Positions 1 through 64,000 of a stretch of 64,000 nucleotides of DNA are shown here, one piece after another. The DNA is from Solidesulfovibrio carbinolicus. Its GTDB lineage: Bacteria; Desulfobacterota; Desulfovibrionia; Desulfovibrionales; Desulfovibrionaceae. The translations under genes were made by a program, and so were the position numbers. Within the stretch, counting starts at the first letter, position 1; every line of letters begins with the position of its first letter. The stretch lies in assembly GCF_004135975.1 (NCBI RefSeq), contig NZ_CP026538.1, forward strand, positions 992,001 to 1,056,000, read 5' to 3'. The notes beneath the pieces were generated by a model. It did not search any database. It was not told the DNA's origin and worked only from the letters and a program-made list of their open reading frames with translations.

Positions 1-480
1 GACTACTACTGGGACGCCGGCACGGCCGAAGTTCAAAAGGCGCTTTTTCGCGACCAGCTGGCCCTGGCCCGGCAGCTCGACCTGCCCGTGGCCGTTCACA
101 GCCGCGACGCCGCCGCCGACACCCTGGCCATCCTCGACGACCTGGGCTTTGCCGGCCGGCCGCTGGTCTGGCACTGCTTCGGCGGCGACGCCGCCCTGGC
201 CGCCGAGATATCCCGGCGCGGCTTTCATCTCTCCGTGCCCGGACCGGTGACCTACGCCAAGAACACGGCTCTGGCCGAGGCCGTGGCCGGCTGCGACCCC
301 TCGCGGCTTTTGCTGGAAACCGACGCCCCCTATCTCGCGCCCGAGCCCTGGCGCGGCAAGCGCAACGAACCGGCCCTGCTGGCCTTCACGGCCGTGCGCG
401 TGGCCGGGCTGCTGGGCCTGGAGCCGGCCGAGCTGTGGCAAACCACCGGCGACAACGCCCGGGCGTTTTTTCGGCTGTAG
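1..480 (+). CDS. TatD family metal-dependent hydrolase (3' part)
   Basis: The gene enters from the left edge, so its start and the N-terminal metal site are missing; 159 codons are visible. TatD proteins are TIM-barrel metal-dependent DNases. The visible part has the family signatures: GLDYYWD-like start of the fragment (DYYWD), the metal motif VAVHSRDA around residue 35, WHCFGG further on, and ETDAPYLAPEPWRGKRNEP near the C-terminus. It ends with the usual helical tail. The next gene on the same strand starts 105 bases later. The family assignment is firm; the in vivo substrate is not shown by the sequence. Confidence 0.92.
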   Translation, partial: DYYWDAGTAEVQKALFRDQLALARQLDLPVAVHSRDAAADTLAILDDLGFAGRPLVWHCFGGDAALAAEISRRGFHLSVPGPVTYAKNTALAEAVAGCDPSRLLLETDAPYLAPEPWRGKRNEPALLAFTAVRVAGLLGLEPAELWQTTGDNARAFFRL

Positions 481-585
481 GCTCTCCTTTTCGAGCCCGT
501 CCGTTGGCCGGCCGTCTTGCCCAAAGCCGGCCGGCGCGGTAAGGTCGGCCGTGAAGTCTGACGCACAACCGGGAGACCTGCCGCC

Positions 586-1224
586 ATGACCCTTGAAATC
601 GCGACCCAGGGCGACATCGATCAGATCGTCGTATCCTCGCTGTCCCGCGCCTTTGTCCAGAAAATCTACCGCCACTGCTGGGGCAAGAACAACACCCCCT
701 ATTTCGCCGGCAACTGCTTCAAGGGCGTGCTCTATTTCGATGAGCGCCTGGCCATCAAGTACGCCGACGACGTGGGCTTTCCCTGGCGCGGCTGGCTGTC
801 GACCCCCAAGTTCCACCACCGCACCGGAGCCAGCCTGCACGGACTTTCGCTCTCCGTGCGCGACGCCGCCGGCCAGCGCGAAACCTCGGCCCTGGGGCTG
901 GCCGTGGCCGAGCAGCGGCCCCGGCTCGACGGCTTCCTGGAAGGCCTTGGCGACGACGAGGTGCTGGCCGTGCTCGGGGCCGTGGACAAGGGCGAGATGC
1001 TGTTCACTCTGGCCGATTTCGACGGAACCTTTGACGCCGACAAGCTGGTCATCGAAGTGGAGCGGTTTTCCGACCTCTACTGCGAGGAAGCCGTGGTCAC
1101 CGGGATGCGCTACGACGGCCGGGTCATGAGCATGGAGACCGGCGAATCCCGGGGCAAGAGCATGGTCGATCCCCTGCTGATTGGCCGCGACGGCAAGCTG
1201 CTGGACATGTACGACTTCGCCTGA
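586..1224 (+). CDS. conserved-looking protein of unknown function, 212 aa
   Basis: I do not recognise this protein. It is soluble (no signal peptide or membrane segment), has ordinary composition and runs in the same codon style as its neighbours, so it is a real gene. The start ATG follows a GGGAG about 11 bases upstream. The middle is rich in acidic residues and the C-terminal part reads like a beta-rich domain (VMSMETGESRGKSMVDPLLIG). It lies between the TatD gene and a single-domain response regulator; a hairpin follows its stop, so it may be a separate transcript. Confidence 0.75.
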   Translation: MTLEIATQGDIDQIVVSSLSRAFVQKIYRHCWGKNNTPYFAGNCFKGVLYFDERLAIKYADDVGFPWRGWLSTPKFHHRTGASLHGLSLSVRDAAGQRETSALGLAVAEQRPRLDGFLEGLGDDEVLAVLGAVDKGEMLFTLADFDGTFDADKLVIEVERFSDLYCEEAVVTGMRYDGRVMSMETGESRGKSMVDPLLIGRDGKLLDMYDFA

Positions 1225-1291
1225 TTCGGGCTTGGCCAATGCGCCGCCCGGACGGCAGCCTGGACCGTCGTCCGACGTCTGGCTTCAGGGT

Positions 1292-1318
1292 CCGGGGCGT
1301 CTTTTCTTGACGCCCCGG
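1292..1318 (+). terminator. 10-bp hairpin after the unknown gene
   Basis: CCGGGGCGTC at 1292-1301 pairs perfectly with GACGCCCCGG at 1309-1318 across a T-rich 7-base loop. There is no T-tract after the stem. The right arm overlaps the -35 box of the promoter at 1307, so it could act as an operator instead of a terminator. Confidence 0.4.
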
Positions 1319-1335
1319 GCCAACCCTCCTATAAC
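1307..1335 (+). promoter_or_regulatory. sigma-70-type promoter of the response regulator gene
   Basis: TTGACG (1307-1312), 17 bases, then TATAAC (1330-1335). This is close to the housekeeping consensus, and it lies 55 bases before the GTG start of the receiver gene. It is the best sigma-70-type site I see in the window. Confidence 0.65.
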
Positions 1336-1389
1336 CTACACTGTGACGATTCCCGCGATAACGCCGCGTCAACCGCTGCGGAGGCAGAC

Positions 1390-1767
1390 GTGAAATCCGT
1401 ATTGGTCGTGGACGACGATCCCAGCATTCGTGCCCTGATCCGGCTCTATCTGGAGAGCGCCGGTTATGCCGTCATTGAGGCGGCCGACGGCAAGCGGGCC
1501 ATGGCCGCCCTGGACGGGCAGCCGGTGGATCTGGTGATTCTCGACATCTTCATGCCGGAGATGGACGGGCTGGAAGTGTTGCAGGTGTTGCGGGGCCACT
1601 GCCAGACCTGCCGGGTGATGGCCATTTCCGGCGGTTCGGCCAAGATCGGCATGGATTTGCTGGGCCACGCCACCATTTTCGGGGCCGACGCGGTGCTCGA
1701 AAAACCCTTTGGCGAAGCCACCCTGCTGGATAAGGTGACCGCCCTTATCGGCCCCGCCGCCGACTGA
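1390..1767 (+). CDS. single-domain response regulator (receiver), 125 aa
   Basis: A stand-alone CheY-like receiver. The acidic pocket VVDDDP is at residues 6-11, the phosphoacceptor is Asp52 in VILDIFMPEMDG, and the switch lysine is in LEKPFG near residue 106. There is no output domain, so it should act by protein contact or as a phosphate shuttle. It starts at GTG behind GGAGG at about 1380-1384. It is convergent with a receiver-Hpt protein at 2023-2781, which suggests a shared phosphorelay (inference). Confidence 0.93.
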   Translation: MKSVLVVDDDPSIRALIRLYLESAGYAVIEAADGKRAMAALDGQPVDLVILDIFMPEMDGLEVLQVLRGHCQTCRVMAISGGSAKIGMDLLGHATIFGADAVLEKPFGEATLLDKVTALIGPAAD

Positions 1768-1961
1768 TCGTTTTTTTTTCCACGCGCCGCCCGTTTTTTG
1801 TCCCAGGCCTGTCCTCGGGCTTCCTCGACTGCCATGTAGGGCGTCTTCCCGTTTCGCCGGAGCAATGGTGTTTTCCGTCAAGCTCTGCCCAAAGCCTCTT
1901 TGGCTCCCCAACCGGCTGCGCACGCATCCTCGCCGTCCCCCTTGAAACCTTTCCTCCATAT

Positions 1962-2000
1962 GGGGGGTCCGGGGGCCTCAGGCCCCCGGCCGCCGGAGGC
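1962..2000 (-). repeat. GC-rich palindromic repeat, copy 1
   Basis: Copy of the GCCTCCGGCGGCC family with stem GGGGGCCTGAGGCCCCC (read on the minus strand). The box end lies 22 bases beyond the stop of the minus-strand receiver-Hpt gene, behind a purine-rich tract. Confidence 0.85.
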
Positions 2001-2022
2001 ATATCTTCCTCTTTCCCTTCGC

Positions 2023-2781
2023 TTACACCGGCCAGTCCAGGCGGGCCTTGGCCAAAAGGGCGGCGGCCCAGTCCCGGGCGGCGGCGGCGGCGTTGGTGTT
2101 GCCGGCGTCGGCCGCTCGTTCCAGGGCGGCGGCGGCCTTGGCCAGTTCGGGGAAGCCGTAAGAGCCGGCCGACCCCTTGAGCTTGTGGCCCTGGCGGCGG
2201 GCCTGATCCAGGTCGCCCTGGTCCAGGGCGGCGTGGGCCGCGTCCAGGGTCTGGCTGGCCAGGTCGAAAAAGAGGGGCAGCAGGGCGGCCAGTCGGCCAG
2301 GGTTTGGGGCGTCGGCGTCGTGGGGCCGGGGCGTGGTCGGTTCGGCGGACTCGCCTTCCGGCCCGAGATAGTGGAGCAGGGTGCGCAGCACGGCCGCCTT
2401 GCGTACGGGCTTGGCCAGAAAATCGGTGAATCCGGCCTGCTGGCAGCGCAGCCGGTGCTCATCCAGGGCGTGGGCGGTCAGCGCCAAAATGGGCGTGGGA
2501 CCTGCCCCGCGCTGCCGTTCCAGTTCCCGGATGCGCCGGGTGGCTTCGTAGCCGTCCACCACGGGCATTTCCAGATCCATGAGGATCAGATCGTAGGGCG
2601 CGGCGGCGAAACGTGCCACGGCCTCGTCCCCGTTTTCGGCCTCGTCGATGCTATAGTGGTCGCTTTCCAGGTAGAGGCGGATCAGGGTCAGATTGTCGCG
2701 ATTGTCGTCGACAAGCAGCAGGCGAGGGGGGCGGTGGCTGGTTCCATGGCGTATCCGGGGACAGGGGCCGTAAGTGTGCAA
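2023..2781 (-). CDS. response regulator with C-terminal Hpt domain, 252 aa
   Basis: Residues 20-140 are a receiver: LLLVDDN, phosphoacceptor Asp69 in LILMDLEMP, and Lys124 in FLAKPV. Residues 160-250 are a histidine phosphotransfer domain with His199 in the motif GHKLKGSAGSYG. REC-Hpt proteins pass phosphate between hybrid kinases and final receivers. The start is uncertain: a stop codon lies directly upstream, and TTG at 2781 is the only ordinary start codon before the receiver fold, with no clear Shine-Dalgarno. It faces the lone receiver at 1390-1767, a plausible partner. Confidence 0.88.
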   Translation of the reverse strand: MHTYGPCPRIRHGTSHRPPRLLLVDDNRDNLTLIRLYLESDHYSIDEAENGDEAVARFAAAPYDLILMDLEMPVVDGYEATRRIRELERQRGAGPTPILALTAHALDEHRLRCQQAGFTDFLAKPVRKAAVLRTLLHYLGPEGESAEPTTPRPHDADAPNPGRLAALLPLFFDLASQTLDAAHAALDQGDLDQARRQGHKLKGSAGSYGFPELAKAAAALERAADAGNTNAAAAARDWAAALLAKARLDWPV

Positions 2782-2837
2782 TCTCTAGCTTAAGGAAGAT
2801 AGCCGTTGGGCGGAAAAGCGCAAGGGGGAAAGGCGTG

Positions 2838-3065
2838 TCAAGGCCGCAGACACACGACCGTTTCGGGGCAGACGGCGGTGAAGTCGCGCAAAAACGTTTC
2901 CACCCGGCCGGCCTCGTCCGGGCTGTAGATCAGGCGCACCACGGCGGCGAACCGGTCCACCACCGTGGGCAGGGCCAGATTGTCCTCGGCCTGGAGAAAA
3001 AACGTCAACAGCGACACGTTGGCCGAGGCCAGGCGCACATACAGCCGGGCCGAACCGGTCGGCAC
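2838..3065 (-). CDS. small DUF4911-type protein, 75 aa
   Basis: The C-terminal part reads ARLYVRLASANVSLLTFFLQ and later VRLIYSPDEAGRVETFL, which resembles the short DUF4911 family known from delta-proteobacteria; its function is unknown. I chose the GTG at 3065, placed just before the conserved domain; an ATG upstream at 3167 would add a long Arg-rich extension overlapping the peptidase gene and looks wrong. It follows the Xaa-Pro peptidase by 38 bases on the same strand, so the two are probably cotranscribed. Confidence 0.6.
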   Translation of the reverse strand: MPTGSARLYVRLASANVSLLTFFLQAEDNLALPTVVDRFAAVVRLIYSPDEAGRVETFLRDFTAVCPETVVCLRP

Positions 3066-3103
3066 GGGATGGCGACGCCGCCGGGGCGGCCTTCTGCGCC
3101 GGC

Positions 3104-4192
3104 TCACAGGATGTCGCGTCCGGTTTCGGTGATAAGGGCCATGTGTTCCCAACGCGCGCCGCCCCATTCGGGATAGTACAGGCCCGGCTCCACGGTGACG
3201 ACCATGCCCGGTTCCAGCACGCTCTCGGCCGAGGGGTTGAGGCTTGGGCCTTCGTGGGTCTCCAGGCCGATGCCGTGGCCCAGGGAATGGGTGAAGCGTT
3301 CGGCCACGCCTTCCCGGGCAAAGACCTCCCGGGCCAGGGCGTAGGCCTCGCGGCAGGCCATGCCCGGGCCGATGCGCTCCAGCACGGCGGCCTGGGCGGC
3401 CTGGACGCGGGCGAGCATCTCGGTGAAGCGCGCCGGGGGCTTGCTTCCCACCCAGACGGTGCGGGTCTGGTCCGAGCAGTAGTCGTCGGCCCGGCCGCCC
3501 ACGTCCACCAGGACCAGGCAGCCGTCGGCGATGACGGTCTCCCCGGGAATGGCGTGGGGCAGGGCGGCGTTGGCGTCAACGGCCACGATGGGGGCAAAGG
3601 CCAGTTCGGAGGCCCCGAGCTCGCGGAAGCGTTTTTCGATCTCCCAGGCGGCCTGGGCCTCGGTGCGCCCGGGCAGGAGAATGTCCGGCAGGCTGGCCAT
3701 GACGCCGTGGTTGATGGCGGCCGAGCGGCGCATCCGGGCGATCTCGGCGGCGTCCTTGCGCAGGCGCAGCGGCTCCACGGCCAGGGCCACGGGCGTTAGG
3801 GGCAGAAGCGCGGACAGCCGGCCGTGGACGTCGAAGGACAGGCCGGCCGGCTCGAACCCCAGGCGCGTCACCCCTCGGGCCTTGAGGAAATCGGCGATGG
3901 CGGCGTAGCGCCCGGCCCCGTAGATGCAGAGGTTTTTTTCCGGCCACAGGCGCAGGGCGGCGTCGCGGTAGCGGGCGTCGGTGAAGAGATAGTCGTCGCC
4001 GTCGGCCGTGACAACGACATAGCCGGCGCTCTCGTTGCACTGGGGGTCGTGGAGTTCGAAGCCGCTTAAATAGAAACGGTTGGCGGCGTGGGACACGAGC
4101 AGGGCGTCGTGGCCCATGGCGGCCAGGGCGGCGCGCAAGCGGTCGCGGCGGCCGGCGAAAACGGGGCAGCCGCTTGTGGCGGTGGCGGTCAT
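3104..4192 (-). CDS. M24 family Xaa-Pro aminopeptidase/dipeptidase
   Basis: Of 362 residues, the N-terminal 130 form the creatinase-like domain (LVSHAANRFYLSGF, LFTDARY) and the rest the pita-bread metallopeptidase. Metal ligands can be seen in LVLVDVGGRADDYCSDQTRTVWVG, HSLGHGIGLETHEGP and the late glutamates in VVTVEPGLYYPEWGG and WEHMALITETG. It removes residues from peptides with proline in second position, in the cytoplasm. The start has AAGGAG eight bases upstream. It is followed by the small DUF4911 gene. Confidence 0.93.
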   Translation of the reverse strand: MTATATSGCPVFAGRRDRLRAALAAMGHDALLVSHAANRFYLSGFELHDPQCNESAGYVVVTADGDDYLFTDARYRDAALRLWPEKNLCIYGAGRYAAIADFLKARGVTRLGFEPAGLSFDVHGRLSALLPLTPVALAVEPLRLRKDAAEIARMRRSAAINHGVMASLPDILLPGRTEAQAAWEIEKRFRELGASELAFAPIVAVDANAALPHAIPGETVIADGCLVLVDVGGRADDYCSDQTRTVWVGSKPPARFTEMLARVQAAQAAVLERIGPGMACREAYALAREVFAREGVAERFTHSLGHGIGLETHEGPSLNPSAESVLEPGMVVTVEPGLYYPEWGGARWEHMALITETGRDIL

Positions 4193-4334
4193 GGCATCTC
4201 CTTCAGGCGGGACGCGCCCGCCCGCGAAGGTGTTTCAGATCGGGCCGGCGACGTCAACCGGCCGGCGGTCGGACGGGATATGGCGCGAGGAAACGCCTGC
4301 GCCCTCGGCTGGCCGACGCGTCGGAGGCAGGTTG

Positions 4335-5714
4335 TTAAAGCGCGTAGACGGTTTCCGGTTGTCCCAGGACGTGCCGCTGGGCCCACTCGATGCCCTGCAT
4401 GATGGAGTGGTCCATGTTGCCGACCTCGTATTTCCAGCCGCCGAAGCGTCCCCGGGACTGGATGCCCAGGCGCTCCAGGGCCGGCTGGAGCACGGCCAGG
4501 GCGGCGTCGCGCTCCAGGCAGGGGATGGGGTAGGCGTAGTCCACCCGCATTTCCCAGGAGGCGTTCTGGCCGGCGACGTCGGCCGGGGCCAAAAGCGTTG
4601 TGGCGACCAAGCCGTCCACGGTGGCCCGCTCCAGGCCGGCGAAGTCGGCCGGCTTGTGGGCGGAAAAGCTGGTCTCGGTCATGAACGCCCGGCTGCGCGG
4701 GATCATGCCGTCGGGGTCGGGGGTGTTTAAGGGCGAATAGTTGTGGAAATTGGTGACCCGATAAAACGGGCAGTCGGCTTCCGGGAAATACATCCAGCAG
4801 CGCGGGTCCGGGGGCGCGCCGGCAAAGCCCAGGCCGTGGATGACCGAGCCGCTGTGCTTGAGCCGTCCGGCCGCCTCGATCATGGCCGGGCTGGCCCCTT
4901 CCAGCTGGTCGGCGACGAAACGGTCCAGGGGGCCGGTGGTCAGCAGATGGTCGTAGAGGATGATGTCGCCGGAGGCGGTGAGCACGGTCTTTTCGGCCGC
5001 ATCGACCCGGCGGCAGGCCTCGCCCAGGCGTAGCCGGTCGGCAAAGCGGGCGGCCAGACGGCGAAAGATCTCGCCCGTGCCGCCGCGCAGGGGAAAGCTG
5101 AAGGTGTTGTTGGGGCCCCAGGCCACGTCGTCGGCGCCGTAGATGATGTTTTTGACCACCCGTCCGGCGTCCACCACCGAGACGCGCTCGCCGATCCAGC
5201 GGTGGGACATGGCCGTGGCCGGATGGGCCCAGACCTTGAAATTGTAGGGGACCATAAAAAGGCGCGCGATGCCCGGGCCGAACACCCGGTCGATCCACTC
5301 CCGGAAGTTGGCCGGCGCATCGGGGTGGACCCCGGCGGCGGCGTCGCGGCCGGCGGCCAGCAGCCCTTCGACGCATTCCCAGACGAGGTCCGGGGGCAGT
5401 CGGCGGATGTTGTTCTGGAAGGGGTAGGGAACGAAGGTTCCGGCCAGGCGAATCCAGGATTCGCGCTGGTGGCGCAGGACCTCGTCGCCAAGCAGTTCGT
5501 CGAGGAGCTTGTCGAAGGCTTTGTAGTGGGAGAAAACGACGTGTCCGCCCACGTCCCAGGTGTAGCCGGCGGCGTCGGTGAAGCTGGCGGCCAGGCCGCC
5601 GGGATAGGGATGGCGTTCCAGGACGAGAAAATCGTTTTCGCCGAGTTCGGCCAGGCGGTTGGCCGCGCCAAGGCCCGTGGGGCCGGCTCCGATGATCAGA
5701 TATTTGACGCGCAT
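4335..5714 (-). CDS. UDP-galactopyranose mutase-like flavoprotein, eukaryotic type
   Basis: A 459-residue FAD protein. The Rossmann motif GAGPTGLG is at residues 9-16. From recall, several blocks match fungal and protozoan UDP-galactopyranose mutases better than bacterial Glf: DVGGHVVFSHYKAFD, VPYPFQNNI, FMVPYNFKVWA, GPNNTFSFPLRGGTGEI, CPFYRVTNFHNYSP and GRFGGWKYEVGNMDHSIMQG. The enzyme interconverts UDP-galactopyranose and UDP-galactofuranose for surface glycans. The start is the ATG at 5714 with AGGAGG upstream; a longer reading to 5774 adds an unlikely Cys-rich leader. A terminator separates it from the RRM gene. The family call is strong; the substrate is inferred. Confidence 0.82.
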   Translation of the reverse strand: MRVKYLIIGAGPTGLGAANRLAELGENDFLVLERHPYPGGLAASFTDAAGYTWDVGGHVVFSHYKAFDKLLDELLGDEVLRHQRESWIRLAGTFVPYPFQNNIRRLPPDLVWECVEGLLAAGRDAAAGVHPDAPANFREWIDRVFGPGIARLFMVPYNFKVWAHPATAMSHRWIGERVSVVDAGRVVKNIIYGADDVAWGPNNTFSFPLRGGTGEIFRRLAARFADRLRLGEACRRVDAAEKTVLTASGDIILYDHLLTTGPLDRFVADQLEGASPAMIEAAGRLKHSGSVIHGLGFAGAPPDPRCWMYFPEADCPFYRVTNFHNYSPLNTPDPDGMIPRSRAFMTETSFSAHKPADFAGLERATVDGLVATTLLAPADVAGQNASWEMRVDYAYPIPCLERDAALAVLQPALERLGIQSRGRFGGWKYEVGNMDHSIMQGIEWAQRHVLGQPETVYAL

Positions 5715-5773
5715 GGTTGCCTCCTGGGGGATGGGGGCAGGCGAGCAACAACAGGGCCAGCCGGGAGTGGACA

Positions 5774-5810
5774 ATAAAACTCCCGGGGCCGGACGAGCCG
5801 GTCCCGGGAG
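5774..5810 (-). terminator. rho-independent terminator of the RRM gene
   Basis: On the minus strand CTCCCGGG and CCGG pair with CCGG and CCCGGGAG around a CTCGT loop, with one mismatch, and the stem is followed by TTTTATT. It lies 22 bases after the RRM stop codon and ahead of the UGM gene. Confidence 0.85.
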
Positions 5811-5831
5811 GAAAGATGTTGCGCCGGGCGT

Positions 5832-6110
5832 TTACCAGGCCGGGCGGCGGGGGGGACGCGGAGCGCGGGGCTTGGCCTCGTTGACCTTGAGGCTACGGCC
5901 TTCGAACTCGGCGCCGTCCAGGGCCCGGATGGCTTCGTCAGCGGCGGCGTCGTCGTCCATCTCCACGAATCCGAAGCCGCGCGGTTTGCCGGTCTCGCGG
6001 TCGGAAATCAGTTTGACGGACTGGACGGGGCCGTAACGGCCAAACAGGTCACGGACGCTTTCCTCGGTGGTGCGGAAGGGCAGGTTGCCAACATAGATGT
6101 TTTTGGACAT
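5832..6110 (-). CDS. RNA-binding protein with one RRM domain, 92 aa
   Basis: A single RNA recognition motif: RNP2 is IYVGNL at residues 4-9, and RNP1 is KPRGFGFVEM near residue 47. The C-terminal tail is Pro/Arg-rich (RAPRPPRRPAW). Such small RRM proteins bind single-stranded RNA and in several bacteria are cold-responsive. A paralogue starts at 63736 in this window. The gene has its own terminator and a long region upstream, so it is probably monocistronic with a long 5' leader. Confidence 0.95.
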   Translation of the reverse strand: MSKNIYVGNLPFRTTEESVRDLFGRYGPVQSVKLISDRETGKPRGFGFVEMDDDAAADEAIRALDGAEFEGRSLKVNEAKPRAPRPPRRPAW

Positions 6111-6602
6111 GAGACACGGACTCCCAAAACGGTTGACGTCAGCGAACGCGAAGCGTGGACGGAGGAGGGCTACCCGCCGGCTACGCTCCTCCCCGGGACA
6201 AACCCATCGGCCCTTGGGCCGTGAAGGCCTGACAGTTGGAGTGCGCCTGTCCGTCGGGACGGCGAAGGAAGATATGGCAGGCGTTGCGCACTCGTATTCC
6301 AGACTCCGTTAGAGTCTCGCCGCGCAAACACGGGGAGGACGGTCACGCACCACACGCGAAGTCGTCACGGGTTTGAGCGAACATGGAAAACGATACCGAA
6401 CCGGTCAATGGCTGGCAAGAAAAATTGTTCCTTTTTCCCCTTACATCCTGAAATTTTTCCGGTTTGCGTTGTTCCAAACCCGTCTTGAGGGTGTTTATTC
6501 CGACGAAAAGAGGATGCTTTCAGTCGTGAAATGCACTATCCTGTCCCTATGTGCTCGGGCACGCGTCCGGCGCGCCAACGTCAGGGAGGGCTGTACGACG
6601 CC
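6111..6602. other. 492-bp divergent intergenic region
   Basis: This lies between the RRM gene (minus) and the TPR gene (plus). It holds a small perfect hairpin, AGACTC and GAGTCT, at 6301-6317, and a stretch poorer in GC at about 6400-6540. It probably contains the promoters of both genes and a 5' leader for the RRM mRNA. I found no convincing promoter, tRNA or small gene in it. Confidence 0.5.
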
Positions 6603-7400
6603 ATGACGGGAAAAATCGGGGCCGAGCGTTTCGCCGTGGCCGTGTCGGTACGCGAAACCTATAAAATGGGCTTTAGCGGCACGACCCGCGAAGGCGAGCG
6701 GGTGCTTTACTATTACGCCGAAAAAACGCCCGAGGCGGGCATCAGCATCCAGGCCTTAAACGGCAACAGCGTGCCCAGCGGCGAGGTCACGCCGGTGAGC
6801 GATGAGGAATTCCTCCAGAAGTTCAAACCCGAGCCGCTCATGTACTACAATCTGGTCAAGCCGCGCATGGAAGCCATGCAGGCCGAGCTGGATCGCGGCG
6901 AGAAGCACCTGGAGGCCGGCCGGCTGGAGCGGGCCGAGGAATCCTTTCAGAAAGCCCTGGCCTACGACGCCGAGAACCTGCGCGCCATCTTCGGCCTGGG
7001 CAACGCCTATCTGTCCGGCGGCAAGCTCGACGACGCCCGCGACATCTTCGACAAGATCATGGGCATCGAGCTGGCCTTTGGCCCGGAAAACAAGTTTCTT
7101 TTCAACGAATTCGGCATCCGGATGCGCAAGGCCGGGCTGTTGGCCCTGGCCAAGTCGTATTACGAGAAAGCCCTGGCCGTCAGCGAAAACGACGAAAACC
7201 TGCTGTTTAATCTCGGCCGGGTGCTCTACGAGTTGGAGGAGTACGACGGCGCGGTGGAGGCGGCCGAGCGCTGTCTGGCCATCAATCCCGGTTTTCTCAT
7301 CGCGGCCAAGCTGGCCAAGGCGGCCCGCCGCCAGGCGGCCACGGCAGCTGTCGGCGACGCTACGCCTGGGGCTGCGTCCCCGCTCGCGCAAGACGCCTGA
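6603..7400 (+). CDS. TPR-repeat protein, 265 aa
   Basis: The N-terminal 85 residues are an unrecognised domain (YKMGFSGTTREGERVLYYY). From about residue 95 onward come tetratricopeptide repeats: LERAEESFQKALAYDAENL, LDDARDIFDKIMGI, LALAKSYYEKALAVSENDEN and YDGAVEAAERCLAINPGF. These form a protein-protein docking surface. There is no signal peptide. The start at 6603 follows GGAGGG; an in-frame ATG at 6531 would add 24 residues with no ribosome site. Its partner is unknown. Confidence 0.85.
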   Translation: MTGKIGAERFAVAVSVRETYKMGFSGTTREGERVLYYYAEKTPEAGISIQALNGNSVPSGEVTPVSDEEFLQKFKPEPLMYYNLVKPRMEAMQAELDRGEKHLEAGRLERAEESFQKALAYDAENLRAIFGLGNAYLSGGKLDDARDIFDKIMGIELAFGPENKFLFNEFGIRMRKAGLLALAKSYYEKALAVSENDENLLFNLGRVLYELEEYDGAVEAAERCLAINPGFLIAAKLAKAARRQAATAAVGDATPGAASPLAQDA

Positions 7401-7435
7401 CCGGCCCCGCAACCCCCTTTATCCTTTTCCCATTT

Positions 7436-7474
7436 GGGGGGTCTGGGGGCATCAGGCCCCCAGCCGCCGGAGGC
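7436..7474 (-). repeat. GC-rich palindromic repeat, copy 2
   Basis: Same family, with the paired change in the stem (CTGGGGG opposite CCCCCAG instead of CCGGGGG opposite CCCCCGG). The box end is 37 bases past the stop of lplA, behind a GA-rich tract. Confidence 0.85.
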
Positions 7475-7511
7475 ATTCTTCCTTCTTCCCTCTTTCCCCT
7501 CTCTCCGTCCC

Positions 7512-8483
7512 CTAAAACAAACACTCCACCAACTCCTCCACGCCCACGCCCAGCAGATACTCGCCCAGCTCCACCCCGCCCAAGCACTCGGCCAGGGCGT
7601 CGCGGTCGTGGCGGCAGCCGGCCAGCGCCGCTTCCAGCTCGGCCACGTCGCGCCGGCCGAAATAGTCGCCCAGAAGCCGCGCCGCAAGGATGACGCCGCC
7701 TTTGACGTCCAGATGGGCCTCGATGAGCCCGCCGGGCGTGCGGCGCGTCCGGGTGAAGCCGTAGGCCGGCGAGGCCCCGAAATTCCAGTCGTAGGTCCGG
7801 TAGCGGCTCTCGGCCAGGGAGGCCGCGCCGGCGGCCTCGTCCGGGGCCAGCGCCAAGTCGCCCGGGGCCGCGCCCGGGCAGACATGCCCCATGACGTGGC
7901 CCATGAAGTCGGTCACGGCCATGGGTGCGGGCAGGTGGGCGGCGATGTTGGTGACGCGCTTGGCCACGCTTTTGACGGCCTTGTCGCGGTATTTTTCGGG
8001 ATCGACCCGAAGCGCTCCGGCCAGATGGGAGACGTCGGCGTCAAAGAGCAGCGTGCCGTGGTGCAGCACCCGGTCGCGCCAGACGTGCTGGGCGTTGCCG
8101 GAGAATTTTTGGCCCTCGATGGTCAGGTCGTTTCGGCCCTCGAAAGCGCACGCTACGCCCAGGGCCGCCACCGCCGCCAGAATCGGGGCGGTGAAGCCCC
8201 TAAAGTCCATGGCTCCGCCGCCGAGGCTGATAAACGTGAAATTGACGTTGCCCAGATCATGGAAGACCGCGCCGCCGCCGCTTAAACGGCGCACCACCGG
8301 GATGCCCCGCTCCCGCACGAAGGCTTCGTCGATCTGGGCGCGGGTGTTTTGGTTGCGCCCGACAATGACGGCCGGGGCGTTGCGCCACAGCATGAACACG
8401 TCGGTAGTGGCGTTTTTGAGCAGCCACTCCTCGGTGGCGAGATTCACGGCCGGATCGGTGGTCTCAAGCAAAATGGCGCGCAC
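7512..8483 (-). CDS. lplA: lipoate-protein ligase A
   Basis: A 323-residue protein of the biotin/lipoate ligase fold. Visible signatures are NLATEEWLL near residue 15, FMLWRNAPAVIVGRNQN, and the substrate loop VVRRLSGGGAVFHDLGNVNFTFI at about residues 83-105. The C-terminal accessory domain expected of bacterial LplA is present. It activates lipoate with ATP and attaches it to lysines of lipoyl domains such as glycine cleavage H protein. It is on the same strand as ubiB, whose stop at 8510 lies 26 bases upstream, so the pair is likely cotranscribed. Confidence 0.93.
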   Translation of the reverse strand: MRAILLETTDPAVNLATEEWLLKNATTDVFMLWRNAPAVIVGRNQNTRAQIDEAFVRERGIPVVRRLSGGGAVFHDLGNVNFTFISLGGGAMDFRGFTAPILAAVAALGVACAFEGRNDLTIEGQKFSGNAQHVWRDRVLHHGTLLFDADVSHLAGALRVDPEKYRDKAVKSVAKRVTNIAAHLPAPMAVTDFMGHVMGHVCPGAAPGDLALAPDEAAGAASLAESRYRTYDWNFGASPAYGFTRTRRTPGGLIEAHLDVKGGVILAARLLGDYFGRRDVAELEAALAGCRHDRDALAECLGGVELGEYLLGVGVEELVECLF

Positions 8484-8509
8484 GGCAGGTCCTTTGCGGC
8501 TGGTGGTTG

Positions 8510-10183
8510 TCAGGAGTCGGGGCCAAGTTCGCCGGAGCGTTTGACGGCGCGAAGGAGCCGTAGGCCCAGCAGCACGGCGGCGGCGCAGCCCAGCGCCCCG
8601 AAGAGCGAGATGTCGAAGACCAGCGGCGGCACCCGGCTGGCCAGCACCTGGCAGGAGCCGAGAAACAGCGCCGCCGTGACGATGCCGTAGACGAGGCGGT
8701 TTATGGTGGCGTCCAGGCCCCGGTGGACGAGGTGCACGTCGAGCCGGCCCTCGCGGGCGCGGCGCAGGATCTCGGCGGCGTCGCGGGGGAAGCTCTCGAC
8801 CAGGGCGTTCCAGTCGCGCCAGCTGCGCCGGGCGCGGGTGAAAAGCGCCCCGGGCGAAAGCCGGCGGGCGATGATCTTGCCGGCGTAGGGCGCGATGACG
8901 TCGATAAGCGAAAAGCCCGGGGAGAGGGTTCGCGACGCGCCTTCGAGCACCACGAAAACCTTGATGAGATGGGCCACCACCGGCGGCAGCAGGATGCCGT
9001 GGCGGCGCACGATGGCGGCCACGTCGCCCATGGCCCCGCCCAGGTCGAACGCGCCGAGCTCCTGGCTGGCGTAATCGGCCACGAAATCCTCGATGTCGGC
9101 CCGAAGCGCCGCCCGGTCCAGGCCCGGCGGCAGCCGCCCGATGCGCATGACCTGTTCGGTGAGCCCCTCGGCGTCGCCCTCGGCCACGGCCAACAGCGCG
9201 TCCTCCATGGCCCGGCGGGTGCGCTCGTCGATGCGCCCGACCATGCCGCAGTCCAGGATGCCCAGCCTGTCGCCGGGCAGCACCAGCAGATTGCCGGGGT
9301 GTGGATCGGCATGGAAGAAGTTGTCGCGGAAAATCATCTCCAGGAACACGTCGGCGGCAAGCTTCGCCATGGCCGTGCGCCGGGCCGCGGCCTCGGGCGA
9401 AAGCTCCCCGGCCAGACGCGACAGCGGCTCCCCGACCAGTTCTTCCATGGTCAGCACTTCCCGGGCGCAGCGCTCGGGATAGGGGCGCGGAAAGGCCACG
9501 CCCGGCTCGGAAGCGAAATTGGCCGCGAAATGGCGCAGGTTGCGCTCCTCGCGTACGAAATCGAGTTCGCGAAGGATGGTGCGGCGCATCTCGGCGGCCA
9601 CGGCCAGGGGCTGATAGAGCCGCAGCTCCACCACCCCCCGCTCGGCCAGCTCGGCCAGGCCCATGAGGATGTCGAGATCGGCCCGTACCCGCTCCTCGAT
9701 GCCGGCATGGCGCACCTTGACCACCACCGCCGTGCCGTCCGGCAGCCTGGCCCGATGCACCTGGCCGATGGAGGCGCTGGCCATGGGCACGGGATCAAAA
9801 CCCTCGAAGAGTTCTTCCACCGGCGCGCCCAGCGCCTCGCGGATCGTGCGCTCCACCGCCTCGGGCGCATCGGGTTCGGTGTCGGCCCGCAGCCTGGACA
9901 GTTCCGCCGCCACCTCCGGCCCCACGAGGTCGGCCCGGGTGCTGAGTATCTGGCCAAGCTTGATGGCCGTGCCCCCAAGCTCGGTCAGGGCCAGCCGCAG
10001 CCGTTCCTCACGCTTCAGCGTCGCCAGACTGGCCCCCGACGGGCTGACCAGCAGGTCTTTTAAAAACGCCGGGTCCGTGGCGGCCAGAAACTCGGCCAGA
10101 CCGTAACGCGCCAGCACCCCGGCGATTTCCCGGAATCTGCGGGCGTTTCTGGCGAAATGCGGTATCGAGGCGAGTGACAGCAT
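8510..10183 (-). CDS. UbiB/AarF/ABC1 atypical kinase family protein
   Basis: 557 residues with the ABC1 kinase signatures: the KxGQ motif in GTAIKLGQILSTRADL, the Ala-rich loop area SASIGQVHRARLPDG, VVKVRHAGI, the catalytic FFHADPHPGNLLVLP, and the metal-binding LGILDCGMVG. Two hydrophobic segments at the C-terminus should anchor it in the membrane. UbiB-family proteins support quinone biosynthesis or lipid handling; in an anaerobe the partner is probably menaquinone or lipid (inference). A 12-bp AT-rich perfect palindrome sits directly upstream of the start. Confidence 0.92.
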   Translation of the reverse strand: MLSLASIPHFARNARRFREIAGVLARYGLAEFLAATDPAFLKDLLVSPSGASLATLKREERLRLALTELGGTAIKLGQILSTRADLVGPEVAAELSRLRADTEPDAPEAVERTIREALGAPVEELFEGFDPVPMASASIGQVHRARLPDGTAVVVKVRHAGIEERVRADLDILMGLAELAERGVVELRLYQPLAVAAEMRRTILRELDFVREERNLRHFAANFASEPGVAFPRPYPERCAREVLTMEELVGEPLSRLAGELSPEAAARRTAMAKLAADVFLEMIFRDNFFHADPHPGNLLVLPGDRLGILDCGMVGRIDERTRRAMEDALLAVAEGDAEGLTEQVMRIGRLPPGLDRAALRADIEDFVADYASQELGAFDLGGAMGDVAAIVRRHGILLPPVVAHLIKVFVVLEGASRTLSPGFSLIDVIAPYAGKIIARRLSPGALFTRARRSWRDWNALVESFPRDAAEILRRAREGRLDVHLVHRGLDATINRLVYGIVTAALFLGSCQVLASRVPPLVFDISLFGALGCAAAVLLGLRLLRAVKRSGELGPDS

Positions 10184-10195
10184 GGCGGCGCGTCC

Positions 10196-10223
10196 CTTAA
10201 AAAATACGAGAGTATTTTTTAAG
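10196..10223. promoter_or_regulatory. AT-rich perfect palindrome before ubiB
   Basis: CTTAAAAAATAC (10196-10207) and GTATTTTTTAAG (10212-10223) are perfect inverted repeats around GAGA. It lies 13 bases upstream of the minus-strand ubiB-like start and ends next to AAGGGA, a possible ribosome site. It stands out in this GC-rich DNA. It could be a repressor operator or an mRNA hairpin that hides the ribosome site. Confidence 0.55.
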
Positions 10224-10307
10224 AAAAATTACTGGTTTTACGCTGTTGCTTCTCGTGGACGCGGCGCGAGGGTCTGGGGCGGAGAGGCCAAGGAGGAAGA
10301 GAAGAAT

Positions 10308-10350
10308 GCCTCCGGCGGCCGGGAGGGGGTAACCCCCTCCCGGACCCTCC
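10308..10350 (+). repeat. GC-rich palindromic repeat, copy 3
   Basis: Box GCCTCCGGCGGCC followed by the second stem type, GGGAGGGGGT pairing with ACCCCCTCCC, then GGACCCTCC. A GA-rich tract precedes it. Unlike most copies, it is not behind a stop codon in its own orientation. Confidence 0.85.
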
Positions 10351-10400
10351 CTGAAAGGGGGGATGGACGGCCGGTGGTATATCACGCGCGCCCTTGGGGC

Positions 10401-11279
10401 CTAGATCGGGCAATCCGGGGGCTGGCGACGCCAGCGGTAGGCCTCCACGGTGTTGCTCATGAGCGTGGCGATGGTCATGGGGCCGACGCCGCCGGGCACC
10501 GGCGTCATGGCCGAGGCCACGTCGGTGAGGTTGTCGTAGTCCACATCGCCGCAAAGCTTGCCGTCAGGCAGGCGGTTCATGCCCACGTCCACGATGACTG
10601 CGCCGGGCTTGACCATGTCGCGGGTGATGAGTTTCGGTTTGCCGATGGCCGGCACGATGAAATCGGCCTCACGCACCACGGCGGCCAGATCCGGCGTGCG
10701 CGAATGGCACACCGTCACCGTGGCGTTGCCGAAAGGCGAAGCGGCCGAAAGCAGCATGGCCATGGGCTTGCCCACGATGTTGCTGCGCCCGATGACCACC
10801 GCCCGCTTGCCGGCCGGGGAAAGACCGTAATATTCCAGAAGCTTGATGACACCGTATGGCGTGCACGGCTTGAGGCAGGGCAGCCCGATGGACAGCCGGC
10901 CGACGTTTTCGGGATGGAAGCCGTCCACGTCTTTCTTGGGATCGACCAGGGCCAGGCAGCGCTGGGCGTCCAAGCCCTTGGGCAGGGGCAGCTGGAGCAG
11001 GATGCCGTCGATGTCCTCGCTGCTGGAAAGCTCGGTGATGAGCTTCTCCAGGGCGCACTGGGTGATGCCGCCGTCGAGCCGCCAGATGCGGGACACGAAG
11101 CCCACTTCCTCGCAGGCCTTTTCCTTGTAGCGGACGTAAATCTGGGAAGCCGGGTCCTCGCCAACCAGGATGACGGCCAGATGCGGCGGCCGCCCATGCT
11201 GGCGCACCAGGGCGTCCACGTCGTTTTTCACGCGCTGGCGCAATTCGGCCGCGACTTTCTTGCCGTCAATAAGCAGCAT
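10401..11279 (-). CDS. folD: methylenetetrahydrofolate dehydrogenase/cyclohydrolase
   Basis: 292 residues from the ATG at 11279, which has AAGGAG upstream; an earlier start at 11306 adds nine residues without support. FolD oxidises 5,10-methylene-THF with NADP and hydrolyses the methenyl form to 10-formyl-THF. Catalytic Tyr and Lys are in [12 protein letters not shown], and further signatures are [26 protein letters not shown], the cofactor loop [14 protein letters not shown], and the C-terminal VIDVGMNR. In sulfate reducers this step also links to one-carbon metabolism (inference). Confidence 0.96.
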
Positions 11280-11604
11280 GGCGAAATCTCCTTGGAAAGC
11301 GGTCAACAGCGGCCCCAGCCGCCGACGTCACGGCGACACTCTTAACCGGGCAGGCGGGCGTCGTCTACTGATGCGAGGTGGAGGGGAGAGAGGAGAAGAG
11401 AAAGTGGAAGATGCTCCGGCGGCCGGGGGCCTGAGGCCCCCGGACCCCCCAATTGGTCTGCGGTGCGCGTTTATTCTTTCTTGGATTCTCCCTGGTTGGG
11501 GGGCGCTTTTCCCTTCAGGCCTTGCCTGAAGGGAAAAGCGCCCCCCAACCAGGGAGGGTCCGGGAGGGGGTTACCCCCTCCCGGCCGCCGGCACTGCCTT
11601 TCGC
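11280..11604. repeat. composite repeat element between folD and the FUSC gene
   Basis: The 325-bp gap holds a composite element at 11413-11591. It comprises a type-A repeat copy (11413-11450), a spacer beginning AATTGGTCTGCG, a perfect 31-bp inverted repeat (11490-11520 with 11524-11554, 3-base loop), and a type-B copy in opposite orientation (11552-11591). An inverted homologue is at 14559-14740. Nothing recognisable was seen in 11280-11412. Confidence 0.85.
11490..11554. repeat. 31-bp perfect inverted repeat (long hairpin)
   Basis: The arms 11490-11520 and 11524-11554 are exact inverted copies around CTT. The core GGGGCGCTTTT resembles the GAGCGCTTTTT core of the hairpin at 14606-14656. 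Confidence 0.9.
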
Positions 11605-12684
11605 TTATTCCATGGCCCGGATGCGGGCGACGGTTTCGCGGGCGTCGGCGGCGCAGGCGAGCATGCCGTGCATGAAGCTGAAGAAGTGCATGACTTCGCT
11701 TAAATCGTAGGCGGCCGGGGCGCGGTCGCGGCGCATGTCGGCGAGTTTATCCCGGGCCTTGGCCACGGCGGCGTCCAGGGCGTCCACGTCGGGCAGGGGC
11801 GCGTCGCCGCGCAGGTGGGCGGCGAGCTTCGTCAGCACCTCGGCTCCGGCGTGTTCCAGATCGGCCATTTCCTCGGGCAAATGGCGGTGCAGCCCCTTGC
11901 CGCGCCATTCGGCGGCCACGTGGTCCATGCCCAGCACGTGTTCGAAGAGCCGTTCGCCGCGAAAAAGCAGCATGGCCCGCAGGGCGCTTTCGCCCCGGTC
12001 GCGGCTTTCGGCGTCGGCTTCCAGGCGCAGTTCCCGGCAGCGGGCCAGGGTGCGCAGGATTCGGTCCTTTAAGGCGAACACATGGCGTTCGGGGTAGTCC
12101 TCGCGGATGCGGCCTTCCACCACCACGGCGAAAAGAGAGGCCACGTCCTCGAAGAGCTTGGCCAGGCCATGGGACAGCGCCCGGCTGGCCCGGGAGGGGA
12201 ACACGACCACCGAGGTCACCAGCGCCGTGACGATGCCCACGGCGATTTCCAGGAACCGGTCGAAGCCCAGTTCCAGGGCCGGCATGTCGGGATGGCCGGC
12301 CAAAATGACGATAACGGCGGTGATGCCGGCCACGCGCGAGCTTTCCCGCAGTTTGGGGATGGCGGCGCACACGGCCAGGGTGGCGAAGACGGCAAGGCCG
12401 GCGGCGGTCACGGTCTGGCCGCCGAAGTGGGAGGCCGCCGCGCCCAAGGCCGCGCCCACGGCCGTGCCGGCCAGCCGGGTCCAGGCGGCCCGGATGGAGC
12501 CGCCGAGATTGGCCTGCATGACGATGACGGCCGTGACCACGGCCCAGTAGCCCTGGGGCAGGGCGAGAAAGGCGACAAGCAGTTGGGTGGCCACCACGGC
12601 CACGGCCGTGCGCAGGGCGTGGCGCAAGCCGAAACGTCTGGCGAAACGGCCGAGGCGGCCGGCAATGTCGGAAAAGCTGATCAT
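11605..12684 (-). CDS. FUSC/aromatic acid exporter-like inner membrane protein
   Basis: 359 residues. The N-terminal 160 contain about six hydrophobic segments in pairs (ALRTAVAVVATQLLVAFLALPQGYW, VTAVIVMQANLG, LAGTAVGAALGAAASH, AAGLAVFATLAVCAAIP, AGITAVIVILAG, EIAVGIVTALVTSVVVFPSR), typical of the FUSC/ArAE fold. The remaining C-terminal 190 residues are a soluble, largely helical domain. Members export aromatic acids or other small molecules, but the substrate here is unknown. It lacks the second membrane half of AaeB/YccS proteins, so it probably works as an oligomer. Confidence 0.8.
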   Translation of the reverse strand: MISFSDIAGRLGRFARRFGLRHALRTAVAVVATQLLVAFLALPQGYWAVVTAVIVMQANLGGSIRAAWTRLAGTAVGAALGAAASHFGGQTVTAAGLAVFATLAVCAAIPKLRESSRVAGITAVIVILAGHPDMPALELGFDRFLEIAVGIVTALVTSVVVFPSRASRALSHGLAKLFEDVASLFAVVVEGRIREDYPERHVFALKDRILRTLARCRELRLEADAESRDRGESALRAMLLFRGERLFEHVLGMDHVAAEWRGKGLHRHLPEEMADLEHAGAEVLTKLAAHLRGDAPLPDVDALDAAVAKARDKLADMRRDRAPAAYDLSEVMHFFSFMHGMLACAADARETVARIRAME

Positions 12685-12927
12685 GGGGACGGGATGCTCC
12701 TTGACGCGAAGACGGGCTTCCTAACGCCGACGCGCCCGAATGGGAAGCCCCCAGGCGGGACCATTCCCAGGGGCAACGGTTGTGTCCGTAACCACCCTAT
12801 GGTATTTCTTCCCCAGTTGGCCAAGGGTTTGGTGGTTTTCGAACCCGAACGGAGCAAGCGCCGTGCCCGTAATCGCCCTGCCATGCGAGCCGCTGGTTCG
12901 CGGCTGTCCGCCCGGGCGGACGCGCCC

Positions 12928-14544
12928 ATGAGCGGCGCGAGGCTGCTCGTGGCCGGCGGGCCGGACCGGGACGCCGCCGCCCTGGCCGCCGCCCTCGGCC
13001 GGCCCGGCCGGGTCTGTCGCGCGGTCTTGCCCGCGTTCTTGCCCGACGTCCTTTCCGCCGCTGCGGCGGATGTGCTCATCATCCCGCTTTTTGGCCAGGA
13101 CGGCCCCGAACCGTTGCCGGAACTGCTGACGCTGCTTCACGGCGTGGCGGCTGCGGCCGTGTTTGTGGCCGACGCCGGGTTCGCGGCTCCGTCCGAGGGC
13201 CTACGCCTGCTGCCGGGACTGGCCGCCGCCGGCATCGATACGGTCCTCACCCTGCTGGCCGAACGTGACGAGGCTTCTTGTCGCTCCCAGGAAAATCTGG
13301 CCTGGAAACGCACGTTTCTAAGCGGTTTTTCCGGTCTGGTCGTGGTCTGCGACAGCCGGCGGCGGGTGGTGCGCGGCAACGCCCCCCTGACGCACCGGGC
13401 CGGGGCCGATCCGGCCGGCATGACCTGCCATGCCGCCCTGCACGGCCGGGGCGAACCCTGCCCCTGGTGCCCGGCCGACGAGGTCCTGGCCGGCCGAGTG
13501 GCGGCCATGGAGATCCAAAGCCCCTTGGACGGCCGATATTTCGCCATGACCTGCGCGCCCCTGGTCCTGTCCTGCCAGGAGACGCTCATGCTGACGCTTT
13601 TAACCGACGTCACCGAACGCAACATGGCCGTCGCCCGCCTCAAATCCCTCAACCGCGACCTGGAACGGCGGGTGAGCGAACGCACCGACGTGCTGGCCCG
13701 TCAGACCGAGGAACTGGCCGAAGCGAACAACCGCCTCGTCGAACTCGATGCCCTCAAATCCGGTTTCCTGGCCACGGTCACCCACGATCTGCGCACACCC
13801 CTGACCTCGGTGTTGGGCTTCGCCAAGCTCGTACGCCGGGATTTTCTCAAGGAATTCATGCCGTTTTCCGATGTGAGCGAGAAGCTTCGCCGCAAAGGGA
13901 CGCGGATTGCCGATAACCTGCGCATCATCGAAAACGAAGGCGAACGGCTCACCCGGCTGGTCAACGATTTTCTCGATCTTTCGCGCATCGAATCCGGCCG
14001 GCTGCCCTGGAACGACCGCGACGTGGACCCGGGCGAGGTGCTGCGGCTGGCCGCCGAGGCCGTGGGCGGCGAGTTCGAGCAAAACGAACGTCTGGCCCTG
14101 GTGGTGGACGTGGTCGGCCCCTTGCCGCCCCTGCGCCTGGACCCGGACCGGCTGGTGCAGGTGCTGGTCAACCTGCTCACCAACGCCGCGCGCCACACCC
14201 GGGAAGGGGTGGTGACGCTGGGCGCGCGCCAGCTGCCCTCGGGGCGGCTGGAACTGCGGGTGGACGACACCGGCCCGGGCATCGACGAAAAGGACCGGGA
14301 ACGCATTTTCGACAAATTCTATCAAGCCCGCCGGGGCGACACCCGGCCGGAAAAGGTCCGGGGCTCGGGCCTGGGGCTGGCCATCTGCAAACACATCGTG
14401 GAACGCTACGACGGCTCCATCCGGGCCGAAGGGCGCACTCCCCACGGCACAAGCTTCGTGGTGGAGCTGCCGCCGGCCGCCGCGTCGCCCGCAGCCCCGA
14501 CCTCGCCTGCAACCCGCCCCAACGCCGAGCCGTTGCCGTCATAG
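12928..14544 (+). CDS. PAS sensor histidine kinase, about 538 aa
   Basis: The N-terminal 110 residues look like a degenerate receiver or other alpha/beta fold (ARLLVAGGPDRD, VLIIPLFGQDGP). A PAS domain follows with a cysteine signature CHAALHGRGEPCPWCP at about residues 167-182. Next come a coiled coil (about 225-270), HisKA with His near residue 285 in THDLRTPLTSVLGF, and HATPase with DDTGPGIDEKD and GSGLGLAICKHIVERY. There is no membrane segment, so it is a cytoplasmic sensor. The start is uncertain: ATG 12928 and ATG 12883 both lack a good ribosome site, and I took the one next to the fold. Repeat copy 6 follows the stop. Confidence 0.88.
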   Translation: MSGARLLVAGGPDRDAAALAAALGRPGRVCRAVLPAFLPDVLSAAAADVLIIPLFGQDGPEPLPELLTLLHGVAAAAVFVADAGFAAPSEGLRLLPGLAAAGIDTVLTLLAERDEASCRSQENLAWKRTFLSGFSGLVVVCDSRRRVVRGNAPLTHRAGADPAGMTCHAALHGRGEPCPWCPADEVLAGRVAAMEIQSPLDGRYFAMTCAPLVLSCQETLMLTLLTDVTERNMAVARLKSLNRDLERRVSERTDVLARQTEELAEANNRLVELDALKSGFLATVTHDLRTPLTSVLGFAKLVRRDFLKEFMPFSDVSEKLRRKGTRIADNLRIIENEGERLTRLVNDFLDLSRIESGRLPWNDRDVDPGEVLRLAAEAVGGEFEQNERLALVVDVVGPLPPLRLDPDRLVQVLVNLLTNAARHTREGVVTLGARQLPSGRLELRVDDTGPGIDEKDRERIFDKFYQARRGDTRPEKVRGSGLGLAICKHIVERYDGSIRAEGRTPHGTSFVVELPPAAASPAAPTSPATRPNAEPLPS

Positions 14545-14558
14545 CAGGGGGGAAGAGT

Positions 14559-14740
14559 GCCTCCGGCGGCCGGGAGGGGGTAACCCCCTCCCGGACCCTC
14601 CCTACTTGGAGAGCGCTTTTTCGCCAAGCTCCGCTTGACGAAAAAGCGCTCTCCAAACAGGAAGGCCCCTGGGGAAAAGGAGCGGAGGTCGCAGACCAAT
14701 TGGGGGGGCCGGGGGCCTCAGGCCGCCGGCCGCCGGAGGC
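14559..14740. repeat. composite repeat element, inverted relative to 11413-11591
   Basis: Type-B copy 14559-14602, then a long hairpin 14606-14656 (24-bp arms around TCC, one mismatch), a spacer ending CGCAGACCAATT, and type-A copy 14702-14740 in opposite orientation. The order is the mirror image of the 11.4-kb element, and the spacer matches its complement. It sits between two convergent genes, with each terminal copy facing the stop codon beside it. Confidence 0.85.
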
Positions 14741-14750
14741 CTCTTTTGCC

Positions 14751-15473
14751 TCAAATATCGTTCAAATCGATGGTCTTGGGCGCGGGTTTGGCGGGCTTGG
14801 CCGGGTCTTTGGCGCCGGCCGGCGCGCTGGGCTGGCTGGGGGCGGACAGGTTGGAGCCGCTGTAGGACGGGCTGGACGCGGCGGCGGGAGCGGAGGACGC
14901 GGCCGGGGCGGCGCGTTTGGCGCCGCACACGAGCCGCACGCCTTCCAGGCGCGACCGGGCCTGGGCGTTGCCGGCCTCGCGGCGCAGCGCTTCCTGGTAG
15001 GCGGCCTGGGCCTTGTCGCACTGGCCCGTCAGCAGCGAGGCGTCGCCCAGGGCCACGGCGGCCCGGGGGTCCTTGCCGCCGGCCTTGGCGGCGGCTTCGA
15101 GCATGTCGCGGGCGCGGGCGGCGTCGCCGCCGGCCAAAAGCGTCATGCCAAGCCCTTCCATGGCCGGTGCGGAGGTGGGGCTGGCGGCCAGGGCGGCGCG
15201 GAAGGCCACCTCGGCCTTGTCCTGGCCGTCCTTGGCGCAGGCCGTGCCGCCCCGGGCCAGGGTTTCGGCTCCGGCCGAGGGCCCGGCCTGGGACAGTTCG
15301 CGGCAGGCGGCGGCGTAATCCTTTTTCTCGAACGCGGCGTTGCCGGCGGCGGCGTTGCCGGCGGCGGGGTCGGCGGCCGGTTCGGACGAGGAAAACTTCA
15401 TGGAGCCGCAGCCGGGCAGCACGGCGAGCAGGGCGGCCAGGGCCACGGGCGCGGCAAAGCGGCGTATCGACAT
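14751..15473 (-). CDS. TPR-containing lipoprotein, 240 aa
   Basis: The start is the ATG at 15473 behind GGAGG. The signal peptide is lipoprotein-type with lipobox LPGC (MSIRRFAAPVALAALLAVLPGC), so it should be membrane anchored outside the cytoplasm. TPR-like helical repeats cover about residues 45-180 (AFEKKDYAAACRELSQAG, KAEVAFRAALAASP, ARARDMLEAAAKAG, KAQAAYQEALRREAG). The C-terminal 60 residues are an Ala/Pro/Ser-rich linker ending KPAPKTIDLNDI. Its role is unknown, perhaps assembly of an envelope complex. It is divergent from the LysM gene. Confidence 0.85.
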   Translation of the reverse strand: MSIRRFAAPVALAALLAVLPGCGSMKFSSSEPAADPAAGNAAAGNAAFEKKDYAAACRELSQAGPSAGAETLARGGTACAKDGQDKAEVAFRAALAASPTSAPAMEGLGMTLLAGGDAARARDMLEAAAKAGGKDPRAAVALGDASLLTGQCDKAQAAYQEALRREAGNAQARSRLEGVRLVCGAKRAAPAASSAPAAASSPSYSGSNLSAPSQPSAPAGAKDPAKPAKPAPKTIDLNDI

Positions 15474-15510
15474 GAGGGAACCTCCGAAAAAAGCGGTCTT
15501 GGATGTCCTG

Positions 15511-15539
15511 GCTATCCCAAAGCCCGGCCGGATTGTCAA
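15511..15539 (-). promoter_or_regulatory. candidate promoter of the TPR lipoprotein gene
   Basis: On the minus strand, TTGACA is followed by 17 bases and GATAGC. The -35 is perfect and the -10 is weak. It is 38 bases before the start codon, with the ribosome site between. Confidence 0.45.
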
Positions 15540-15595
15540 ATTGCCGGCCGCCTGATAGGCGGATAGCATCCCTCCCCTTAAACCGGAGGCCTGCC

Positions 15596-16180
15596 ATGCC
15601 CTGGCGTATCCTCTTGGCGCTTTGCCTTCTGGTTCAGGCTCTGCCGGCCCTGGCCGGCGAAACCGTCCATCAGGCCCGGCCCGGCGATCATCCCGCCGCC
15701 CTGGCCAAACGCTATCATGTGACCCTGGCCGCCATTCTGGCCCGCAATCCCGGCCTTGATCCCTGCCGCATCATGGTCGGCGACGCCATCGTCATTCCCG
15801 ACGCGGCGGAGCTTGCCGCGCCGTCCACGTCCGTTCCCGCGCCGTCCGCCAAGACGGCTCCCGGACCTGCCCCGGCCGCGCCGGCCACAGCGGAAAACCC
15901 GACCGGGGCCAAGGCCGGCCCGGCCCTGCTGCCTGACGAGGAGGCGGCCGGGCGCAAGTACGTGGTTGCGCCGGGCGACTGTCCGGCGGTCATTGCCGAG
16001 CGCTTCGGCATCCCGCTGGAGGTGTTGGAGAGGGCCAATCCCGGTCTGGACGCCAAACGGCTGCCGGTTGGCTGCGTGCTGGCCGTGCCGGACGCGGCGG
16101 CCTGCGCGCCGCCGCCCGTGGCCGTGGCCCGGCCGGGGGAACCGGTCTCTGCCGCGCCCCTGGTCATGGATTTGAAATAA
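15596..16180 (+). CDS. secreted protein with two LysM domains, 194 aa
   Basis: A signal peptide (WRILLALCLLVQALPALAG, about residues 3-21) is followed by LysM repeats at about 25-68 (ARPGDHPAALAKRYHVTLAA) and 122-166 (VVAPGDCPAVIAERFGIPLE). They are separated by a Pro/Ala-rich linker. LysM domains bind peptidoglycan glycan chains, so this protein should sit in the periplasm at the wall. There is no catalytic domain. The ATG at 15596 has CCGGAGG upstream. The MoxR gene starts 54 bases after its stop, so cotranscription is likely. Confidence 0.88.
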   Translation: MPWRILLALCLLVQALPALAGETVHQARPGDHPAALAKRYHVTLAAILARNPGLDPCRIMVGDAIVIPDAAELAAPSTSVPAPSAKTAPGPAPAAPATAENPTGAKAGPALLPDEEAAGRKYVVAPGDCPAVIAERFGIPLEVLERANPGLDAKRLPVGCVLAVPDAAACAPPPVAVARPGEPVSAAPLVMDLK

Positions 16181-16234
16181 CCCCCCTTGCCGGGCGCGCC
16201 CGGGGCGGGCATACCGCTTGGCGGAGGGGTTGCC

Positions 16235-17209
16235 ATGCTGACTGCCGAGGAAACGGCCGGGGCGGCGCGCGTCGCCCAGGCCTTGCGCGCCGAGATGGGA
16301 AAGGTGCTGGTTGGCCGCGAGGCGCTCATCGAGCGGCTTCTGGTCGGGCTATTGTGTCGGGGCCATGTGCTTCTCGAAGGCGTGCCGGGGCTGGCCAAGA
16401 CCCTGGCCGTGACGACCCTGGCCCGGGTGGTCACGGCCGCGTACAGCCGGGTGCAGTTCACGCCCGATCTGTTGCCCGCCGACATCCGGGGCGCCGAGGT
16501 CTACCAACCGGCCACGGGCACTTTTACCGTGCGCAAGGGGCCGATATTCGCCAACATCGTGCTGGCCGACGAGATCAACCGCGCGCCGGCCAAGGTGCAG
16601 TCGGCGCTTTTGGACGCCATGGCCGAGGGCAAGGTGACCATCGGCGGCGAAACCTTCGATCTGCCGCGCCCGTTTCTGGTTTTGGCCACGCAAAATCCCA
16701 TTGAGCAGGAAGGGACGTATCCCTTGCCCGAGGCCATGGCCGACCGGTTTTTGCTGCATCTGACCCTGGGCTATCCCGGGGCCGGGGAAGAGGCGGAGAT
16801 CGTGCGCCGGGCCTGTCTGGAGGAGGAACCCGAGCCTGGTCCGGTCCTGGACGGAGCCGGGGTGCTGGCCTTGTCGCGGCTGTGCGGCCGGGTGCGGTTG
16901 GATGCCCGGCTGACGGAATATATCGTGGCCGTGGTCGCGGCCACGCGCGATCCGGCCGGGGCCGGGCTGCCCGAATTCGCCGACAAGGTGGCCTACGGCG
17001 CCTCTCCCCGGGCGTCCATTGCCCTGGCCCGCACGGCCCGGGCGCTGGCCCTGTTGTCCGGCCGGGATTTCGCCGGTCCGGCCGACGTCAAGGCCATGGC
17101 GGCCGACGTCATGCGCCACCGCATCCTGCTCACCTACGAGGGCTTGGCCGAGGGCCTCACGCCCGACGCGGTCATCGCCGCCGTCCTAAACGCCGTTCCC
17201 GTCCCCTAA
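16235..17209 (+). CDS. MoxR-family AAA+ ATPase, 324 aa
   Basis: Walker A is GVPGLAKT at residues 49-56 and Walker B is IVLADEIN at about 108-115. The arm QFTPDLLPADIRGAEVY, sensor ATQNPIEQEGTYPLPEA and the C-terminal lid domain identify the MoxR group. These ATPases usually act with DUF58 and VWA proteins encoded next door to insert cofactors or assemble complexes, but none of those partners is present here. The ATG at 16235 follows GGCGGAGGGG. Repeat copy 8 follows, then a convergent Sel1 gene. Confidence 0.93.
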   Translation: MLTAEETAGAARVAQALRAEMGKVLVGREALIERLLVGLLCRGHVLLEGVPGLAKTLAVTTLARVVTAAYSRVQFTPDLLPADIRGAEVYQPATGTFTVRKGPIFANIVLADEINRAPAKVQSALLDAMAEGKVTIGGETFDLPRPFLVLATQNPIEQEGTYPLPEAMADRFLLHLTLGYPGAGEEAEIVRRACLEEEPEPGPVLDGAGVLALSRLCGRVRLDARLTEYIVAVVAATRDPAGAGLPEFADKVAYGASPRASIALARTARALALLSGRDFAGPADVKAMAADVMRHRILLTYEGLAEGLTPDAVIAAVLNAVPVP

Positions 17210-17226
17210 CCCCCGTCCAACAATTT

Positions 17227-17263
17227 GGGGGTCCGGGGGCCTCAGGCCCCCGGCCGCCAAGGC
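17227..17263 (-). repeat. GC-rich palindromic repeat, copy 8
   Basis: Type-A stem; the outer box is slightly decayed (GCCTTGGCGGCC on the minus strand). Its box end faces the stop of the Sel1-repeat gene 18 bases away. Confidence 0.8.
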
Positions 17264-17281
17264 ATCTTCCGCCTTTCTCTC

Positions 17282-19360
17282 CTAAAACAACGCCTTCGGA
17301 TCAGCCGGCGTCAATTGCGGCGGCGGCGCGCCGGCCTGGGCCGTGGCCGTGGGGTAGCCTGGGCCGCGGGCGCTTGGCGGCAGGAATTTGATGGCCGCCA
17401 GCACGTCTTTTTCCGCTTCGGGATCGAAGGGGGCCGGCTTGAACGCGGCCAGCCTCGCGGCCACGCGTTCGAGTTGGTCCGGGGTGAGGCGTTTTTCGAG
17501 CACGGCCTTGGCCCGGGCCGCCCGCTGGAGCAGGGCGTCGCCGCCCGGGGCGCGGCTGGCCAGCGTCAGCCAGACAAGCGCGCTTTCGAAATCGCGCGGC
17601 ACCACCCGGCCTTCGTAGTAAAACCCGGCCAGCATGGCCTGGGCCTGGGCGTAGCCCTGGCCGGCGGCCAGACGGTACCAGCGGAAGGCTTCCTGGGGAT
17701 CGGACGGCGTGCCCCGGCCGGTCAGGGTCATGGTGGCCACGTTGCTGCGGGCGTGGGCGTCGCCGCCCTTGGCTGCTTCGAGCATCCAGCGCAGGGCTTC
17801 GGCGTCGTTTGCCGGCCCGCCTTTGCCCGTCAGGTACATGAGCCCCAGGTTGAACTGGGCCCTGGCGTCGCCTTGGGCGGCGGCCTGTTTGTACCATTTG
17901 CGCGCCTCGGCGAAATCCGGTTCCCCGGCCAGCCCCTTGGAGAGCAGCGATCCCAGGGCGAATCCGGCTTCCAGGTCGCCGGCATTGGCCGCTTCGCGGT
18001 AGTAGGTCACGGCCTTGGCCAGATTGGCGGCGCTGGGAAATTCCTCTTCGGACAGGGCGGCGAGCAGGCCCTTGGCTTCGGGCACGCCGGCCTCGGCCGC
18101 CTTGGCGCACCAGCGGAAGGCTTCGGCCGGATTGCCGGACACGCCCTGGCCGGACAGGTGGAGCAGGGCCATGGCGTACATGGCCTGGGGCTGGCCGGCC
18201 CAGGCGGCCTGGGATAAAAGCGCCGCCCCGGCGGACGGATCGCCCGGCAGCCGGCCGCGCACCATGCCAAGGCCAAGCAGGGTGGCTGAAGCGCCGTCGC
18301 CGGCCGCTGCCGCCTTGGCACAGAAACGGGCCGCCCGGGCCGCGTCGCGTCGCTCCTGCGGGCCGGCGGCAAAGACGCGGCAAGCCACGCCAGCCGCCCG
18401 GTCGTCGGCCTCGGCGGCGGCGTCGTAAAGGGCCACGGCCCGGGTTTTGTCGCGAAAGACGCCTTCTCCGGCAAAGTACATGTCGCCGAGCTGGAGCATG
18501 GCCGGCACGTGGCCGGCCTGGGCCGCGCGCTCGAAAAGCCGTGCCGCCTCCAGGGGATAGGCCGTCACGCCCTGGCCGGACAGATACATAAGCCCCAGAT
18601 CGTAGGCGGCCGGGGCGTGGCCAAGCTCAGCCGCTTTGCGTCGCAGGGCCGCCGCCTTGGCCGGATCGGCCGGCACGCCCCGGCCGTCGGCGCACAGCTC
18701 GGCCAGCCGGGTGAGCGCCTCGGCCTCGCCGGCGGCCGCCGCTTTCTCGAACCAGGCCGCCGCCTCGGCCGGCGTGCCGCCGCGCCGGTCGCCGGCCTCG
18801 GACAGGGCCAGCAGAGTCTGGCCCAGGGCCGTGGCGGCCTGGGGATCGCCGGCTGCGGCTGCCCGGCCAAGGAGGGTCAGGGCCGCATCGACGTCCATGG
18901 GACCGCCGGCCCCGGAGGCCCGCATGACGCCAAGGCGGGCCATGGCCTTGACGTCGCCCCGGGCCACGGCTTTTTCGTAGAGGCCGGCGGCGGCCGCATC
19001 GTCGTGGCTGAGGCTTCGGGTCAGGTCGCCGGCCGCGACCATGGCGGCCACGTCGCCCTTGCCGGCGGCGTAGGTGAAAAGGGTGAGCGAGCGGGCCTCG
19101 TCGCGGGGCGTTTGCCGGCCGGCGGCCAAAAGCGTGCCCAGCCGGCGCGAGGCGGCCACCGAGCCGCGCCCGGCGGCGGCTTCCAGCAGCGGCAACGCCT
19201 CGGCGTAATGCCCCTGGTCGAACAGCCGGGAGCCACGCTCGGGCGTGAGGCAGCTGGCGGCCACGAGCCACATGGCCCCGGCCAAGGCCAGCGCATAGGC
19301 CGCCCCGGCCAGGACGGCGCGGCGGCTTATGTGGCTTGCGGAATGGGGCGGGCGGGACAT
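17282..19360 (-). CDS. membrane-anchored Sel1-repeat protein, 692 aa
   Basis: One N-terminal membrane segment (AVLAGAAYALALAGAMWLVAAS, about residues 15-36) anchors a long chain of Sel1-like repeats of 36-40 residues. They cover almost the whole protein, more than a dozen copies, with the pattern AAxLGxxYxxGxGVxxDxxxAxxWxxKAA (for example MYAMALLHLSGQGVSGNPAE and QFNLGLMYLTGKGGPANDAE). Such solenoids scaffold protein complexes. The C-terminal 100 residues are a different helical region. The ATG at 19360 has GGAGG upstream. The partner is unknown. Confidence 0.9.
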   Translation of the reverse strand: MSRPPHSASHISRRAVLAGAAYALALAGAMWLVAASCLTPERGSRLFDQGHYAEALPLLEAAAGRGSVAASRRLGTLLAAGRQTPRDEARSLTLFTYAAGKGDVAAMVAAGDLTRSLSHDDAAAAGLYEKAVARGDVKAMARLGVMRASGAGGPMDVDAALTLLGRAAAAGDPQAATALGQTLLALSEAGDRRGGTPAEAAAWFEKAAAAGEAEALTRLAELCADGRGVPADPAKAAALRRKAAELGHAPAAYDLGLMYLSGQGVTAYPLEAARLFERAAQAGHVPAMLQLGDMYFAGEGVFRDKTRAVALYDAAAEADDRAAGVACRVFAAGPQERRDAARAARFCAKAAAAGDGASATLLGLGMVRGRLPGDPSAGAALLSQAAWAGQPQAMYAMALLHLSGQGVSGNPAEAFRWCAKAAEAGVPEAKGLLAALSEEEFPSAANLAKAVTYYREAANAGDLEAGFALGSLLSKGLAGEPDFAEARKWYKQAAAQGDARAQFNLGLMYLTGKGGPANDAEALRWMLEAAKGGDAHARSNVATMTLTGRGTPSDPQEAFRWYRLAAGQGYAQAQAMLAGFYYEGRVVPRDFESALVWLTLASRAPGGDALLQRAARAKAVLEKRLTPDQLERVAARLAAFKPAPFDPEAEKDVLAAIKFLPPSARGPGYPTATAQAGAPPPQLTPADPKALF

Positions 19361-19435
19361 GGCGGCTGGCCTCCGACGTGGGATGGGGTCTGGGACCATC
19401 CTTAGGCCAAACCCGGACGGCTCACAATCCCCGGC

Positions 19436-19933
19436 CTAGAATTGGGGGAAGGCGATGGAAAGATAGGGCTGGCCGTTTAAGGGCAGGGCCATGGCGGCCA
19501 GGGCTCCGGCGGCGATGGCCGGGCCGTAGCACAGCCGCTTGCCGGGCTGGATGCGGCCGTGGGACAGACGCATGGCCGCCAGCCATAAGGCAATCTGCAC
19601 GCCGCCGGCCAGACTGGTGAAAAGCGCCAGACTGACCAGAGCCGAGGGGCCAAGGCCGGCCCCGACCACGGCCAGAAGCTTCACGTCGCCCGCGCCAAGC
19701 ACCCGAAACGCGTAGGGGATGAGGAAGATGATCAATGCCCCGGCCAGGCCGAGCAGGCTGTCGCCAAGACCCGAAAGGCCGTGAAACCAGGCCTGAATGC
19801 CCAGGATGAGCACGGCGGCCGGGAAAGTGATCCGGTTGGGGATGCGGCGGGTGGCCACGTCCACGGCCGCGCCGGCCACGACGGCGGCGGCGACCACGGC
19901 AAAGAGGGCGAGGGTCGGCGTGGGCAGATCCAT
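19436..19933 (-). CDS. A24 prepilin peptidase, CpaA/TadV type, 165 aa
   Basis: A small integral membrane aspartic protease with about six hydrophobic segments. The catalytic Asp pair is Asp25 in DVATRRIPN and Asp83 in the motif GAGDVKL. There is no N-terminal methyltransferase domain, which fits the TadV/CpaA class that processes Flp-type prepilins. No pilin or tad genes lie in the window, so its substrate is encoded elsewhere. Confidence 0.9.
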   Translation of the reverse strand: MDLPTPTLALFAVVAAAVVAGAAVDVATRRIPNRITFPAAVLILGIQAWFHGLSGLGDSLLGLAGALIIFLIPYAFRVLGAGDVKLLAVVGAGLGPSALVSLALFTSLAGGVQIALWLAAMRLSHGRIQPGKRLCYGPAIAAGALAAMALPLNGQPYLSIAFPQF

Positions 19934-20088
19934 GAAGCCTCCGATTTTTCCGGGTGTAGCGGCAAACGGGCGCGATGTCCAACGCCGGCCGCCGGCCTTG
20001 ACGTATCAGCGCAAACCGGCGAGAAACAGCGAATATAGAGAAACGAGCCGGGCTGTTGCGACCGCCCGTTTCTGTCGTCGGAGCATAC

Positions 20089-22539
20089 ATGGAGCAGTCG
20101 CGCGCAAAGGCCCCCGAGGCCCCTGTGGCAGATGTCGTCGCCGAACGGGACCGCTTGCGCCTGACCCTGGCCGAAGCCGGGGGCATTATCGAGCGCTTGC
20201 GGGCCGAAGCCCAGGCCGGCAGCCAGGCCAAGGCCGATTTCATGGCCCGCATGACCCATGAAATGCGCACCCCTCTTTCGGCCATCATCGGCCTGTCCAA
20301 TTTGGCCAAGCCCTTGGCTGCCGACGCTAAACTGGCCGATTATCTGGTGAAGATCGCCCAGGCCGCCCGGGGACTTTTGGAGGTGGTGGACGACATCACC
20401 GATTTTTCGCGTTTGGAAAAAGGCCAGGCCGATCTTACTATCGCGCCCTTCAAGCCGGCCGAGGCCCTGGAACGGGTGGCCGGGCGCATCGCCGAGGCGG
20501 CCCGGGAAAAAGGCCTGACCCTGGCCGTGCGTCTGGACCCGGCCGTGCCGGCCGTCCTGGTCGGCGACAGCGCCCGCCTGGAAGCCGTGCTCGGGCATCT
20601 GGCCGGCAACGCCGTCAAATTCACCGAACGCGGCGGCCTGCGCCTGGAGGCCGATCTGGACGGCGGCGACGCGCAGAAGGCCCTCGTCGCCTTTGCCGTC
20701 ACCGACACCGGCATCGGCATGGACAAGGCCGCCGTCCCGGAAATGTTCGACTCCTTCACCCAGGCCGACGGCTCCTTGTCGCGGCCCTACGGCGGCACCG
20801 GCCTGGGGCTGGCCCTGGCCAGCCGGGGCGTGGCCCTGCTTGGCGGGGTGCTCGAAGTGGAGAGCCTGGCCGGGCAGGGAACCCGGTTTCGGTTTGTCGT
20901 GCCCTTCGCCCGGGCGGCCGAGGCCGGCCGCGAGCGAACGGCCCCGGCTGCGCCAAAACCAGCCCCACGCCCCCGGGAGGCCGCCTCGCCGGCCATGCGT
21001 CCCCTGTCCGGGACGTTGGTGCTTTTGGTCGAGGACAACGCCATCAACCAACAGGTGGCCCGGGAAACCCTGGAGACCCTGGGCGCGGCCGTGGACGTGG
21101 CCCTAAACGGCCGGGAAGCCGTGGAAATGGTCCGGTCGTCGCTCTACGACGTCGTGCTTATGGACGTGCAGATGCCGGTCATGGACGGCCTGGCCGCCAC
21201 CCGGGCCATCCGCCAGCTTCCCGGCACGGCCGAGCTGCCCATTGTGGCCTTGACCGCCCATGCCCTGGCCGAGGACCGCGAACGCTGCCTGGAAGCCGGC
21301 ATGAACGACTATCTGACCAAGCCCCTGGAGGTGGACCGGCTTCTGGCCTCCCTGGGCCAGTGGATCGCCCCGGCCGCCGCCGCCGTGCGTGGTCGCGCCG
21401 CCGTTACCGCCAGCCTTGTGGTGGCCGCCCCTGCCGACGGCACGGCTGGAACTCCCGTGGCCGAGGGCATGGACCTCGCCGCCGCCCGCCGCAGGCTTGG
21501 CGGCAACGAACGTCTGCTGGCCAGCGTGGCCGCCGAGTTCGTCCGGGACTACGCCGCCGCCGCCGCCGCCCTGGAAGGGCTTGTCGCCGACGGGGAGTTG
21601 GAGGCGGCCCGGCGGCTGGCTCATACCGTCAAGGGCGTGGCCGGCACCCTGGCCGCCTTGCCCCTGGCCGAAGCCGCCCGGGAGCTGGAAACCGTGCTGG
21701 CCGTGGGCGGCCGGCCCGGCCCGGGCGTCCTGCGCGCTTTCACCCGAAGCCTGGAGGCGGCCGTGGCCAGCGCCGCCACCCTGGCCCCGCCCAGGGAAGC
21801 CGAGCCGGCTTGTTCCCTTGGCCCCTGCTGGCGGGTGCTGCTGGTGGACGACGCCAAGCTTAACCGGGCGATTTTTTCCCAGATCCTGCGCAGCGGCGGC
21901 CATGAGGTGGTCACGGCCGAAAACGGCAAGGACGCCTGCCGCCGGCTGTTTGGCCAAAAGCCCGACGGACGGCCCTTCGACCTCATCCTCATGGACATCG
22001 AGATGCCCGAGATGGACGGCCCCACCGCCGCCCGCACCATCCGCCGGCTGCTGGCCGCCAGCGTCGCTCCGCCGTGCGCCCCGGGCGTGCCCATCGTGGC
22101 CTTGACCTCCCACGACTGCAAGGACGAGGCGGCGCGCTGTCTGGAGGCCGGCATGGACGCCTGCCTGCACAAGGTGTTCGAGCAGGGCGAGCTTTTGGCC
22201 ATTCTCCAAGGCCTCATGGACGGCCGGGAACCCGCCGGCCATGAGGTCCGGACGCCCCATCCGGCTGGAACAAACCCAGCCGGGCTGGCTCCGGCGCTGC
22301 GGCGTCTGGCCGGACATCTGGCCGAGGGCAACATCCGGGCCGACGAGGACATGGCCGTGGTGCGCGAGGCGTTTATTGGCCGGGTCGCGCCGCCGCAACT
22401 GGCCGAACTGGGCGAGGCCGTGGACCGCTACGATTTCACCGCCGCCGCCGTGATTCTCGACCGGCTGGCCGAGGCTTTGGGGCTGGAGATTCAGGGTGGC
22501 GGGAGACGGGTGATGCCTCCGGCGGCCGGGAGGGGGTAA
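20089..22539 (+). CDS. hybrid histidine kinase HisKA-HATPase-REC-Hpt-REC, 816 aa
   Basis: A short N-terminal coiled coil precedes HisKA with His57 (MTHEMRTPLSAIIGL). HATPase follows to about residue 285 (FAVTDTGIGMDKA, GGTGLGLALASRG). The first receiver is at 302-425 with Asp in VVLMDVQMPVMDG. The Hpt domain has His near residue 511 in RRLAHTVKGVAGTLAA. The second receiver is at about 580-715 (LILMDIEMPEMDG). There is no sensor or membrane domain, so its input must come from another protein. The ATG at 20089 follows GGAG. The last ten codons lie inside repeat copy 9. Confidence 0.93.
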   Translation: MEQSRAKAPEAPVADVVAERDRLRLTLAEAGGIIERLRAEAQAGSQAKADFMARMTHEMRTPLSAIIGLSNLAKPLAADAKLADYLVKIAQAARGLLEVVDDITDFSRLEKGQADLTIAPFKPAEALERVAGRIAEAAREKGLTLAVRLDPAVPAVLVGDSARLEAVLGHLAGNAVKFTERGGLRLEADLDGGDAQKALVAFAVTDTGIGMDKAAVPEMFDSFTQADGSLSRPYGGTGLGLALASRGVALLGGVLEVESLAGQGTRFRFVVPFARAAEAGRERTAPAAPKPAPRPREAASPAMRPLSGTLVLLVEDNAINQQVARETLETLGAAVDVALNGREAVEMVRSSLYDVVLMDVQMPVMDGLAATRAIRQLPGTAELPIVALTAHALAEDRERCLEAGMNDYLTKPLEVDRLLASLGQWIAPAAAAVRGRAAVTASLVVAAPADGTAGTPVAEGMDLAAARRRLGGNERLLASVAAEFVRDYAAAAAALEGLVADGELEAARRLAHTVKGVAGTLAALPLAEAARELETVLAVGGRPGPGVLRAFTRSLEAAVASAATLAPPREAEPACSLGPCWRVLLVDDAKLNRAIFSQILRSGGHEVVTAENGKDACRRLFGQKPDGRPFDLILMDIEMPEMDGPTAARTIRRLLAASVAPPCAPGVPIVALTSHDCKDEAARCLEAGMDACLHKVFEQGELLAILQGLMDGREPAGHEVRTPHPAGTNPAGLAPALRRLAGHLAEGNIRADEDMAVVREAFIGRVAPPQLAELGEAVDRYDFTAAAVILDRLAEALGLEIQGGGRRVMPPAAGRG

Positions 22540-22559
22540 CCCCCTCCCGGCCCCTCCCT
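22515..22559 (+). repeat. GC-rich palindromic repeat, copy 9
   Basis: Type-B stem. The repeat begins before the kinase stop codon at 22537-22539, so it supplies the last residues of the protein (PPAAGRG) and the stop itself. Confidence 0.85.
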
Positions 22560-22595
22560 GCATGGGGAAAGGGTATTTCCGTGGGTTGTGGGGCG

Positions 22596-22688
22596 TTAGC
22601 GTTTGCGGCGCAGCTTGCCGCCGATGTAGACGCCGATGACCAGGGACAAGGCGATGACAATGGCGATGATGGCGTAATTGGCTTCCAT
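22596..22688 (-). CDS. small single-span membrane protein, 30 aa
   Basis: The ATG at 22688 has a clear GGAGG nine bases upstream. The protein starts MEANYAIIAIV, continues with a hydrophobic helix of about 20 residues (AIIAIVIALSLVIGVYIGG), and ends with a basic tail KLRRKR, the classic shape of a small inner-membrane protein with a positive cytoplasmic end. It is too short for most gene finders. Its function is unknown. Confidence 0.65.
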   Translation of the reverse strand: MEANYAIIAIVIALSLVIGVYIGGKLRRKR

Positions 22689-22815
22689 GGCTGCCTCCCG
22701 GGGGTCCGCCTGTGGGCGGTAACCTCTCGTATAGCCGGGAAGGCCGCCGGGCGCAAAAGCCAAAGCGCCGCAACCCGCGCCGGGCATGATCCCCGGTCGC
22801 TGCCGGAGAACGCCC

Positions 22816-25434
22816 ATGGGCACGGTCCTTGCCGGGCTGAAAAACCTGGCCGCCAGCTTCACCCGGCGCAAAGTCCCGGTTGACCGCGACCAGTCGGCGG
22901 CGGTGTTCCGGGAAAAATACAACCGGTTCCAGTCGCTGCTCGAATCCAACACCGAGCTGCTCAAAATCTGCTCGGAAATCGAGGAGATGCTGCGCGGGCG
23001 CACGGTGTTCGGCATGGCCTTTATCCGCTCGCGCACCAGCCGGGCCATCTTCCACGCCATCCGCATGATCAAGAGCTACGAGGGCCTCTCGGGCCGGCCC
23101 CAGCCGGTGTTGATCGCCCTGGTGGAGCGGCTTTCGGCCGAAATCAAGGGGCTCATCGAGACCCGGGTCAACCCGGCGCGCGGCCGCCTCGTCCTCGACC
23201 TGGGCGAGATCACCGCCGAGATGGTGGACCAGGCCGGGGGCAAATGCGCCAACCTGGGCGAAATCGCCGGCCGGGTCGGGCTGCCCGTGCCGCCGGGCTT
23301 TGCCGTCACCACCGCCGCCTTCCAGGCCTTTTTCGAGGAAGCCGGCCTCTACGAAACCATCGCCAGCATCCGCCTGGGCATCGCCCCGGACGATCCGGCC
23401 TCCATGGCCGCCGCCGCCGAGGACATCCAGGCCGCCATTCTGCGCGCCCCCCTGCCCCAGGCCGTGGCCCGGGAAATCGACGCCGCCGCCGCCCGGCTGG
23501 AAGAAACCCTCGGCCCGGGAATGCGGCTGGCCGTGCGTTCCAGCGCCATCGGCGAGGACGGCGAGCTCTCCTTCGCCGGCCAGTACCTCACCATGTTAAA
23601 CGTCTCCCGGGACCGTTTGGCCGCCTCCTATAAATTCGTCCTGGCCAGCCTTTTTACGCCCCGGGCCATGTCCTACCGGCTGCTCAAGGGCATTCCCGAC
23701 GACGACGTGGCCATGGCCGCCGCCTGTCTGGCCCTTATTCCTTCCAAGGCCGCCGGCGTGCTCTACACCCGGCTGCCCGAGGCTCCGGGCCGCGACGAAC
23801 TGCTCATCAACGCCGTCTGGGGCCTTGGCCCCTACGCCGTGGACGGGGTCATCACCCCCGACGCCTACCGCCTGGACCGCCGCAGCCTGGAGCCGACGGC
23901 CACCGACATCGCCGACAAGCCCCGAATGCTGGTGGCATCGCCGACCGGCGGCCTCACCGACGTGCCCGTGGCCGAGGCGTTGCGCCGCCAGCCCTGTCTG
24001 ACCCCGGAGCAGGCCCATACCCTGGCCGGCTGGGGCATGGCCCTGGAGCGCCATTTCGGCCTGCCCCAGGACATGGAGTGGGCGCTGGCCGAGGACGGGG
24101 CGCTTTGTGTGCTGCAATCGCGGCAACTCACCGCCCTCACCGAGGCCGGGGCCGAGGCCGCGCCGCCGGTTCCGGGCTATGAGGTGGCGCTTTCCGGCGG
24201 CCAGACGGCCTGCGTCGGCGCGGCCTGCGGGCCGGTGCGGCTGGTGGCCCGCGACGAGGATCTGGACGACTTCCCGGACGGCGGGGTGCTGGTGGCTCCC
24301 CACAGCTCGCCGGGGTTCATGGTGGCCATGAAACGGGCGGCGGCCATCGTGGCCGACCACGGCAGCGTCACCGGCCATATGGCCTCGCTGTCGCGGGAGT
24401 TCGGCGTGCCCACGCTCCTGGGGCTTGGCCAGGCCACCAAGATGCTTGCGGACGGCGAGATCGTCACCGTGGACGCCTCGGGCTGCCGCATCTACCGGGG
24501 GCGGGTGGAGAGCCTGCTCGATGCGGCCGCCGAGGCCCCGGCGTTTATGGCCGGCACGCAAGTCCACGCCATTTTGGCCGAGGCGGCCAGGCGCGTCGTG
24601 CCGCTCACACTGCTCAATCCCAAGGCCCCGGAGTTCCGTCCGGAGTCCTGCACGAGCCTGCATGACGTCACGCGGCTTCTGCACGAGTGGTCTTACGGCT
24701 GCATGTTCGCCGTCAGCGACCTCGTGGCCGGCCAGGGCGGGGGCACGTACGTCCTCGACGCCACCACCGGCCTGGATCTGCACATCATCGACCTGGGCGG
24801 CGGCATTCAGCCCGAGGCGGCGGACAAAACGCGGGTGCGTCCGCAGGACATCGCTTCCAAGCCCTTTGCCGCGCTGTTGACGGGACTGGTGCTCAGCGAG
24901 CAGGCCAAGGCGCTGCGGCCCGTCAACCTGGGCGGGTTTCTCTCGGTCATGTCCGAGCAGCTCATTGCCCAGCCCAAGGCCGGGGCCGACCGTTTCGGCG
25001 AGAAATCCTACGCGATTATTTCCGACAAATACCTCAATTTCAGTTCCCGGGTGGGCTACCACTACGGTGTGCTCGACTGTTACTGCGGGCATACGGTCAA
25101 CAAGAACTACATCACGTTTTCGTTTTCCGGCGGCGCGGCCGACGACGTCAAGCGCGCCCGGCGGGCCACGGCCATCGGCCGCATCCTGACGGCGCTGGGG
25201 TTTGCCGTGGAATCCGTGTCCGACCGGGTGTCGGGGCGTTTCCAGAAGTTTTCCCGGGAGGTCATCGCCGAGCAGCTCGGGCATATGGGGCGGCTTTTGC
25301 AATTCACCCGCCAGACGGACATGCTCATGGTCAGCGACGCCAGCATGGACGCCATGGTGGCCTGCTTCCTGTCCGGCGCGCCGTGTTTCGATCCGGCGAC
25401 CTTCGGCGACCAGCCCGCCCAGGAAGCGTCCTGA
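22816..25434 (+). CDS. PEP/pyruvate-binding protein with PPDK-like N-terminus, 872 aa
   Basis: After about 100 residues of its own, residues about 130-440 form the ATP-grasp/pyruvate phosphate dikinase N-terminal domain (GGKCANLGEIA, VRSSAIGEDGELSFAGQY, WALAEDGALCVLQSRQL). The PEP-utilising mobile domain follows at about 490-560, with the swivelling His in GSVTGHMASLSREFGVPTLLG. The usual PEP-binding TIM barrel is missing. In its place is an unrecognised domain of about 300 residues (WSYGCMFAVSDL, GLDLHIIDLGGG, YHYGVLDCYCGH). So a phosphohistidine transfer is likely, but the final acceptor is not known. The ATG at 22816 follows GGAG. Confidence 0.82.
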   Translation: MGTVLAGLKNLAASFTRRKVPVDRDQSAAVFREKYNRFQSLLESNTELLKICSEIEEMLRGRTVFGMAFIRSRTSRAIFHAIRMIKSYEGLSGRPQPVLIALVERLSAEIKGLIETRVNPARGRLVLDLGEITAEMVDQAGGKCANLGEIAGRVGLPVPPGFAVTTAAFQAFFEEAGLYETIASIRLGIAPDDPASMAAAAEDIQAAILRAPLPQAVAREIDAAAARLEETLGPGMRLAVRSSAIGEDGELSFAGQYLTMLNVSRDRLAASYKFVLASLFTPRAMSYRLLKGIPDDDVAMAAACLALIPSKAAGVLYTRLPEAPGRDELLINAVWGLGPYAVDGVITPDAYRLDRRSLEPTATDIADKPRMLVASPTGGLTDVPVAEALRRQPCLTPEQAHTLAGWGMALERHFGLPQDMEWALAEDGALCVLQSRQLTALTEAGAEAAPPVPGYEVALSGGQTACVGAACGPVRLVARDEDLDDFPDGGVLVAPHSSPGFMVAMKRAAAIVADHGSVTGHMASLSREFGVPTLLGLGQATKMLADGEIVTVDASGCRIYRGRVESLLDAAAEAPAFMAGTQVHAILAEAARRVVPLTLLNPKAPEFRPESCTSLHDVTRLLHEWSYGCMFAVSDLVAGQGGGTYVLDATTGLDLHIIDLGGGIQPEAADKTRVRPQDIASKPFAALLTGLVLSEQAKALRPVNLGGFLSVMSEQLIAQPKAGADRFGEKSYAIISDKYLNFSSRVGYHYGVLDCYCGHTVNKNYITFSFSGGAADDVKRARRATAIGRILTALGFAVESVSDRVSGRFQKFSREVIAEQLGHMGRLLQFTRQTDMLMVSDASMDAMVACFLSGAPCFDPATFGDQPAQEAS

Positions 25435-25472
25435 CCTGTCGCCGTCCCGCCGCCGCCCCGCAACCCCATGTC

Positions 25473-25544
25473 GGGGGTCCGGGGGGCTGAGCCCCCCGGC
25501 GGAGAGGTCCAGGAGAGGCAGAGCCTCTCCTGGCCGCCGGAGGC
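25473..25544 (-). repeat. GC-rich palindromic repeat, copy 10, with an extra hairpin
   Basis: A type-A stem plus a second perfect palindrome at 25509-25533 (CCAGGAGAGGC pairing with GCCTCTCCTGG around AGA) inserted before the GCCTCCGGCGGCC box. It lies between the PPDK-like gene and hyi. Confidence 0.8.
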
Positions 25545-25576
25545 AAAATCCCATCGCAACACCGCAAGGAGCCGCC

Positions 25577-26362
25577 ATGCCGCGTTTTGCCGCCAATTTG
25601 TCGATGCTTTTCACCGAACTGCCGTTTCTGGACCGCTTTGCCGCCGCGGCCAAGGCCGGGTTCAGGCAGGTAGAGTACCTGTTTCCTTATGACTACGAGG
25701 CCAAGGATTTGCGCTGGCATTTGGACGTCAACAACCTGACCCAGGTGCTTTTTAATCTGCCCAGCGGCGACTGGGCCGCCGGGGATCGGGGCATTGCCGC
25801 CGACCCCGCGCGGGTGGAGGAGTTTCGCGACGGCGTGCATAGGGCCGTGGACTATGCCCGAAAGCTGGGCGTGACCCGGCTCAACTGCCTGGCCGGCAAG
25901 CTGGTGGCGGGCCAGACCGAGGCCGACGCCTTCGACATGCTGGCCGCCAATGTGGTCTATGCCGCCGACGTGCTGCGCCGCGACGACATGGAACTGGTGG
26001 TCGAGGCCATCAACCGCTACGACATCCCGGATTTCGTGGTCTGCCGCACGAGCCAGGTCATGGCCCTTTTGGACGCCATCGGCCGGGAGAACGTGTCCAT
26101 GCAGTACGACGTCTACCACGCCCAGCGCCAGGAAGGGGAGATTGCCGCGACGCTTTCCGCCAACATCAAGCGCATCGGCCACGTGCAGATCGCCGACAAC
26201 CCGGGGCGGCATCAGCCGGGTACGGGCGAGATCAATTTTCCTTTTATCTTTTCCGAGCTCGACCGCCTGGGCTACGACGGCTACGTGGGCCTGGAGTACG
26301 TGCCCGCGCCGGACACGCTGTCGTCCCTGGGCTGGATCAAGGACATGGGCTATTCGCTGTAA
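25577..26362 (+). CDS. hyi: hydroxypyruvate isomerase
   Basis: A 261-residue TIM-barrel protein of the Hyi group. Signatures are RFAANLSMLFTELPFLDRF at the start, VEYLFPYDYE, the catalytic Glu in LVVEAINRYDIPDF, a metal-binding QYDVYHAQRQEG, ADNPGRHQPGTGEINF and GYVGLEYVP. It interconverts hydroxypyruvate and tartronate semialdehyde. The ATG has AAGGAG seven bases upstream. The next gene encodes the reductase for the product, 103 bases downstream, so the two form a glyoxylate/glycerate module. A glyoxylate carboligase is not in the window. Confidence 0.92.
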   Translation: MPRFAANLSMLFTELPFLDRFAAAAKAGFRQVEYLFPYDYEAKDLRWHLDVNNLTQVLFNLPSGDWAAGDRGIAADPARVEEFRDGVHRAVDYARKLGVTRLNCLAGKLVAGQTEADAFDMLAANVVYAADVLRRDDMELVVEAINRYDIPDFVVCRTSQVMALLDAIGRENVSMQYDVYHAQRQEGEIAATLSANIKRIGHVQIADNPGRHQPGTGEINFPFIFSELDRLGYDGYVGLEYVPAPDTLSSLGWIKDMGYSL

Positions 26363-26465
26363 CGCCCGCCGTTCGCGTCGGGTAATCATCCGGGAGGCGG
26401 CGTCGGCCGTGGGGCTGCAGGCCCATGGCCGTCCCGGCTTCCCAACGGCCGTACTGGAGAAACAA

Positions 26466-27353
26466 ATGAAAAAGATCGGATTTATCGGCCTTGGCATCAT
26501 GGGCAAGCCCATGTGCCGTAATTTGCTGCAGGCCGGCTACGAGGTCACGGTTTTCAGCCGTACCGCCGCCAACGTCGAAGCGGTGACAACCCATGGCGCA
26601 GTCTACGCTCCGTCGCCGGCCGCCGTGGCCGAGGCCAGCGAGCTGGTCATCACCATGGTGCCGGATTCGCCGCAGGTGCGCGAGGTGATCCTGGGCGAGG
26701 CCGGCGTCATCTGTGGGGCCAAGCCCGGCACGTACGTCGTGGACATGAGCTCGATTGCGCCGCTGACCAGCCGGGAAGTGGCGGCCGAGCTGGCCGCAAA
26801 GGGCGTGCGGTTTCTCGACGCGCCGGTCAGCGGCGGCGAACCCAAGGCCATTGACGGCACGTTGTCGGTGATGGTTGGCGGCGAGGCGGCGGATTTCGAG
26901 GCGGTCAAGCCCGTGCTGTCGGCCATGGCCGGGTCCGTGACGCGGGTGGGCGAGGTCGGGGCCGGCAACGTGGCCAAGCTGGCCAACCAGATCGTGGTGG
27001 CGCTTAATATCGCGGCCATGTCCGAGGCCCTGGTCCTGGCGGCCAAGGCCGGGGTGGAGCCGGATCTCGTCTATCAGGCCATTCGCGGCGGGCTGGCCGG
27101 CAGCACGGTGCTGGACGCCAAGGCGCCGCTGGTCATGGACCGCAAGTTCGATCCCGGCTTTCGCATCAAGCTGCACGCCAAGGATTTGAACAACGTCATG
27201 AACACGGCCCATGAGCTGCATGTGCCGCTGCCCTTTACCGCCGCAGTGATGGAAGTGATGCAGGCCATGATGGCCGACGGCTGCGGCGAGGACGACCACG
27301 GCAGCATCATCCGCCACTTCGAAAAACTCGCCGGCGTCACCGTCGCCCGCTGA
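26466..27353 (+). CDS. 2-hydroxy-3-oxopropionate (tartronate semialdehyde) reductase
   Basis: 295 residues of the beta-hydroxyacid dehydrogenase family. The NAD(P) motif is GLGIMGKPMCRNL at the N-terminus; the substrate loop is DAPVSGGEPKAIDGTLSVMVGG; the catalytic Lys is in GAGNVAKLANQIVVALNIAAMSEAL; the C-terminal signature is KDLNNVMNTAHE. With the upstream isomerase it would reduce tartronate semialdehyde to glycerate. The ATG follows CTGGAG. It resembles GarR/GlxR. Confidence 0.9.
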   Translation: MKKIGFIGLGIMGKPMCRNLLQAGYEVTVFSRTAANVEAVTTHGAVYAPSPAAVAEASELVITMVPDSPQVREVILGEAGVICGAKPGTYVVDMSSIAPLTSREVAAELAAKGVRFLDAPVSGGEPKAIDGTLSVMVGGEAADFEAVKPVLSAMAGSVTRVGEVGAGNVAKLANQIVVALNIAAMSEALVLAAKAGVEPDLVYQAIRGGLAGSTVLDAKAPLVMDRKFDPGFRIKLHAKDLNNVMNTAHELHVPLPFTAAVMEVMQAMMADGCGEDDHGSIIRHFEKLAGVTVAR

Positions 27354-27373
27354 CGCGCCGCTCCATACAGGAT

Positions 27374-27425
27374 GGGGGGGCCGGGGGCCTTAGGCCCCCC
27401 GGCGGGGTTCGGGGCAGCGCCCCGA
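27374..27425 (-). repeat. GC-rich palindromic repeat, copy 11, double hairpin
   Basis: A type-A stem with a second hairpin, TCGGGGC with GCCCCGA (27409-27425), in place of the normal box. A GA-rich tract links it to the stop of the minus-strand oxidoreductase at 27440. Confidence 0.8.
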
Positions 27426-27439
27426 TCTTCTCTTCCTCC

Positions 27440-28774
27440 TCAGAACATATACCGCAAATAATAGCCGCAGGTCGGATAGGTCCAGATGCCTTGGCGCAGG
27501 GCCGAGGCCGGAAGGTTCTGGCGCATGGCCAGGGCCACGACGTTTATCAATTCCTCGGCGGCATGTCCCAGGATATGCGCGCCGAGGATGCGGTCGTCAT
27601 CCGGCGACACCAGCGTTTTGGACCAGCCCACGGTCTCGCCCAGACGTTGCCAGGGGAAGCTGTCGGCCAGGTCGTATTCCTTTTTCACGTAGGCCAGGCC
27701 ACGCGCCTGGCAGTCGGCTTCGGTCAGCCCGCACATGGCGAGCGGCGGCTGGGTGAAAAGGGCGCTTGGCGTGCCCGTGCGGTCGATGGCCGTGGGCGTG
27801 CCCAGGAGATTGGCGGCCACGACCCGGCTTTCCAGATCGGCCGTGGGGGTCAGGGCATAGGGCGCGTCCAGGCAGTCGCCGGCGGCATGGACGTCGGGGT
27901 TGGTGACGCTTTGCAGCTGGTCGTTGACCGTGATTCCGGCCCTGGTGGCGGCCACGCCGGCCGCTTCGAGGCCAAGGCCGGCCAGTTGGGGCGGCCGGCC
28001 GGCGGCGTTGACCGCCATGTCGGCGGCCAGGGAGAAGCCCGGGCCGCTCACGCAAAGTCCCTGGGACTCCTGGTCGATGCGCGCCACCGGGGAGTTTAAG
28101 CGTACGGCGATGCCCATGGCTTCGGTGGCGGCCACCAGCCGGGCCACGAGGTCGGCGTCGAAGCGGCGCAGGGCGGCGTCGCCATGGGTGAGGATGGTCG
28201 CCCGCGCCCCGCAGGCGGCGGCCAGATGGGCCAGTTCGAAGGCGACAAAGCCGCCACCGACGAAGACGATGCGGGCCGGAAGCTTGGCCAAGGCCAGGAA
28301 ATCGTCGCTGGTGGCCAGATGCTCCACGCCCGGGAAGTCGAAGCGCTGGTGGGTGGCTCCCACGGCAATAAGGATTTTTTTGGCCTCGATGGTTTTTTCG
28401 CCGGCCCGCAAGGTGCGCGGGCCGGTGAAGGCGGCCCGGGCGTGCAGGACGTCGATGCCGCGTTTGGCGTAGTCGCCCGCCAGCCAGGGGGCCACGGGTT
28501 CGGTGAAGGTACGGGTGAAGGCGGCCATGGCCGGCCAGTCGGGCCGGGGTTCGCCGGCAAGGCCCTTGCCGGCCAGGTGGCGGGCCATGGCCACGGCCTC
28601 GGCCGGCCCCATGAGGACTTTTTTGGGGTTGCAGCCGGTGTGGGGGCACACGCCGCCAAGCAGACCTGATTCGATGACGCACACGGACCAGCCGGCCTCG
28701 CGGCAGGCCCTGGCCGCCGGGCCGCAGGCCGGGCCGCCGCCGATGACGGCCAGATCGTAGGCAAGGGTCGTCAT
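27440..28774 (-). CDS. FAD/NAD(P) disulfide oxidoreductase family protein, 444 aa
   Basis: The FAD motif is VIGGGPACGPAARA at about residues 10-23. The redox-active pair is Cys43 and Cys48 in GVCPHTGCNPKK. The NAD(P) motif is FVGGGFVAFELAHLAA, and the second FAD loop is HAAGDCLDAPYAL. The C-terminal interface has TYPTCGYYL where glutathione and lipoamide reductases carry the catalytic His and Glu of HPTxxE, so the usual acid-base dyad is absent. The substrate is unknown. The ATG at 28774 has GAGGTG upstream; an extension to 28858 has no support. Confidence 0.87.
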   Translation of the reverse strand: MTTLAYDLAVIGGGPACGPAARACREAGWSVCVIESGLLGGVCPHTGCNPKKVLMGPAEAVAMARHLAGKGLAGEPRPDWPAMAAFTRTFTEPVAPWLAGDYAKRGIDVLHARAAFTGPRTLRAGEKTIEAKKILIAVGATHQRFDFPGVEHLATSDDFLALAKLPARIVFVGGGFVAFELAHLAAACGARATILTHGDAALRRFDADLVARLVAATEAMGIAVRLNSPVARIDQESQGLCVSGPGFSLAADMAVNAAGRPPQLAGLGLEAAGVAATRAGITVNDQLQSVTNPDVHAAGDCLDAPYALTPTADLESRVVAANLLGTPTAIDRTGTPSALFTQPPLAMCGLTEADCQARGLAYVKKEYDLADSFPWQRLGETVGWSKTLVSPDDDRILGAHILGHAAEELINVVALAMRQNLPASALRQGIWTYPTCGYYLRYMF

Positions 28775-28980
28775 GGGGACACCTCGTGGGCCGGCCGTCG
28801 CGGGCCGGCGGTTGGACTTGGGGAGGTTGACGCATACCATGGATTCGACGTTTGCCATAGGGGCGGCTGCGGGAACGCCGGGAAGCCGGGCCGCTTGGCG
28901 GGTTTGCCTTGGGCCTGGGGTTGTGGCAACCCAGGGAAGGCCCGGACGCTGCCGTGTCCGCTTTGGCCGCGAGGATTGGG

Positions 28981-30114
28981 ATGACGCTCAAAAAAATGCT
29001 CAGGCAAGCGCCGCTCCTGCGGCCCCTTGGTTATCCGGTCTGGTCGCGCGGCGTTGTGGTGGTCTGCTTCGCCAAGGATCTCGCGGCGGTTGCGGCCATG
29101 CTTGGAGACGAGTTTTATACGAGCTGTCGCGCCTTCTTCATCGTGGACCAGGGCAGCCGCTCGCCTCGGGAAATCGCCGGACCGGCCGGCCCGTCGGGCG
29201 CGCGTCTGCCCGTGCGCAAGCTCTTCGGGGACCCGCTGCCCCTTGACGCCGACATCGCCCTGGCCCTGCCGTCTTACGGCTGGAACAAGCTCGCGGCCGG
29301 GGCCTGCGCCCTCAAGACCCTGGGATTTGACGCCTTCCACGTGCTTATGCCCATGCGCCGCGACGAATGGGTTTCGCCGTACTGGCCGGATTATTATGAA
29401 ACCAACAGGCAGGCGCTGGAGCGGGCTTATGCCCTGCTTGACGATGAGGAGAGCCGCCAGGTGTTCGCCGCCCGGGTGCGCGCCGTGGCGACGGGCAACA
29501 TCGGCTACTACCGGCTGTGCGGCTACAACGAATATTATCACCCGCAAGTGCAACCCCGCCCTGGAGACGTCGTCATCGACGGCGGCATCTCGGCCGACAT
29601 CCACTCCCAGCGCGCTTTTTGTCAAAGCATCGGGGACAAGGGCCGCCTCTACGGCTTCGAGCCCGACCCGGCCGGTTTCGCCGCCGCCTCAGGCCAGATC
29701 GCGGGCCAGGACGGTTGCCGCAATTTCCAGCTCGTGCCCCTTGGCCTGTGGAACGAGAAAACCGCGCTCCCGTTTGCCTCGGGCGGCGACGACTCCCGCG
29801 TGGTGGCGGACGGGGGGCAGGGCAATACGGTCTGCGAGATGACCACCATGGACGCTTTTGTGGCGGAAAACGCCCTGGAGCGGGTGGGTTTTATCAAGTT
29901 GGACGTTGAGGGGGCCGAGATGCGGGCCCTGGAAGGGGCTGTCGCGACCCTGGCCCGCAGCCGCCCCCGGTTGGCGATTTCCGTCTACCATCGGCCTGAG
30001 GATCTTTTTGTCATCCCGTTGTTCCTCAAGGATATCCTGCCTGACAGCTGTTTTTACCTGGGGCACCACACGGCCTGCGCCTTGGAAACGGTGCTCTACG
30101 TCCTGCCGCGGTGA
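28981..30114 (+). CDS. FkbM family methyltransferase, 377 aa
   Basis: The N-terminal 190 residues are an unrecognised domain (CFAKDLAAVAAMLGDEF, LMPMRRDEWVSPYWPDYYE). The C-terminal half is the FkbM SAM methyltransferase: GDVVIDGGISADIHS, GRLYGFEPDPAGF, TTMDAFV and FIKLDVEGAEMRALEGA. It is probably an O-methyltransferase acting on a sugar or other metabolite. The start ATG at 28981 has GAGG upstream. Glycosyltransferase genes follow two genes downstream, so a glycan target is plausible (inference). Confidence 0.87.
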   Translation: MTLKKMLRQAPLLRPLGYPVWSRGVVVVCFAKDLAAVAAMLGDEFYTSCRAFFIVDQGSRSPREIAGPAGPSGARLPVRKLFGDPLPLDADIALALPSYGWNKLAAGACALKTLGFDAFHVLMPMRRDEWVSPYWPDYYETNRQALERAYALLDDEESRQVFAARVRAVATGNIGYYRLCGYNEYYHPQVQPRPGDVVIDGGISADIHSQRAFCQSIGDKGRLYGFEPDPAGFAAASGQIAGQDGCRNFQLVPLGLWNEKTALPFASGGDDSRVVADGGQGNTVCEMTTMDAFVAENALERVGFIKLDVEGAEMRALEGAVATLARSRPRLAISVYHRPEDLFVIPLFLKDILPDSCFYLGHHTACALETVLYVLPR

Positions 30115-30161
30115 CGTTGTCGTGGGGGGCGGCCGGCGGGGCACATGCCAAGGAGGCAGAC

Positions 30162-31604
30162 ATGCGACATCAGGGACATTACGATCTGGCCGTCATCGGC
30201 GGCGGCGCGGCCGGGCTGACCGTGGCTGCCGGGGCCGGGCGGCTGGGCGTGAAAACGCTGCTCATCGAGGCCGAGCCGGCCCTTGGCGGCGACTGCCTGC
30301 ACTTTGGCTGCGTGCCGAGCAAGACGCTCATCGAAACCGCCCGGGCGCGCCATCTGGCCGCCCGGGCCGAGGCTTTCGGCCTGCCGGCCATGGCCCTCCC
30401 TCCGGTGGATTTCGCCGCCGTTCGCCGGCGCGTCGAGACGGTGATCGCCGGCATCCAGGAGCACGACTCCGTGGCCCGGTTCACGGGCCTGGGCGTAGAA
30501 GTCCGCTTCGGCCAGGCCCGGTTTCGCGACGCCAACAGCCTGGAGGTGGACGGCGAGACGGTCACGGCCGACCGCATCGTCATCGCCGCCGGATCGCGGG
30601 CCGCCGTGCCGGACATCCCGGGGCTGGCCGAGGCGGGCTACCTCACCAACCGTGAACTCTTTTCGCTGCCAAACCTCCCGGAATCCCTGGTTATCCTCGG
30701 CGGCGGGGCCATCGCGGCCGAGATGGGGCAGGTATTCGCCCGCCTGGGCAGCCGGGTGACCATCATCCAGCGAAGCGGCCGGCTGCTGTCCAAGGAAGAC
30801 CCGGACTTGGCCCGGGTGGTCGAGGCCGGGCTTGTCGCCGACGGCGTGCGACTTCTTTTAGGGGCCAAGGTCGTCCGCGTGGCCGGGCCGGACCCGGCCG
30901 GACTGCGCCTGGTCACGGTGGAGCAGGGGGGCGCGCGGGAGACCGTCGCCGCCCAGGCTCTCCTCGTGGCCCAGGGTCGAAGGCCCAACACCGACGCCCT
31001 GGGCCTTGACGCCGTGGGCATTGCCCATACAAAAAAAGGCCTTGTGCTGGACGGGCGGCTGCGCACCAACCTGCCCCACGTGTTCGGGGCCGGGGACGTG
31101 ACCGGCGAGCACCAGTTTACCCATGCCGCCGGCTACGAGGGCGGCGTGGTCCTGGCCGGGGCGGTGTTCCGGCTGCCCAGGCAGGTCGCCTACGGCTTCA
31201 TGCCGCGCTGCGTCCACAGCGACCCGGGGCTGGCCGCCGCCGGGTTGACCGAGGCCCAGGCCCAGGCCGCCGGCATCGCCCATACGGTGGTGGCCGAGCC
31301 CTACGCCGGCAACGACCGGGCCAGGGCGGCCGGGACCCCGGAAGGGCTGGTCAAGCTCGTGCTCGGCAAGCGGGGCCGGCTCCTGGGCGTGGGCATCGCC
31401 GGGGCCGGAGCCGGGGAGCAGTTGGCCTTGTGGCTGGCGGCCAAGGCCGGCAAGGTCGGGCTGTCCACCCTGGCCGGCACGGTGCTGCCCTATCCGACCC
31501 TGGCCGAGACCGGCAAACGGGCTGCCGGCCGGCCCCTTGAGGCGAAACTTTTTTCCGGATTGACCCGGCGCGTGCTGCGGTTGGTGTTCGGCTATCGGGG
31601 GTAA
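30162..31604 (+). CDS. mercuric reductase-like FAD disulfide oxidoreductase, 480 aa
   Basis: The FAD motif is VIGGGAAGLTVAAGAGRLG, the redox pair Cys45 and Cys50 is in GGDCLHFGCVPSKTLI, the NAD(P) motif is ILGGGAIAAEMGQVFARLG, and the second FAD loop is VFGAGDVTGEHQFTHAAGYEG. The interface reads YPTLAE, so the catalytic His of glutathione reductase is a Tyr. The heavy-metal N-terminal domain and the C-terminal Cys pair of true MerA are absent. The ATG at 30162 follows AAGGAGG. It shares an operon with the FkbM gene before it and two glycosyltransferases after it. Confidence 0.88.
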   Translation: MRHQGHYDLAVIGGGAAGLTVAAGAGRLGVKTLLIEAEPALGGDCLHFGCVPSKTLIETARARHLAARAEAFGLPAMALPPVDFAAVRRRVETVIAGIQEHDSVARFTGLGVEVRFGQARFRDANSLEVDGETVTADRIVIAAGSRAAVPDIPGLAEAGYLTNRELFSLPNLPESLVILGGGAIAAEMGQVFARLGSRVTIIQRSGRLLSKEDPDLARVVEAGLVADGVRLLLGAKVVRVAGPDPAGLRLVTVEQGGARETVAAQALLVAQGRRPNTDALGLDAVGIAHTKKGLVLDGRLRTNLPHVFGAGDVTGEHQFTHAAGYEGGVVLAGAVFRLPRQVAYGFMPRCVHSDPGLAAAGLTEAQAQAAGIAHTVVAEPYAGNDRARAAGTPEGLVKLVLGKRGRLLGVGIAGAGAGEQLALWLAAKAGKVGLSTLAGTVLPYPTLAETGKRAAGRPLEAKLFSGLTRRVLRLVFGYRG

Positions 31605-31613
31605 GGAGCGACG

Positions 31614-32885
31614 ATGACGGCAAAGCCGGTGCTGGTGATGGTGCTCAAGGGGTATCCGCGGATCTCCGAGACGTTTATTTCCAATGAGATCGAGCTGCTG
31701 GAGCGCCAGGGCTTTAGCGTGCGCATCGTGTCCATGCGACAGCCGCGCGAGAACTTCAGCCACGCCTCCGTGGCGCGCATCCAGGCCGAGGTGGTCTATC
31801 TGCCCGAGGCCATGCTGCCGGCCCTGGGGCGGCTTTTGGCCGCCAACCTCCGCACGGCCGCCTCCCGGCCGGCTGGCTATCTCAAAGCCGCCGGCCTCAT
31901 GCTGCGCCACTTTTTCGAAGCTCCCAAGTCGGCCACGGTCAAGCATCTGCTCCAGGCCGGACTGCTCTGCGACGAGGCCCTGCACCCGGGCGAAGCGCCC
32001 CATCTCCACGCCCATTTCGCCCATTCGCCGACGTCCGTGGCCATGTACGCCGGGCTTATGGCCGACGCGCCCGTGAGCTTCACCGGCCACGCCAAGGACG
32101 TCTGGACCCAGCGCCCCGAGCGTCTGGCCGAAAAGATCGGCCGGGCCGCCTTTGTCGTCACCTGCACCCAGGCCAACGCGGCGTATCTTAAAAAACTCTC
32201 GCCTAACGGCACGCCCATTTTTCCGGTCTACCACGGCATCGATCTGACCCTTTTTGACGGCGCGGCCGCCCGGCCGGCCGCCGGCCCGCCCTGGCGGTTT
32301 CTGACCGTGGCCCGGCTCACCGCCAAAAAAGGTCTGGACACCGTGCTGGACGCCCTGAGCCTGTTGGCCCGGGAGGGCCTCGATTTCACCTACGACCTCG
32401 TGGGCGCGGGCGAGGAGGCCACGGCGTTGGCCGAACAAGCGGCGCGCCTGGGGCTGGCCGACCGGGTGCGCTTCCACGGCGCCATGCCCCACGAACACGT
32501 CGTCGATCTTTATCGGGTCGCCCATGCCTTTCTCATCGGCTGCCGGGTGCTGCCAAACGGCGACCGCGACGGCGTGCCCAACGTCCTGGTCGAGGCCATG
32601 GCCATGGGCCTGCCCGTGGCAGCCACCAACGTCTCGGCCTTGCCGGAGCTGGCGATACATGGCGAAACGGCGCTGACGTGCGATCCCAACGACCCGGCCG
32701 CCCTGGCCGCCAACCTGCGCCGGCTGCTGGCCGACCCGGCCCTGGCCGGCAGGCTGGCCGCCGCCGCCCGGGAGCTGGTCGGCCGGGAATTCGACAACGT
32801 CGCCAACATCCGCCGGCTGGCCGCCGTGTTCGCGGCCCATGCCGGCGATCCGCCGGGGCGTTTCGCCCGGGACGCCGCCTTGTGA
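31614..32885 (+). CDS. GT4 family glycosyltransferase, 423 aa
   Basis: The GT-B fold is visible as an N-terminal PRISETFISNEI block and a C-terminal donor-binding half, with TVARLTAKKGLDTVLDAL, HGAMPHEHVVDLYRVA, and the EX7E-type region NVLVEAMAMGLPVAATNVSALPEL. The opening resembles colanic-acid transferases of the WcaL kind. It should transfer a sugar from a nucleotide donor during glycan or lipid-glycan assembly at the cytoplasmic face. The next transferase overlaps it by four bases. Confidence 0.9.
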   Translation: MTAKPVLVMVLKGYPRISETFISNEIELLERQGFSVRIVSMRQPRENFSHASVARIQAEVVYLPEAMLPALGRLLAANLRTAASRPAGYLKAAGLMLRHFFEAPKSATVKHLLQAGLLCDEALHPGEAPHLHAHFAHSPTSVAMYAGLMADAPVSFTGHAKDVWTQRPERLAEKIGRAAFVVTCTQANAAYLKKLSPNGTPIFPVYHGIDLTLFDGAAARPAAGPPWRFLTVARLTAKKGLDTVLDALSLLAREGLDFTYDLVGAGEEATALAEQAARLGLADRVRFHGAMPHEHVVDLYRVAHAFLIGCRVLPNGDRDGVPNVLVEAMAMGLPVAATNVSALPELAIHGETALTCDPNDPAALAANLRRLLADPALAGRLAAAARELVGREFDNVANIRRLAAVFAAHAGDPPGRFARDAAL

Positions 32886-33997
32886 ACGTCGCCTTTTACG
32901 CGCCGTTTAAGCCGCTCGACCATCCCGATCCGTCCGGGGACCGCACCATCGGCCGGGAGCTGGCCGCCGCTCTCACGGACCAGGGCATAACGCTCACCGT
33001 GGCCAGCCGCTTCCGGGCGCGCTGGCTGTCGTGCCGCCCCAGGCTCTGGATCGAGGCCCTTTTCGCCCGCCGGGCCGCCCTGGAGGCGGCCTCCCGGGCC
33101 AAGGCCCGGCTTTTTCTCACCTACCACGCCTATTACAAGTCCCCCGACGTCATCGGCCCCTACGTGGCCCGGGAACTCGGCATCCCCTACGTGGTGTTTC
33201 AGGGCGTGTATTCCACCAAACAACGCCGCCACCTCAAGACGCGCCTGGGCTACGAACTCAACCGTCGGTCGCTTTTGGCCGCTGATCTGGTCGTGTCCAA
33301 CCGCCGGCTGGACGTGGAGAATTTGCAGCGCCTGTTGCCCCGGCAGCGCCTGGGCTACGTGCGGCCCGGCATCGCCCCCGAAGCCTTTGCCTTTGACCCC
33401 GAGGCCCGGCGGGAGCTGCGCCGCCAGTGGGGCGTGGGGACCCGGCCGGTCATCATCACAGCGGCCATGTTCCGCGACGACGTCAAGACCGAGAGCCTGA
33501 CTTTTCTTTTTGAGCGCCTGGGCGAACTGCACCGGGCCGGGCGCGATTTCGCGTTGGTGGCGGCCGGCGACGGCCCGACCCGGGAGCGCCTGAACGCGCT
33601 GGCGACGAAAGAACTGCCCGGACGGGCCATCTTCCTGGGGCAAGTTCCTCGGGAGCGGCTTGGCGCGGTCTACAGCGCCGGGGACGTGTTCGCCTTTCCG
33701 GGCCTGCGGGAGTCGCTGGGTATGGTCTACCTGGAAGCCCAGGCGGCCGGGCTGCCGGTGGTGGCCCTGGCCGATGGCGGCGTTGCCGAGGTGGTGGCCG
33801 ACGGCGAGACGGGCATCCTTACGCCTCCGGCCGATCCGGCCGCCTATACCCGGGCCGTGGACGCCCTGCTGGGCGACCGGCAGCGCCGGTTGGCCATGGG
33901 CGAGGCGGCCCGGGCCTACGTGCGCGCCTCGCATGACCGGGCCAGGAATTACGGCGTGTTGGCCGGCGTGTTGCGCCGGCTGGCCGGGCAGGGCTGA
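32882..33997 (+). CDS. GT4 family glycosyltransferase, 371 aa
   Basis: The GTG start at 32882 overlaps the TGA of the previous transferase (GTGA), which indicates translational coupling. The protein begins MNVAFYAPFKPLDHPDPSGDR. The C-terminal donor domain shows PVIITAAMFRDDVKTESL, FLGQVPRERLGAVYSAGDVFAFPGLRESLGMVYLEAQAAG and GVAEVVADGETG. The pair probably acts in one surface-glycan pathway; the acceptor cannot be told from the sequence. Confidence 0.9.
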   Translation: MNVAFYAPFKPLDHPDPSGDRTIGRELAAALTDQGITLTVASRFRARWLSCRPRLWIEALFARRAALEAASRAKARLFLTYHAYYKSPDVIGPYVARELGIPYVVFQGVYSTKQRRHLKTRLGYELNRRSLLAADLVVSNRRLDVENLQRLLPRQRLGYVRPGIAPEAFAFDPEARRELRRQWGVGTRPVIITAAMFRDDVKTESLTFLFERLGELHRAGRDFALVAAGDGPTRERLNALATKELPGRAIFLGQVPRERLGAVYSAGDVFAFPGLRESLGMVYLEAQAAGLPVVALADGGVAEVVADGETGILTPPADPAAYTRAVDALLGDRQRRLAMGEAARAYVRASHDRARNYGVLAGVLRRLAGQG

Positions 33998-34251
33998 AAA
34001 AGGCGCTGGCCCAACAGGGCGGTTTTGTGGTAGAAAATAGCACTTTTTGCAGTGATCCGAAGGCGCGAGCCCGGTTTTGGGGCTCTGGGCGGCATTGGTC
34101 GCCAAAGACTGTCGAGGTTGTCGTGAACGGCCGATAGCCCAGGGGCAAGCCCTGTGGCTGTGGGTGGCGTTTGGTGCGGGCTTGGCAGGAGGATAACGTC
34201 AGTCAGCCTTCCGCTCGCGCGGCGTGGCGGCGAGCGGGCGATGGAGCCGTG

Positions 34252-37200
34252 ATGGCCAAATTGCACGAGACGCCGCTGCGCGATCTGCCGCCCGCCGCGC
34301 CCATAACGCTGGGGCTGTGGACCACCGCCGCCCAGGCCGCCCGCACCCTGCTCGGGGCCGGAGCCGGCGAAGCGCTTGTTCTCGACGGCGGCCGTCCCCT
34401 GGGCGTCGTCACCACGCGCGGGCTGTCCAAAGTGCTGACCCACAACATTGTCCAGGCCGCCCATCTGGCCGTGCGCGATGTCATGGACCCGGTGGCCGTG
34501 TCGCCGGAAAGCGACTATCTGCCCGGGGCCTTGCGCCATTTGCTGGCCGCGCCGTCGCGTCGGCTGGCCGTGGTGGACGCCGCCGGCCGGGCCGTGGGCA
34601 TGCTCGCCCCCTTTCATGTGGCCCGTCTGGCCGTGGCCCTGGACGAGTTGGCCGAGCGCACCGTGGCCAGCGCCATGACCCGTACCGTGGTCACGGCCCG
34701 GGCTGGCGAGCCCCTGCCCCTGGTGCTGGCCCGTATGTCCCGCCTTGGCGTCGGCGGCGTCGTGGTGGCCAGGGACGACGTGCCTTGCGGCGTGTTTACC
34801 GCCCGCGACGCTGTGCGGCTTTTGGCCGGCGGCGCGGACATCCGCGACATGGCGGTGGATACGGCCATGAGCGCGCCGGTGGCCGTCGTGGCCCCGCAAC
34901 TGCCCCTGGCCGAAGGGCTGGCCGGCATGGACGGGGCCGGGGCCGGGCGGCTGGTGGTCGCCGATCCGGACGGGTTTCTTATCGGCCTTTTGACCTGGAC
35001 CGACGTGGCCGCCGTGCTGTCGGGCATTGTGGGCGACGCCGAGACGGCCCGGCTGCGCGATCAGGCCGACCGGTACCGCGACCTGTACGACAACGCCGGC
35101 CAAGGCCTTTTCCGCCTTGATCCTCAAGGCCGGCCCGTGGCCGTCAACGCCGCCCTGTCCCGGATGCTCGGCTACCGCGACGTGGCCGACTGCCTGCGCC
35201 AGTCGCGCCAGCCCGCCCATCCCCTGCGCCTGGACGGACCAAGCCGGCGTGAGCTTCTGCCCCGCGCCCTGTCTCAGGCCGACCCCGTAACTTTCGAGGC
35301 GAGAGGACTGCGCCGGGAGGGCGGCTATCGCCGGCTGGCCTGTTCCGTGCGGGCCGTGCGTGACGCCTTCGGCCAGCCCACCGGCTTCGAGGGCGCTTGC
35401 ACCGATGTTTCCCAGACCGTTTCCTTGGGCGGGGTAGCCGACGCCGCCGGCTACCGGTCTCTCATTGAACATCAGACCGAACTCATCTGCCGCTTCGATC
35501 CCGCCGGACGGCTCATTTTCGTCAACGCCGCCTATGCCCGCTACTGGGGCAAGACCCCCGAAGCCTGTCTGGCCGAGAATTACCAGCCCGCCCTGCACCC
35601 CGACGACGCGGCCATGGTGGCCCGGCGCGTGGCCTCGCTGTGTCCCCACCGGCCCACCACCGGCTACGAGGTGCGGGTGCTGCGCCCCGACGGCCGCGCC
35701 CGCTATCAGCGCTGGACCCGGCGGGCCATCTTCGACGCCGCCGGCGAACTGGTCGAATACCAGGCCGTGGGCCGCGACGTCACGGCCCGCACGCTGGCCG
35801 AGCAGGCCCTCAAGCGCCGGGCCGAGGAACTGCACGTCCTGGCCGGGGAAAAAAGCGCCGAGGCCGACGAGCTGGCCGACCGGCTCGGCGCGGCCCTGGC
35901 CGATGGCCGGCGGCTGGCCGAGGCCCTGCGCGAAAAGACCTTTTTCCTTGATGCCGTGCTTGCCGGCGTCCAGGACGGCGTGTGCCTGCTGTCGCCGGAA
36001 ATGGAAGTCCTGGCCGCCAACCGGTCGCTTCGCGGCATGTACGCCTCGCGCGGCGAGATCGTCGGCCAGCGCTGCCACGAGGTCTACCACGGCCTGTCCG
36101 CCCCCTGCCAGGACTGCCCGTCCCTGCGGGCCATGGCCACCCGCAAGCTGGCCATCAGCGTGGTGCCCAAGGACGATCCGGGCGATTCCGCCGGCTGGGT
36201 GGAGCTTTTTTGCTATCCTATGCTCGACGCCGCCGGTTCCGTGACCGCCGTGGTGGAGATCGTGCGCGACGTTACGGCCGGCAAGAAACTTGAAGCCGAA
36301 TTGGCCGCCGCCCTGGAGCGGGCCGAAGCGGCCAGCCAGGCCAAGGGCGCGTTTCTGGCCAATATGAGCCACGAGATCCGCACGCCCTTAAACGCCGTCC
36401 TGGGCTACGTCCAACTCATGCTGCGCGACCGCCTGGAGCCGGCCCAGCGCCAGCGTCTGGCCGTGGTCGAAGAGTCCGCCGCCACGCTACTCTCCATCAT
36501 CAACGACATCCTCGACTATTCCAAGATCGAGGCCGGGCGGCTGGAAATCAAGGCCGAATCCTTCGATCTGGCCCAATGTCTGGCCGCCGTGGTCAAGGAG
36601 CAGGAAGTCTTGGCCCGGGAAAAGGGACTGGCCCTGGACCTGAAACTCGATCCGGGGCTGCCTGGGAGCGTGCGCGGCGACGGCTTGCGCCTGCGCCAGA
36701 TCCTGCGCAACCTCGTCAACAACGCCGTCAAATACACCGAGCACGGCAGCGTGACCCTGCGCGCCTCGCTGCTTGATCGTTCGCCGTGCCCAACCGGAGG
36801 CGGCGAGCTCGTCACCCTGCGCTTTGCCGTCATCGACACCGGTGTGGGCATCCCGGCCGACCAGCTCCCCGCCATCTTCGACAGCTTCACTCAGGTGGAC
36901 GGCGGCCTGACCAAACGCCAGGCCGGCACGGGCCTGGGCCTGGCCATCTGCCGCCGGCTGGCCGGACTCATGAGCGGCGAGGTGTTCGTGGACAGCGTCG
37001 CCGGCAAGGGCAGCGTGTTCTGGCTCGAATGCCCCTTTGAGGCCGCCGCCGGCCTAGGCGGCCTGACCCGGCGGGACGACGACGCGTCGTCGCGTCGGGA
37101 GCCGCCGCCGAGCCTGCGGGTGCTGCTGGTGGAGGACAACCGGGTCAACCGCGTCTTTGCCTCCGATCTTTTGGAAAGTCGCGGCCATGAGGTCATTTTG

Positions 37201-37875
37201 GCGGAAAACGGCCGGGTGGCCCTGGAATACCTCGTCACCCACGCCGTGGACGTGGTGCTCATGGACATCCAGATGCCGGTCATGGACGGTCTGGCCGCCA
37301 CCCGGGCCATCCGGGCCGGCCATTTGGACATCGACCCGGGCCTGCCCGTGGTCGGGCTTTCGGCCTATGCCATGGATCAGGAGCGCGAGCGTTTCCTGGC
37401 CGCCGGTTTCGACGACTACATCACCAAGCCCATCGACGTGGAAACGTTTTTCGCCGTGGTGGCCCGGGTGTTGGCCCGTCGCGGCCGTACCCCGGCGGCA
37501 GCGCGGGAGGCGGGCAGGGAAACGGCCTCCTCGCCCATCGACACGAAGGCCCTGGCCGCCCAGTACCGGGGCAAGGCCGGGTTGCTCACCCGGGTGGGGC
37601 GCGAGTTCGTGGCCTCGGTGCCGGAGCAGTTGGAGTCCCTGCGCGAAGCCATGGACCAGGGCGATCTGGCCGTATGCGAGCGCGTGGCCCATACGCTCAA
37701 GGGCAACGCGGCCATGTTCGGGGCGGCGGCCATGCGCGGCCTGGCCGCCGAGGCCGAACAGGCGGCGGCGGCCGGCAATACGGCCCGGCTGGCCGAGCTG
37801 GCCCCGACCCTGGATCAGGCCTGCCGGGAGGCGGTGGGCGGCCTGGACGACTATCTGTGCCGCATCGGAAACTGA
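34252..37875 (+). CDS. CBS-PAS hybrid histidine kinase with REC and Hpt, 1207 aa
   Basis: The N-terminal 255 residues hold four CBS motifs (two Bateman modules; [45 protein letters not shown]), which usually bind adenine nucleotides. Then come PAS domains at about 263-380 and 398-515, a coiled coil, and a third PAS at 565-690 with the cysteine motif [16 protein letters not shown]. HisKA follows with His near 706 ([15 protein letters not shown]), then HATPase, a receiver at 956-1075 (VVLMDIQMP), and Hpt with His near 1146 ([11 protein letters not shown]). It is cytoplasmic. The 254-base leader holds a bulged hairpin at about 34136-34158. The ATG at 34252 follows GGAG. Confidence 0.92.
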
Positions 37876-37912
37876 CGGCTCGCCGCAACGGGCCGACCAA
37901 AGGACAAACGCC

Positions 37913-38515
37913 ATGTCGCGCTGCGTGTTTTATCTCCTGCGCCACGCCCCGACCCTGTGGAATCTGGACAAGCGCATCCAGGGCCAGTGGGACAGCGAAC
38001 TGGCCCCGGTCGCCACGGCCCAGTGCGAGGCCCTGGCCCCACAGCTGGCCGGGCTGACCCTGGCCCGCATCCTGTGCAGCGACCTCGGCCGGGCCAAATC
38101 CACCGCCGGCATCTTAAATCGCAGCCTGCGCCTGCCCGTGACCCTGGAAAAACGCCTGCGCGAACAGCACTACGGCGACTGGACCGGCAAGCATTGGCGC
38201 GACATCCCGCCCGAAGCCATCGCCGCCGCCGAGGCCGCCGGGTGGGATTTTCACCCCACCGGCGGCGAGTCCCGCGCCGACGTGCGCCAGCGGGCTGAAC
38301 ACGCGCTCATTGACGCGGCCAAGGCCAACGGTGGTCGCAACGTGCTGGTGGTCACCCACCAGGGCGTGATCAAAGCCGTGCTCTACCATCTCCTGGGTCG
38401 GGCCTACCTGCCCAGCGAACCGCCGGCCTTTGATCCGAACCGGGTCCAGGAGGTGGTCTGCCAGGGCGGGCAACTCACCCTGGGCCGCCTGGACCTGGAG
38501 CTGCCCCAGCCGTGA
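37913..38515 (+). CDS. histidine phosphatase (phosphoglycerate mutase-like), 200 aa
   Basis: The catalytic motif is LRHAPTLWNL at residues 9-18, with the usual Gly of RHG replaced by Ala. Other conserved parts are ILCSDLGRAKSTAGIL, the acid-base Glu in LREQHYGDWTGKHW, and VLVVTHQGVIKAVL near the C-terminus. It should dephosphorylate a small phosphorylated metabolite. It begins 37 bases after the hybrid kinase and its stop overlaps the start of the next glycosyltransferase, so the phosphatase and transferase are translationally coupled and may share a sugar-phosphate pathway (inference). Confidence 0.9.
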   Translation: MSRCVFYLLRHAPTLWNLDKRIQGQWDSELAPVATAQCEALAPQLAGLTLARILCSDLGRAKSTAGILNRSLRLPVTLEKRLREQHYGDWTGKHWRDIPPEAIAAAEAAGWDFHPTGGESRADVRQRAEHALIDAAKANGGRNVLVVTHQGVIKAVLYHLLGRAYLPSEPPAFDPNRVQEVVCQGGQLTLGRLDLELPQP

Positions 38516-39687
38516 GGATCGCCGTCTACTGCCAGCATGTGCTGGGCATGGGGCATCTGTTTCGCACGCTGGAAATCGTCGCCGCCCTGGACGGCCACGA
38601 GCGACTGCTCGTCGTGGGCGGCCCGGACGTGCCGGCGGCCGTGCCCGGCGGCGTGCGTCTCCTGCGCTTGCCGCCCCTGGCCATGGACGCCGATTTTCGC
38701 GCCCTGACCCTGGAAGGCCCGGCCCTGGAGGCGGCCAAGGCGACTCGCCAGGCCCGGCTGCTGGACGCCCTGGCCGATTTCGCGCCCGACGTCTTTTTCG
38801 TCGAACTCTATCCCTTTGGCCGCAAGGCCTTCGAGTTCGAGCTGCTGCCGGCCATCCGCGCCGTGCGGGAGCGGGGCGGCAAGGTCGTGTGCGGCGTGCG
38901 CGACATCCTGGTCGAAAAAAAGGACCAGGCCGCTTACGAGACCCGGGTGCTGGACCGGCTCAATCGCCACTTCGACGCCGTGTGCGTCCATGGCGACCCG
39001 GCCCTTTTTCCCCTGTCCGCCACCTTCTCCCGAGCGGGCGACATCGCCTTGCCCGTGGCCCACGCCGGCTACGTGGCCCCGCCTCGGGCCACGCCGAAAG
39101 AGGCCGCCTCCGCCCGAGCCGCCCTGGGCGTGGCCGAGGGCAAGCCCCTCGTCGTCGTCTCGGCCGGCGGCGGCAAGGTCGGCTCGGAGCTGCCCGCCGC
39201 CGTGCTTGCCGCCTGCCGGGAGCACGGCCAGCTGGCCCAGGCGGCCCTTCGCGTGTTTTCCGGCCCCTTTTGCGACGAGGACGCCTTCGCCGCCCTGGTC
39301 CGGGCCGCGGCCGACCTGCCCGACGCCCGGGTCGTCCGCTTCACCCCGGATTTCCCGGCCGTGCTGGCCGGGTGCGACCTGTCCGTGAGCCTGGCCGGCT
39401 ACAACACCGTCATGGGATTGCTCGCCGCCCACTGCCGAGCCCTGGTCATGCCCTTTGACCAGAACCGCGAACAGCGCCTGCGCGCCGAGCGCCTGGCCGG
39501 CTTGGGGCTGCTCGGCCTCATCGAACCGTCGCAGCTCTCTGCCTCCCTCCTGGCCCCCCGCCTGGCCGCCGCGCTGACCGCCTCGTCGCCCCCCCCCGGA
39601 CGCATCGACCTCGACGGTGCGGCCAAGGCGGCGAAATTTTTGGTGAAGATAGAAGGGGGAGGATGCCTCCGGCGGCCGGGGGCCTGA
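38512..39687 (+). CDS. MurG-like glycosyltransferase, 391 aa
   Basis: The GTG start overlaps the upstream TGA. The N-terminus MRIAVYCQHVLGMGHLFRTLE matches a family of GT28-like transferases that begin with a GxGHxxR motif. The C-terminal half has VVSAGGGKVGSELP and DLSVSLAGYNTVMGLLAAHCRALVMPFDQNREQRLRAERL, the donor-binding signature. The last residues (GGCLRRPGA) are encoded by repeat copy 12, which carries the stop codon; the ancestral C-terminus was probably shorter or different. The substrate is unknown. Confidence 0.85.
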   Translation: MRIAVYCQHVLGMGHLFRTLEIVAALDGHERLLVVGGPDVPAAVPGGVRLLRLPPLAMDADFRALTLEGPALEAAKATRQARLLDALADFAPDVFFVELYPFGRKAFEFELLPAIRAVRERGGKVVCGVRDILVEKKDQAAYETRVLDRLNRHFDAVCVHGDPALFPLSATFSRAGDIALPVAHAGYVAPPRATPKEAASARAALGVAEGKPLVVVSAGGGKVGSELPAAVLAACREHGQLAQAALRVFSGPFCDEDAFAALVRAAADLPDARVVRFTPDFPAVLAGCDLSVSLAGYNTVMGLLAAHCRALVMPFDQNREQRLRAERLAGLGLLGLIEPSQLSASLLAPRLAAALTASSPPPGRIDLDGAAKAAKFLVKIEGGGCLRRPGA

Positions 39688-39703
39688 GGCCCCCGGACCC
39701 CCC
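39665..39703 (+). repeat. GC-rich palindromic repeat, copy 12
   Basis: A type-A stem; the glycosyltransferase stop codon at 39685-39687 lies inside it. GGAGAAAGGGG follows, as in other copies. Confidence 0.85.
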
Positions 39704-39725
39704 GAATGGAGAAAGGGGAGAGGCG

Positions 39726-40361
39726 TCAGGGGCGCAGGAAGACGGCGTCGCCCGAGGCGATGCGGCCGGCCGGGTCGCGGTGGAAATCGTAGACCCCGTC
39801 GAGAACAAGGCCGAAACCCTGCAAATAGGCTTCAAGCTCGTCCAAAAGCGCCTGCCCGTCGTAGAGCGGATAAAGCGCCGCCTCGGCCACCACTGTCGTG
39901 ACGCCGCCCAATAGCCCCGACGCTCCCCGCAAGGCCGGCAATTCGTAGCCCTGCAAATCCAGCTTGATGACGTCGGCCCGGCCAAGCACCGCGTCCAGCC
40001 GCGCCACCGGCGCCTCCACCACTGCCGTCTGCGTCAGTTCCTGGTCCGCGTACTTTTCGTGAATGCCCGTGGGCGCGAACAGCGAGGAGAGCGTGGGGCG
40101 CGACATCACCGTCAAGGGCAAGACCGCCGCCGCCTCGCCCAGGGCCACGGCATGGACCGTCAGGCGCGGCTCGTCGGCGAACCGCTTGGCCAGCTTGCGG
40201 GCAAGCGCCGGTTGGGGCTCGAAGGCCTCCACCCGGCAGCCGGGCAGGGCGGCCAGAAACCGCGCCGCCACCCGCCCCTTGTTGGCCCCGCCGTCCACCA
40301 CCACCGGCTTGTCCGGCAGGGTCAGCCCGGCCAGTCGGCCGAAAAAGGCTTCCACGCTCAT
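39726..40361 (-). CDS. FkbM family methyltransferase, 211 aa
   Basis: A compact FkbM domain: PVVVDGGANKGRVAARFLAALPG binds SAM, then RVEAFEPQP, LDAVLGRADVIKLDLQGYELPALRGA and ADVIKLDLQGYE. The C-terminus VYDFHRDPAGRIASGDAVFLRP is typical for the family. The start ATG overlaps the stop of the kinase gene upstream by four bases (ATGA), so the two are coupled even though their functions look unrelated. The target is unknown. Confidence 0.9.
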   Translation of the reverse strand: MSVEAFFGRLAGLTLPDKPVVVDGGANKGRVAARFLAALPGCRVEAFEPQPALARKLAKRFADEPRLTVHAVALGEAAAVLPLTVMSRPTLSSLFAPTGIHEKYADQELTQTAVVEAPVARLDAVLGRADVIKLDLQGYELPALRGASGLLGGVTTVVAEAALYPLYDGQALLDELEAYLQGFGLVLDGVYDFHRDPAGRIASGDAVFLRP

Positions 40362-41899
40362 GCCCGACCCGGCCTTGCCGGCGCGCCAAGCCCGGGCGCG
40401 TCGTCATCGTCGTCGGCCGCAGCCAGGGCGTCGTCGAGATCGTCAGGGTCCGGCCCGTCGGGTTCCTCGGCTAGGGGATCAATGGGCAGCTGCAAGGTGA
40501 AGCCGGCCTCGGGGGCGTGCTGGCCAAAGGTCAGGGAGCCGCCCATGTTTTTGACGATTCTGTAGGCCAGGGGCAGACCCAGGCGTTCGTCACCTTCCTC
40601 GAAGGGCAAAAACAGCACCTCGGGATCGATCACCGGGCGCGAAGGCCGGAAGGTCACGTCCAGGTGGGCGTAGCGGGCGTGGCGCGAGGTGGCCAACAGG
40701 ACGGTCTGGCCGGCCGGGCTGCGGCTGACGGCAAAGCGGGTCAGGCTCGTCACCACCTGGGTGAGCAGATCCGGGTCCAGGCGCAGATCGGGCAGCCCGC
40801 CGGCCAGGTCCGCCGCCGCCACGACCCCCCGGGCGGCGAACTCCGGGGCCAGGAAGTCCAGGGCGGCCGCGGCGATGGCCCGCAGCGAGCACAGGCGCGG
40901 CCGCAGATCCACGGGATGCAGGTAATTGCGAATCTTGTCGAGAATGTCTTCCAGCCGCCTTGCCTCGGACAGGATGATGCCGGCTTCCCGGGAGTCCGGC
41001 AGCCGGGCTTGCAGGCGGTGGGCGAAGCCGGCGATGGAAAACAGGGGATTGCGGATTTCATGGGCGACCTCGGCCGATATCGCCCCGAGCGTCTTGAGTT
41101 TTTCTTCCTGGACCACGAACCGCTCCAGCTCCACCCGGTCGGTGATGTCCACCACGATGCCCTCGATCTGGCGGTTCTGGCCGCCGGCTTCTTCACGGGC
41201 CGAGGGGATGGCCCGCAGCAGGGCGTGGATGGTTGCGCCGTTTTTGTGCAAAAACCGGCATTCCTCGGTGTGGGGTGGCCTGCCCGGGCCAAGGCTCTCG
41301 CCCAGCCAGGCCGTGACCCGGTCCCGGTCCTCGGGATGAAGCCGGGCCGGGAAAAAGCCCGGCGCGGCCATGGCCTCGGCCCGGGAAAATCCGAGCAGGG
41401 GCCGGCAGAACTTGTTGATAAACGTCAGTTCCAGGTTTTCGTCCAGGACAAAGACCAAAAGCGGCAGGCTCTGGACCAGGGTGAAATAGCGGTTTTCGGC
41501 CTGTTTGACGGCCCGGGCCAGCTCCCGGCGTTCCAGGGCCGCGTCCAGGGCGTGGGCCAGCAGATCGAAGCTGACGATGGGTTTTTGCAGATAGTCGGCC
41601 GCGCCCAGGCGAAAGGCGCGGATGACGCCGTCGATGCCGTCCTGGCCGGAGATGACGATGACCGGCGGCGCGTCGTGTTCCCGGGACAGGGCTTCCAGGA
41701 CGCCGAAGCCGTCGCGTCGGGGCAGGCGCAGATCCAGCAGCACGGCGTCGGGCCCGATGTCCGCGATGCGGCGCAAGGCTTCGTCTCCGTCGCCGGCCTC
41801 GGTGACGGCGTAGCCGGAGATTTCGAGCCAGGCGCACACCGGGCGGCGCACGTTCTCGTCGTCTTCCACCACCAGGATTTTGGCGATTTTGTCGGACAT
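40358..41899 (-). CDS. REC-PAS-histidine kinase protein with degenerate ATPase domain, 513 aa
   Basis: The N-terminal receiver has Asp56 (VLLDLRLPRRDG) and Lys in LQKPIV. The PAS domain spans about 135-255. HisKA has His280 in EVAHEIRNPLFSIAG. The ATPase domain (about 340-470) looks broken: the N-box Asn is missing (QVVTSLTRFAV), and no DxGxG G1 box is present where expected. The protein ends in an Asp-rich tail (PDPDDLDDALAAADDDDDA). It may be an inactive or scaffolding kinase, or use another kinase for phosphorylation. The ATG at 41899 follows GGGGAGG. It is divergent from amt. Confidence 0.85.
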   Translation of the reverse strand: MSDKIAKILVVEDDENVRRPVCAWLEISGYAVTEAGDGDEALRRIADIGPDAVLLDLRLPRRDGFGVLEALSREHDAPPVIVISGQDGIDGVIRAFRLGAADYLQKPIVSFDLLAHALDAALERRELARAVKQAENRYFTLVQSLPLLVFVLDENLELTFINKFCRPLLGFSRAEAMAAPGFFPARLHPEDRDRVTAWLGESLGPGRPPHTEECRFLHKNGATIHALLRAIPSAREEAGGQNRQIEGIVVDITDRVELERFVVQEEKLKTLGAISAEVAHEIRNPLFSIAGFAHRLQARLPDSREAGIILSEARRLEDILDKIRNYLHPVDLRPRLCSLRAIAAAALDFLAPEFAARGVVAAADLAGGLPDLRLDPDLLTQVVTSLTRFAVSRSPAGQTVLLATSRHARYAHLDVTFRPSRPVIDPEVLFLPFEEGDERLGLPLAYRIVKNMGGSLTFGQHAPEAGFTLQLPIDPLAEEPDGPDPDDLDDALAAADDDDDAPGLGAPARPGRA

Positions 41900-42002
41900 G
41901 GCAGGCCTCCCCGGAATTTCGGGCTGGCCCAAGCCTAGCGCTTTTTCAGGAAAGCCGCCAGTCGGCAGGCTTTTGTTACGGGTTTGCAACGGGGTGGATT
42001 TT

Positions 42003-42025
42003 AGTGTTGCAAAAATGTCAACACT
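42003..42025. promoter_or_regulatory. dyad between the kinase gene and amt
   Basis: AGTGTTG (42003-42009) and CAACACT (42019-42025) are perfect 7-base inverted repeats with a 9-base AT-rich spacer. It sits in the 264-base divergent gap, 139 bases before the amt start. It is operator-like; the factor is unknown. Confidence 0.4.
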
Positions 42026-42163
42026 GAGCTAGTCAGGAGTTGTCGATGCGGCGGAAAGCGGCCTGCTTGGCCTTGGAGAGGGCCGCGCGGGGCCGTTTGA
42101 GGCAACGGACGCGACGACGACGGCAAAGGAATCTTCGACAAAAACGTCATCAGAGGGGGAACC

Positions 42164-43740
<1,577 letters not shown>

Positions 43741-43782
43741 GCAGTTTGCTGGCAACCCTTCGGGGAAAAAGACAAAATAGCC

Positions 43783-43822
43783 GACCGGGAAGGGGGAACG
43801 CCTCCTTCCCGGTCGTTTTATT
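43783..43822 (+). terminator. rho-independent terminator between glnB and glnD
   Basis: GACCGGGAAGG (43783-43793) pairs with CCTTCCCGGTC (43804-43814) and is followed by GTTTTATT. It lies between glnB and glnD, so glnD would be expressed at a lower level by read-through. Confidence 0.85.
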
Positions 43823-43837
43823 GATGGGGAGCCTGCC

Positions 43838-46492
43838 ATGCCGCCCGCACCCGACGCGTCGGTCAGCGCCGCCATGTTCGACGAAGGCAAGGGCCTTTTG
43901 GCCGACGCCCTGGCCGCCGGCCAGTTGGACGTGGCCTACGTCGCCGCCCTGTCCGACGTCTACGACCGCTATTTTCGCCAGCGACTGACCGAGTGGGGCG
44001 AAACCCACGTTTCCCGGGCCGACGGTTTCGCCCTGGCCGCCGTGGGCGGCTACGGCCGGCGCGAGTTGTGCCCGGCCTCGGACATCGACGTGTTGCTGCT
44101 GTTTCCGTCCGAGCCGCCGGACTGGGCATCGGAGCTGGCCCGGTTCCTCTTTTTCCCGCTGTGGGACCGGGGCGTGGAACTCGGCCACGGGGTGCGCGCC
44201 GTGCCCGGCTGCCTGGAGCTGGCCGGCTGCGACCCCAAGGTGCTGGCGTCGCTTATTGATCTGCGCTTTCTGGCCGGGGAGGCCGCCGTTGTCGGGGACT
44301 TGGCGGACCGCCTGGAGGCCGACGGCTTTCCGGCCCATGCCGCCGGCTTCGTCGAGTGGCTGGAGAAGGGCAACAAGGAGCGCGGTCGGACCTACGGCGA
44401 CGCCGGCGGCATGCTCGAACCCGATCTGAAAAACGGCCTGGGCGGTTTGCGCGACTGGCAGCAGGTCCGCTGGCTCATGCGCCTGGACCCGGGCCGAGAG
44501 GCCGACGCCCGCCACCTGGCCGACGATCTGGCCGCCCTGGAAGACGACGCCCGGTTCGTCCTGACCGCCCGGATGCACCTGCACCGCCTGTGTGGCCGCA
44601 AAAACGACAAGCTCTATTTCGAATTCCAGGAGCGCCTGGCCGAGGCCATGGGCTTTGGCCGCCGGGGCGAGCGTCAGGCCGTGGAGCGCTTCCTGGCGCT
44701 GCTGCTGCGTCGCATGGCCGACATCAAGGCTCTGCGCCAGTCGGTCTGGCCGCTTCTGGCCGGCCATCTGGGGGCCTTGGATCTGGCCGCTCCGGCCAGG
44801 CCCGTGGGCGACGGCCTCCAGGACGCCCCCGAGGGACTGCGTTTCGCCCCGGGATTGACCGATTTCCAGACCATGGAGCGGGCCATGCCGCTTTTTGCCG
44901 TGTGCGCTGCCCTGGGCAAGGCCCCGTCCCACGAAACCATGGGCCGGCTGCGCGGCCTGGCCGCCGAACTTGGCCGGCTGGCCGAGGTTTCGCCCCGCAC
45001 CGGCCGGATGCTCTATGACAGCTTAAGCGACATCATGCCGGCCGACGTTTCCGGCGCGGCCCTGGACGCGCTGAGCGCCAGCGGCGTGCTGGAGGCCATT
45101 TTGCCCCAGTTCGCCCGGGTCAAGGACAACGTCTCCTACGACGTCTACCACGTCCACCCCGTGGGCCGGCACAGCCTGGAGGCCGTGCGCCTTTTGGCCG
45201 AGCTGCGCGTCGGGCCGGCCTGCCGGGCCCAGGAACTGCTGGCCGGCCTGCCCCGGCCGGAGCTGGCCTACTGGGGCCTGCTCCTGCACGACATGGGCAA
45301 GGGCCTGGGCGGGGCACACGCCGAAAAGGGGGCGCAATTGGCCGAGGACATGCTTGCGCGACTGTCCGCCCCGCCCGAGGCCCGGCACCTGATCGCCGCC
45401 CTGGTGCGCGAACATCTGCTTTTGCCCGAAACCGCCACCGGCCGCGACCTGTCCGACCGCGACGTGCTGGCCCGGGCGGCCGGCCGGGTGGCCACGGTGG
45501 AAACCCTGGACATGCTCGTGCTCATTGCCCGCTGCGACGGTCTGGCCACCGGCCCCCAGGCCTGGACCGGCTGGAAGGAGTCCCTGGTCTTTGACCTCTA
45601 CGCCAAGCTGCGCGCCGCCATCGAACAGGGGCGGCTGTTTGGGGCCGACGACGCCCGGATCATGCTGGCCGCCCGGGACAGCCTGCGCGAGGCGGCCCGG
45701 GACCGCTTCACCCCCGAGGCCCTGGAGGCCCTGCTTCTGGCCATGCCGCCGCGCTATCTCGTCAGCCAGCCCGTGGAGACGATCCTTGGCCATCTGGACC
45801 TTTTGGCCGAGCTCGACGCCGCCGAGGCCGAGGACCGGCGCATGAAGCCCGGTGACCGGGCCGGCCGCGACGTGGCCGCTCTGACCTACGCGGCCCTGCC
45901 CGGCGGCGACGGCTTCACGGTCACCGTGGCCGCCCGGCGGGTGCGCGGGCTTTTTCCCACCGTCACCGGCGTGCTGGCCCTGCACGATCTGTCCATCCAC
46001 GAGGCCGACGTGTTTCGCTGGGAAGACGGCGTGGTCATCCTGTCGCTGCGCACCGGCAATCCGCCCGACGTCCTCTACAGTGACGAAGTGTTCGCCCGGG
46101 TGTCCCGGGCCGTGCGCTACGCCCTGTGCGGCAAGCTGTTCCTGGCCTACCGTCTGGCCCAGAAGCGCGGCGGGTTTGCCCTGTCCCTGGCCGTGGCCGG
46201 CCCCAAGTCGCCGCCCGAGGTGGCCATCGACAACAAGGCTTCCGATCTCTTTACGGTCATCGACGTGTCCTGCGACGACCGGGTGGGGCTTTTGTACGAC
46301 ATCGCCCGCACCCTGGCCGAGATGGGTCTGGAAACCCATCTGGCCAAGGTCATGACCCCGGCCGGGCGGGTGCGCGACGTCTTTTACGTGCGCGGTCCGG
46401 CCGGTCGGCGGGTGGAGGACCCGGAGCAGCTGGCCGAGATCAAGGCGGCCTTGCTGCACCGTCTGGCCGACGACCCGTGCACCCTGCGCTAA
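43838..46492 (+). CDS. glnD: [protein-PII] uridylyltransferase/uridylyl-removing enzyme
   Basis: 884 residues. The nucleotidyltransferase domain has GGYGRRELCPASDIDVLLLF at residues 70-89. An HD domain follows with HPVGRHSLEAV near 437 and LLLHDMGKG near 485, which removes UMP from PII. Two ACT domains close the protein (FTVTVAARRVRGLFPTVTGV at about 697 and IDVSCDDRVGLLYDIARTL at about 805), which sense glutamine. GlnD modifies Tyr51 of the PII encoded just upstream. The ATG has GGGGAG upstream. Confidence 0.95.
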   Translation: MPPAPDASVSAAMFDEGKGLLADALAAGQLDVAYVAALSDVYDRYFRQRLTEWGETHVSRADGFALAAVGGYGRRELCPASDIDVLLLFPSEPPDWASELARFLFFPLWDRGVELGHGVRAVPGCLELAGCDPKVLASLIDLRFLAGEAAVVGDLADRLEADGFPAHAAGFVEWLEKGNKERGRTYGDAGGMLEPDLKNGLGGLRDWQQVRWLMRLDPGREADARHLADDLAALEDDARFVLTARMHLHRLCGRKNDKLYFEFQERLAEAMGFGRRGERQAVERFLALLLRRMADIKALRQSVWPLLAGHLGALDLAAPARPVGDGLQDAPEGLRFAPGLTDFQTMERAMPLFAVCAALGKAPSHETMGRLRGLAAELGRLAEVSPRTGRMLYDSLSDIMPADVSGAALDALSASGVLEAILPQFARVKDNVSYDVYHVHPVGRHSLEAVRLLAELRVGPACRAQELLAGLPRPELAYWGLLLHDMGKGLGGAHAEKGAQLAEDMLARLSAPPEARHLIAALVREHLLLPETATGRDLSDRDVLARAAGRVATVETLDMLVLIARCDGLATGPQAWTGWKESLVFDLYAKLRAAIEQGRLFGADDARIMLAARDSLREAARDRFTPEALEALLLAMPPRYLVSQPVETILGHLDLLAELDAAEAEDRRMKPGDRAGRDVAALTYAALPGGDGFTVTVAARRVRGLFPTVTGVLALHDLSIHEADVFRWEDGVVILSLRTGNPPDVLYSDEVFARVSRAVRYALCGKLFLAYRLAQKRGGFALSLAVAGPKSPPEVAIDNKASDLFTVIDVSCDDRVGLLYDIARTLAEMGLETHLAKVMTPAGRVRDVFYVRGPAGRRVEDPEQLAEIKAALLHRLADDPCTLR

Positions 46493-46549
46493 AGGCTGCT
46501 TGGGGCAGATATCGGGCCGCATTCGTGGGGGTTGGCCCGGCGTCCGGCC

Positions 46550-46578
46550 TTGACGCGGCGCGTTGAAGCGGCGATAGA
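46550..46578 (+). promoter_or_regulatory. candidate promoter of the peroxiredoxin gene
   Basis: TTGACG at 46550-46555, 17 bases, then GATAGA. The transcript would start at about 46585, just before the hairpin at 46596-46616. Confidence 0.45.
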
Positions 46579-46595
46579 GGGGTTGTGAGAGCCTG

Positions 46596-46616
46596 CCTGC
46601 GGCACGTTGCCGCAGG
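46596..46616 (+). promoter_or_regulatory. 9-bp hairpin in the peroxiredoxin leader
   Basis: CCTGCGGCA pairs perfectly with TGCCGCAGG around CGT, and ends four bases before the AAGGAG ribosome site. It may tune translation or protect the mRNA 5' end. Confidence 0.5.
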
Positions 46617-46631
46617 TCGAAAGGAGCCTGC

Positions 46632-47282
46632 ATGACCGATCACGCTTCCGTATGCGTTCCGCGCATCGGCGAAACGGCCCCGGACTTCGAGGCCGAAACC
46701 ACCCACGGCATCCTGCGCCTGGAAGACTTTCGGGGAAGCTGGCTGGTGTTCTTTTCGCATCCGGCGGATTTCACGCCCGTGTGCGCCTCGGAGCTCATGG
46801 CTTTTGCCGGCGTGCGCGCCACGCTTCGCGACATGGGCTGCGAACTGCTCGGTTTGTCGGTGGATTCCATTTTCTCCCACATCGCCTGGGTGCGATCCCT
46901 TGAGGAGAAGTTCGGCGCGGCCATCGATTTCCCCTTGGTCGCCGACACCACCGGCGAAGTGGCCCGGCGTTACGGCATGACCATGCCGGCCGAGTCGCCC
47001 ACCGAACCGGCCCGTGTGGTCTATGTCATCGACGACCGGCAGTGCGTCCGGGCGTACATGGCCTATCCCATGACCACCGGACGCAACGTCGCCGAGATCG
47101 TTCGCCTTGTGGCGGCCCTGCAGGCCACCGACGCCCACGGCGTGGCCACGCCCGCCGGTTGGAAACCCGGGGACGGGGTGCTGGCTCCCCCGCCGCGAAC
47201 CCAGGCCATGGCTCAGGAGAGGGCCAAGGCCGCCGGTCCGAACTGCCCGGATTGGTATTTTTGCAAGAGAGAGTTGTCATGA
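46632..47282 (+). CDS. peroxiredoxin (AhpC/Prx6 family), 216 aa
   Basis: The peroxidatic cysteine is Cys51 in SHPADFTPVCASEL. The N-terminus has IGETAPDFEAETTHG. The C-terminal arm carries Cys205 and Cys211 in GPNCPDWYFCKREL, as in archaeal-type Prx6 proteins that form intersubunit disulfides. It reduces peroxides in the cytoplasm, which fits an oxygen-exposed anaerobe. The ATG has AAGGAG upstream. The next small gene overlaps its stop (ATGA). Confidence 0.95.
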   Translation: MTDHASVCVPRIGETAPDFEAETTHGILRLEDFRGSWLVFFSHPADFTPVCASELMAFAGVRATLRDMGCELLGLSVDSIFSHIAWVRSLEEKFGAAIDFPLVADTTGEVARRYGMTMPAESPTEPARVVYVIDDRQCVRAYMAYPMTTGRNVAEIVRLVAALQATDAHGVATPAGWKPGDGVLAPPPRTQAMAQERAKAAGPNCPDWYFCKRELS

Positions 47283-47533
47283 TTTCCGACATGTACGACG
47301 CTGCTGAAGACACGCCCCAGGTCAAGCCCGACGGAACGCTCACCCAGTCCGCCAAGGACATCCTGCGGGTGTGCGAGCCGCCGGCCACGATGGAGGACAT
47401 CAGCCGGGCCCTGGTGCGCCATTTTTCCCAGGTTTTGCCCATGGTGCGCGATCTCGTGAACCTGGGCCTCCTGGAAGACCAAAACGGCCGGCTGGCCGTC
47501 ACGGACTACGGCCGCGAAAAGCTCGGCCGCTGA
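47279..47533 (+). CDS. small winged-helix-like protein, 84 aa
   Basis: The start overlaps the peroxiredoxin stop by four bases, so it is translationally coupled. The middle reads LTQSAKDILRVCEPPATMEDISRAL and then VLPMVRDLVNLGLLEDQNGRLAVTDYGREKLG. This looks like a winged helix with a final beta-wing and one cysteine near residue 32. It could be a DNA-binding partner that senses redox state through Cys, but that is inference. It lacks further domains. A large hairpin follows its stop. Confidence 0.7.
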   Translation: MISDMYDAAEDTPQVKPDGTLTQSAKDILRVCEPPATMEDISRALVRHFSQVLPMVRDLVNLGLLEDQNGRLAVTDYGREKLGR

Positions 47534-47536
47534 TCC

Positions 47537-47598
47537 GGCTCCCGGTCCGCGCGCCCGGCGTCGGCAACTGCCGGACGCCGGGCGGCGAACCGGGAGCC
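47537..47598 (+). terminator. long imperfect hairpin after the winged-helix gene
   Basis: GGCTCCCGGT (47537-47546) pairs with ACCGGGAGCC (47589-47598). Inside, GCCCGGCGTC pairs with GACGCCGGGC and GGCA with TGCC. It starts three bases after the stop codon, with no T-tract. It is a strong 3' end or attenuator structure. Confidence 0.6.
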
Positions 47599-47706
47599 AG
47601 CCCCGGGCTTGGCCCTTTACGGTCGCCCCGGGCGGCATTATGGTCTTTCCGGGAGCCGGACGGCCGGGGACGTTGTCCCGGTCAGGCGGCGGCCCGGGAG
47701 GTCGCC

Positions 47707-48309
47707 GTGTCTGCTGATTCCGCCTTGCTCCCCGACGCTTCGGCGTCGGACGCGCCTGTCTGCGCCCGGTGCGCCGCAGCCGGCCCGACCTGCTGTTCGC
47801 TGACCCCGGGCCAGGAGGAAGTGTGTTTCCCGGTGTCCGAGATGGAGCGTGCCCGCATTGTCGAGGCTGACGGCCTGGCCGTGGGCGGCTTTGTCCACCA
47901 GGCCAATACCGAGGCCTTTTTGGCCCAGATGGGGCGGCTTTTTCCCCGCGACCTCAAGATACTTCCCCGGCTTTTCCCCCCCGGCGGCGACCATCTGCGC
48001 CTGGCCGTTGACCCGAAGGGCAATTGCGTGTTCTTGCGGGCCGATGGATGCCGCTTGCCAAGGGATGCGCGTCCGTATTATTGCCGCTTGTTTCCGTTTT
48101 GGCTCAGCGGCGGGACCGTCACGGCCTTTGCCGCGACGGGCTGTCTGGTCCACCGTGAAGGGCGGGCCGTGTCCCGGATGCTGGCGCTGCTTGCCTACGG
48201 CGAGGCCGGCGTGCGCGAACTGCACGGCCGCCTGCGTCTGGCCTGGGGGCTGCCGCCCAAGGAAGGCATGCCCTTCGTCACTCCCTCCCCTGCGAGATAC
48301 CGTCCGTGA
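47707..48309 (+). CDS. YkgJ family cysteine-cluster protein, 200 aa
   Basis: The GTG at 47707 has GGGAGG upstream and sits just before the fold. Conserved cysteines are in VCARCAAAGPTCCSL, DPKGNCVFLRADGCRLPRDARPYYCRLFPFW, and a later GCLVHREG; this pattern is the putative metal- or Fe-S-binding YkgJ/CxxCxxCC domain. Its function is unknown. Its TGA overlaps the GTG start of PBP1A by four bases. A second YkgJ protein lies at 63003-63599. Confidence 0.85.
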   Translation: MSADSALLPDASASDAPVCARCAAAGPTCCSLTPGQEEVCFPVSEMERARIVEADGLAVGGFVHQANTEAFLAQMGRLFPRDLKILPRLFPPGGDHLRLAVDPKGNCVFLRADGCRLPRDARPYYCRLFPFWLSGGTVTAFAATGCLVHREGRAVSRMLALLAYGEAGVRELHGRLRLAWGLPPKEGMPFVTPSPARYRP

Positions 48310-50714
48310 AAAAGTTCCTCATTCTTCTGGCGATCCTGGTGTTCGTGGGCCTGGTCTTCGGCATTGCCGGCGGCGTGGGCCTCTACTACTGGGCGTCCAA
48401 CGACCTGCCGAGCTTTCGCAAGATCACCGACTACCGCCCGCCGCTGGTCACCACCATCTACACCCGCGACAACAAGGTGCTTGGCTACCTCTATTCCGAG
48501 AAGCGCTTTCTGGTGACGCTTTCCGAGATGCCGGATTTCCTGCCCAAGGCTTTTCTGGCCGCCGAGGACGCCACCTTCTACCAGCACGAAGGCGTCGATC
48601 CCACGGCCATCCTGCGGGCCATGGTCAAAAACCTCCAGCAGGGCGGCCGCAAGCAGGGCGGCTCCACCATCACCCAGCAGATCATCAAGCGCCTGCTTTT
48701 GTCCTCGGAAAAAAGCTACCAGCGCAAGGTCAAGGAAGCCATCCTGGCCTACCGCCTGGAAAAATACCTGACCAAAGACGAAATTCTCACCATCTATTTG
48801 AATCAGATCTACCTGGGCTCCCGGGCGTATGGCGTGGAAGCGGCGGCCCGGACCTATTTCGGCGTCCACGTGGCCGACCTGACCATCGCCCAGGCCGCGC
48901 TCCTGGCCGGCCTGCCCCAGGCCCCCAGCCGCTATTCCCCCTTTCGCGACTTCGAGTCGGCCAAGGCCCGCCAGAAATACGTCCTTGGCCGGATGCTCGC
49001 CCAGAACTGGATCAGCCAGGCCCAGCACGACGCCGCCGTGGCCGAGCCGCTGGTGTTTAAAAGCATGCCCGACCCGTCCTGGGAGGTGGCCCCGTTTTAC
49101 CTCGAAGAGGTGCGGCGGGAACTCATCGACCGCTTCGGCGAGGATCAGGTCTACAACGGCGGCCTGCATGTCCATACCGCCGTGGACCTCAAGCACCAGG
49201 AAGCGGCCGAGCGGGCCCTGCGCGAGGGCCTTGTCGCCTCGGAAAAGCGGCGCGGCTTTAAGCCCAGCCTGGAAAAGCTCGACAAGGACAAATACGAGGA
49301 ATTCTACGAACGCTCGGGCGTGCCCGAAGCCCTGCTGCAACCGGGCCGCTGGCTCAAGGCCCTGGTGCAGGACGTGGGGCCGGCTGGCGCGGTGGTGCGC
49401 TTTGGGGACAAGTACGGCCTCATCCCCGCCGAGGACATGAGCTGGGCCAAGGGCAAGGTGGAGCCGGGCGATCTGGTCTGGGCCTCGGTCACGGCCCTGC
49501 CCGACAAGGGCGGCCCGGACAAGCCCGCCCCGGCCGCCAAGCCGGCCCCGGCCAAGCCCGGCGAGGCCAAGCCGACCGAGGCCGCCGCCAAAAAGCCCAA
49601 GCCCGGCGAAACCCCGCCCCCGGCCGCGCCGGCCAAGGCCGCCCGCCCCATGTGGAAGCTGGCCATGCAGCTGGAGCCGCGCATCGAGGGAGCCATCGTG
49701 TCCATGGAGCCGCGCACCGGCGATGTCGTGGCTTGCGTGGGCGGCTTTTCCTTCGAAAAAAGCCAGTTCAACCGGGCCACCCAGTCCTTCCGCCAGCCCG
49801 GCTCGTCGTTTAAGCCCATTGTCTATTCCGTGGCCATGGACAACGGCATGACCCCGGCCACCGTGGTCATGGACGGCCCGTTTAGCTACGTCGATCCCTG
49901 GAGCAAGCAGGTCTGGAGCCCGGGCAACTACGAAGGCGATTACGGCGGCCCCATGACCATCCGCGCGGCCCTGGCCAAATCCAAAAACCTCGTCACCGTG
50001 CGGGTGGCCCAGCAGGTGGGCATGAAAAAGATCGTGGAGCGCGCCCAGGAAATGGGGCTTCGCGGCGATTTCGGCCCGTTTTTGCCGGTGAGCCTGGGGG
50101 CCGTGGCCGTCAACCTCCTGGACATGGTCAAGGCTTACTCGGCCTTCGCCCGGGACGGCTCCACCATCAACCCGCGCTTTATCCTCGACGTCAAAAGCCC
50201 CTGGGGCGAGGAAGTCTGGGTCAACAAGCCCGAGGTCAAGCAGGTCATGTCGCCCCAGACCGCCTACGTCATGGACTGCCTGCTCAAGGAAGTCGTGCGG
50301 GCCGGCACGGCCACGGCGGCCAAGGTCCTGGGCCGCCCCCTGGCCGGCAAGACCGGAACCACCAACGATTTCCAGGACGCCTGGTTCATGGGCTTCTCGC
50401 CTTACCTGCTCACCGGCTGCTACATCGGCTTCGACCAGCCCAAATCCATGGGCAAGGGCGAAACCGGCGGCCGGGCCTCCCTGCCCATCTGGCTCTCCTA
50501 CCGCAAGGCCGTGGAAGACGACTACCCGCCCGAAGACTTCTCGCGTCCGCCCGGGGTCATCATGGGCACCGTGGACGGCGTGCCCATGGCCTTCAAGGAA
50601 GGCACCGAAAAGGGCGTGGCCAGCATCATGGACGAGGAACAGGAAAAAGCCTTCTTCACCGACCCCAACGCGCCGCTCGGCAAGGGCGAGGATCTGCTGA
50701 AACAGATGTTTTAG
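48306..50714 (+). CDS. penicillin-binding protein 1A (bifunctional)
   Basis: 802 residues. An N-terminal membrane anchor (FLILLAILVFVGLVFGIAGG) precedes the GT51 transglycosylase (Glu87 in AAEDATFYQHEGVD; GGSTITQQIIKRLLL). The transpeptidase has Ser near 500 in PGSSFKPIVY, an SKN motif, and KTGTT near 681. A Pro/Ala/Lys-rich linker of about 50 residues (about 397-450) interrupts the space between the domains, longer and more repetitive than usual. It polymerises and crosslinks peptidoglycan. The GTG start is coupled to the YkgJ gene. Confidence 0.95.
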   Translation: MKKFLILLAILVFVGLVFGIAGGVGLYYWASNDLPSFRKITDYRPPLVTTIYTRDNKVLGYLYSEKRFLVTLSEMPDFLPKAFLAAEDATFYQHEGVDPTAILRAMVKNLQQGGRKQGGSTITQQIIKRLLLSSEKSYQRKVKEAILAYRLEKYLTKDEILTIYLNQIYLGSRAYGVEAAARTYFGVHVADLTIAQAALLAGLPQAPSRYSPFRDFESAKARQKYVLGRMLAQNWISQAQHDAAVAEPLVFKSMPDPSWEVAPFYLEEVRRELIDRFGEDQVYNGGLHVHTAVDLKHQEAAERALREGLVASEKRRGFKPSLEKLDKDKYEEFYERSGVPEALLQPGRWLKALVQDVGPAGAVVRFGDKYGLIPAEDMSWAKGKVEPGDLVWASVTALPDKGGPDKPAPAAKPAPAKPGEAKPTEAAAKKPKPGETPPPAAPAKAARPMWKLAMQLEPRIEGAIVSMEPRTGDVVACVGGFSFEKSQFNRATQSFRQPGSSFKPIVYSVAMDNGMTPATVVMDGPFSYVDPWSKQVWSPGNYEGDYGGPMTIRAALAKSKNLVTVRVAQQVGMKKIVERAQEMGLRGDFGPFLPVSLGAVAVNLLDMVKAYSAFARDGSTINPRFILDVKSPWGEEVWVNKPEVKQVMSPQTAYVMDCLLKEVVRAGTATAAKVLGRPLAGKTGTTNDFQDAWFMGFSPYLLTGCYIGFDQPKSMGKGETGGRASLPIWLSYRKAVEDDYPPEDFSRPPGVIMGTVDGVPMAFKEGTEKGVASIMDEEQEKAFFTDPNAPLGKGEDLLKQMF

Positions 50715-50735
50715 GGGAGAGAAGAAGAGAAAGAG

Positions 50736-50773
50736 GCCTCCGGCGGCTGGGGGCCTGAGGCCCCCAGACCACC
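50736..50773 (+). repeat. GC-rich palindromic repeat, copy 13
   Basis: The A' stem (GGCTGGGGGCC with GGCCCCCAGACC). It follows the PBP1A stop by 21 bases, behind a pure purine tract GGGGAGAGAAGAAGAGAAAG. Confidence 0.85.
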
Positions 50774-51103
50774 CGATTGAAGAAAAGGGTAAAGGGGAGG
50801 GCCGCGGGGGCCGGGCCTTGGCTGGGAGGCGTGTGAAAGAGCCGGTCAACCTGGAAATTCGGGCGGTTAGCGTTGGTTGGCTTGGGCAAGTAACGTGCTT
50901 AAATTATTGTTCATTAATGCTTGAAAAAATGAAGCTGCCTTGACGCGGCACGGGCTTTGGACTAGCTGTGAGGTTTGGGCGTTCGCCGTGCCTCCCTTGC
51001 CGGAGGCCGCCAGGCCGCCAGCCATCGTCCGGACGCCGCGCGTCCGGTAAACCGCGCCCGCGCCGTCGGGTCCCAAGCCGGCCGCCGACGCCGGCAAGCC
51101 AGT
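50774..51103. other. intergenic region before the two unknown genes
   Basis: Past repeat copy 13 there is an AT-richer stretch at 50880-50940. A candidate promoter TTGACG (50940-50945), 17 bases, TAGCTG follows, then a GC-rich leader of about 130 bases. I see no gene in it. Confidence 0.45.
50940..50968 (+). promoter_or_regulatory. candidate promoter of the membrane/coiled-coil gene pair
   Basis: TTGACG, 17 bases, then TAGCTG. Only the -35 is close to consensus. It follows an AT-rich stretch. Confidence 0.35.
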
Positions 51104-51544
51104 ATGCCGCAAAGTCTTTTCTCCGAACTCTCGCTCATCTACGTCTCGTTCTCCGTGCTCGCCCTCTATGCCCCGGCCGTGCTCGGCGCTTTGGCCCTGG
51201 CCTTTTTTCTCTACCGCCGCCACAGCCGGCTGGAGCGTCGCCAGCAAAAACACGCCCGCTTGCGCCGCGACATCGCCCAGCGCGGCCAGGCCCGGCGCAA
51301 GCGCCTGCTGCTGGCCAGCCAGCGCGGCAACATCCGCGAACTCGCCCGCCTCGTCCACGGACAGCTCAAAACCCGCCAGCGCGAACTGACCCCCTATCAG
51401 GCCCAGCGCGCCTCGGCCTTTATCGAGCGGGCCGTGGTCACCGTGGACTTCGACCGCCTCTACGCCCTGCACGTTATTTTTGACAGCAACGACGCCAAAC
51501 AGGTTTCCCCGGCCGTGGAAACCTTTTTCGAGCATACGAGGTAA
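51104..51544 (+). CDS. unknown membrane-anchored basic protein, 146 aa
   Basis: A single membrane segment near the N-terminus (LYAPAVLGALALAFFLYRR, about residues 20-38) is followed by a very basic helical stretch (RRHSRLERRQQKHARLRRDIAQRGQARRKRLLL) that should lie on the cytoplasmic side. The C-terminal half looks soluble (AVVTVDFDRLYALHVIFDSND). I do not recognise it. The ATG at 51104 lacks a clear ribosome site. The next gene starts two bases after its stop, so they form an operon. Confidence 0.7.
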   Translation: MPQSLFSELSLIYVSFSVLALYAPAVLGALALAFFLYRRHSRLERRQQKHARLRRDIAQRGQARRKRLLLASQRGNIRELARLVHGQLKTRQRELTPYQAQRASAFIERAVVTVDFDRLYALHVIFDSNDAKQVSPAVETFFEHTR

Positions 51545-51546
51545 CC

Positions 51547-52056
51547 ATGCCCCTGCCGGAAAACATCGCCCGGTTCGTCGCCCGGCTGATCAACACCATG
51601 AAGACCGAGTCCGCCGACTGGCAGATGGCCCATCAGGCCGATCTGGACAAGCTGCGCGAGGAAAAGCTCGTGGCCGAGCAGGAGCTGAAGCAGCGCCTGG
51701 AACTCATGGAGATCCGCTTCAAGGAGGAGTGCAAAAGGGCCAGGCTCGAAGAACAGCGGCAAACCGAGAACTTCACGGAATTTCTGGCCAGCATCGACGA
51801 CATGAAGGCCAACATGCTCGAATACTACGGCGCCATGCCCAAGCCCATGGCGCTGATGATCCACCACCACGCCGCCGAGCTCTTGAAAGACGCCTGGCAC
51901 AATCCCGACGCCCGGGAACGCCTGCGCAACCAGTCGCGCTTCACGAACCTCATGCTGGCCGTCACCGAAGATCTGACCGACCTTTCCCGCGACGGCGCCC
52001 AGCCCAAGGCCCTGCCCGAAAAAACCATCGCCTTCATGCAAAACAAGATCGAATAG
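51547..52056 (+). CDS. unknown coiled-coil protein, 169 aa
   Basis: No known family. Residues about 25-75 form a strongly charged coiled coil (DKLREEKLVAEQELKQRLEL, RFKEECKRARLEEQRQ). A helical C-terminal part follows with a His cluster (MIHHHAAELLKDAW). It is soluble and has no signal. Its tight linkage to the membrane-anchored gene upstream suggests that the two products interact (inference). It is convergent with the Old Yellow Enzyme gene, 18 bases apart. Confidence 0.7.
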   Translation: MPLPENIARFVARLINTMKTESADWQMAHQADLDKLREEKLVAEQELKQRLELMEIRFKEECKRARLEEQRQTENFTEFLASIDDMKANMLEYYGAMPKPMALMIHHHAAELLKDAWHNPDARERLRNQSRFTNLMLAVTEDLTDLSRDGAQPKALPEKTIAFMQNKIE

Positions 52057-52074
52057 CCGGCGGCGTGGCGGCCG

Positions 52075-53564
<1,490 letters not shown>

Positions 53565-53690
53565 TGTTCCTCGTTCCTCCAAAGCCTTGGACGGACAAAC
53601 CGCTTCCCGTCCGAGAACACAGTATGAACAATCCGGCCGGCCAAGGCAATCGCTTCCCTTGTACGACGCACCGCTTTTCCGGCCGCCCCC

Positions 53691-53719
53691 TTGACGCGGA
53701 CAGGGGGAAACGGTAGTCA
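53691..53719 (+). promoter_or_regulatory. candidate promoter of the 1048-aa protein
   Basis: TTGACG at 53691-53696, 17 bases, then TAGTCA. It lies 24 bases before the ATG at 53744, with a weak AAGG ribosome site between. Confidence 0.45.
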
Positions 53720-53743
53720 TATTGTGAAAAATAAGACAAGGTT

Positions 53744-56700
53744 ATGACGCATAACATACCCCCGGATCAGGGGATTCCGCCGCTGCCCGAAGCCAACGCC
53801 AGCGCCCACGCCCTGGACGGCGTGCCGCGCTCGGCGCTCTCGCGCCTGTGTTTCGACGCCGGCGATTACGAACTGCTGCGCATCGTCAACGACGTGCTGG
53901 CCCGGCGCGGCTCGTCGAGCTTAAAACGCCTGCTCGCGCCGTATCTGCATCCCCACGGCATCAAGGAAATGGCCGCGCCCAAGGGGCTGCGCATCGCCTA
54001 CGCCGTCATCCATCTGCTGGGGTCCCTGGAGGCCGGCATGGCCGGCGACCGGTTGACCGCCTTGCGGTCGTTGCGCGACGAGGTCATGGCCGCGGCCGAG
54101 TCGGGCTTGGAGAAAAACACCGCCCGGGTGCTGCTGCAGATCATGAAGGAACTGGTGCGCTCCCGGGACACGCCGCGCCGCCAGTTGGAGCTGGCCCACG
54201 ATTTCCGCAGCGCCGTGTCCGGCCGGCCGCGGGTGGTGCGAAAGCTCCTGGCCGAGTACCATCTCCTGGAAATGCCCGAGGAGTGGAACCAGATCGCCTT
54301 TGACGACCACGTCCACGACGCCAACACCAAGGGCCGCAAATCGCCCACCCATCTCATCATGGACGCCTGGATCAAGGGCATCCGACGGCTCACGGTCATC
54401 CACTACCATTTCGTGCGCCCGGAGACCGCCGCCGAGCTGCTGGAAGCCGCCGCCATCATGGACATGCGGGTGGACATCGGCATCGAATGCCTGGCCCGGC
54501 ATCGCGCCGGCCACGTCAAGCTTGTCTGGTCCCCGCGCGGTTTCACCCAACCCGAGGATTTCGCCGCGTTTCTCAAAAAGCCCGGGGTGCGCGAATTCAT
54601 GCGCGAGGGCTTCGAGCTGTCGCTTCGCGAGCAGCGCCATGTCCTGGCCGTGCTGGCCGCCTTCAACGCCCGCCACCGCCAGGCCATCCGCGACCGCTAC
54701 GGCCTGGACCTGCCGCCCCTTGATCACGAAGAGTTCCTGGCCTTCGTGGGATCGGGCCAGGCCAGCCTGCTGCATCTGGCCCGGTTCATCCGCGACGCCC
54801 TGGCCCCGCTGCTGGACGCCCAGGCCGGCGAAACCATGGACTCGGCCGCCGCCGGCAAGGCCTGTCCGCTTTTGGCCGAACGCGACAGCCTGGACGTGGA
54901 GTCGCTCTTGGACGACTACCTGTCCCCGGCCGCCAACCCGGACATCGCGCCGCCCGAGGCCCCCCAAGACGGCGAGACCTTGCCCGAGCGCCTGACCGTG
55001 GACGTGGCCGAACTGGCCCGCCGCATACACGCCCTGCATGTCGGCAACAGTCTGGCCCTGTGCACGGCCGAAATGCCCTTTGCCGACGTGCTGCTGGCCC
55101 TTTTCGCCTGTCGCGGCGACATCACCGGCTGCGACGCGTTTAATCTGCGCGTCTTCGAAACCGGCGGCGGCGACGGCGGCGACGCCCTGGCCCTTATTTC
55201 CATCGTCAACGCCGGCAACGTGGTGGCCTTAAAGCGCCTCATAAACCGCACCGCCGACGCGGCCGAAGCCGGCGGCGACGCCGAAACCGCCGCCAACCTG
55301 CGCGATCTGCGCCGCGACGTGGCCGCCATCGCCGCCGCCTACCGCGCCCGGCCCCTTGCGGCCCGCATCGGCACCGACTCCACCGGCCAATCCACCCGCT
55401 GCCACGGCATGGGGCTGGTGGTGGCCGACACCCTGCCGGCCCGGACCCGCAAGCGCCTGGCCCGCCGCGAAAAGCGGCCTGGGATGAGCCTTCGCCGGGC
55501 CATCCCCGTGGGCGTGGCCGTCTCGCCCCGGGTGAGCACCCTGCCCGACGAATTTTCCAGCGACCTTTCGGCCCGGTTCTTCCGGTTCCTGCGCGGCCTG
55601 CCCGGCCTGCGCCTGGCCGGCTATCGCTACGTGCTGGAGTGGGTGGGCAAACGCTATTTCAAGGCCACGCCGCAAACCGCCAACATCCACACCCTGGGCG
55701 GCATCCAGCAAAAGGCCAGCCAGCGCTATCTGGCCCGGGCCGAGGCCTTGCGCCGGCCTCTGGGGCTGTCCTGGCGGTATCTGAGCAACACCATCAAGAA
55801 CGTGCTGAAAATCGGCCTGGGCTTTGCCGTGGCCGCCGCCTCGTTTGCCAGCATCAACTCCTGGTGGGTCCTGGCCTGGCTGGGGCCTTTCATCTGGTTT
55901 GGCATCACGGGCGTGCGCAACGTTATCCAGGCGGTGCTCGGCAGCGGCGGCCTGCGCCGCTCGCCGCTTTTAACCTGGAAAGACTACGTGAGCTTCGACC
56001 GCCTGGCCGATTCGCTCATGTTCACGGGCTTTTCCGTGCCGCTTTTGGACATCGTGGTGCGCACGCTGGTTTTGGGGCAGGGCTTTGGCGTCACCACCTC
56101 CAGCGCGCCGCTTTTGCTTTTCGCCTGCATGGCCGTGGCCAACGGCCTGTATCTGGCCAGCCACAATCTGCTGCGGGGGCTGCCCAAGTCGGCGGCCGTG
56201 GGCAACCTGTTTAGGTCCGTGCTGTCCATTCCCCTGGCTTACGGCCTCAACCAAGGCCTGGCCTGGCTGCTCATCCAGGGCGGCCTGCCCGACCCCGAGC
56301 CGGCGCTTGAGCCCTTTGCCGCCATCGTCTCCAAATTCGCCTCGGACTGCGTGGCCGCCGGCATCGAAGGCTTGGCCGACCGCTCCAAGTACGTGCGCAT
56401 GCGCCTTCGCGACTACCGCGAGAAATTCAAGCAACTCTACGACACCTACTCGCTGCTGGAGCTGCTCTATCCCAGCGACGACGTGGCCAAACTCCTGGAA
56501 ACGCCCAAGGAATTCATCAATTCCATCGGCTCCCAGAAGGGCGATCTGGACAAGATCGTCATCGTCAACGCCTTGGACTTCCTCTATTTCTGGATGTATC
56601 AGCCGCGTGCCCGCACGGTGCTGGCCCGGGCCATGCGCTCCATGTCGGCCGAGGAGCGGCGCATGTTTCTGCTGTCCCAGTACGTGCTGCTGCGCGAACG

Positions 56701-56890
56701 CGAAATCAGCCGGCTGTTCATCGAAGGCTTGGTCGGGCGCAAGTTCGCCCCGGCCCTGTCGTTTTATTTGAGCCACGCGAGGCGTTATCTCGACGATCTC
56801 CAGGAACTCGCCCACCGCCACCCGCCCGCCGAAGCTTTGACCTTGGAGAACGCGCTGCTGGGACGAGACGTCCGGCTGGGCGGGTTGTAG
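53744..56890 (+). CDS. unknown large protein with PHP-like N-terminus and membrane domain, 1048 aa
   Basis: I know no named family. Near residues 187-250 is a block like PHP phosphoesterases: DDHVHD (His189, His191), then HYH (His220, His222) after ITV-like strands, and GIE (Glu248). Another polar motif, GTDSTGQSTRCHGMG, lies at about 547-561. From about residue 690 to 850 there are four or more hydrophobic segments (IGLGFAVAAASFASINSWWVLAWLGPF, FTGFSVPLLDIVVRTLVLG, APLLLFACMAVANGLYL, SIPLAYGLNQGLAWLLI). The C-terminal 200 residues are helical and soluble. This suggests a hydrolase-like domain facing the cytoplasm on a membrane base. Its role is unknown. Confidence 0.75.
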   Translation: MTHNIPPDQGIPPLPEANASAHALDGVPRSALSRLCFDAGDYELLRIVNDVLARRGSSSLKRLLAPYLHPHGIKEMAAPKGLRIAYAVIHLLGSLEAGMAGDRLTALRSLRDEVMAAAESGLEKNTARVLLQIMKELVRSRDTPRRQLELAHDFRSAVSGRPRVVRKLLAEYHLLEMPEEWNQIAFDDHVHDANTKGRKSPTHLIMDAWIKGIRRLTVIHYHFVRPETAAELLEAAAIMDMRVDIGIECLARHRAGHVKLVWSPRGFTQPEDFAAFLKKPGVREFMREGFELSLREQRHVLAVLAAFNARHRQAIRDRYGLDLPPLDHEEFLAFVGSGQASLLHLARFIRDALAPLLDAQAGETMDSAAAGKACPLLAERDSLDVESLLDDYLSPAANPDIAPPEAPQDGETLPERLTVDVAELARRIHALHVGNSLALCTAEMPFADVLLALFACRGDITGCDAFNLRVFETGGGDGGDALALISIVNAGNVVALKRLINRTADAAEAGGDAETAANLRDLRRDVAAIAAAYRARPLAARIGTDSTGQSTRCHGMGLVVADTLPARTRKRLARREKRPGMSLRRAIPVGVAVSPRVSTLPDEFSSDLSARFFRFLRGLPGLRLAGYRYVLEWVGKRYFKATPQTANIHTLGGIQQKASQRYLARAEALRRPLGLSWRYLSNTIKNVLKIGLGFAVAAASFASINSWWVLAWLGPFIWFGITGVRNVIQAVLGSGGLRRSPLLTWKDYVSFDRLADSLMFTGFSVPLLDIVVRTLVLGQGFGVTTSSAPLLLFACMAVANGLYLASHNLLRGLPKSAAVGNLFRSVLSIPLAYGLNQGLAWLLIQGGLPDPEPALEPFAAIVSKFASDCVAAGIEGLADRSKYVRMRLRDYREKFKQLYDTYSLLELLYPSDDVAKLLETPKEFINSIGSQKGDLDKIVIVNALDFLYFWMYQPRARTVLARAMRSMSAEERRMFLLSQYVLLREREISRLFIEGLVGRKFAPALSFYLSHARRYLDDLQELAHRHPPAEALTLENALLGRDVRLGGL

Positions 56891-56933
56891 CGGGGATGGG
56901 AGAGAAGACGCGGGGAGAGTAGGGCAGGGGGAT

Positions 56934-56972
56934 GCCTCCGGCGGCTGGGGGCCTGAGGCCCCCAGACCCCCC
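56934..56972 (+). repeat. GC-rich palindromic repeat, copy 14
   Basis: The A' stem as in copy 13; it starts 43 bases past the stop of the 1048-aa gene and is followed by GAAGAAAAGGGTTAAGGGG, as in copy 13. Confidence 0.85.
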
Positions 56973-57077
56973 GACTGAAGAAAAGGGTTAAGGGGATTTC
57001 GACGGGCATTGGCTGCGCCGACCCACGGACCTCCCCGCGAACAGACGTTGATTTTCGCTTGGCGACAGCCGTGCAAC

Positions 57078-57120
57078 AAAGCGCCCCGCCTTCCGGTCAA
57101 GCCGGGAGGCGGGGCGCTTT
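57078..57120. terminator. bidirectional terminator
   Basis: A 19-bp stem (57078-57096 with 57102-57120, one G-T pair) with loop TCAAG. It starts with AAA and ends with TTT, so it can stop transcription from both convergent genes. Confidence 0.85.
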
Positions 57121-57245
57121 CTCTTGAACTGTGGTGGGGCCCGGGCGTCGCGTCCTCGAAACGGTCATGTCGCGCGTTAGCGGCAGCTCCCTGAAACCAT
57201 GGCAGGTCGCGTGGCGATGCACCCGCGCCGTCGCCGGGGACGACG

Positions 57246-57743
57246 CTAGGCCTCGGTGGACCCGACGCCGGACAGGGCGCTGGAGATGATGCTGTCCATG
57301 GTGGCCATGGGATTGTCGCCGCTTTGCTTGGCGTACTGCTGGGCAGCCTGGCCCTGGGCGCCGTTGCCGCCGGAAGGGGGCGAGGGCGGGGTCAGGGAAT
57401 CCATGGAACCCGACGAGGACGCCGAGGCGAATTGTTCCGCCATGGAGGACAGCATCTTGGCCGTGTTGGAATCGGACGCCCCGTCGGCGGCTTCGGAGAG
57501 CTTGTCGGAAATCTGCTGGGTCACTTCCTTGAACTTGTCCGGGTCGGAGCTGGCCAAGTCCTTGAGCTGCTGCATGGCCTTGGCCCCCTTGGAAAAGTCG
57601 CCGCCGTCGCCTTTGATGGACAGCCCCGAGGCCAGGCTGTCCGTGGCCGAGGATTCGGTGGAGCTGGTGCTCGACGAGCTGATCAGGCTGCTCAGGGACG
57701 TGGTCGTGCTGCTGTACGAATTGCTGATGAGATCCGTGCTCAT
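57246..57743 (-). CDS. Ser-rich protein of unknown function behind a sigma-28 promoter, 165 aa
   Basis: The ATG at 57743 follows AGGAG. The first 45 residues are almost all Ser/Thr with few hydrophobics (MSTDLISNSYSSTTTSLSSL). Then comes a helical region (AMQQLKDLASSDPDKFKEVTQQISDKL, MLSSMAEQFASASSS), a Pro/Gly linker and a short C-terminal helix ISSALSGVGSTEA. There is no signal peptide. The promoter fits the flagellar sigma factor, and a flexible Ser-rich N-terminus is common in proteins exported by the flagellar type III system, so it may be exported or flagellum-associated (inference). Confidence 0.8.
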   Translation of the reverse strand: MSTDLISNSYSSTTTSLSSLISSSSTSSTESSATDSLASGLSIKGDGGDFSKGAKAMQQLKDLASSDPDKFKEVTQQISDKLSEAADGASDSNTAKMLSSMAEQFASASSSGSMDSLTPPSPPSGGNGAQGQAAQQYAKQSGDNPMATMDSIISSALSGVGSTEA

Positions 57744-57785
57744 GGTGATTCTCCTCTTGCAAGGCAAGGTTGACGTCTGCCTGGC

Positions 57786-57812
57786 TTATCGGCCCATGAG
57801 CAGGGAAGTTTA
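57786..57812 (-). promoter_or_regulatory. sigma-28 (FliA) promoter
   Basis: On the minus strand TAAACTTC, 11 bases, GCCGATAA. The known enteric FliA consensus is TAAAGTTT, 11 bases, GCCGATAA, so the -10 is perfect and the -35 matches in six of eight positions with the core TAAA intact. It is 43 bases ahead of the Ser-rich gene. Confidence 0.8.
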
Positions 57813-58310
57813 TATAGAAATTTTTTTTATCCGTGTGTAACCAGTGGGTTGGTGTGACGTCCGTGGTGCTATTGGCCTCGTATTTCAAATTTAAGTGTGC
57901 ATACCTGTGCTATAATTATTGTTACTTGACTGATGTAATATTTTTATTCGTGTAATAAACTGCGAGAAATTTGGTTGTTGCGGAGGAATGACTTTCAGTG
58001 TCGGCGTTTTATGGAGATAGTTCCGTGCTGTTCAGGATTGTGTCGGCATGGCGAAATGGTGTTCTTTTCGCGTGTCTCCAAAATCCTGATGGCCTCCGGG
58101 AGGGTTTCCGGGGAGGCGCAGCGGCTGGACAGGGGAAGGGGGCGGCGGGAAGGGCGCTGGGATGTCGGGCTGGGAACAGGCGGGAGGGCAAGCGACGCCG
58201 TTGCGCCGCGTTGCGTGCGCACCAGGGCAAGAAGCACACGTTGCGGTGGGCGGCGTCCCCGGCCGTGCACGGTCCGGCGACAGGGCCGCCCTATAAACCT
58301 TTCTCCAAGT

Positions 58311-58349
58311 GGGGGGTCCGGGGGCCTCAGGCCCCCGGCCGCCGGAGGC
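58311..58349 (-). repeat. GC-rich palindromic repeat, copy 15
   Basis: A type-A stem; its box end faces the stop codon at 58388 across a GA-rich tract. Confidence 0.85.
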
Positions 58350-58387
58350 ATCTTCCTCTTCTCCTCCCTCTTCCTGTCCCTCTCCCC

Positions 58388-59605
58388 CTAAAACTTGCGC
58401 AGTTCGAACAGCTTCTTGCTTTGGGTCGAGACGATGTGGAAGTACTTGTCCTGGGGGATAAAAATATAGGGCACGTCTTCGGCGCGGCGGAACAGGAAGT
58501 CCGAGAGGATCATGCGGTTGACGGCCTGATGGCCGATGATCATGATGTATTCGGAGTTGCCGCTCAAATAAATGGCTTTCTTGATGCCGCGATAGACCCG
58601 GCCGGCCATGGTGGCGTAGCCTTCGCCGCCGGGATAGACGAAGTTGTATTTGTTGCGCGCCCGGGCGGCGAAGAGTTCCGGCCGTGCACGCTCCATCTCT
58701 GCATAGCTCAGGCCGTCGCATTCGCCCACATCAATTTCGTCGAACTCCTTGAAGGCGTGGTGGATGGTCGTGCCCTTGCGCGTTTCCAGGAGCGGCTCGG
58801 CCATTTCCCGGGTGCGCGTCAGCGTGCTGGTAAAGACGTAGGGCAAGGGCGTGCCGATGAAGTGGCGAGACAGGGCCCAGGCCATGCGCCGGCCTTTTTC
58901 AGTCAGGCTGGAGTCGCCGCCGACGCGGTTTTCCAGGTTGTATTCGCTCTCGGCGTGGCGCACGAGAAAGAGGTTTTTGATCCAGTCCGACATGAGCAGG
59001 TCGCGGATGCGGCCGTAGTGGGGCACGTCGGAGTGGACGCGTTCGGCGATGATGCGGTTATTGAGGGTGTCCAGGCGCACGAGGTTGCCGGCCTCGTCGG
59101 CCGGGGCGTAGATGTGGCGGTAGTAGCCGATGCGCGAGAAAAAGCTTTTGGCCGCTTCATCCTGGGGCAGATGGGCGAATTCCGGCAGCCGGGTCTTGCG
59201 GGCCACGGACAGGGCCAGCAGTTCGGGATCGTCGTTGATGCACTCGATAAAAAGGATGGGATGCGGAGCCATGCTTTGCCGCAACGTCTCCCGCCGTTTG
59301 CGGGAGACGTTGGTGGCGTCGAGGATGGCGATCTGGCCTTCGGCCGTCAGGTAGGCCTTGGCCTCGGCGATGCTCACGGCGGCGATGCGTTCGCGAAGCG
59401 CCGCCGCGTCGGCGTTGTCCGGGTTGTAGAAGCCGGCATGGGAAGTGTTGCCGGCGACCATGCGCCGGCGCACGTCGCCGTTGTTGAAGATGCCGACCTT
59501 GATGTCGTCTTTTTCGAGGTTTTCCTTGATCTTGGCCGCGACAGTGGACTTGCCCATGGCCGGCAGCCCCACCATGGCGATGCAGAGCTTGGCCGGCCGT
59601 GCCAT
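58388..59605 (-). CDS. 6-phosphofructo-2-kinase/fructose-2,6-bisphosphatase-like enzyme, 405 aa
   Basis: An N-terminal P-loop kinase (GLPAMGKST at residues 13-21, ILDATNVSRKRRE near 94-106) is fused to a histidine phosphatase (LVRHAESEYN with His217, FTSTLTRTREMAE, Glu290 in KEFDEIDVGECDGLSYAEM, and His359 in IIGHQAVNR). The order and motifs are those of the animal and yeast bifunctional enzyme that makes and destroys fructose 2,6-bisphosphate. Whether the bacterial enzyme uses that substrate is not shown. The ATG overlaps the U32 protease stop by one base (TAATG), so the two are coupled. Confidence 0.88.
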   Translation of the reverse strand: MARPAKLCIAMVGLPAMGKSTVAAKIKENLEKDDIKVGIFNNGDVRRRMVAGNTSHAGFYNPDNADAAALRERIAAVSIAEAKAYLTAEGQIAILDATNVSRKRRETLRQSMAPHPILFIECINDDPELLALSVARKTRLPEFAHLPQDEAAKSFFSRIGYYRHIYAPADEAGNLVRLDTLNNRIIAERVHSDVPHYGRIRDLLMSDWIKNLFLVRHAESEYNLENRVGGDSSLTEKGRRMAWALSRHFIGTPLPYVFTSTLTRTREMAEPLLETRKGTTIHHAFKEFDEIDVGECDGLSYAEMERARPELFAARARNKYNFVYPGGEGYATMAGRVYRGIKKAIYLSGNSEYIMIIGHQAVNRMILSDFLFRRAEDVPYIFIPQDKYFHIVSTQSKKLFELRKF

Positions 59606-61587
59606 TACAGCAACCCGATTTCCCAGTTGAAGTGGCTGGTGCGGTCGCGCCGGTTGACTTCCTTGGGCAGCGGCTCGCGCAGGTCCACGAAGACGCAGTA
59701 GCCGGCCCTCACCAGGGCCTCGCGGTGGCGGTAGAGGTCCACTTCCCAGTTGGCGTAAAGCCAATAGGTGCGGTCATATTTGACGGCCCAGAACGCCTCT
59801 TCCTTGGGGCTGATGACGGGCAGGCAGGTCTTGACCTCGCCCGAGAGCACCCGCGACAGCCCCAGGGGCCAGGCGCCCTTGGCCACGACGCCCAGGTGCA
59901 GCGGGGAGGTCTTGGGCAGGCCAAGCAGTTCCTCGCCCGACAGCTCCGGCGAAACAAACGCGCCGTAAAAGCCGTTTCGGGCCAGTTCGCCCAGTGCCAG
60001 GGGATTGGCAACGTTGCAAAACGGGCCGGCCCAGAAGTCCAGGCCCTTGGCTCCGTCCGGGAACAGGCCGGTCTGCCAGGGGGCGTTTAAGACGAAGCGT
60101 TTGCCGCCCCGGCTGACGATGGCGGCGATGAGGCTTCTAAATTCGCTTTCCTCATCGGGCCAGATGACCGGCGGCAGCCACCACCAGACCATGGCCGCCC
60201 GGCCAAGGGGCAGATTCTGGGCCCGGTGGGTGGAGATCCACACGCCAAAGGGGCTTTTTTCCTTGCGCATGTCGGGGTGCCGCCACACGCTTAAGGACAG
60301 CGGCTCGCTGCGAAACGGCTTGGCCGGCTTGGGCAGCTTGGCGACGAATTCCGACGGCTTGGCCTCACGCGGGGCGATTTTGTCCAGGGCGGCTTCCAGG
60401 GGCGCGATCTTGGCGGCCAGGGCCGGGTCGCGGCGGTCGATCAAAAAGACCGGGATGCCGGACTCAGGTCGGCTTTCGGAGGCGTCGAAGGTCAGCGTCA
60501 GCCGGCCGCCCTTGGGCACGGTGCGGGTCACCTTGACCACGCGGTGGCCGGGTTCGTCCTCGAAGCCCACCCGCAGCAGGTCGCCGGGCATGAGGCCCAC
60601 CCGGGTGGACAGGTTCCACTGGCCGCTTTTGATGCCCCGGGTGAGCTTGCCGGCGGGCATGCCCGAGCCGGTGCGCTCCTTGGTGTCGATGGGGTTTTTC
60701 GGCCGCTGGGGCAGGAAGTTGTAGTTGGTGCCGGGCCGGCCCAGGGCCTGCTCCAGGAAGCTCGCGGCCATTTTCTTGGCCGAGGCGTCGTCGGCGGCGT
60801 CGCGCAACAGCTTGTAGGCGGCCACGGTATGGTAGACGTAGTGCGGGCCTTTCTTTCGGCCCTCGATCTTCCAGGCCGTGATCTCGGGAATGGTGAGCAG
60901 GGCCTTGGTCAGCACGTCCAGGCTCAAGTCCTGGCAGGAGAAATAGCGGCCCTTCTGGCCCCTGTGGTCGTAGATGCGCCGGCAGGGCTGGACGCAGCGG
61001 CCGCGCAGGCCCGACTTGCCGCCGAGGTAGCTGCTCCAGTAGCAGCGCCCCGAGACGTTGTAGCACAGCGCGCCGTGGACAAAGGCTTCCAGGGAAAGGT
61101 CCTTGGGCGCGGCTTCGGCCATCTCGCGCATCTCGTCAACGGTCAGTTCGCGCGGCAGCACCACCCGGGAGAAAGAGTAGGCGGGCAGGGTGGCCAGACC
61201 CGACGGGCTGCTGACGTTGGCCAGGGTGGACAGGTGCAGTTCGCCCTTGTAGCCGGCTTGCCGGGCCACGGCGGCCACGCCCAGGTCCTGGACGATGAGC
61301 GCGTCGGGTCCGACGTCGGCGGCCAGGCGCGAGATCAGGCGTCCGGCCTTGTCGGCCTCGTCGGGCTTGAGCAGGGTGTTGATGGCGACGTAGGTGCGCA
61401 CGTTGCGGCCCCGGGCCATTTCGGCCAGTGCGGCCAGCTCGGAGGTGGAAAAGTTGCGGGCCAGCATGCGGGCGGAGAAATGTTTGAGGCCGCAGTAGAC
61501 GGCGTCGGCCCCGGCGGCCACGGCCGCCAGAAACGAATAGGGATCACCCGCTGGGGCAAGGATTTCAGGCTTTTTCGCCTCGGTCAT
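59605..61587 (-). CDS. U32 family peptidase (RlhA/collagenase-like), 660 aa
   Basis: The N-terminus PEILAPAGDPYSFLAAVAAGADAVYCGLKHFSAR is the U32 signature. The cysteine cluster is in ALCYNVSGRCYWSSYLGGKSGLRGRCVQPCRRIY (about residues 165-200), which binds an Fe-S cluster in RlhA-type members that hydroxylate 23S rRNA. The long C-terminal region has further beta domains. The ATG at 61587 was chosen because the fold begins there; the ribosome site is weak. The PFK2-like gene is coupled downstream. The family is certain; the rRNA role is inferred. Confidence 0.9.
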   Translation of the reverse strand: MTEAKKPEILAPAGDPYSFLAAVAAGADAVYCGLKHFSARMLARNFSTSELAALAEMARGRNVRTYVAINTLLKPDEADKAGRLISRLAADVGPDALIVQDLGVAAVARQAGYKGELHLSTLANVSSPSGLATLPAYSFSRVVLPRELTVDEMREMAEAAPKDLSLEAFVHGALCYNVSGRCYWSSYLGGKSGLRGRCVQPCRRIYDHRGQKGRYFSCQDLSLDVLTKALLTIPEITAWKIEGRKKGPHYVYHTVAAYKLLRDAADDASAKKMAASFLEQALGRPGTNYNFLPQRPKNPIDTKERTGSGMPAGKLTRGIKSGQWNLSTRVGLMPGDLLRVGFEDEPGHRVVKVTRTVPKGGRLTLTFDASESRPESGIPVFLIDRRDPALAAKIAPLEAALDKIAPREAKPSEFVAKLPKPAKPFRSEPLSLSVWRHPDMRKEKSPFGVWISTHRAQNLPLGRAAMVWWWLPPVIWPDEESEFRSLIAAIVSRGGKRFVLNAPWQTGLFPDGAKGLDFWAGPFCNVANPLALGELARNGFYGAFVSPELSGEELLGLPKTSPLHLGVVAKGAWPLGLSRVLSGEVKTCLPVISPKEEAFWAVKYDRTYWLYANWEVDLYRHREALVRAGYCVFVDLREPLPKEVNRRDRTSHFNWEIGLL

Positions 61588-61773
61588 GGGAGTCTCGCGA
61601 AGATAGGGATTAGTGGCAGGCAGCGCCGTGAGGCGAAGACCATAAACCAAACTTTCCCGGGAGGGAATTGTTTTTTTCTAGTCTGTCGCGAAACGCCGCC
61701 GATCTCGTTACCATATTGCGTCGCTCCGGTTTTTGCGCCATGCTCGCCGGACACTTTTTTTGGAGGGTCGGCC

Positions 61774-62955
61774 GTGAAACTGGTCACCGAGCAAATGGAA
61801 CAATTCCTGTCCGGCGGCGCCTGGATCCGCAAGATTTTCGAACACGGGCTGGAGCTCAAAAAACAATACGGCGAAGACGCCGTGTGCGACTTTTCGCTGG
61901 GCAACCCCGACCTGCCGCCGCCGGCCGTGGTCGGCGAGTGCCTGGCCGAGCTGGCCGAACAGGCGGACAAGCCCTTTGCCTTCGGCTACATGCCCAATCC
62001 CGGCTATCCGGCCGTGCGGGCCGCCCTGGCCGAGCACCTCTCCAAGGAGCAGGGCATCGCCATAGCCGCCGAGGATTTGCTTTTGACCTGCGGCGCAGCC
62101 GGCGGCATCAACTGCTTTTTCCGGGCCGTCCTCACTCCGGGCGACGAAGTCATCTGCCCGAACCCGTATTTCGTGGAATACGGCTTCTACGCTGGCAATT
62201 CCGGCGGCGTCCTCAAACCCGTAGCCACCAAGCCCGATTTCGACCTGGACATCGCGGCCATGGAAGCGGCCATCACCCCGCGCACCCGGGTGGTGCTCAT
62301 CAATTCGCCCAACAACCCCACCGGCATGGTCTACAGCAAGGAGACGCTCACCGAACTGGCCGCTATGCTGACCCGGGCCTCGGCCGGCCGCGAGCGCCCC
62401 ATTTATCTGTTGGCCGACGAACCCTACCGGTTTTTGGCCTACGACGGGGCGGACGTCCCCTCGGTGTTGCCGCTGTATCCCTATTCGTTGGTCATCGGCT
62501 CGTTTTCCAAGAATCTGTCCCTGCCCGGCGAGCGGGTGGGGTATGTGGTCGTGTCGCCGCTCATGGAAGGCCGGGAGCAGCTCGTGGCCGGGCTGGTTTT
62601 CGCCAACCGCATCCTGGGCTTCGTCAACGCGCCGGCCGTGGGCCAGGCCTTGCTGCTGCGGGCCCTGGGCCAGGAAGTGGACCGGGGCATCTACGAGCGC
62701 CGCCGGGCGGCCATGGCCGGAGTGCTGACCCGGGCCGGCTACGAGTTCATCATGCCGCGCGGCGCGTTCTATTTCTTCCCGAAGTCGCCCGACGCCGACG
62801 AATTGGTCTTTCTGGATCGTCTGGCCAAGGAACGCGTCCTGGCCGTGCCGGGACGCGGTTTTGGGATGCCGGGCTATTTCCGGCTGGCCTTCTGCGTGGA
62901 CGAAGCGGTCATCAACCGTTCGGAAGCGGGGTTTGCCCGGGCCATTCGGGGCTAG
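61774..62955 (+). CDS. class I/II pyridoxal-phosphate aminotransferase, 393 aa
   Basis: The GTG at 61774 has TGGAGGG upstream. The N-terminal CDFSLGNPDLPPPAVV, substrate loop INSPNNPTGMVYSKE, LADEPYRFLAYDG and the Schiff-base lysine in SFSKNLSLPGERVGY identify a fold-type I aminotransferase close to aspartate/alanine enzymes. The C-terminal half reads EFIMPRGAFYFFPKSPD and PGRGFGMPGYFRLAFC. It moves an amino group between an amino acid and a keto acid; the exact substrate cannot be told. It is divergent from the U32 gene. Confidence 0.93.
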   Translation: MKLVTEQMEQFLSGGAWIRKIFEHGLELKKQYGEDAVCDFSLGNPDLPPPAVVGECLAELAEQADKPFAFGYMPNPGYPAVRAALAEHLSKEQGIAIAAEDLLLTCGAAGGINCFFRAVLTPGDEVICPNPYFVEYGFYAGNSGGVLKPVATKPDFDLDIAAMEAAITPRTRVVLINSPNNPTGMVYSKETLTELAAMLTRASAGRERPIYLLADEPYRFLAYDGADVPSVLPLYPYSLVIGSFSKNLSLPGERVGYVVVSPLMEGREQLVAGLVFANRILGFVNAPAVGQALLLRALGQEVDRGIYERRRAAMAGVLTRAGYEFIMPRGAFYFFPKSPDADELVFLDRLAKERVLAVPGRGFGMPGYFRLAFCVDEAVINRSEAGFARAIRG

Positions 62956-62965
62956 TTCCGCGACT

Positions 62966-62993
62966 TTGACATTGGCCGGGTGTAACGTAGTGT
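62966..62993 (+). promoter_or_regulatory. candidate promoter of the second YkgJ gene (possibly leaderless)
   Basis: TTGACA (62966-62971), 16 bases, TAGTGT (62988-62993). The predicted transcript start is at or just before the ATG at 63003, which has no ribosome site. The -10 box is weak. Confidence 0.3.
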
Positions 62994-63002
62994 GGCGTCA
63001 CT

Positions 63003-63599
63003 ATGCCTGTGCTGTCCCTGCGGCGGGTACGTGAAGCCGCCCCGCGTCTCCCCTGGCTCACGGCGCTGATCGAGGCCTGCTCCATCCTTGATCAGGGCGT
63101 GGCTCGGGCAATCGCGGGCTCAAGGCGTACGCCGGCTTGCGGCCCTGAATGCCATGCCTGTTGCAGCCAACTTATACCGGTCTCCACCATCGAGGCGCAG
63201 GGGCTGCGGTGGTTTGCCCTGAGCCATCTGCGCGGCGACGCGGCGTTGGCGGTGGGGCGGGCGCTTTTGGCGCAACGCCAGGAGCCTTGTCCGTTTCTTG
63301 TGGATGGCGTCTGCGCGGTCTATCCGCTGCGGCCCCTGGCTTGCCGGGAGTACATTGTTTTTGGCTCGCCCTGTCTGGCGGGGGAGCGTCCCGACGTGTC
63401 CCGGCCTCATGACGTTTTGCCGTTGCCGCGCATCGCCCAATTGCAGGCTTTTACCGTGTTGTTGCCCTTTTACGGGGTCATTGACAGCGACGCCAGGGAG
63501 GCGGCGCTGCAAAACCGATTGGTGCTGCGCGACACCCGGTTGTTGCAGCAGCTCGACTGGCAGGGGCTTGGCGCGGCGCTTTGCGGAAATAATCATTGA
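63003..63599 (+). CDS. YkgJ family cysteine-cluster protein, 198 aa
   Basis: The cysteine patterns are ACGPECHACCSQL near residues 45-58, then CPFLVDGVCAVYPLRPLACREY and a late SPCLAGERPD, as in the YkgJ (CxxCxxCC) family thought to bind iron or zinc. The N-terminal 40 residues and C-terminal 60 are helical. Its function is unknown. It may be translated from a leaderless mRNA. A second family member is at 47707-48309. Confidence 0.85.
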   Translation: MPVLSLRRVREAAPRLPWLTALIEACSILDQGVARAIAGSRRTPACGPECHACCSQLIPVSTIEAQGLRWFALSHLRGDAALAVGRALLAQRQEPCPFLVDGVCAVYPLRPLACREYIVFGSPCLAGERPDVSRPHDVLPLPRIAQLQAFTVLLPFYGVIDSDAREAALQNRLVLRDTRLLQQLDWQGLGAALCGNNH

Positions 63600-63624
63600 C
63601 AGCGGTGCGCCCCATGCGTAGTTC
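63596..63624 (+). promoter_or_regulatory. candidate promoter of the second RRM gene
   Basis: TTGACA (63596-63601), 17 bases, TAGTTC (63619-63624). The transcript would have a leader of about 105 bases, as small RRM genes often do. The -35 overlaps the upstream stop codon. Confidence 0.35.
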
Positions 63625-63735
63625 TCGCCATCTTACAATGTTGGCTAAGTCTTTTTCCCAGTCTCCGAGGACCTGCGTGTTTGCAAGCTCCCGACGACCT
63701 TTGAAGAGTTAGCCCGAAATCTGGAGCGCAACGCG

Positions 63736-64000
63736 ATGTCCAAGAAACTCTATGTCGGCAATCTGCCCTTTTCCACCAACGAAGACGAAATCCGCGACCT
63801 GTTCGCCGCCTACGGCGACGTGACCTCGGTCAAGCTGATCGTGGATCGTGAAACCGGCCGTCTGCGCGGTTTCGGTTTTGTGGAAATGGCTTCCGACGGC
63901 GCCGACGCCGCCATGCAGGGCCTTAACGGCAAGGACTTCGGCGGCCGCGACCTGCGGGTCAACGAAGCCGAAGAGCGCCAACCCCGCGCCGGCGGCTACA
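63736..64000 (+). CDS. RNA-binding protein with one RRM domain (3' end cut)
   Basis: The visible 88 residues are a full RRM: RNP2 LYVGNL at residues 5-10, and RNP1 LRGFGFVEM near residue 48. The tail begins EERQPRAGGY and runs off the window. It is very similar to the RRM protein at 5832-6110 (DRETG before RNP1 and GRDLRVNEAE against GRSLKVNEAK). The ATG follows GGAG. Gly-rich tails of this type bind RNA and can act in cold response. Confidence 0.92.
   Translation, partial: MSKKLYVGNLPFSTNEDEIRDLFAAYGDVTSVKLIVDRETGRLRGFGFVEMASDGADAAMQGLNGKDFGGRDLRVNEAEERQPRAGGY

Follow-up and report, generated by a model that had tools for sequence, protein, structure and literature searches.

Two composites of about 180 bp lie in the 64,000-nucleotide stretch of the Solidesulfovibrio carbinolicus genome analyzed here (the window), at 11413–11591 and 14559–14740, and each consists of two REP-like hairpin elements with their heads facing outward around a long palindrome. 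We are highly confident that they belong to a RAYT-less family of tagged REP elements, and the head of these elements is almost certainly the target of one group of IS110 insertion sequences. The best reading is that of REP/REPIN-like mobile DNA that lacks a RAYT and is linked to a bridge-RNA recombinase, and we lean modestly toward an overall explanation in which each composite is an inverted, REPIN-like pair of REP-like elements and IS110 mobilized the family.

Organization of the elements and composites

Each element combines a near-constant head (GATGCCTCCGGCGG, with the layout purine tract-GATGC-CT-CCGGCGG) with a hairpin whose sequence differs from copy to copy and a tail rich in C, and the palindrome varies between elements while its pairing persists. 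Some hundreds of copies exist, either single, paired in inverted orientation with outward heads, or arranged as direct units of about 137 bp. The element is thus a high-copy extragenic palindrome of 20–40 bp, as expected of a REP, and forms inverted doublets with the tag outward, as expected of a REPIN; the tag is neither GTAG nor CGTC, the recognized copies having a GCCTCCGGCGG-like head. Heads face outward in 15 of the 18 neighboring pairs less than 500 bp apart in stretches from three genomes (p=3e-7 for an expected fraction of 1/4), a figure that we prefer to a wider count (38/49 outward) because the latter includes orthologous copies and pattern-selected loci. Outward head pairs 1–4 kb apart also occur.

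The initial annotation described the two composites as mirror images, and inspection of the sequence bears out their positions and layout. Composite 1 (11413–11591, plus strand) contains a type-A element (11413–11449, plus strand) with a worn head GATGCTCCGGCGG, a hairpin CCGGGGGCC-TGA-GGCCCCCGG and the tail ACCCCCC, then a spacer beginning AATTGGTCTGCG and including a central palindrome (11488–11556), and an inverted type-B element (11557–11591, minus strand) whose head is also worn; the two outer heads read GATGCTCCGG and TGCCGGCGG. The palindrome pairs perfectly, as first described, with arms of 33 bp around a 3-nt loop rather than of 31 bp. Composite 2 (14559–14740, minus strand) has a type-B element (14559–14600, plus strand), a central palindrome (14606–14656) and an inverted type-A element (14702–14740, minus strand), both heads being intact, and recomputation of its hairpin returned the 24-bp arms and single mismatch first given. 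The longest near-perfect arms in two shuffled windows were 12 and 15 bp. Composite 2 is flanked by convergent genes at 12928–14544 (plus strand) and 14751–15473 (minus strand), according to our own codon-usage gene calls. The composites have inverted ends, and no target duplication was recognized by eye in the aligned copies and sites; the ten composites aligned include Composite 2 and not Composite 1, because the worn head of the latter escaped the finder.

Elsewhere in the window, single type-A elements are located at 1962–2000, 7436–7474, 17226–17260 (with a decayed head) and 58311–58349 on the minus strand, and at 39665–39703 (with an outer stem pair altered on both sides in the close relative G005), 50736–50774 and 56934–56972 on the plus strand. 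Single type-B elements are found at 10308–10350, between folD and the next gene, and at 22515–22557, both on the plus strand, and a double-hairpin variant with the same head as the other elements lies at 25466–25544 (minus strand). The element at 1962–2000 forms the left part of a ~137-bp unit, with an IS110-like right end at 1862–1883 (minus strand) followed by TCCGGCG, a second head remnant. At 4319–4328 (minus strand) there is head-like sequence alone at a site where G005 and another relative, G007, carry a full unit, and the state in this genome (G000) could reflect deletion between direct repeats instead of excision. A scan of the window at Rfam gathering scores gave no matches to known RNA families.

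Abundance, genomic context and variation among relatives

Type-A elements gave 225 strand matches in the genome with up to three mismatches (0 for a reversed-pattern control), which we take as about 210 sites because 27 matches corresponded to 25 sites in 400 kb; a single element may be hit by the pattern on each strand, and type-A counts in this genome and in the relatives are therefore somewhat high. Type-B elements gave 36 matches (control 0), with seven matches representing seven sites in 400 kb. Further copies of the composites, which the initial annotation proposed to seek genome-wide, do exist: there are at least 13 composite-length matches counting the query and Composite 2, the other 12 sharing 70–89% identity, a lower bound as 40 of 339 candidates were scored. 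Beyond the genus, the combination of head and tail with a free hairpin is present in 98 of 297 genomes of the order and in 27 of 55 genera, using a generic pattern that may count one place twice where two tails fit. In a GTDB sample, 77 of 88 pattern matches have at least six contiguous outer pairs, one of which is built into the pattern. No match was found among 50,697 phage records at E values up to 1, and a plasmid search gave weak short pieces only (E≥0.6), which we leave out of the argument.

Elements lie outside called genes in 37 of 38 cases, and among these 37 (the intragenic one being left out, and one, 1142097, being a doubtful match) the head is beside a gene 3′ end in 27, and 18 are between convergent gene ends, compared to 37 of 196 gaps that are convergent; the genes were called with a home-made codon-usage caller and their ends are approximate. 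All 23 sites that are occupied here are also occupied in G005. The sites are mostly empty in two more distant relatives, so that the elements are not conserved at the same loci in all relatives; such conservation, together with a lack of further composites, would have refuted the proposal of the initial annotation. Four junctions read as empty here and occupied in G005; that at 996192 is a real presence/absence difference, two are decayed copies here, and the fourth (1130763) looked like a false match. The type-B element at 10308–10350 is absent from seven relatives, six of which have a gap of under about 20 bp, and at 1023604 an element is present in the relatives G001 and G008 where this genome has a 9-bp gap. 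Elements are kept at shared sites with stems that change on both sides, and orthologous copies at 1124374 show a loop inversion (TCC/GGA), with TAA/TTA and TGA/TCA loop variants also seen. The G005 stretches used to compare orthologous copies contained both flanks for 24 of 33 element clusters (eight lacked a flank and one was split). Comparison with G005 further reveals that two elements have been joined at 11413 by a rearrangement.

Association with an IS110 group

All 15 fetched copies of one IS110 group (342, 350 or 351 aa) are joined to the head at the same position, with a CT core, and two unfetched copies in G005 also show the exact head junction. The hairpins beside these copies are of four types, and one locus (L303) has one extra base. 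The other 15 of the 30 fetched IS110 loci are other groups or fragments, and are outside heads. The non-coding left end of the IS110 group is predicted to hold a target loop and a donor loop, and guide-like sequences for the head and for the IS ends are present, with some mismatches, in all 14 readable left ends. In these the putative target loop has AUUGCCU (11 copies), GAUGCCU (two) or AGUGCCU (one) before the stem and GCCGGAG after it, and the putative donor loop has ACCGUUGC and either CACAAG (11) or UACAAG (three). The predicted target guides match the repeat, the left guide with mismatches in most copies (the commonest, AUUGCCU, agrees with the left side of the head only in its last five letters), and in the one copy folded the target loop is predicted as an internal loop.

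A subset of the elements, the ~137-bp units, end in the right end of this IS110 group, usually followed by another head, and 18 non-redundant units were collected. The right-end motif has 13 matches, 10 of them with a head 95–135 nt upstream and nine followed by a head, whereas control motifs have 10 matches with no head either upstream or after; this stricter test replaced a first pattern because the background of the latter was high (14 matches, compared to 2–6 in shuffles and seven for the reversed pattern). The spacing from head to right end is mostly 115–120 nt, and the interior is alike in several species. Junctions of right end and head (≤1 mismatch) outnumber Transposase_20 genes in G001 (32 and one partial), in the relative G009 (38 and one) and in G008 (16 and two), although IS copies without the Transposase_20 part would escape the count. 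At E≤0.1, the unit tail was detected in four of 37 elements in 400 kb here, 13 of 37 in G001 and six of 10 in G008 with a profile built without three divergent units, and this profile did not show it in the two window composites. The right end and core of the IS are shared by the units only. The IS left end, which starts with CTTGTATG, has no counterpart in the units, where the head comes first. A unit therefore has the head (CCGGCGG) as its right donor half in place of TGTATG from the left end of the IS, and the fit of the donor guide is limited to one half of a unit circle.

Origin and mobility

REPINs are moved by RAYT transposases encoded elsewhere, and MITEs likewise by transposases acting in trans. 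The initial annotation called the composites REPIN- or MITE-like, and the architecture supports this, with outward tagged hairpins around a spacer that are dispersed, extragenic, and variable in presence from species to species; movement by a RAYT is not supported, and the evidence implicates an IS110-family recombinase in its place. We searched for Y1 transposases with Pfam Y1_Tnp in this genome, 14 genus members and 199 family genomes, and reject a RAYT as the mover. No RAYT gene was found in this genome, its three Y1 genes being of the IS200 type (one intact, one interrupted by a stop, and a truncated one). For IS200 the intact protein reaches 141.8 bits, and for RAYT 35.3, under the RAYT cut-off of 80. 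No Y1 match was found in three element-rich relatives, G003 (234 matches to the generic pattern), G007 (197, in an assembly that is 89% complete) and G006 (37, or 104 by the type-A pattern), and none of 44 fetched Y1 loci, a part of those in the family, has an element, so that no cognate RAYT flanked by the repeat was seen. That these are true REPINs, moved by a RAYT (a Y1 tyrosine transposase) encoded elsewhere or since lost, is therefore highly improbable, even with their extragenic inverted doublets, outside tags, some hundreds of copies and lineage-specific stems; the tag is also not GTAG.

The elements could instead serve the host in 3′ UTRs, as RNA hairpins under selection for termination or mRNA stability, where IS110 merely lands safely. 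The positions near gene 3′ ends and in convergent gaps, the conservation at shared sites with changes on both sides of stems, and the established targeting of REPs by IS110 elements, as reported in PMC1525189 and PMC11208160, are in accord with this, but we consider it unlikely: many relatives have empty sites, the IS110 right end on units is left unexplained, and the hairpins inspected lack a U-run. An intrinsic terminator is likewise not favored on these sequence features, as at 859552 a T-run accompanies a distinct terminator-like hairpin, which is retained in G001 without the element. Passive spread, in which template switching, gene conversion and recombination between copies propagate palindromes and keep them perfect without a dedicated mover, and the IS110-like ends are scars of degraded insertions, would suit the loop inversion and loop variants, the near-perfect arms of variable sequence, and the rearrangement at 11413. 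It appears improbable, given that the regular unit spacing and similar interior in several species are not expected of scars, and that the difference at 1023604 is left unexplained.

Under the preferred reading, with a bridge-RNA recombinase, the repeats may hitch-hike on IS110, with some copies carrying its end. The ~137-bp units would be non-autonomous passengers that the IS110 recombinase moves, or once moved, in circular form, each combining the IS110 right-end donor half with a fresh copy of the landing site and so carrying its own site for the next arrival. Units of this kind could insert into one another, be cut out cleanly, and act as hot spots of programmable recombination for rearrangements genome-wide. 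Such movement, together with recombination between heads, would have spread the family, and the inverted composites would be paired elements dispersed in the same period as the units and now mostly inert. We put the movement of the units by IS110 at just short of an even chance, and that of the composites as rather doubtful. Against IS110 mobilization, some occupied sites, such as 1023604, show no head before insertion, and recent movement is hardly seen, as the complete occupancy in G005 illustrates. We tentatively speculate that this is a repeat class spreading by bridge-RNA-guided IS110 recombination and not by RAYT, with the tag as an RNA-specified landing site.

Comparison with known systems

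The usual explanation for REP and REPIN families is a RAYT enzyme. Some large REP families, those of the CGTC type and the present one as far as searched, have none, and IS110 offers a concrete alternative enzyme, so that the mover of RAYT-less REPs becomes directly testable. The guide RNA appears to name the repeat, and a subset of the repeats carries the enzyme's own end, which suggests a way in which IS110 elements coevolve with their landing sites; one genome also offers, as a natural collection, some hundreds of sites that are candidate targets of a bridge RNA.

The units resemble MITEs in being short, non-coding and high in copy number, with one end in common with an autonomous element, and differ in sharing one IS end only and in having no target duplication visible by eye. 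The composites compare closely with REPINs as set out by Bertels and Rainey (PMC3116915). REPINs are likewise inverted doublets of palindromic repeats with a folding spacer, extragenic, present in some hundreds per genome, and with singlets that are likely remnants; here, however, no RAYT was found, the tag (GATGCCTCCGGCGG) is different and longer, and the doublets are heterodimers of A and B that contain a third palindrome, long and centrally placed. The GTAG- and CGTC-tagged REPs, as covered by the accessible text of Di Nocera 2013 (PMC3733652), share the constant end motif, stems with complementary changes, outward dimers and a location mostly downstream of genes, and for the CGTC type, too, there is no dedicated transposase. 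The present elements have neither tag, and their stems are mostly 8–12 bp with a GGACCCCC tail; the same text names D. alkenivorans with GTAG-14 repeats, and the string 'Desulfo' does not occur in it. Most IS110 members lack terminal inverted repeats, and REPs are targets of IS621, ISPa11, ISPpu9 and ISPpu10, as described in PMC1525189 and, for the targets, PMC11208160. As here, every copy of such an IS is at one repeat position, and in IS621 the core is CT and the RNA bears a target loop and a donor loop (PMC1525189, PMC11208160). The present family departs from these four in that the tag beside the hairpin is targeted, any hairpin serves, and some of the repeats end in the IS110 right end.

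Composite elements and their repeat family

Two composite elements lie in opposite orientation in the window, as the initial annotation had described, at positions 11413–11591 (composite 1) and 14559–14740 (composite 2), and each is bounded by elements of two cores, type A and type B. The palindrome of composite 1 (11488–11556) has perfect arms of 33 bp and that of composite 2 (14606–14656) has arms of 24 bp with one mismatch; the longest arms in two shuffled versions of the window were 12 and 15 bp at most. Type A has 225 strand matches (three or fewer mismatches) in the Solidesulfovibrio carbinolicus genome (G000) and type B has 36, with none for either reversed control. Because the 27 type-A matches in 400 kb of G000 represent 25 sites, we estimate about 210 type-A sites in total. 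With 40 of 339 candidates scored, at least 13 composite-length matches to composite 1 were found, including composite 1 itself and composite 2, with the remaining 12 at 70–89% identity; further copies, for which a genome search had been proposed, are thus present.

Nearly all of the 38 elements found in 400 kb of G000 share one layout, a purine-rich tract, a GATGCCTCCGGCGG-like head, a hairpin with a stem of 8–12 bp and a loop mostly of 3 nt, and an ACCCCC-like tail. The hairpins are of several types, including GGGGGCC-TGA-GGCCCCC, GGGAGGGGG-TAA-CCCCCTCCC, GGGGGGC-TAA-GCCCCCC, GGGGGGA-TGA-TCCCCCC, CAAAGGG...CCCTTTG and still others, and inverted loops are seen among the copies. Outside the window, a long palindrome at G000 1124374–1124586 has its central loop inverted relative to the close relative G005 (GGA/TCC). 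The arms are preserved, which points to template switching or hairpin inversion. An alignment of ten composites, which includes composite 2 and lacks composite 1 (missed by the finder), shows common ends and, in most, a central palindrome with one side, CTGTTTGG...GCG.TTTTT, in common; its inner sequence varies and the arms remain matched. The window also contains GC-rich double-hairpin variants at 25466–25544, with the same head as the family, and at 27360–27410 (GGGGCGCTGCCCC-ACCCCGCCGG).

The head adjoins a gene 3′ end in 27 of the 37 intergenic elements in 400 kb of G000, and 18 of the 37 lie between two gene 3′ ends, a convergent arrangement shown by 37 of the 196 gaps measuring at least 60 bp. 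In stretches of three species, 15 of 18 neighbouring pairs less than 500 bp apart have their heads outward. Element pairing and placement are REPIN-like in organization.

Distribution and site occupancy

Compared with the 225 type-A matches in G000, there are 241 in G005, 201 in G007, 104 in G006, 28–35 each in G001, G008 and G009, and 0–2 in the remaining seven genomes. A pattern of head and tail with a free hairpin has 15–234 matches per genome in the 11 genus members drawn (G004 15, G011 19, G006 37, G003 234), with 0 or 1 per strand for the backward control; it is found in 98 of the order's 297 genomes, representing 27 of 55 genera. Among the GTDB matches listed it is also present in Desulfoluna, a Desulfobacteraceae bin, Bilophila, Polymorphobacter, Sandarakinorhabdus and Acidobacteriota bins; 77 of the 88 listed have at least six contiguous outer pairs, with many diverse stem sequences, and lone matches outside the family may be due to chance.

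G000 and G005 are mostly 92–96% identical. Of the gene junctions that can be compared between them, 165 in all, 23 carry an element in both genomes and none in G000 alone; four were scored as G005-only, comprising one true presence/absence, two decayed copies in G000, and one that resembles a false hit. With the more distant relatives, 27 junctions compared to G001 include five occupied only in G000, two only in G001 and none shared, and 22 compared to G008 include three G000-only, two G008-only, and two occupied in both with unrelated hairpins. Elements have thus been gained (or lost) between clades, with little change since G000 and G005 split. Empty sites, a proposed check on mobility, do exist: the composite 2 site is a gap of 65 bp in G001, and holds unrelated sequence in G008.

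Downstream of folD, elements are present in G000, G005, G007 and G001 and none is found in seven relatives (G003, G004, G008, G009, G011, G012, G013), six of which have less than about 20 bp between folD and the next gene, the G003 gap being uncertain. G004 and G011 carry other palindromes 5′ of folD, without the family head. The two flanks of composite 1 are separate in G005, each beside its own composite, so that the type-A element at window position 11413 marks the breakpoint of a chromosome rearrangement. The composite joined to the folD side in G000 is found in G005 next to a different gene, over 2 Mb distant. At window position 4319, a single head-like sequence in G000 stands in place of the complete unit seen in G005 and G007, a unit being an element that runs from the head to an IS110-like right end; G006 has neither, and no unit was seen there in ten other relatives.

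IS110 insertions and IS110-ended units

The G005 orthologue of the element at G000 954210 is interrupted by an IS of about 1.2 kb with a 342-aa frame. This form (Pfam Transposase_20) is present ten times in G005 and once in G000, and related forms of about 350 aa occur in G000 (two), G007 (two), G008 and G009. Fifteen of 30 fetched IS110 loci belong to this group, and in all 15 (one with an extra base) the IS ends ...CACCGTTG abutting CTCCGGCGG, and four hairpin types occur after it; the other 15, of other groups or fragments, have no such head junction. G011 has thirteen matches to another IS110 group, and none of the ten fetched lies in these heads. Left junctions, where present, are (A/G)ATGC, GAGTGC or GAGGC followed by CT-TGTATG, indicating that the core is CT. 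The left non-coding region has a predicted target loop (UGCCU and GCCGGAG) and a predicted donor loop (ACCGUUGC and CACAAG or UACAAG) in all 14 readable copies, the fifteenth (L284) having no left end. The target guide is GAUGCCU in two G000 350-aa copies, and in the predicted fold of one copy the target guides lie opposite each other in an internal loop.

Some elements run on to a right end, TTGACGGGAACCACCGTTG-CTCCGG, almost identical to that of this IS110 group (TTGACTGGAACCACCGTTG in G007). This motif has 13 matches in stretches of three species, with a head 95–135 nt upstream in 10 and a head after it in nine; reversed and five shuffled motifs, pooled, have 10 matches, none with a head on either side. 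Eighteen non-redundant units can be aligned along their length. A tail profile (E≤0.1) finds 13 matches in 280 kb of G001, six in 72 kb of G008 and four in 400 kb of G000, every one with a head upstream (two or fewer mismatches), and none in reversed sequence. Junctions of right end and head (at most one mismatch; backward controls 0–2 per strand) number 32 in G001, 38 in G009, 16 in G008, 10 in G005, five in G007 and six in G000, and Transposase_20 matches one (partial), one, two, 12, two and three, respectively; most junctions in G001, G008 and G009 are thus not IS copies with that domain. Nine junctions in G208, of another genus, suggest that the association may extend beyond Solidesulfovibrio.

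Proposed mobilization and relation to known repeats

The initial annotation considered the composites to be REPIN- or MITE-like, kinds of repeat moved by transposases encoded elsewhere, and proposed a search for a RAYT (Y1 transposase) gene; the organization is that of REPINs, but movement by a RAYT is not supported. Y1 matches occur in 74 of 199 genomes of the family, and three copies of an IS200-like Y1_Tnp element are present in G000 (C1:568250, C1:1697488 and C2:3920), of which one is intact, another carries a stop codon and the third is truncated. The intact 142-aa protein is an IS200 transposase (141.8 bits, versus 35.3 for RAYT, with a cut-off of 80), no Y1 match was found in the element-rich G003, G006 and G007, nor in G010, G011 and G012, and none of 44 fetched Y1 loci has an element, two head-like matches being without a following hairpin. 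A RAYT is thus an improbable mover, none having been found in G000 or at these loci. We infer instead that the units may be moved as circles by the IS110 recombinase. The main difficulty is that the donor guide fits a unit's left donor half but not its right one, the latter being the head; the inverted composites, for which such movement is less likely, have no recognizable IS110 end.

This is a tag-plus-palindrome family with REPIN-like pairing, exact targeting by IS110, and an IS110 right end on its units. A literature search, mostly of open-access journal papers, turned up no description of repeats of this kind from Desulfovibrio, nor of miniature repeats with an IS110 end. REPINs (PMC3116915), REPs without a dedicated transposase, of the CGTC type (PMC3733652), and REPs as IS110 targets (PMC1525189, PMC11208160) are already known, and the CT core of the IS110 group here is like that described for IS621 (PMC11208160).
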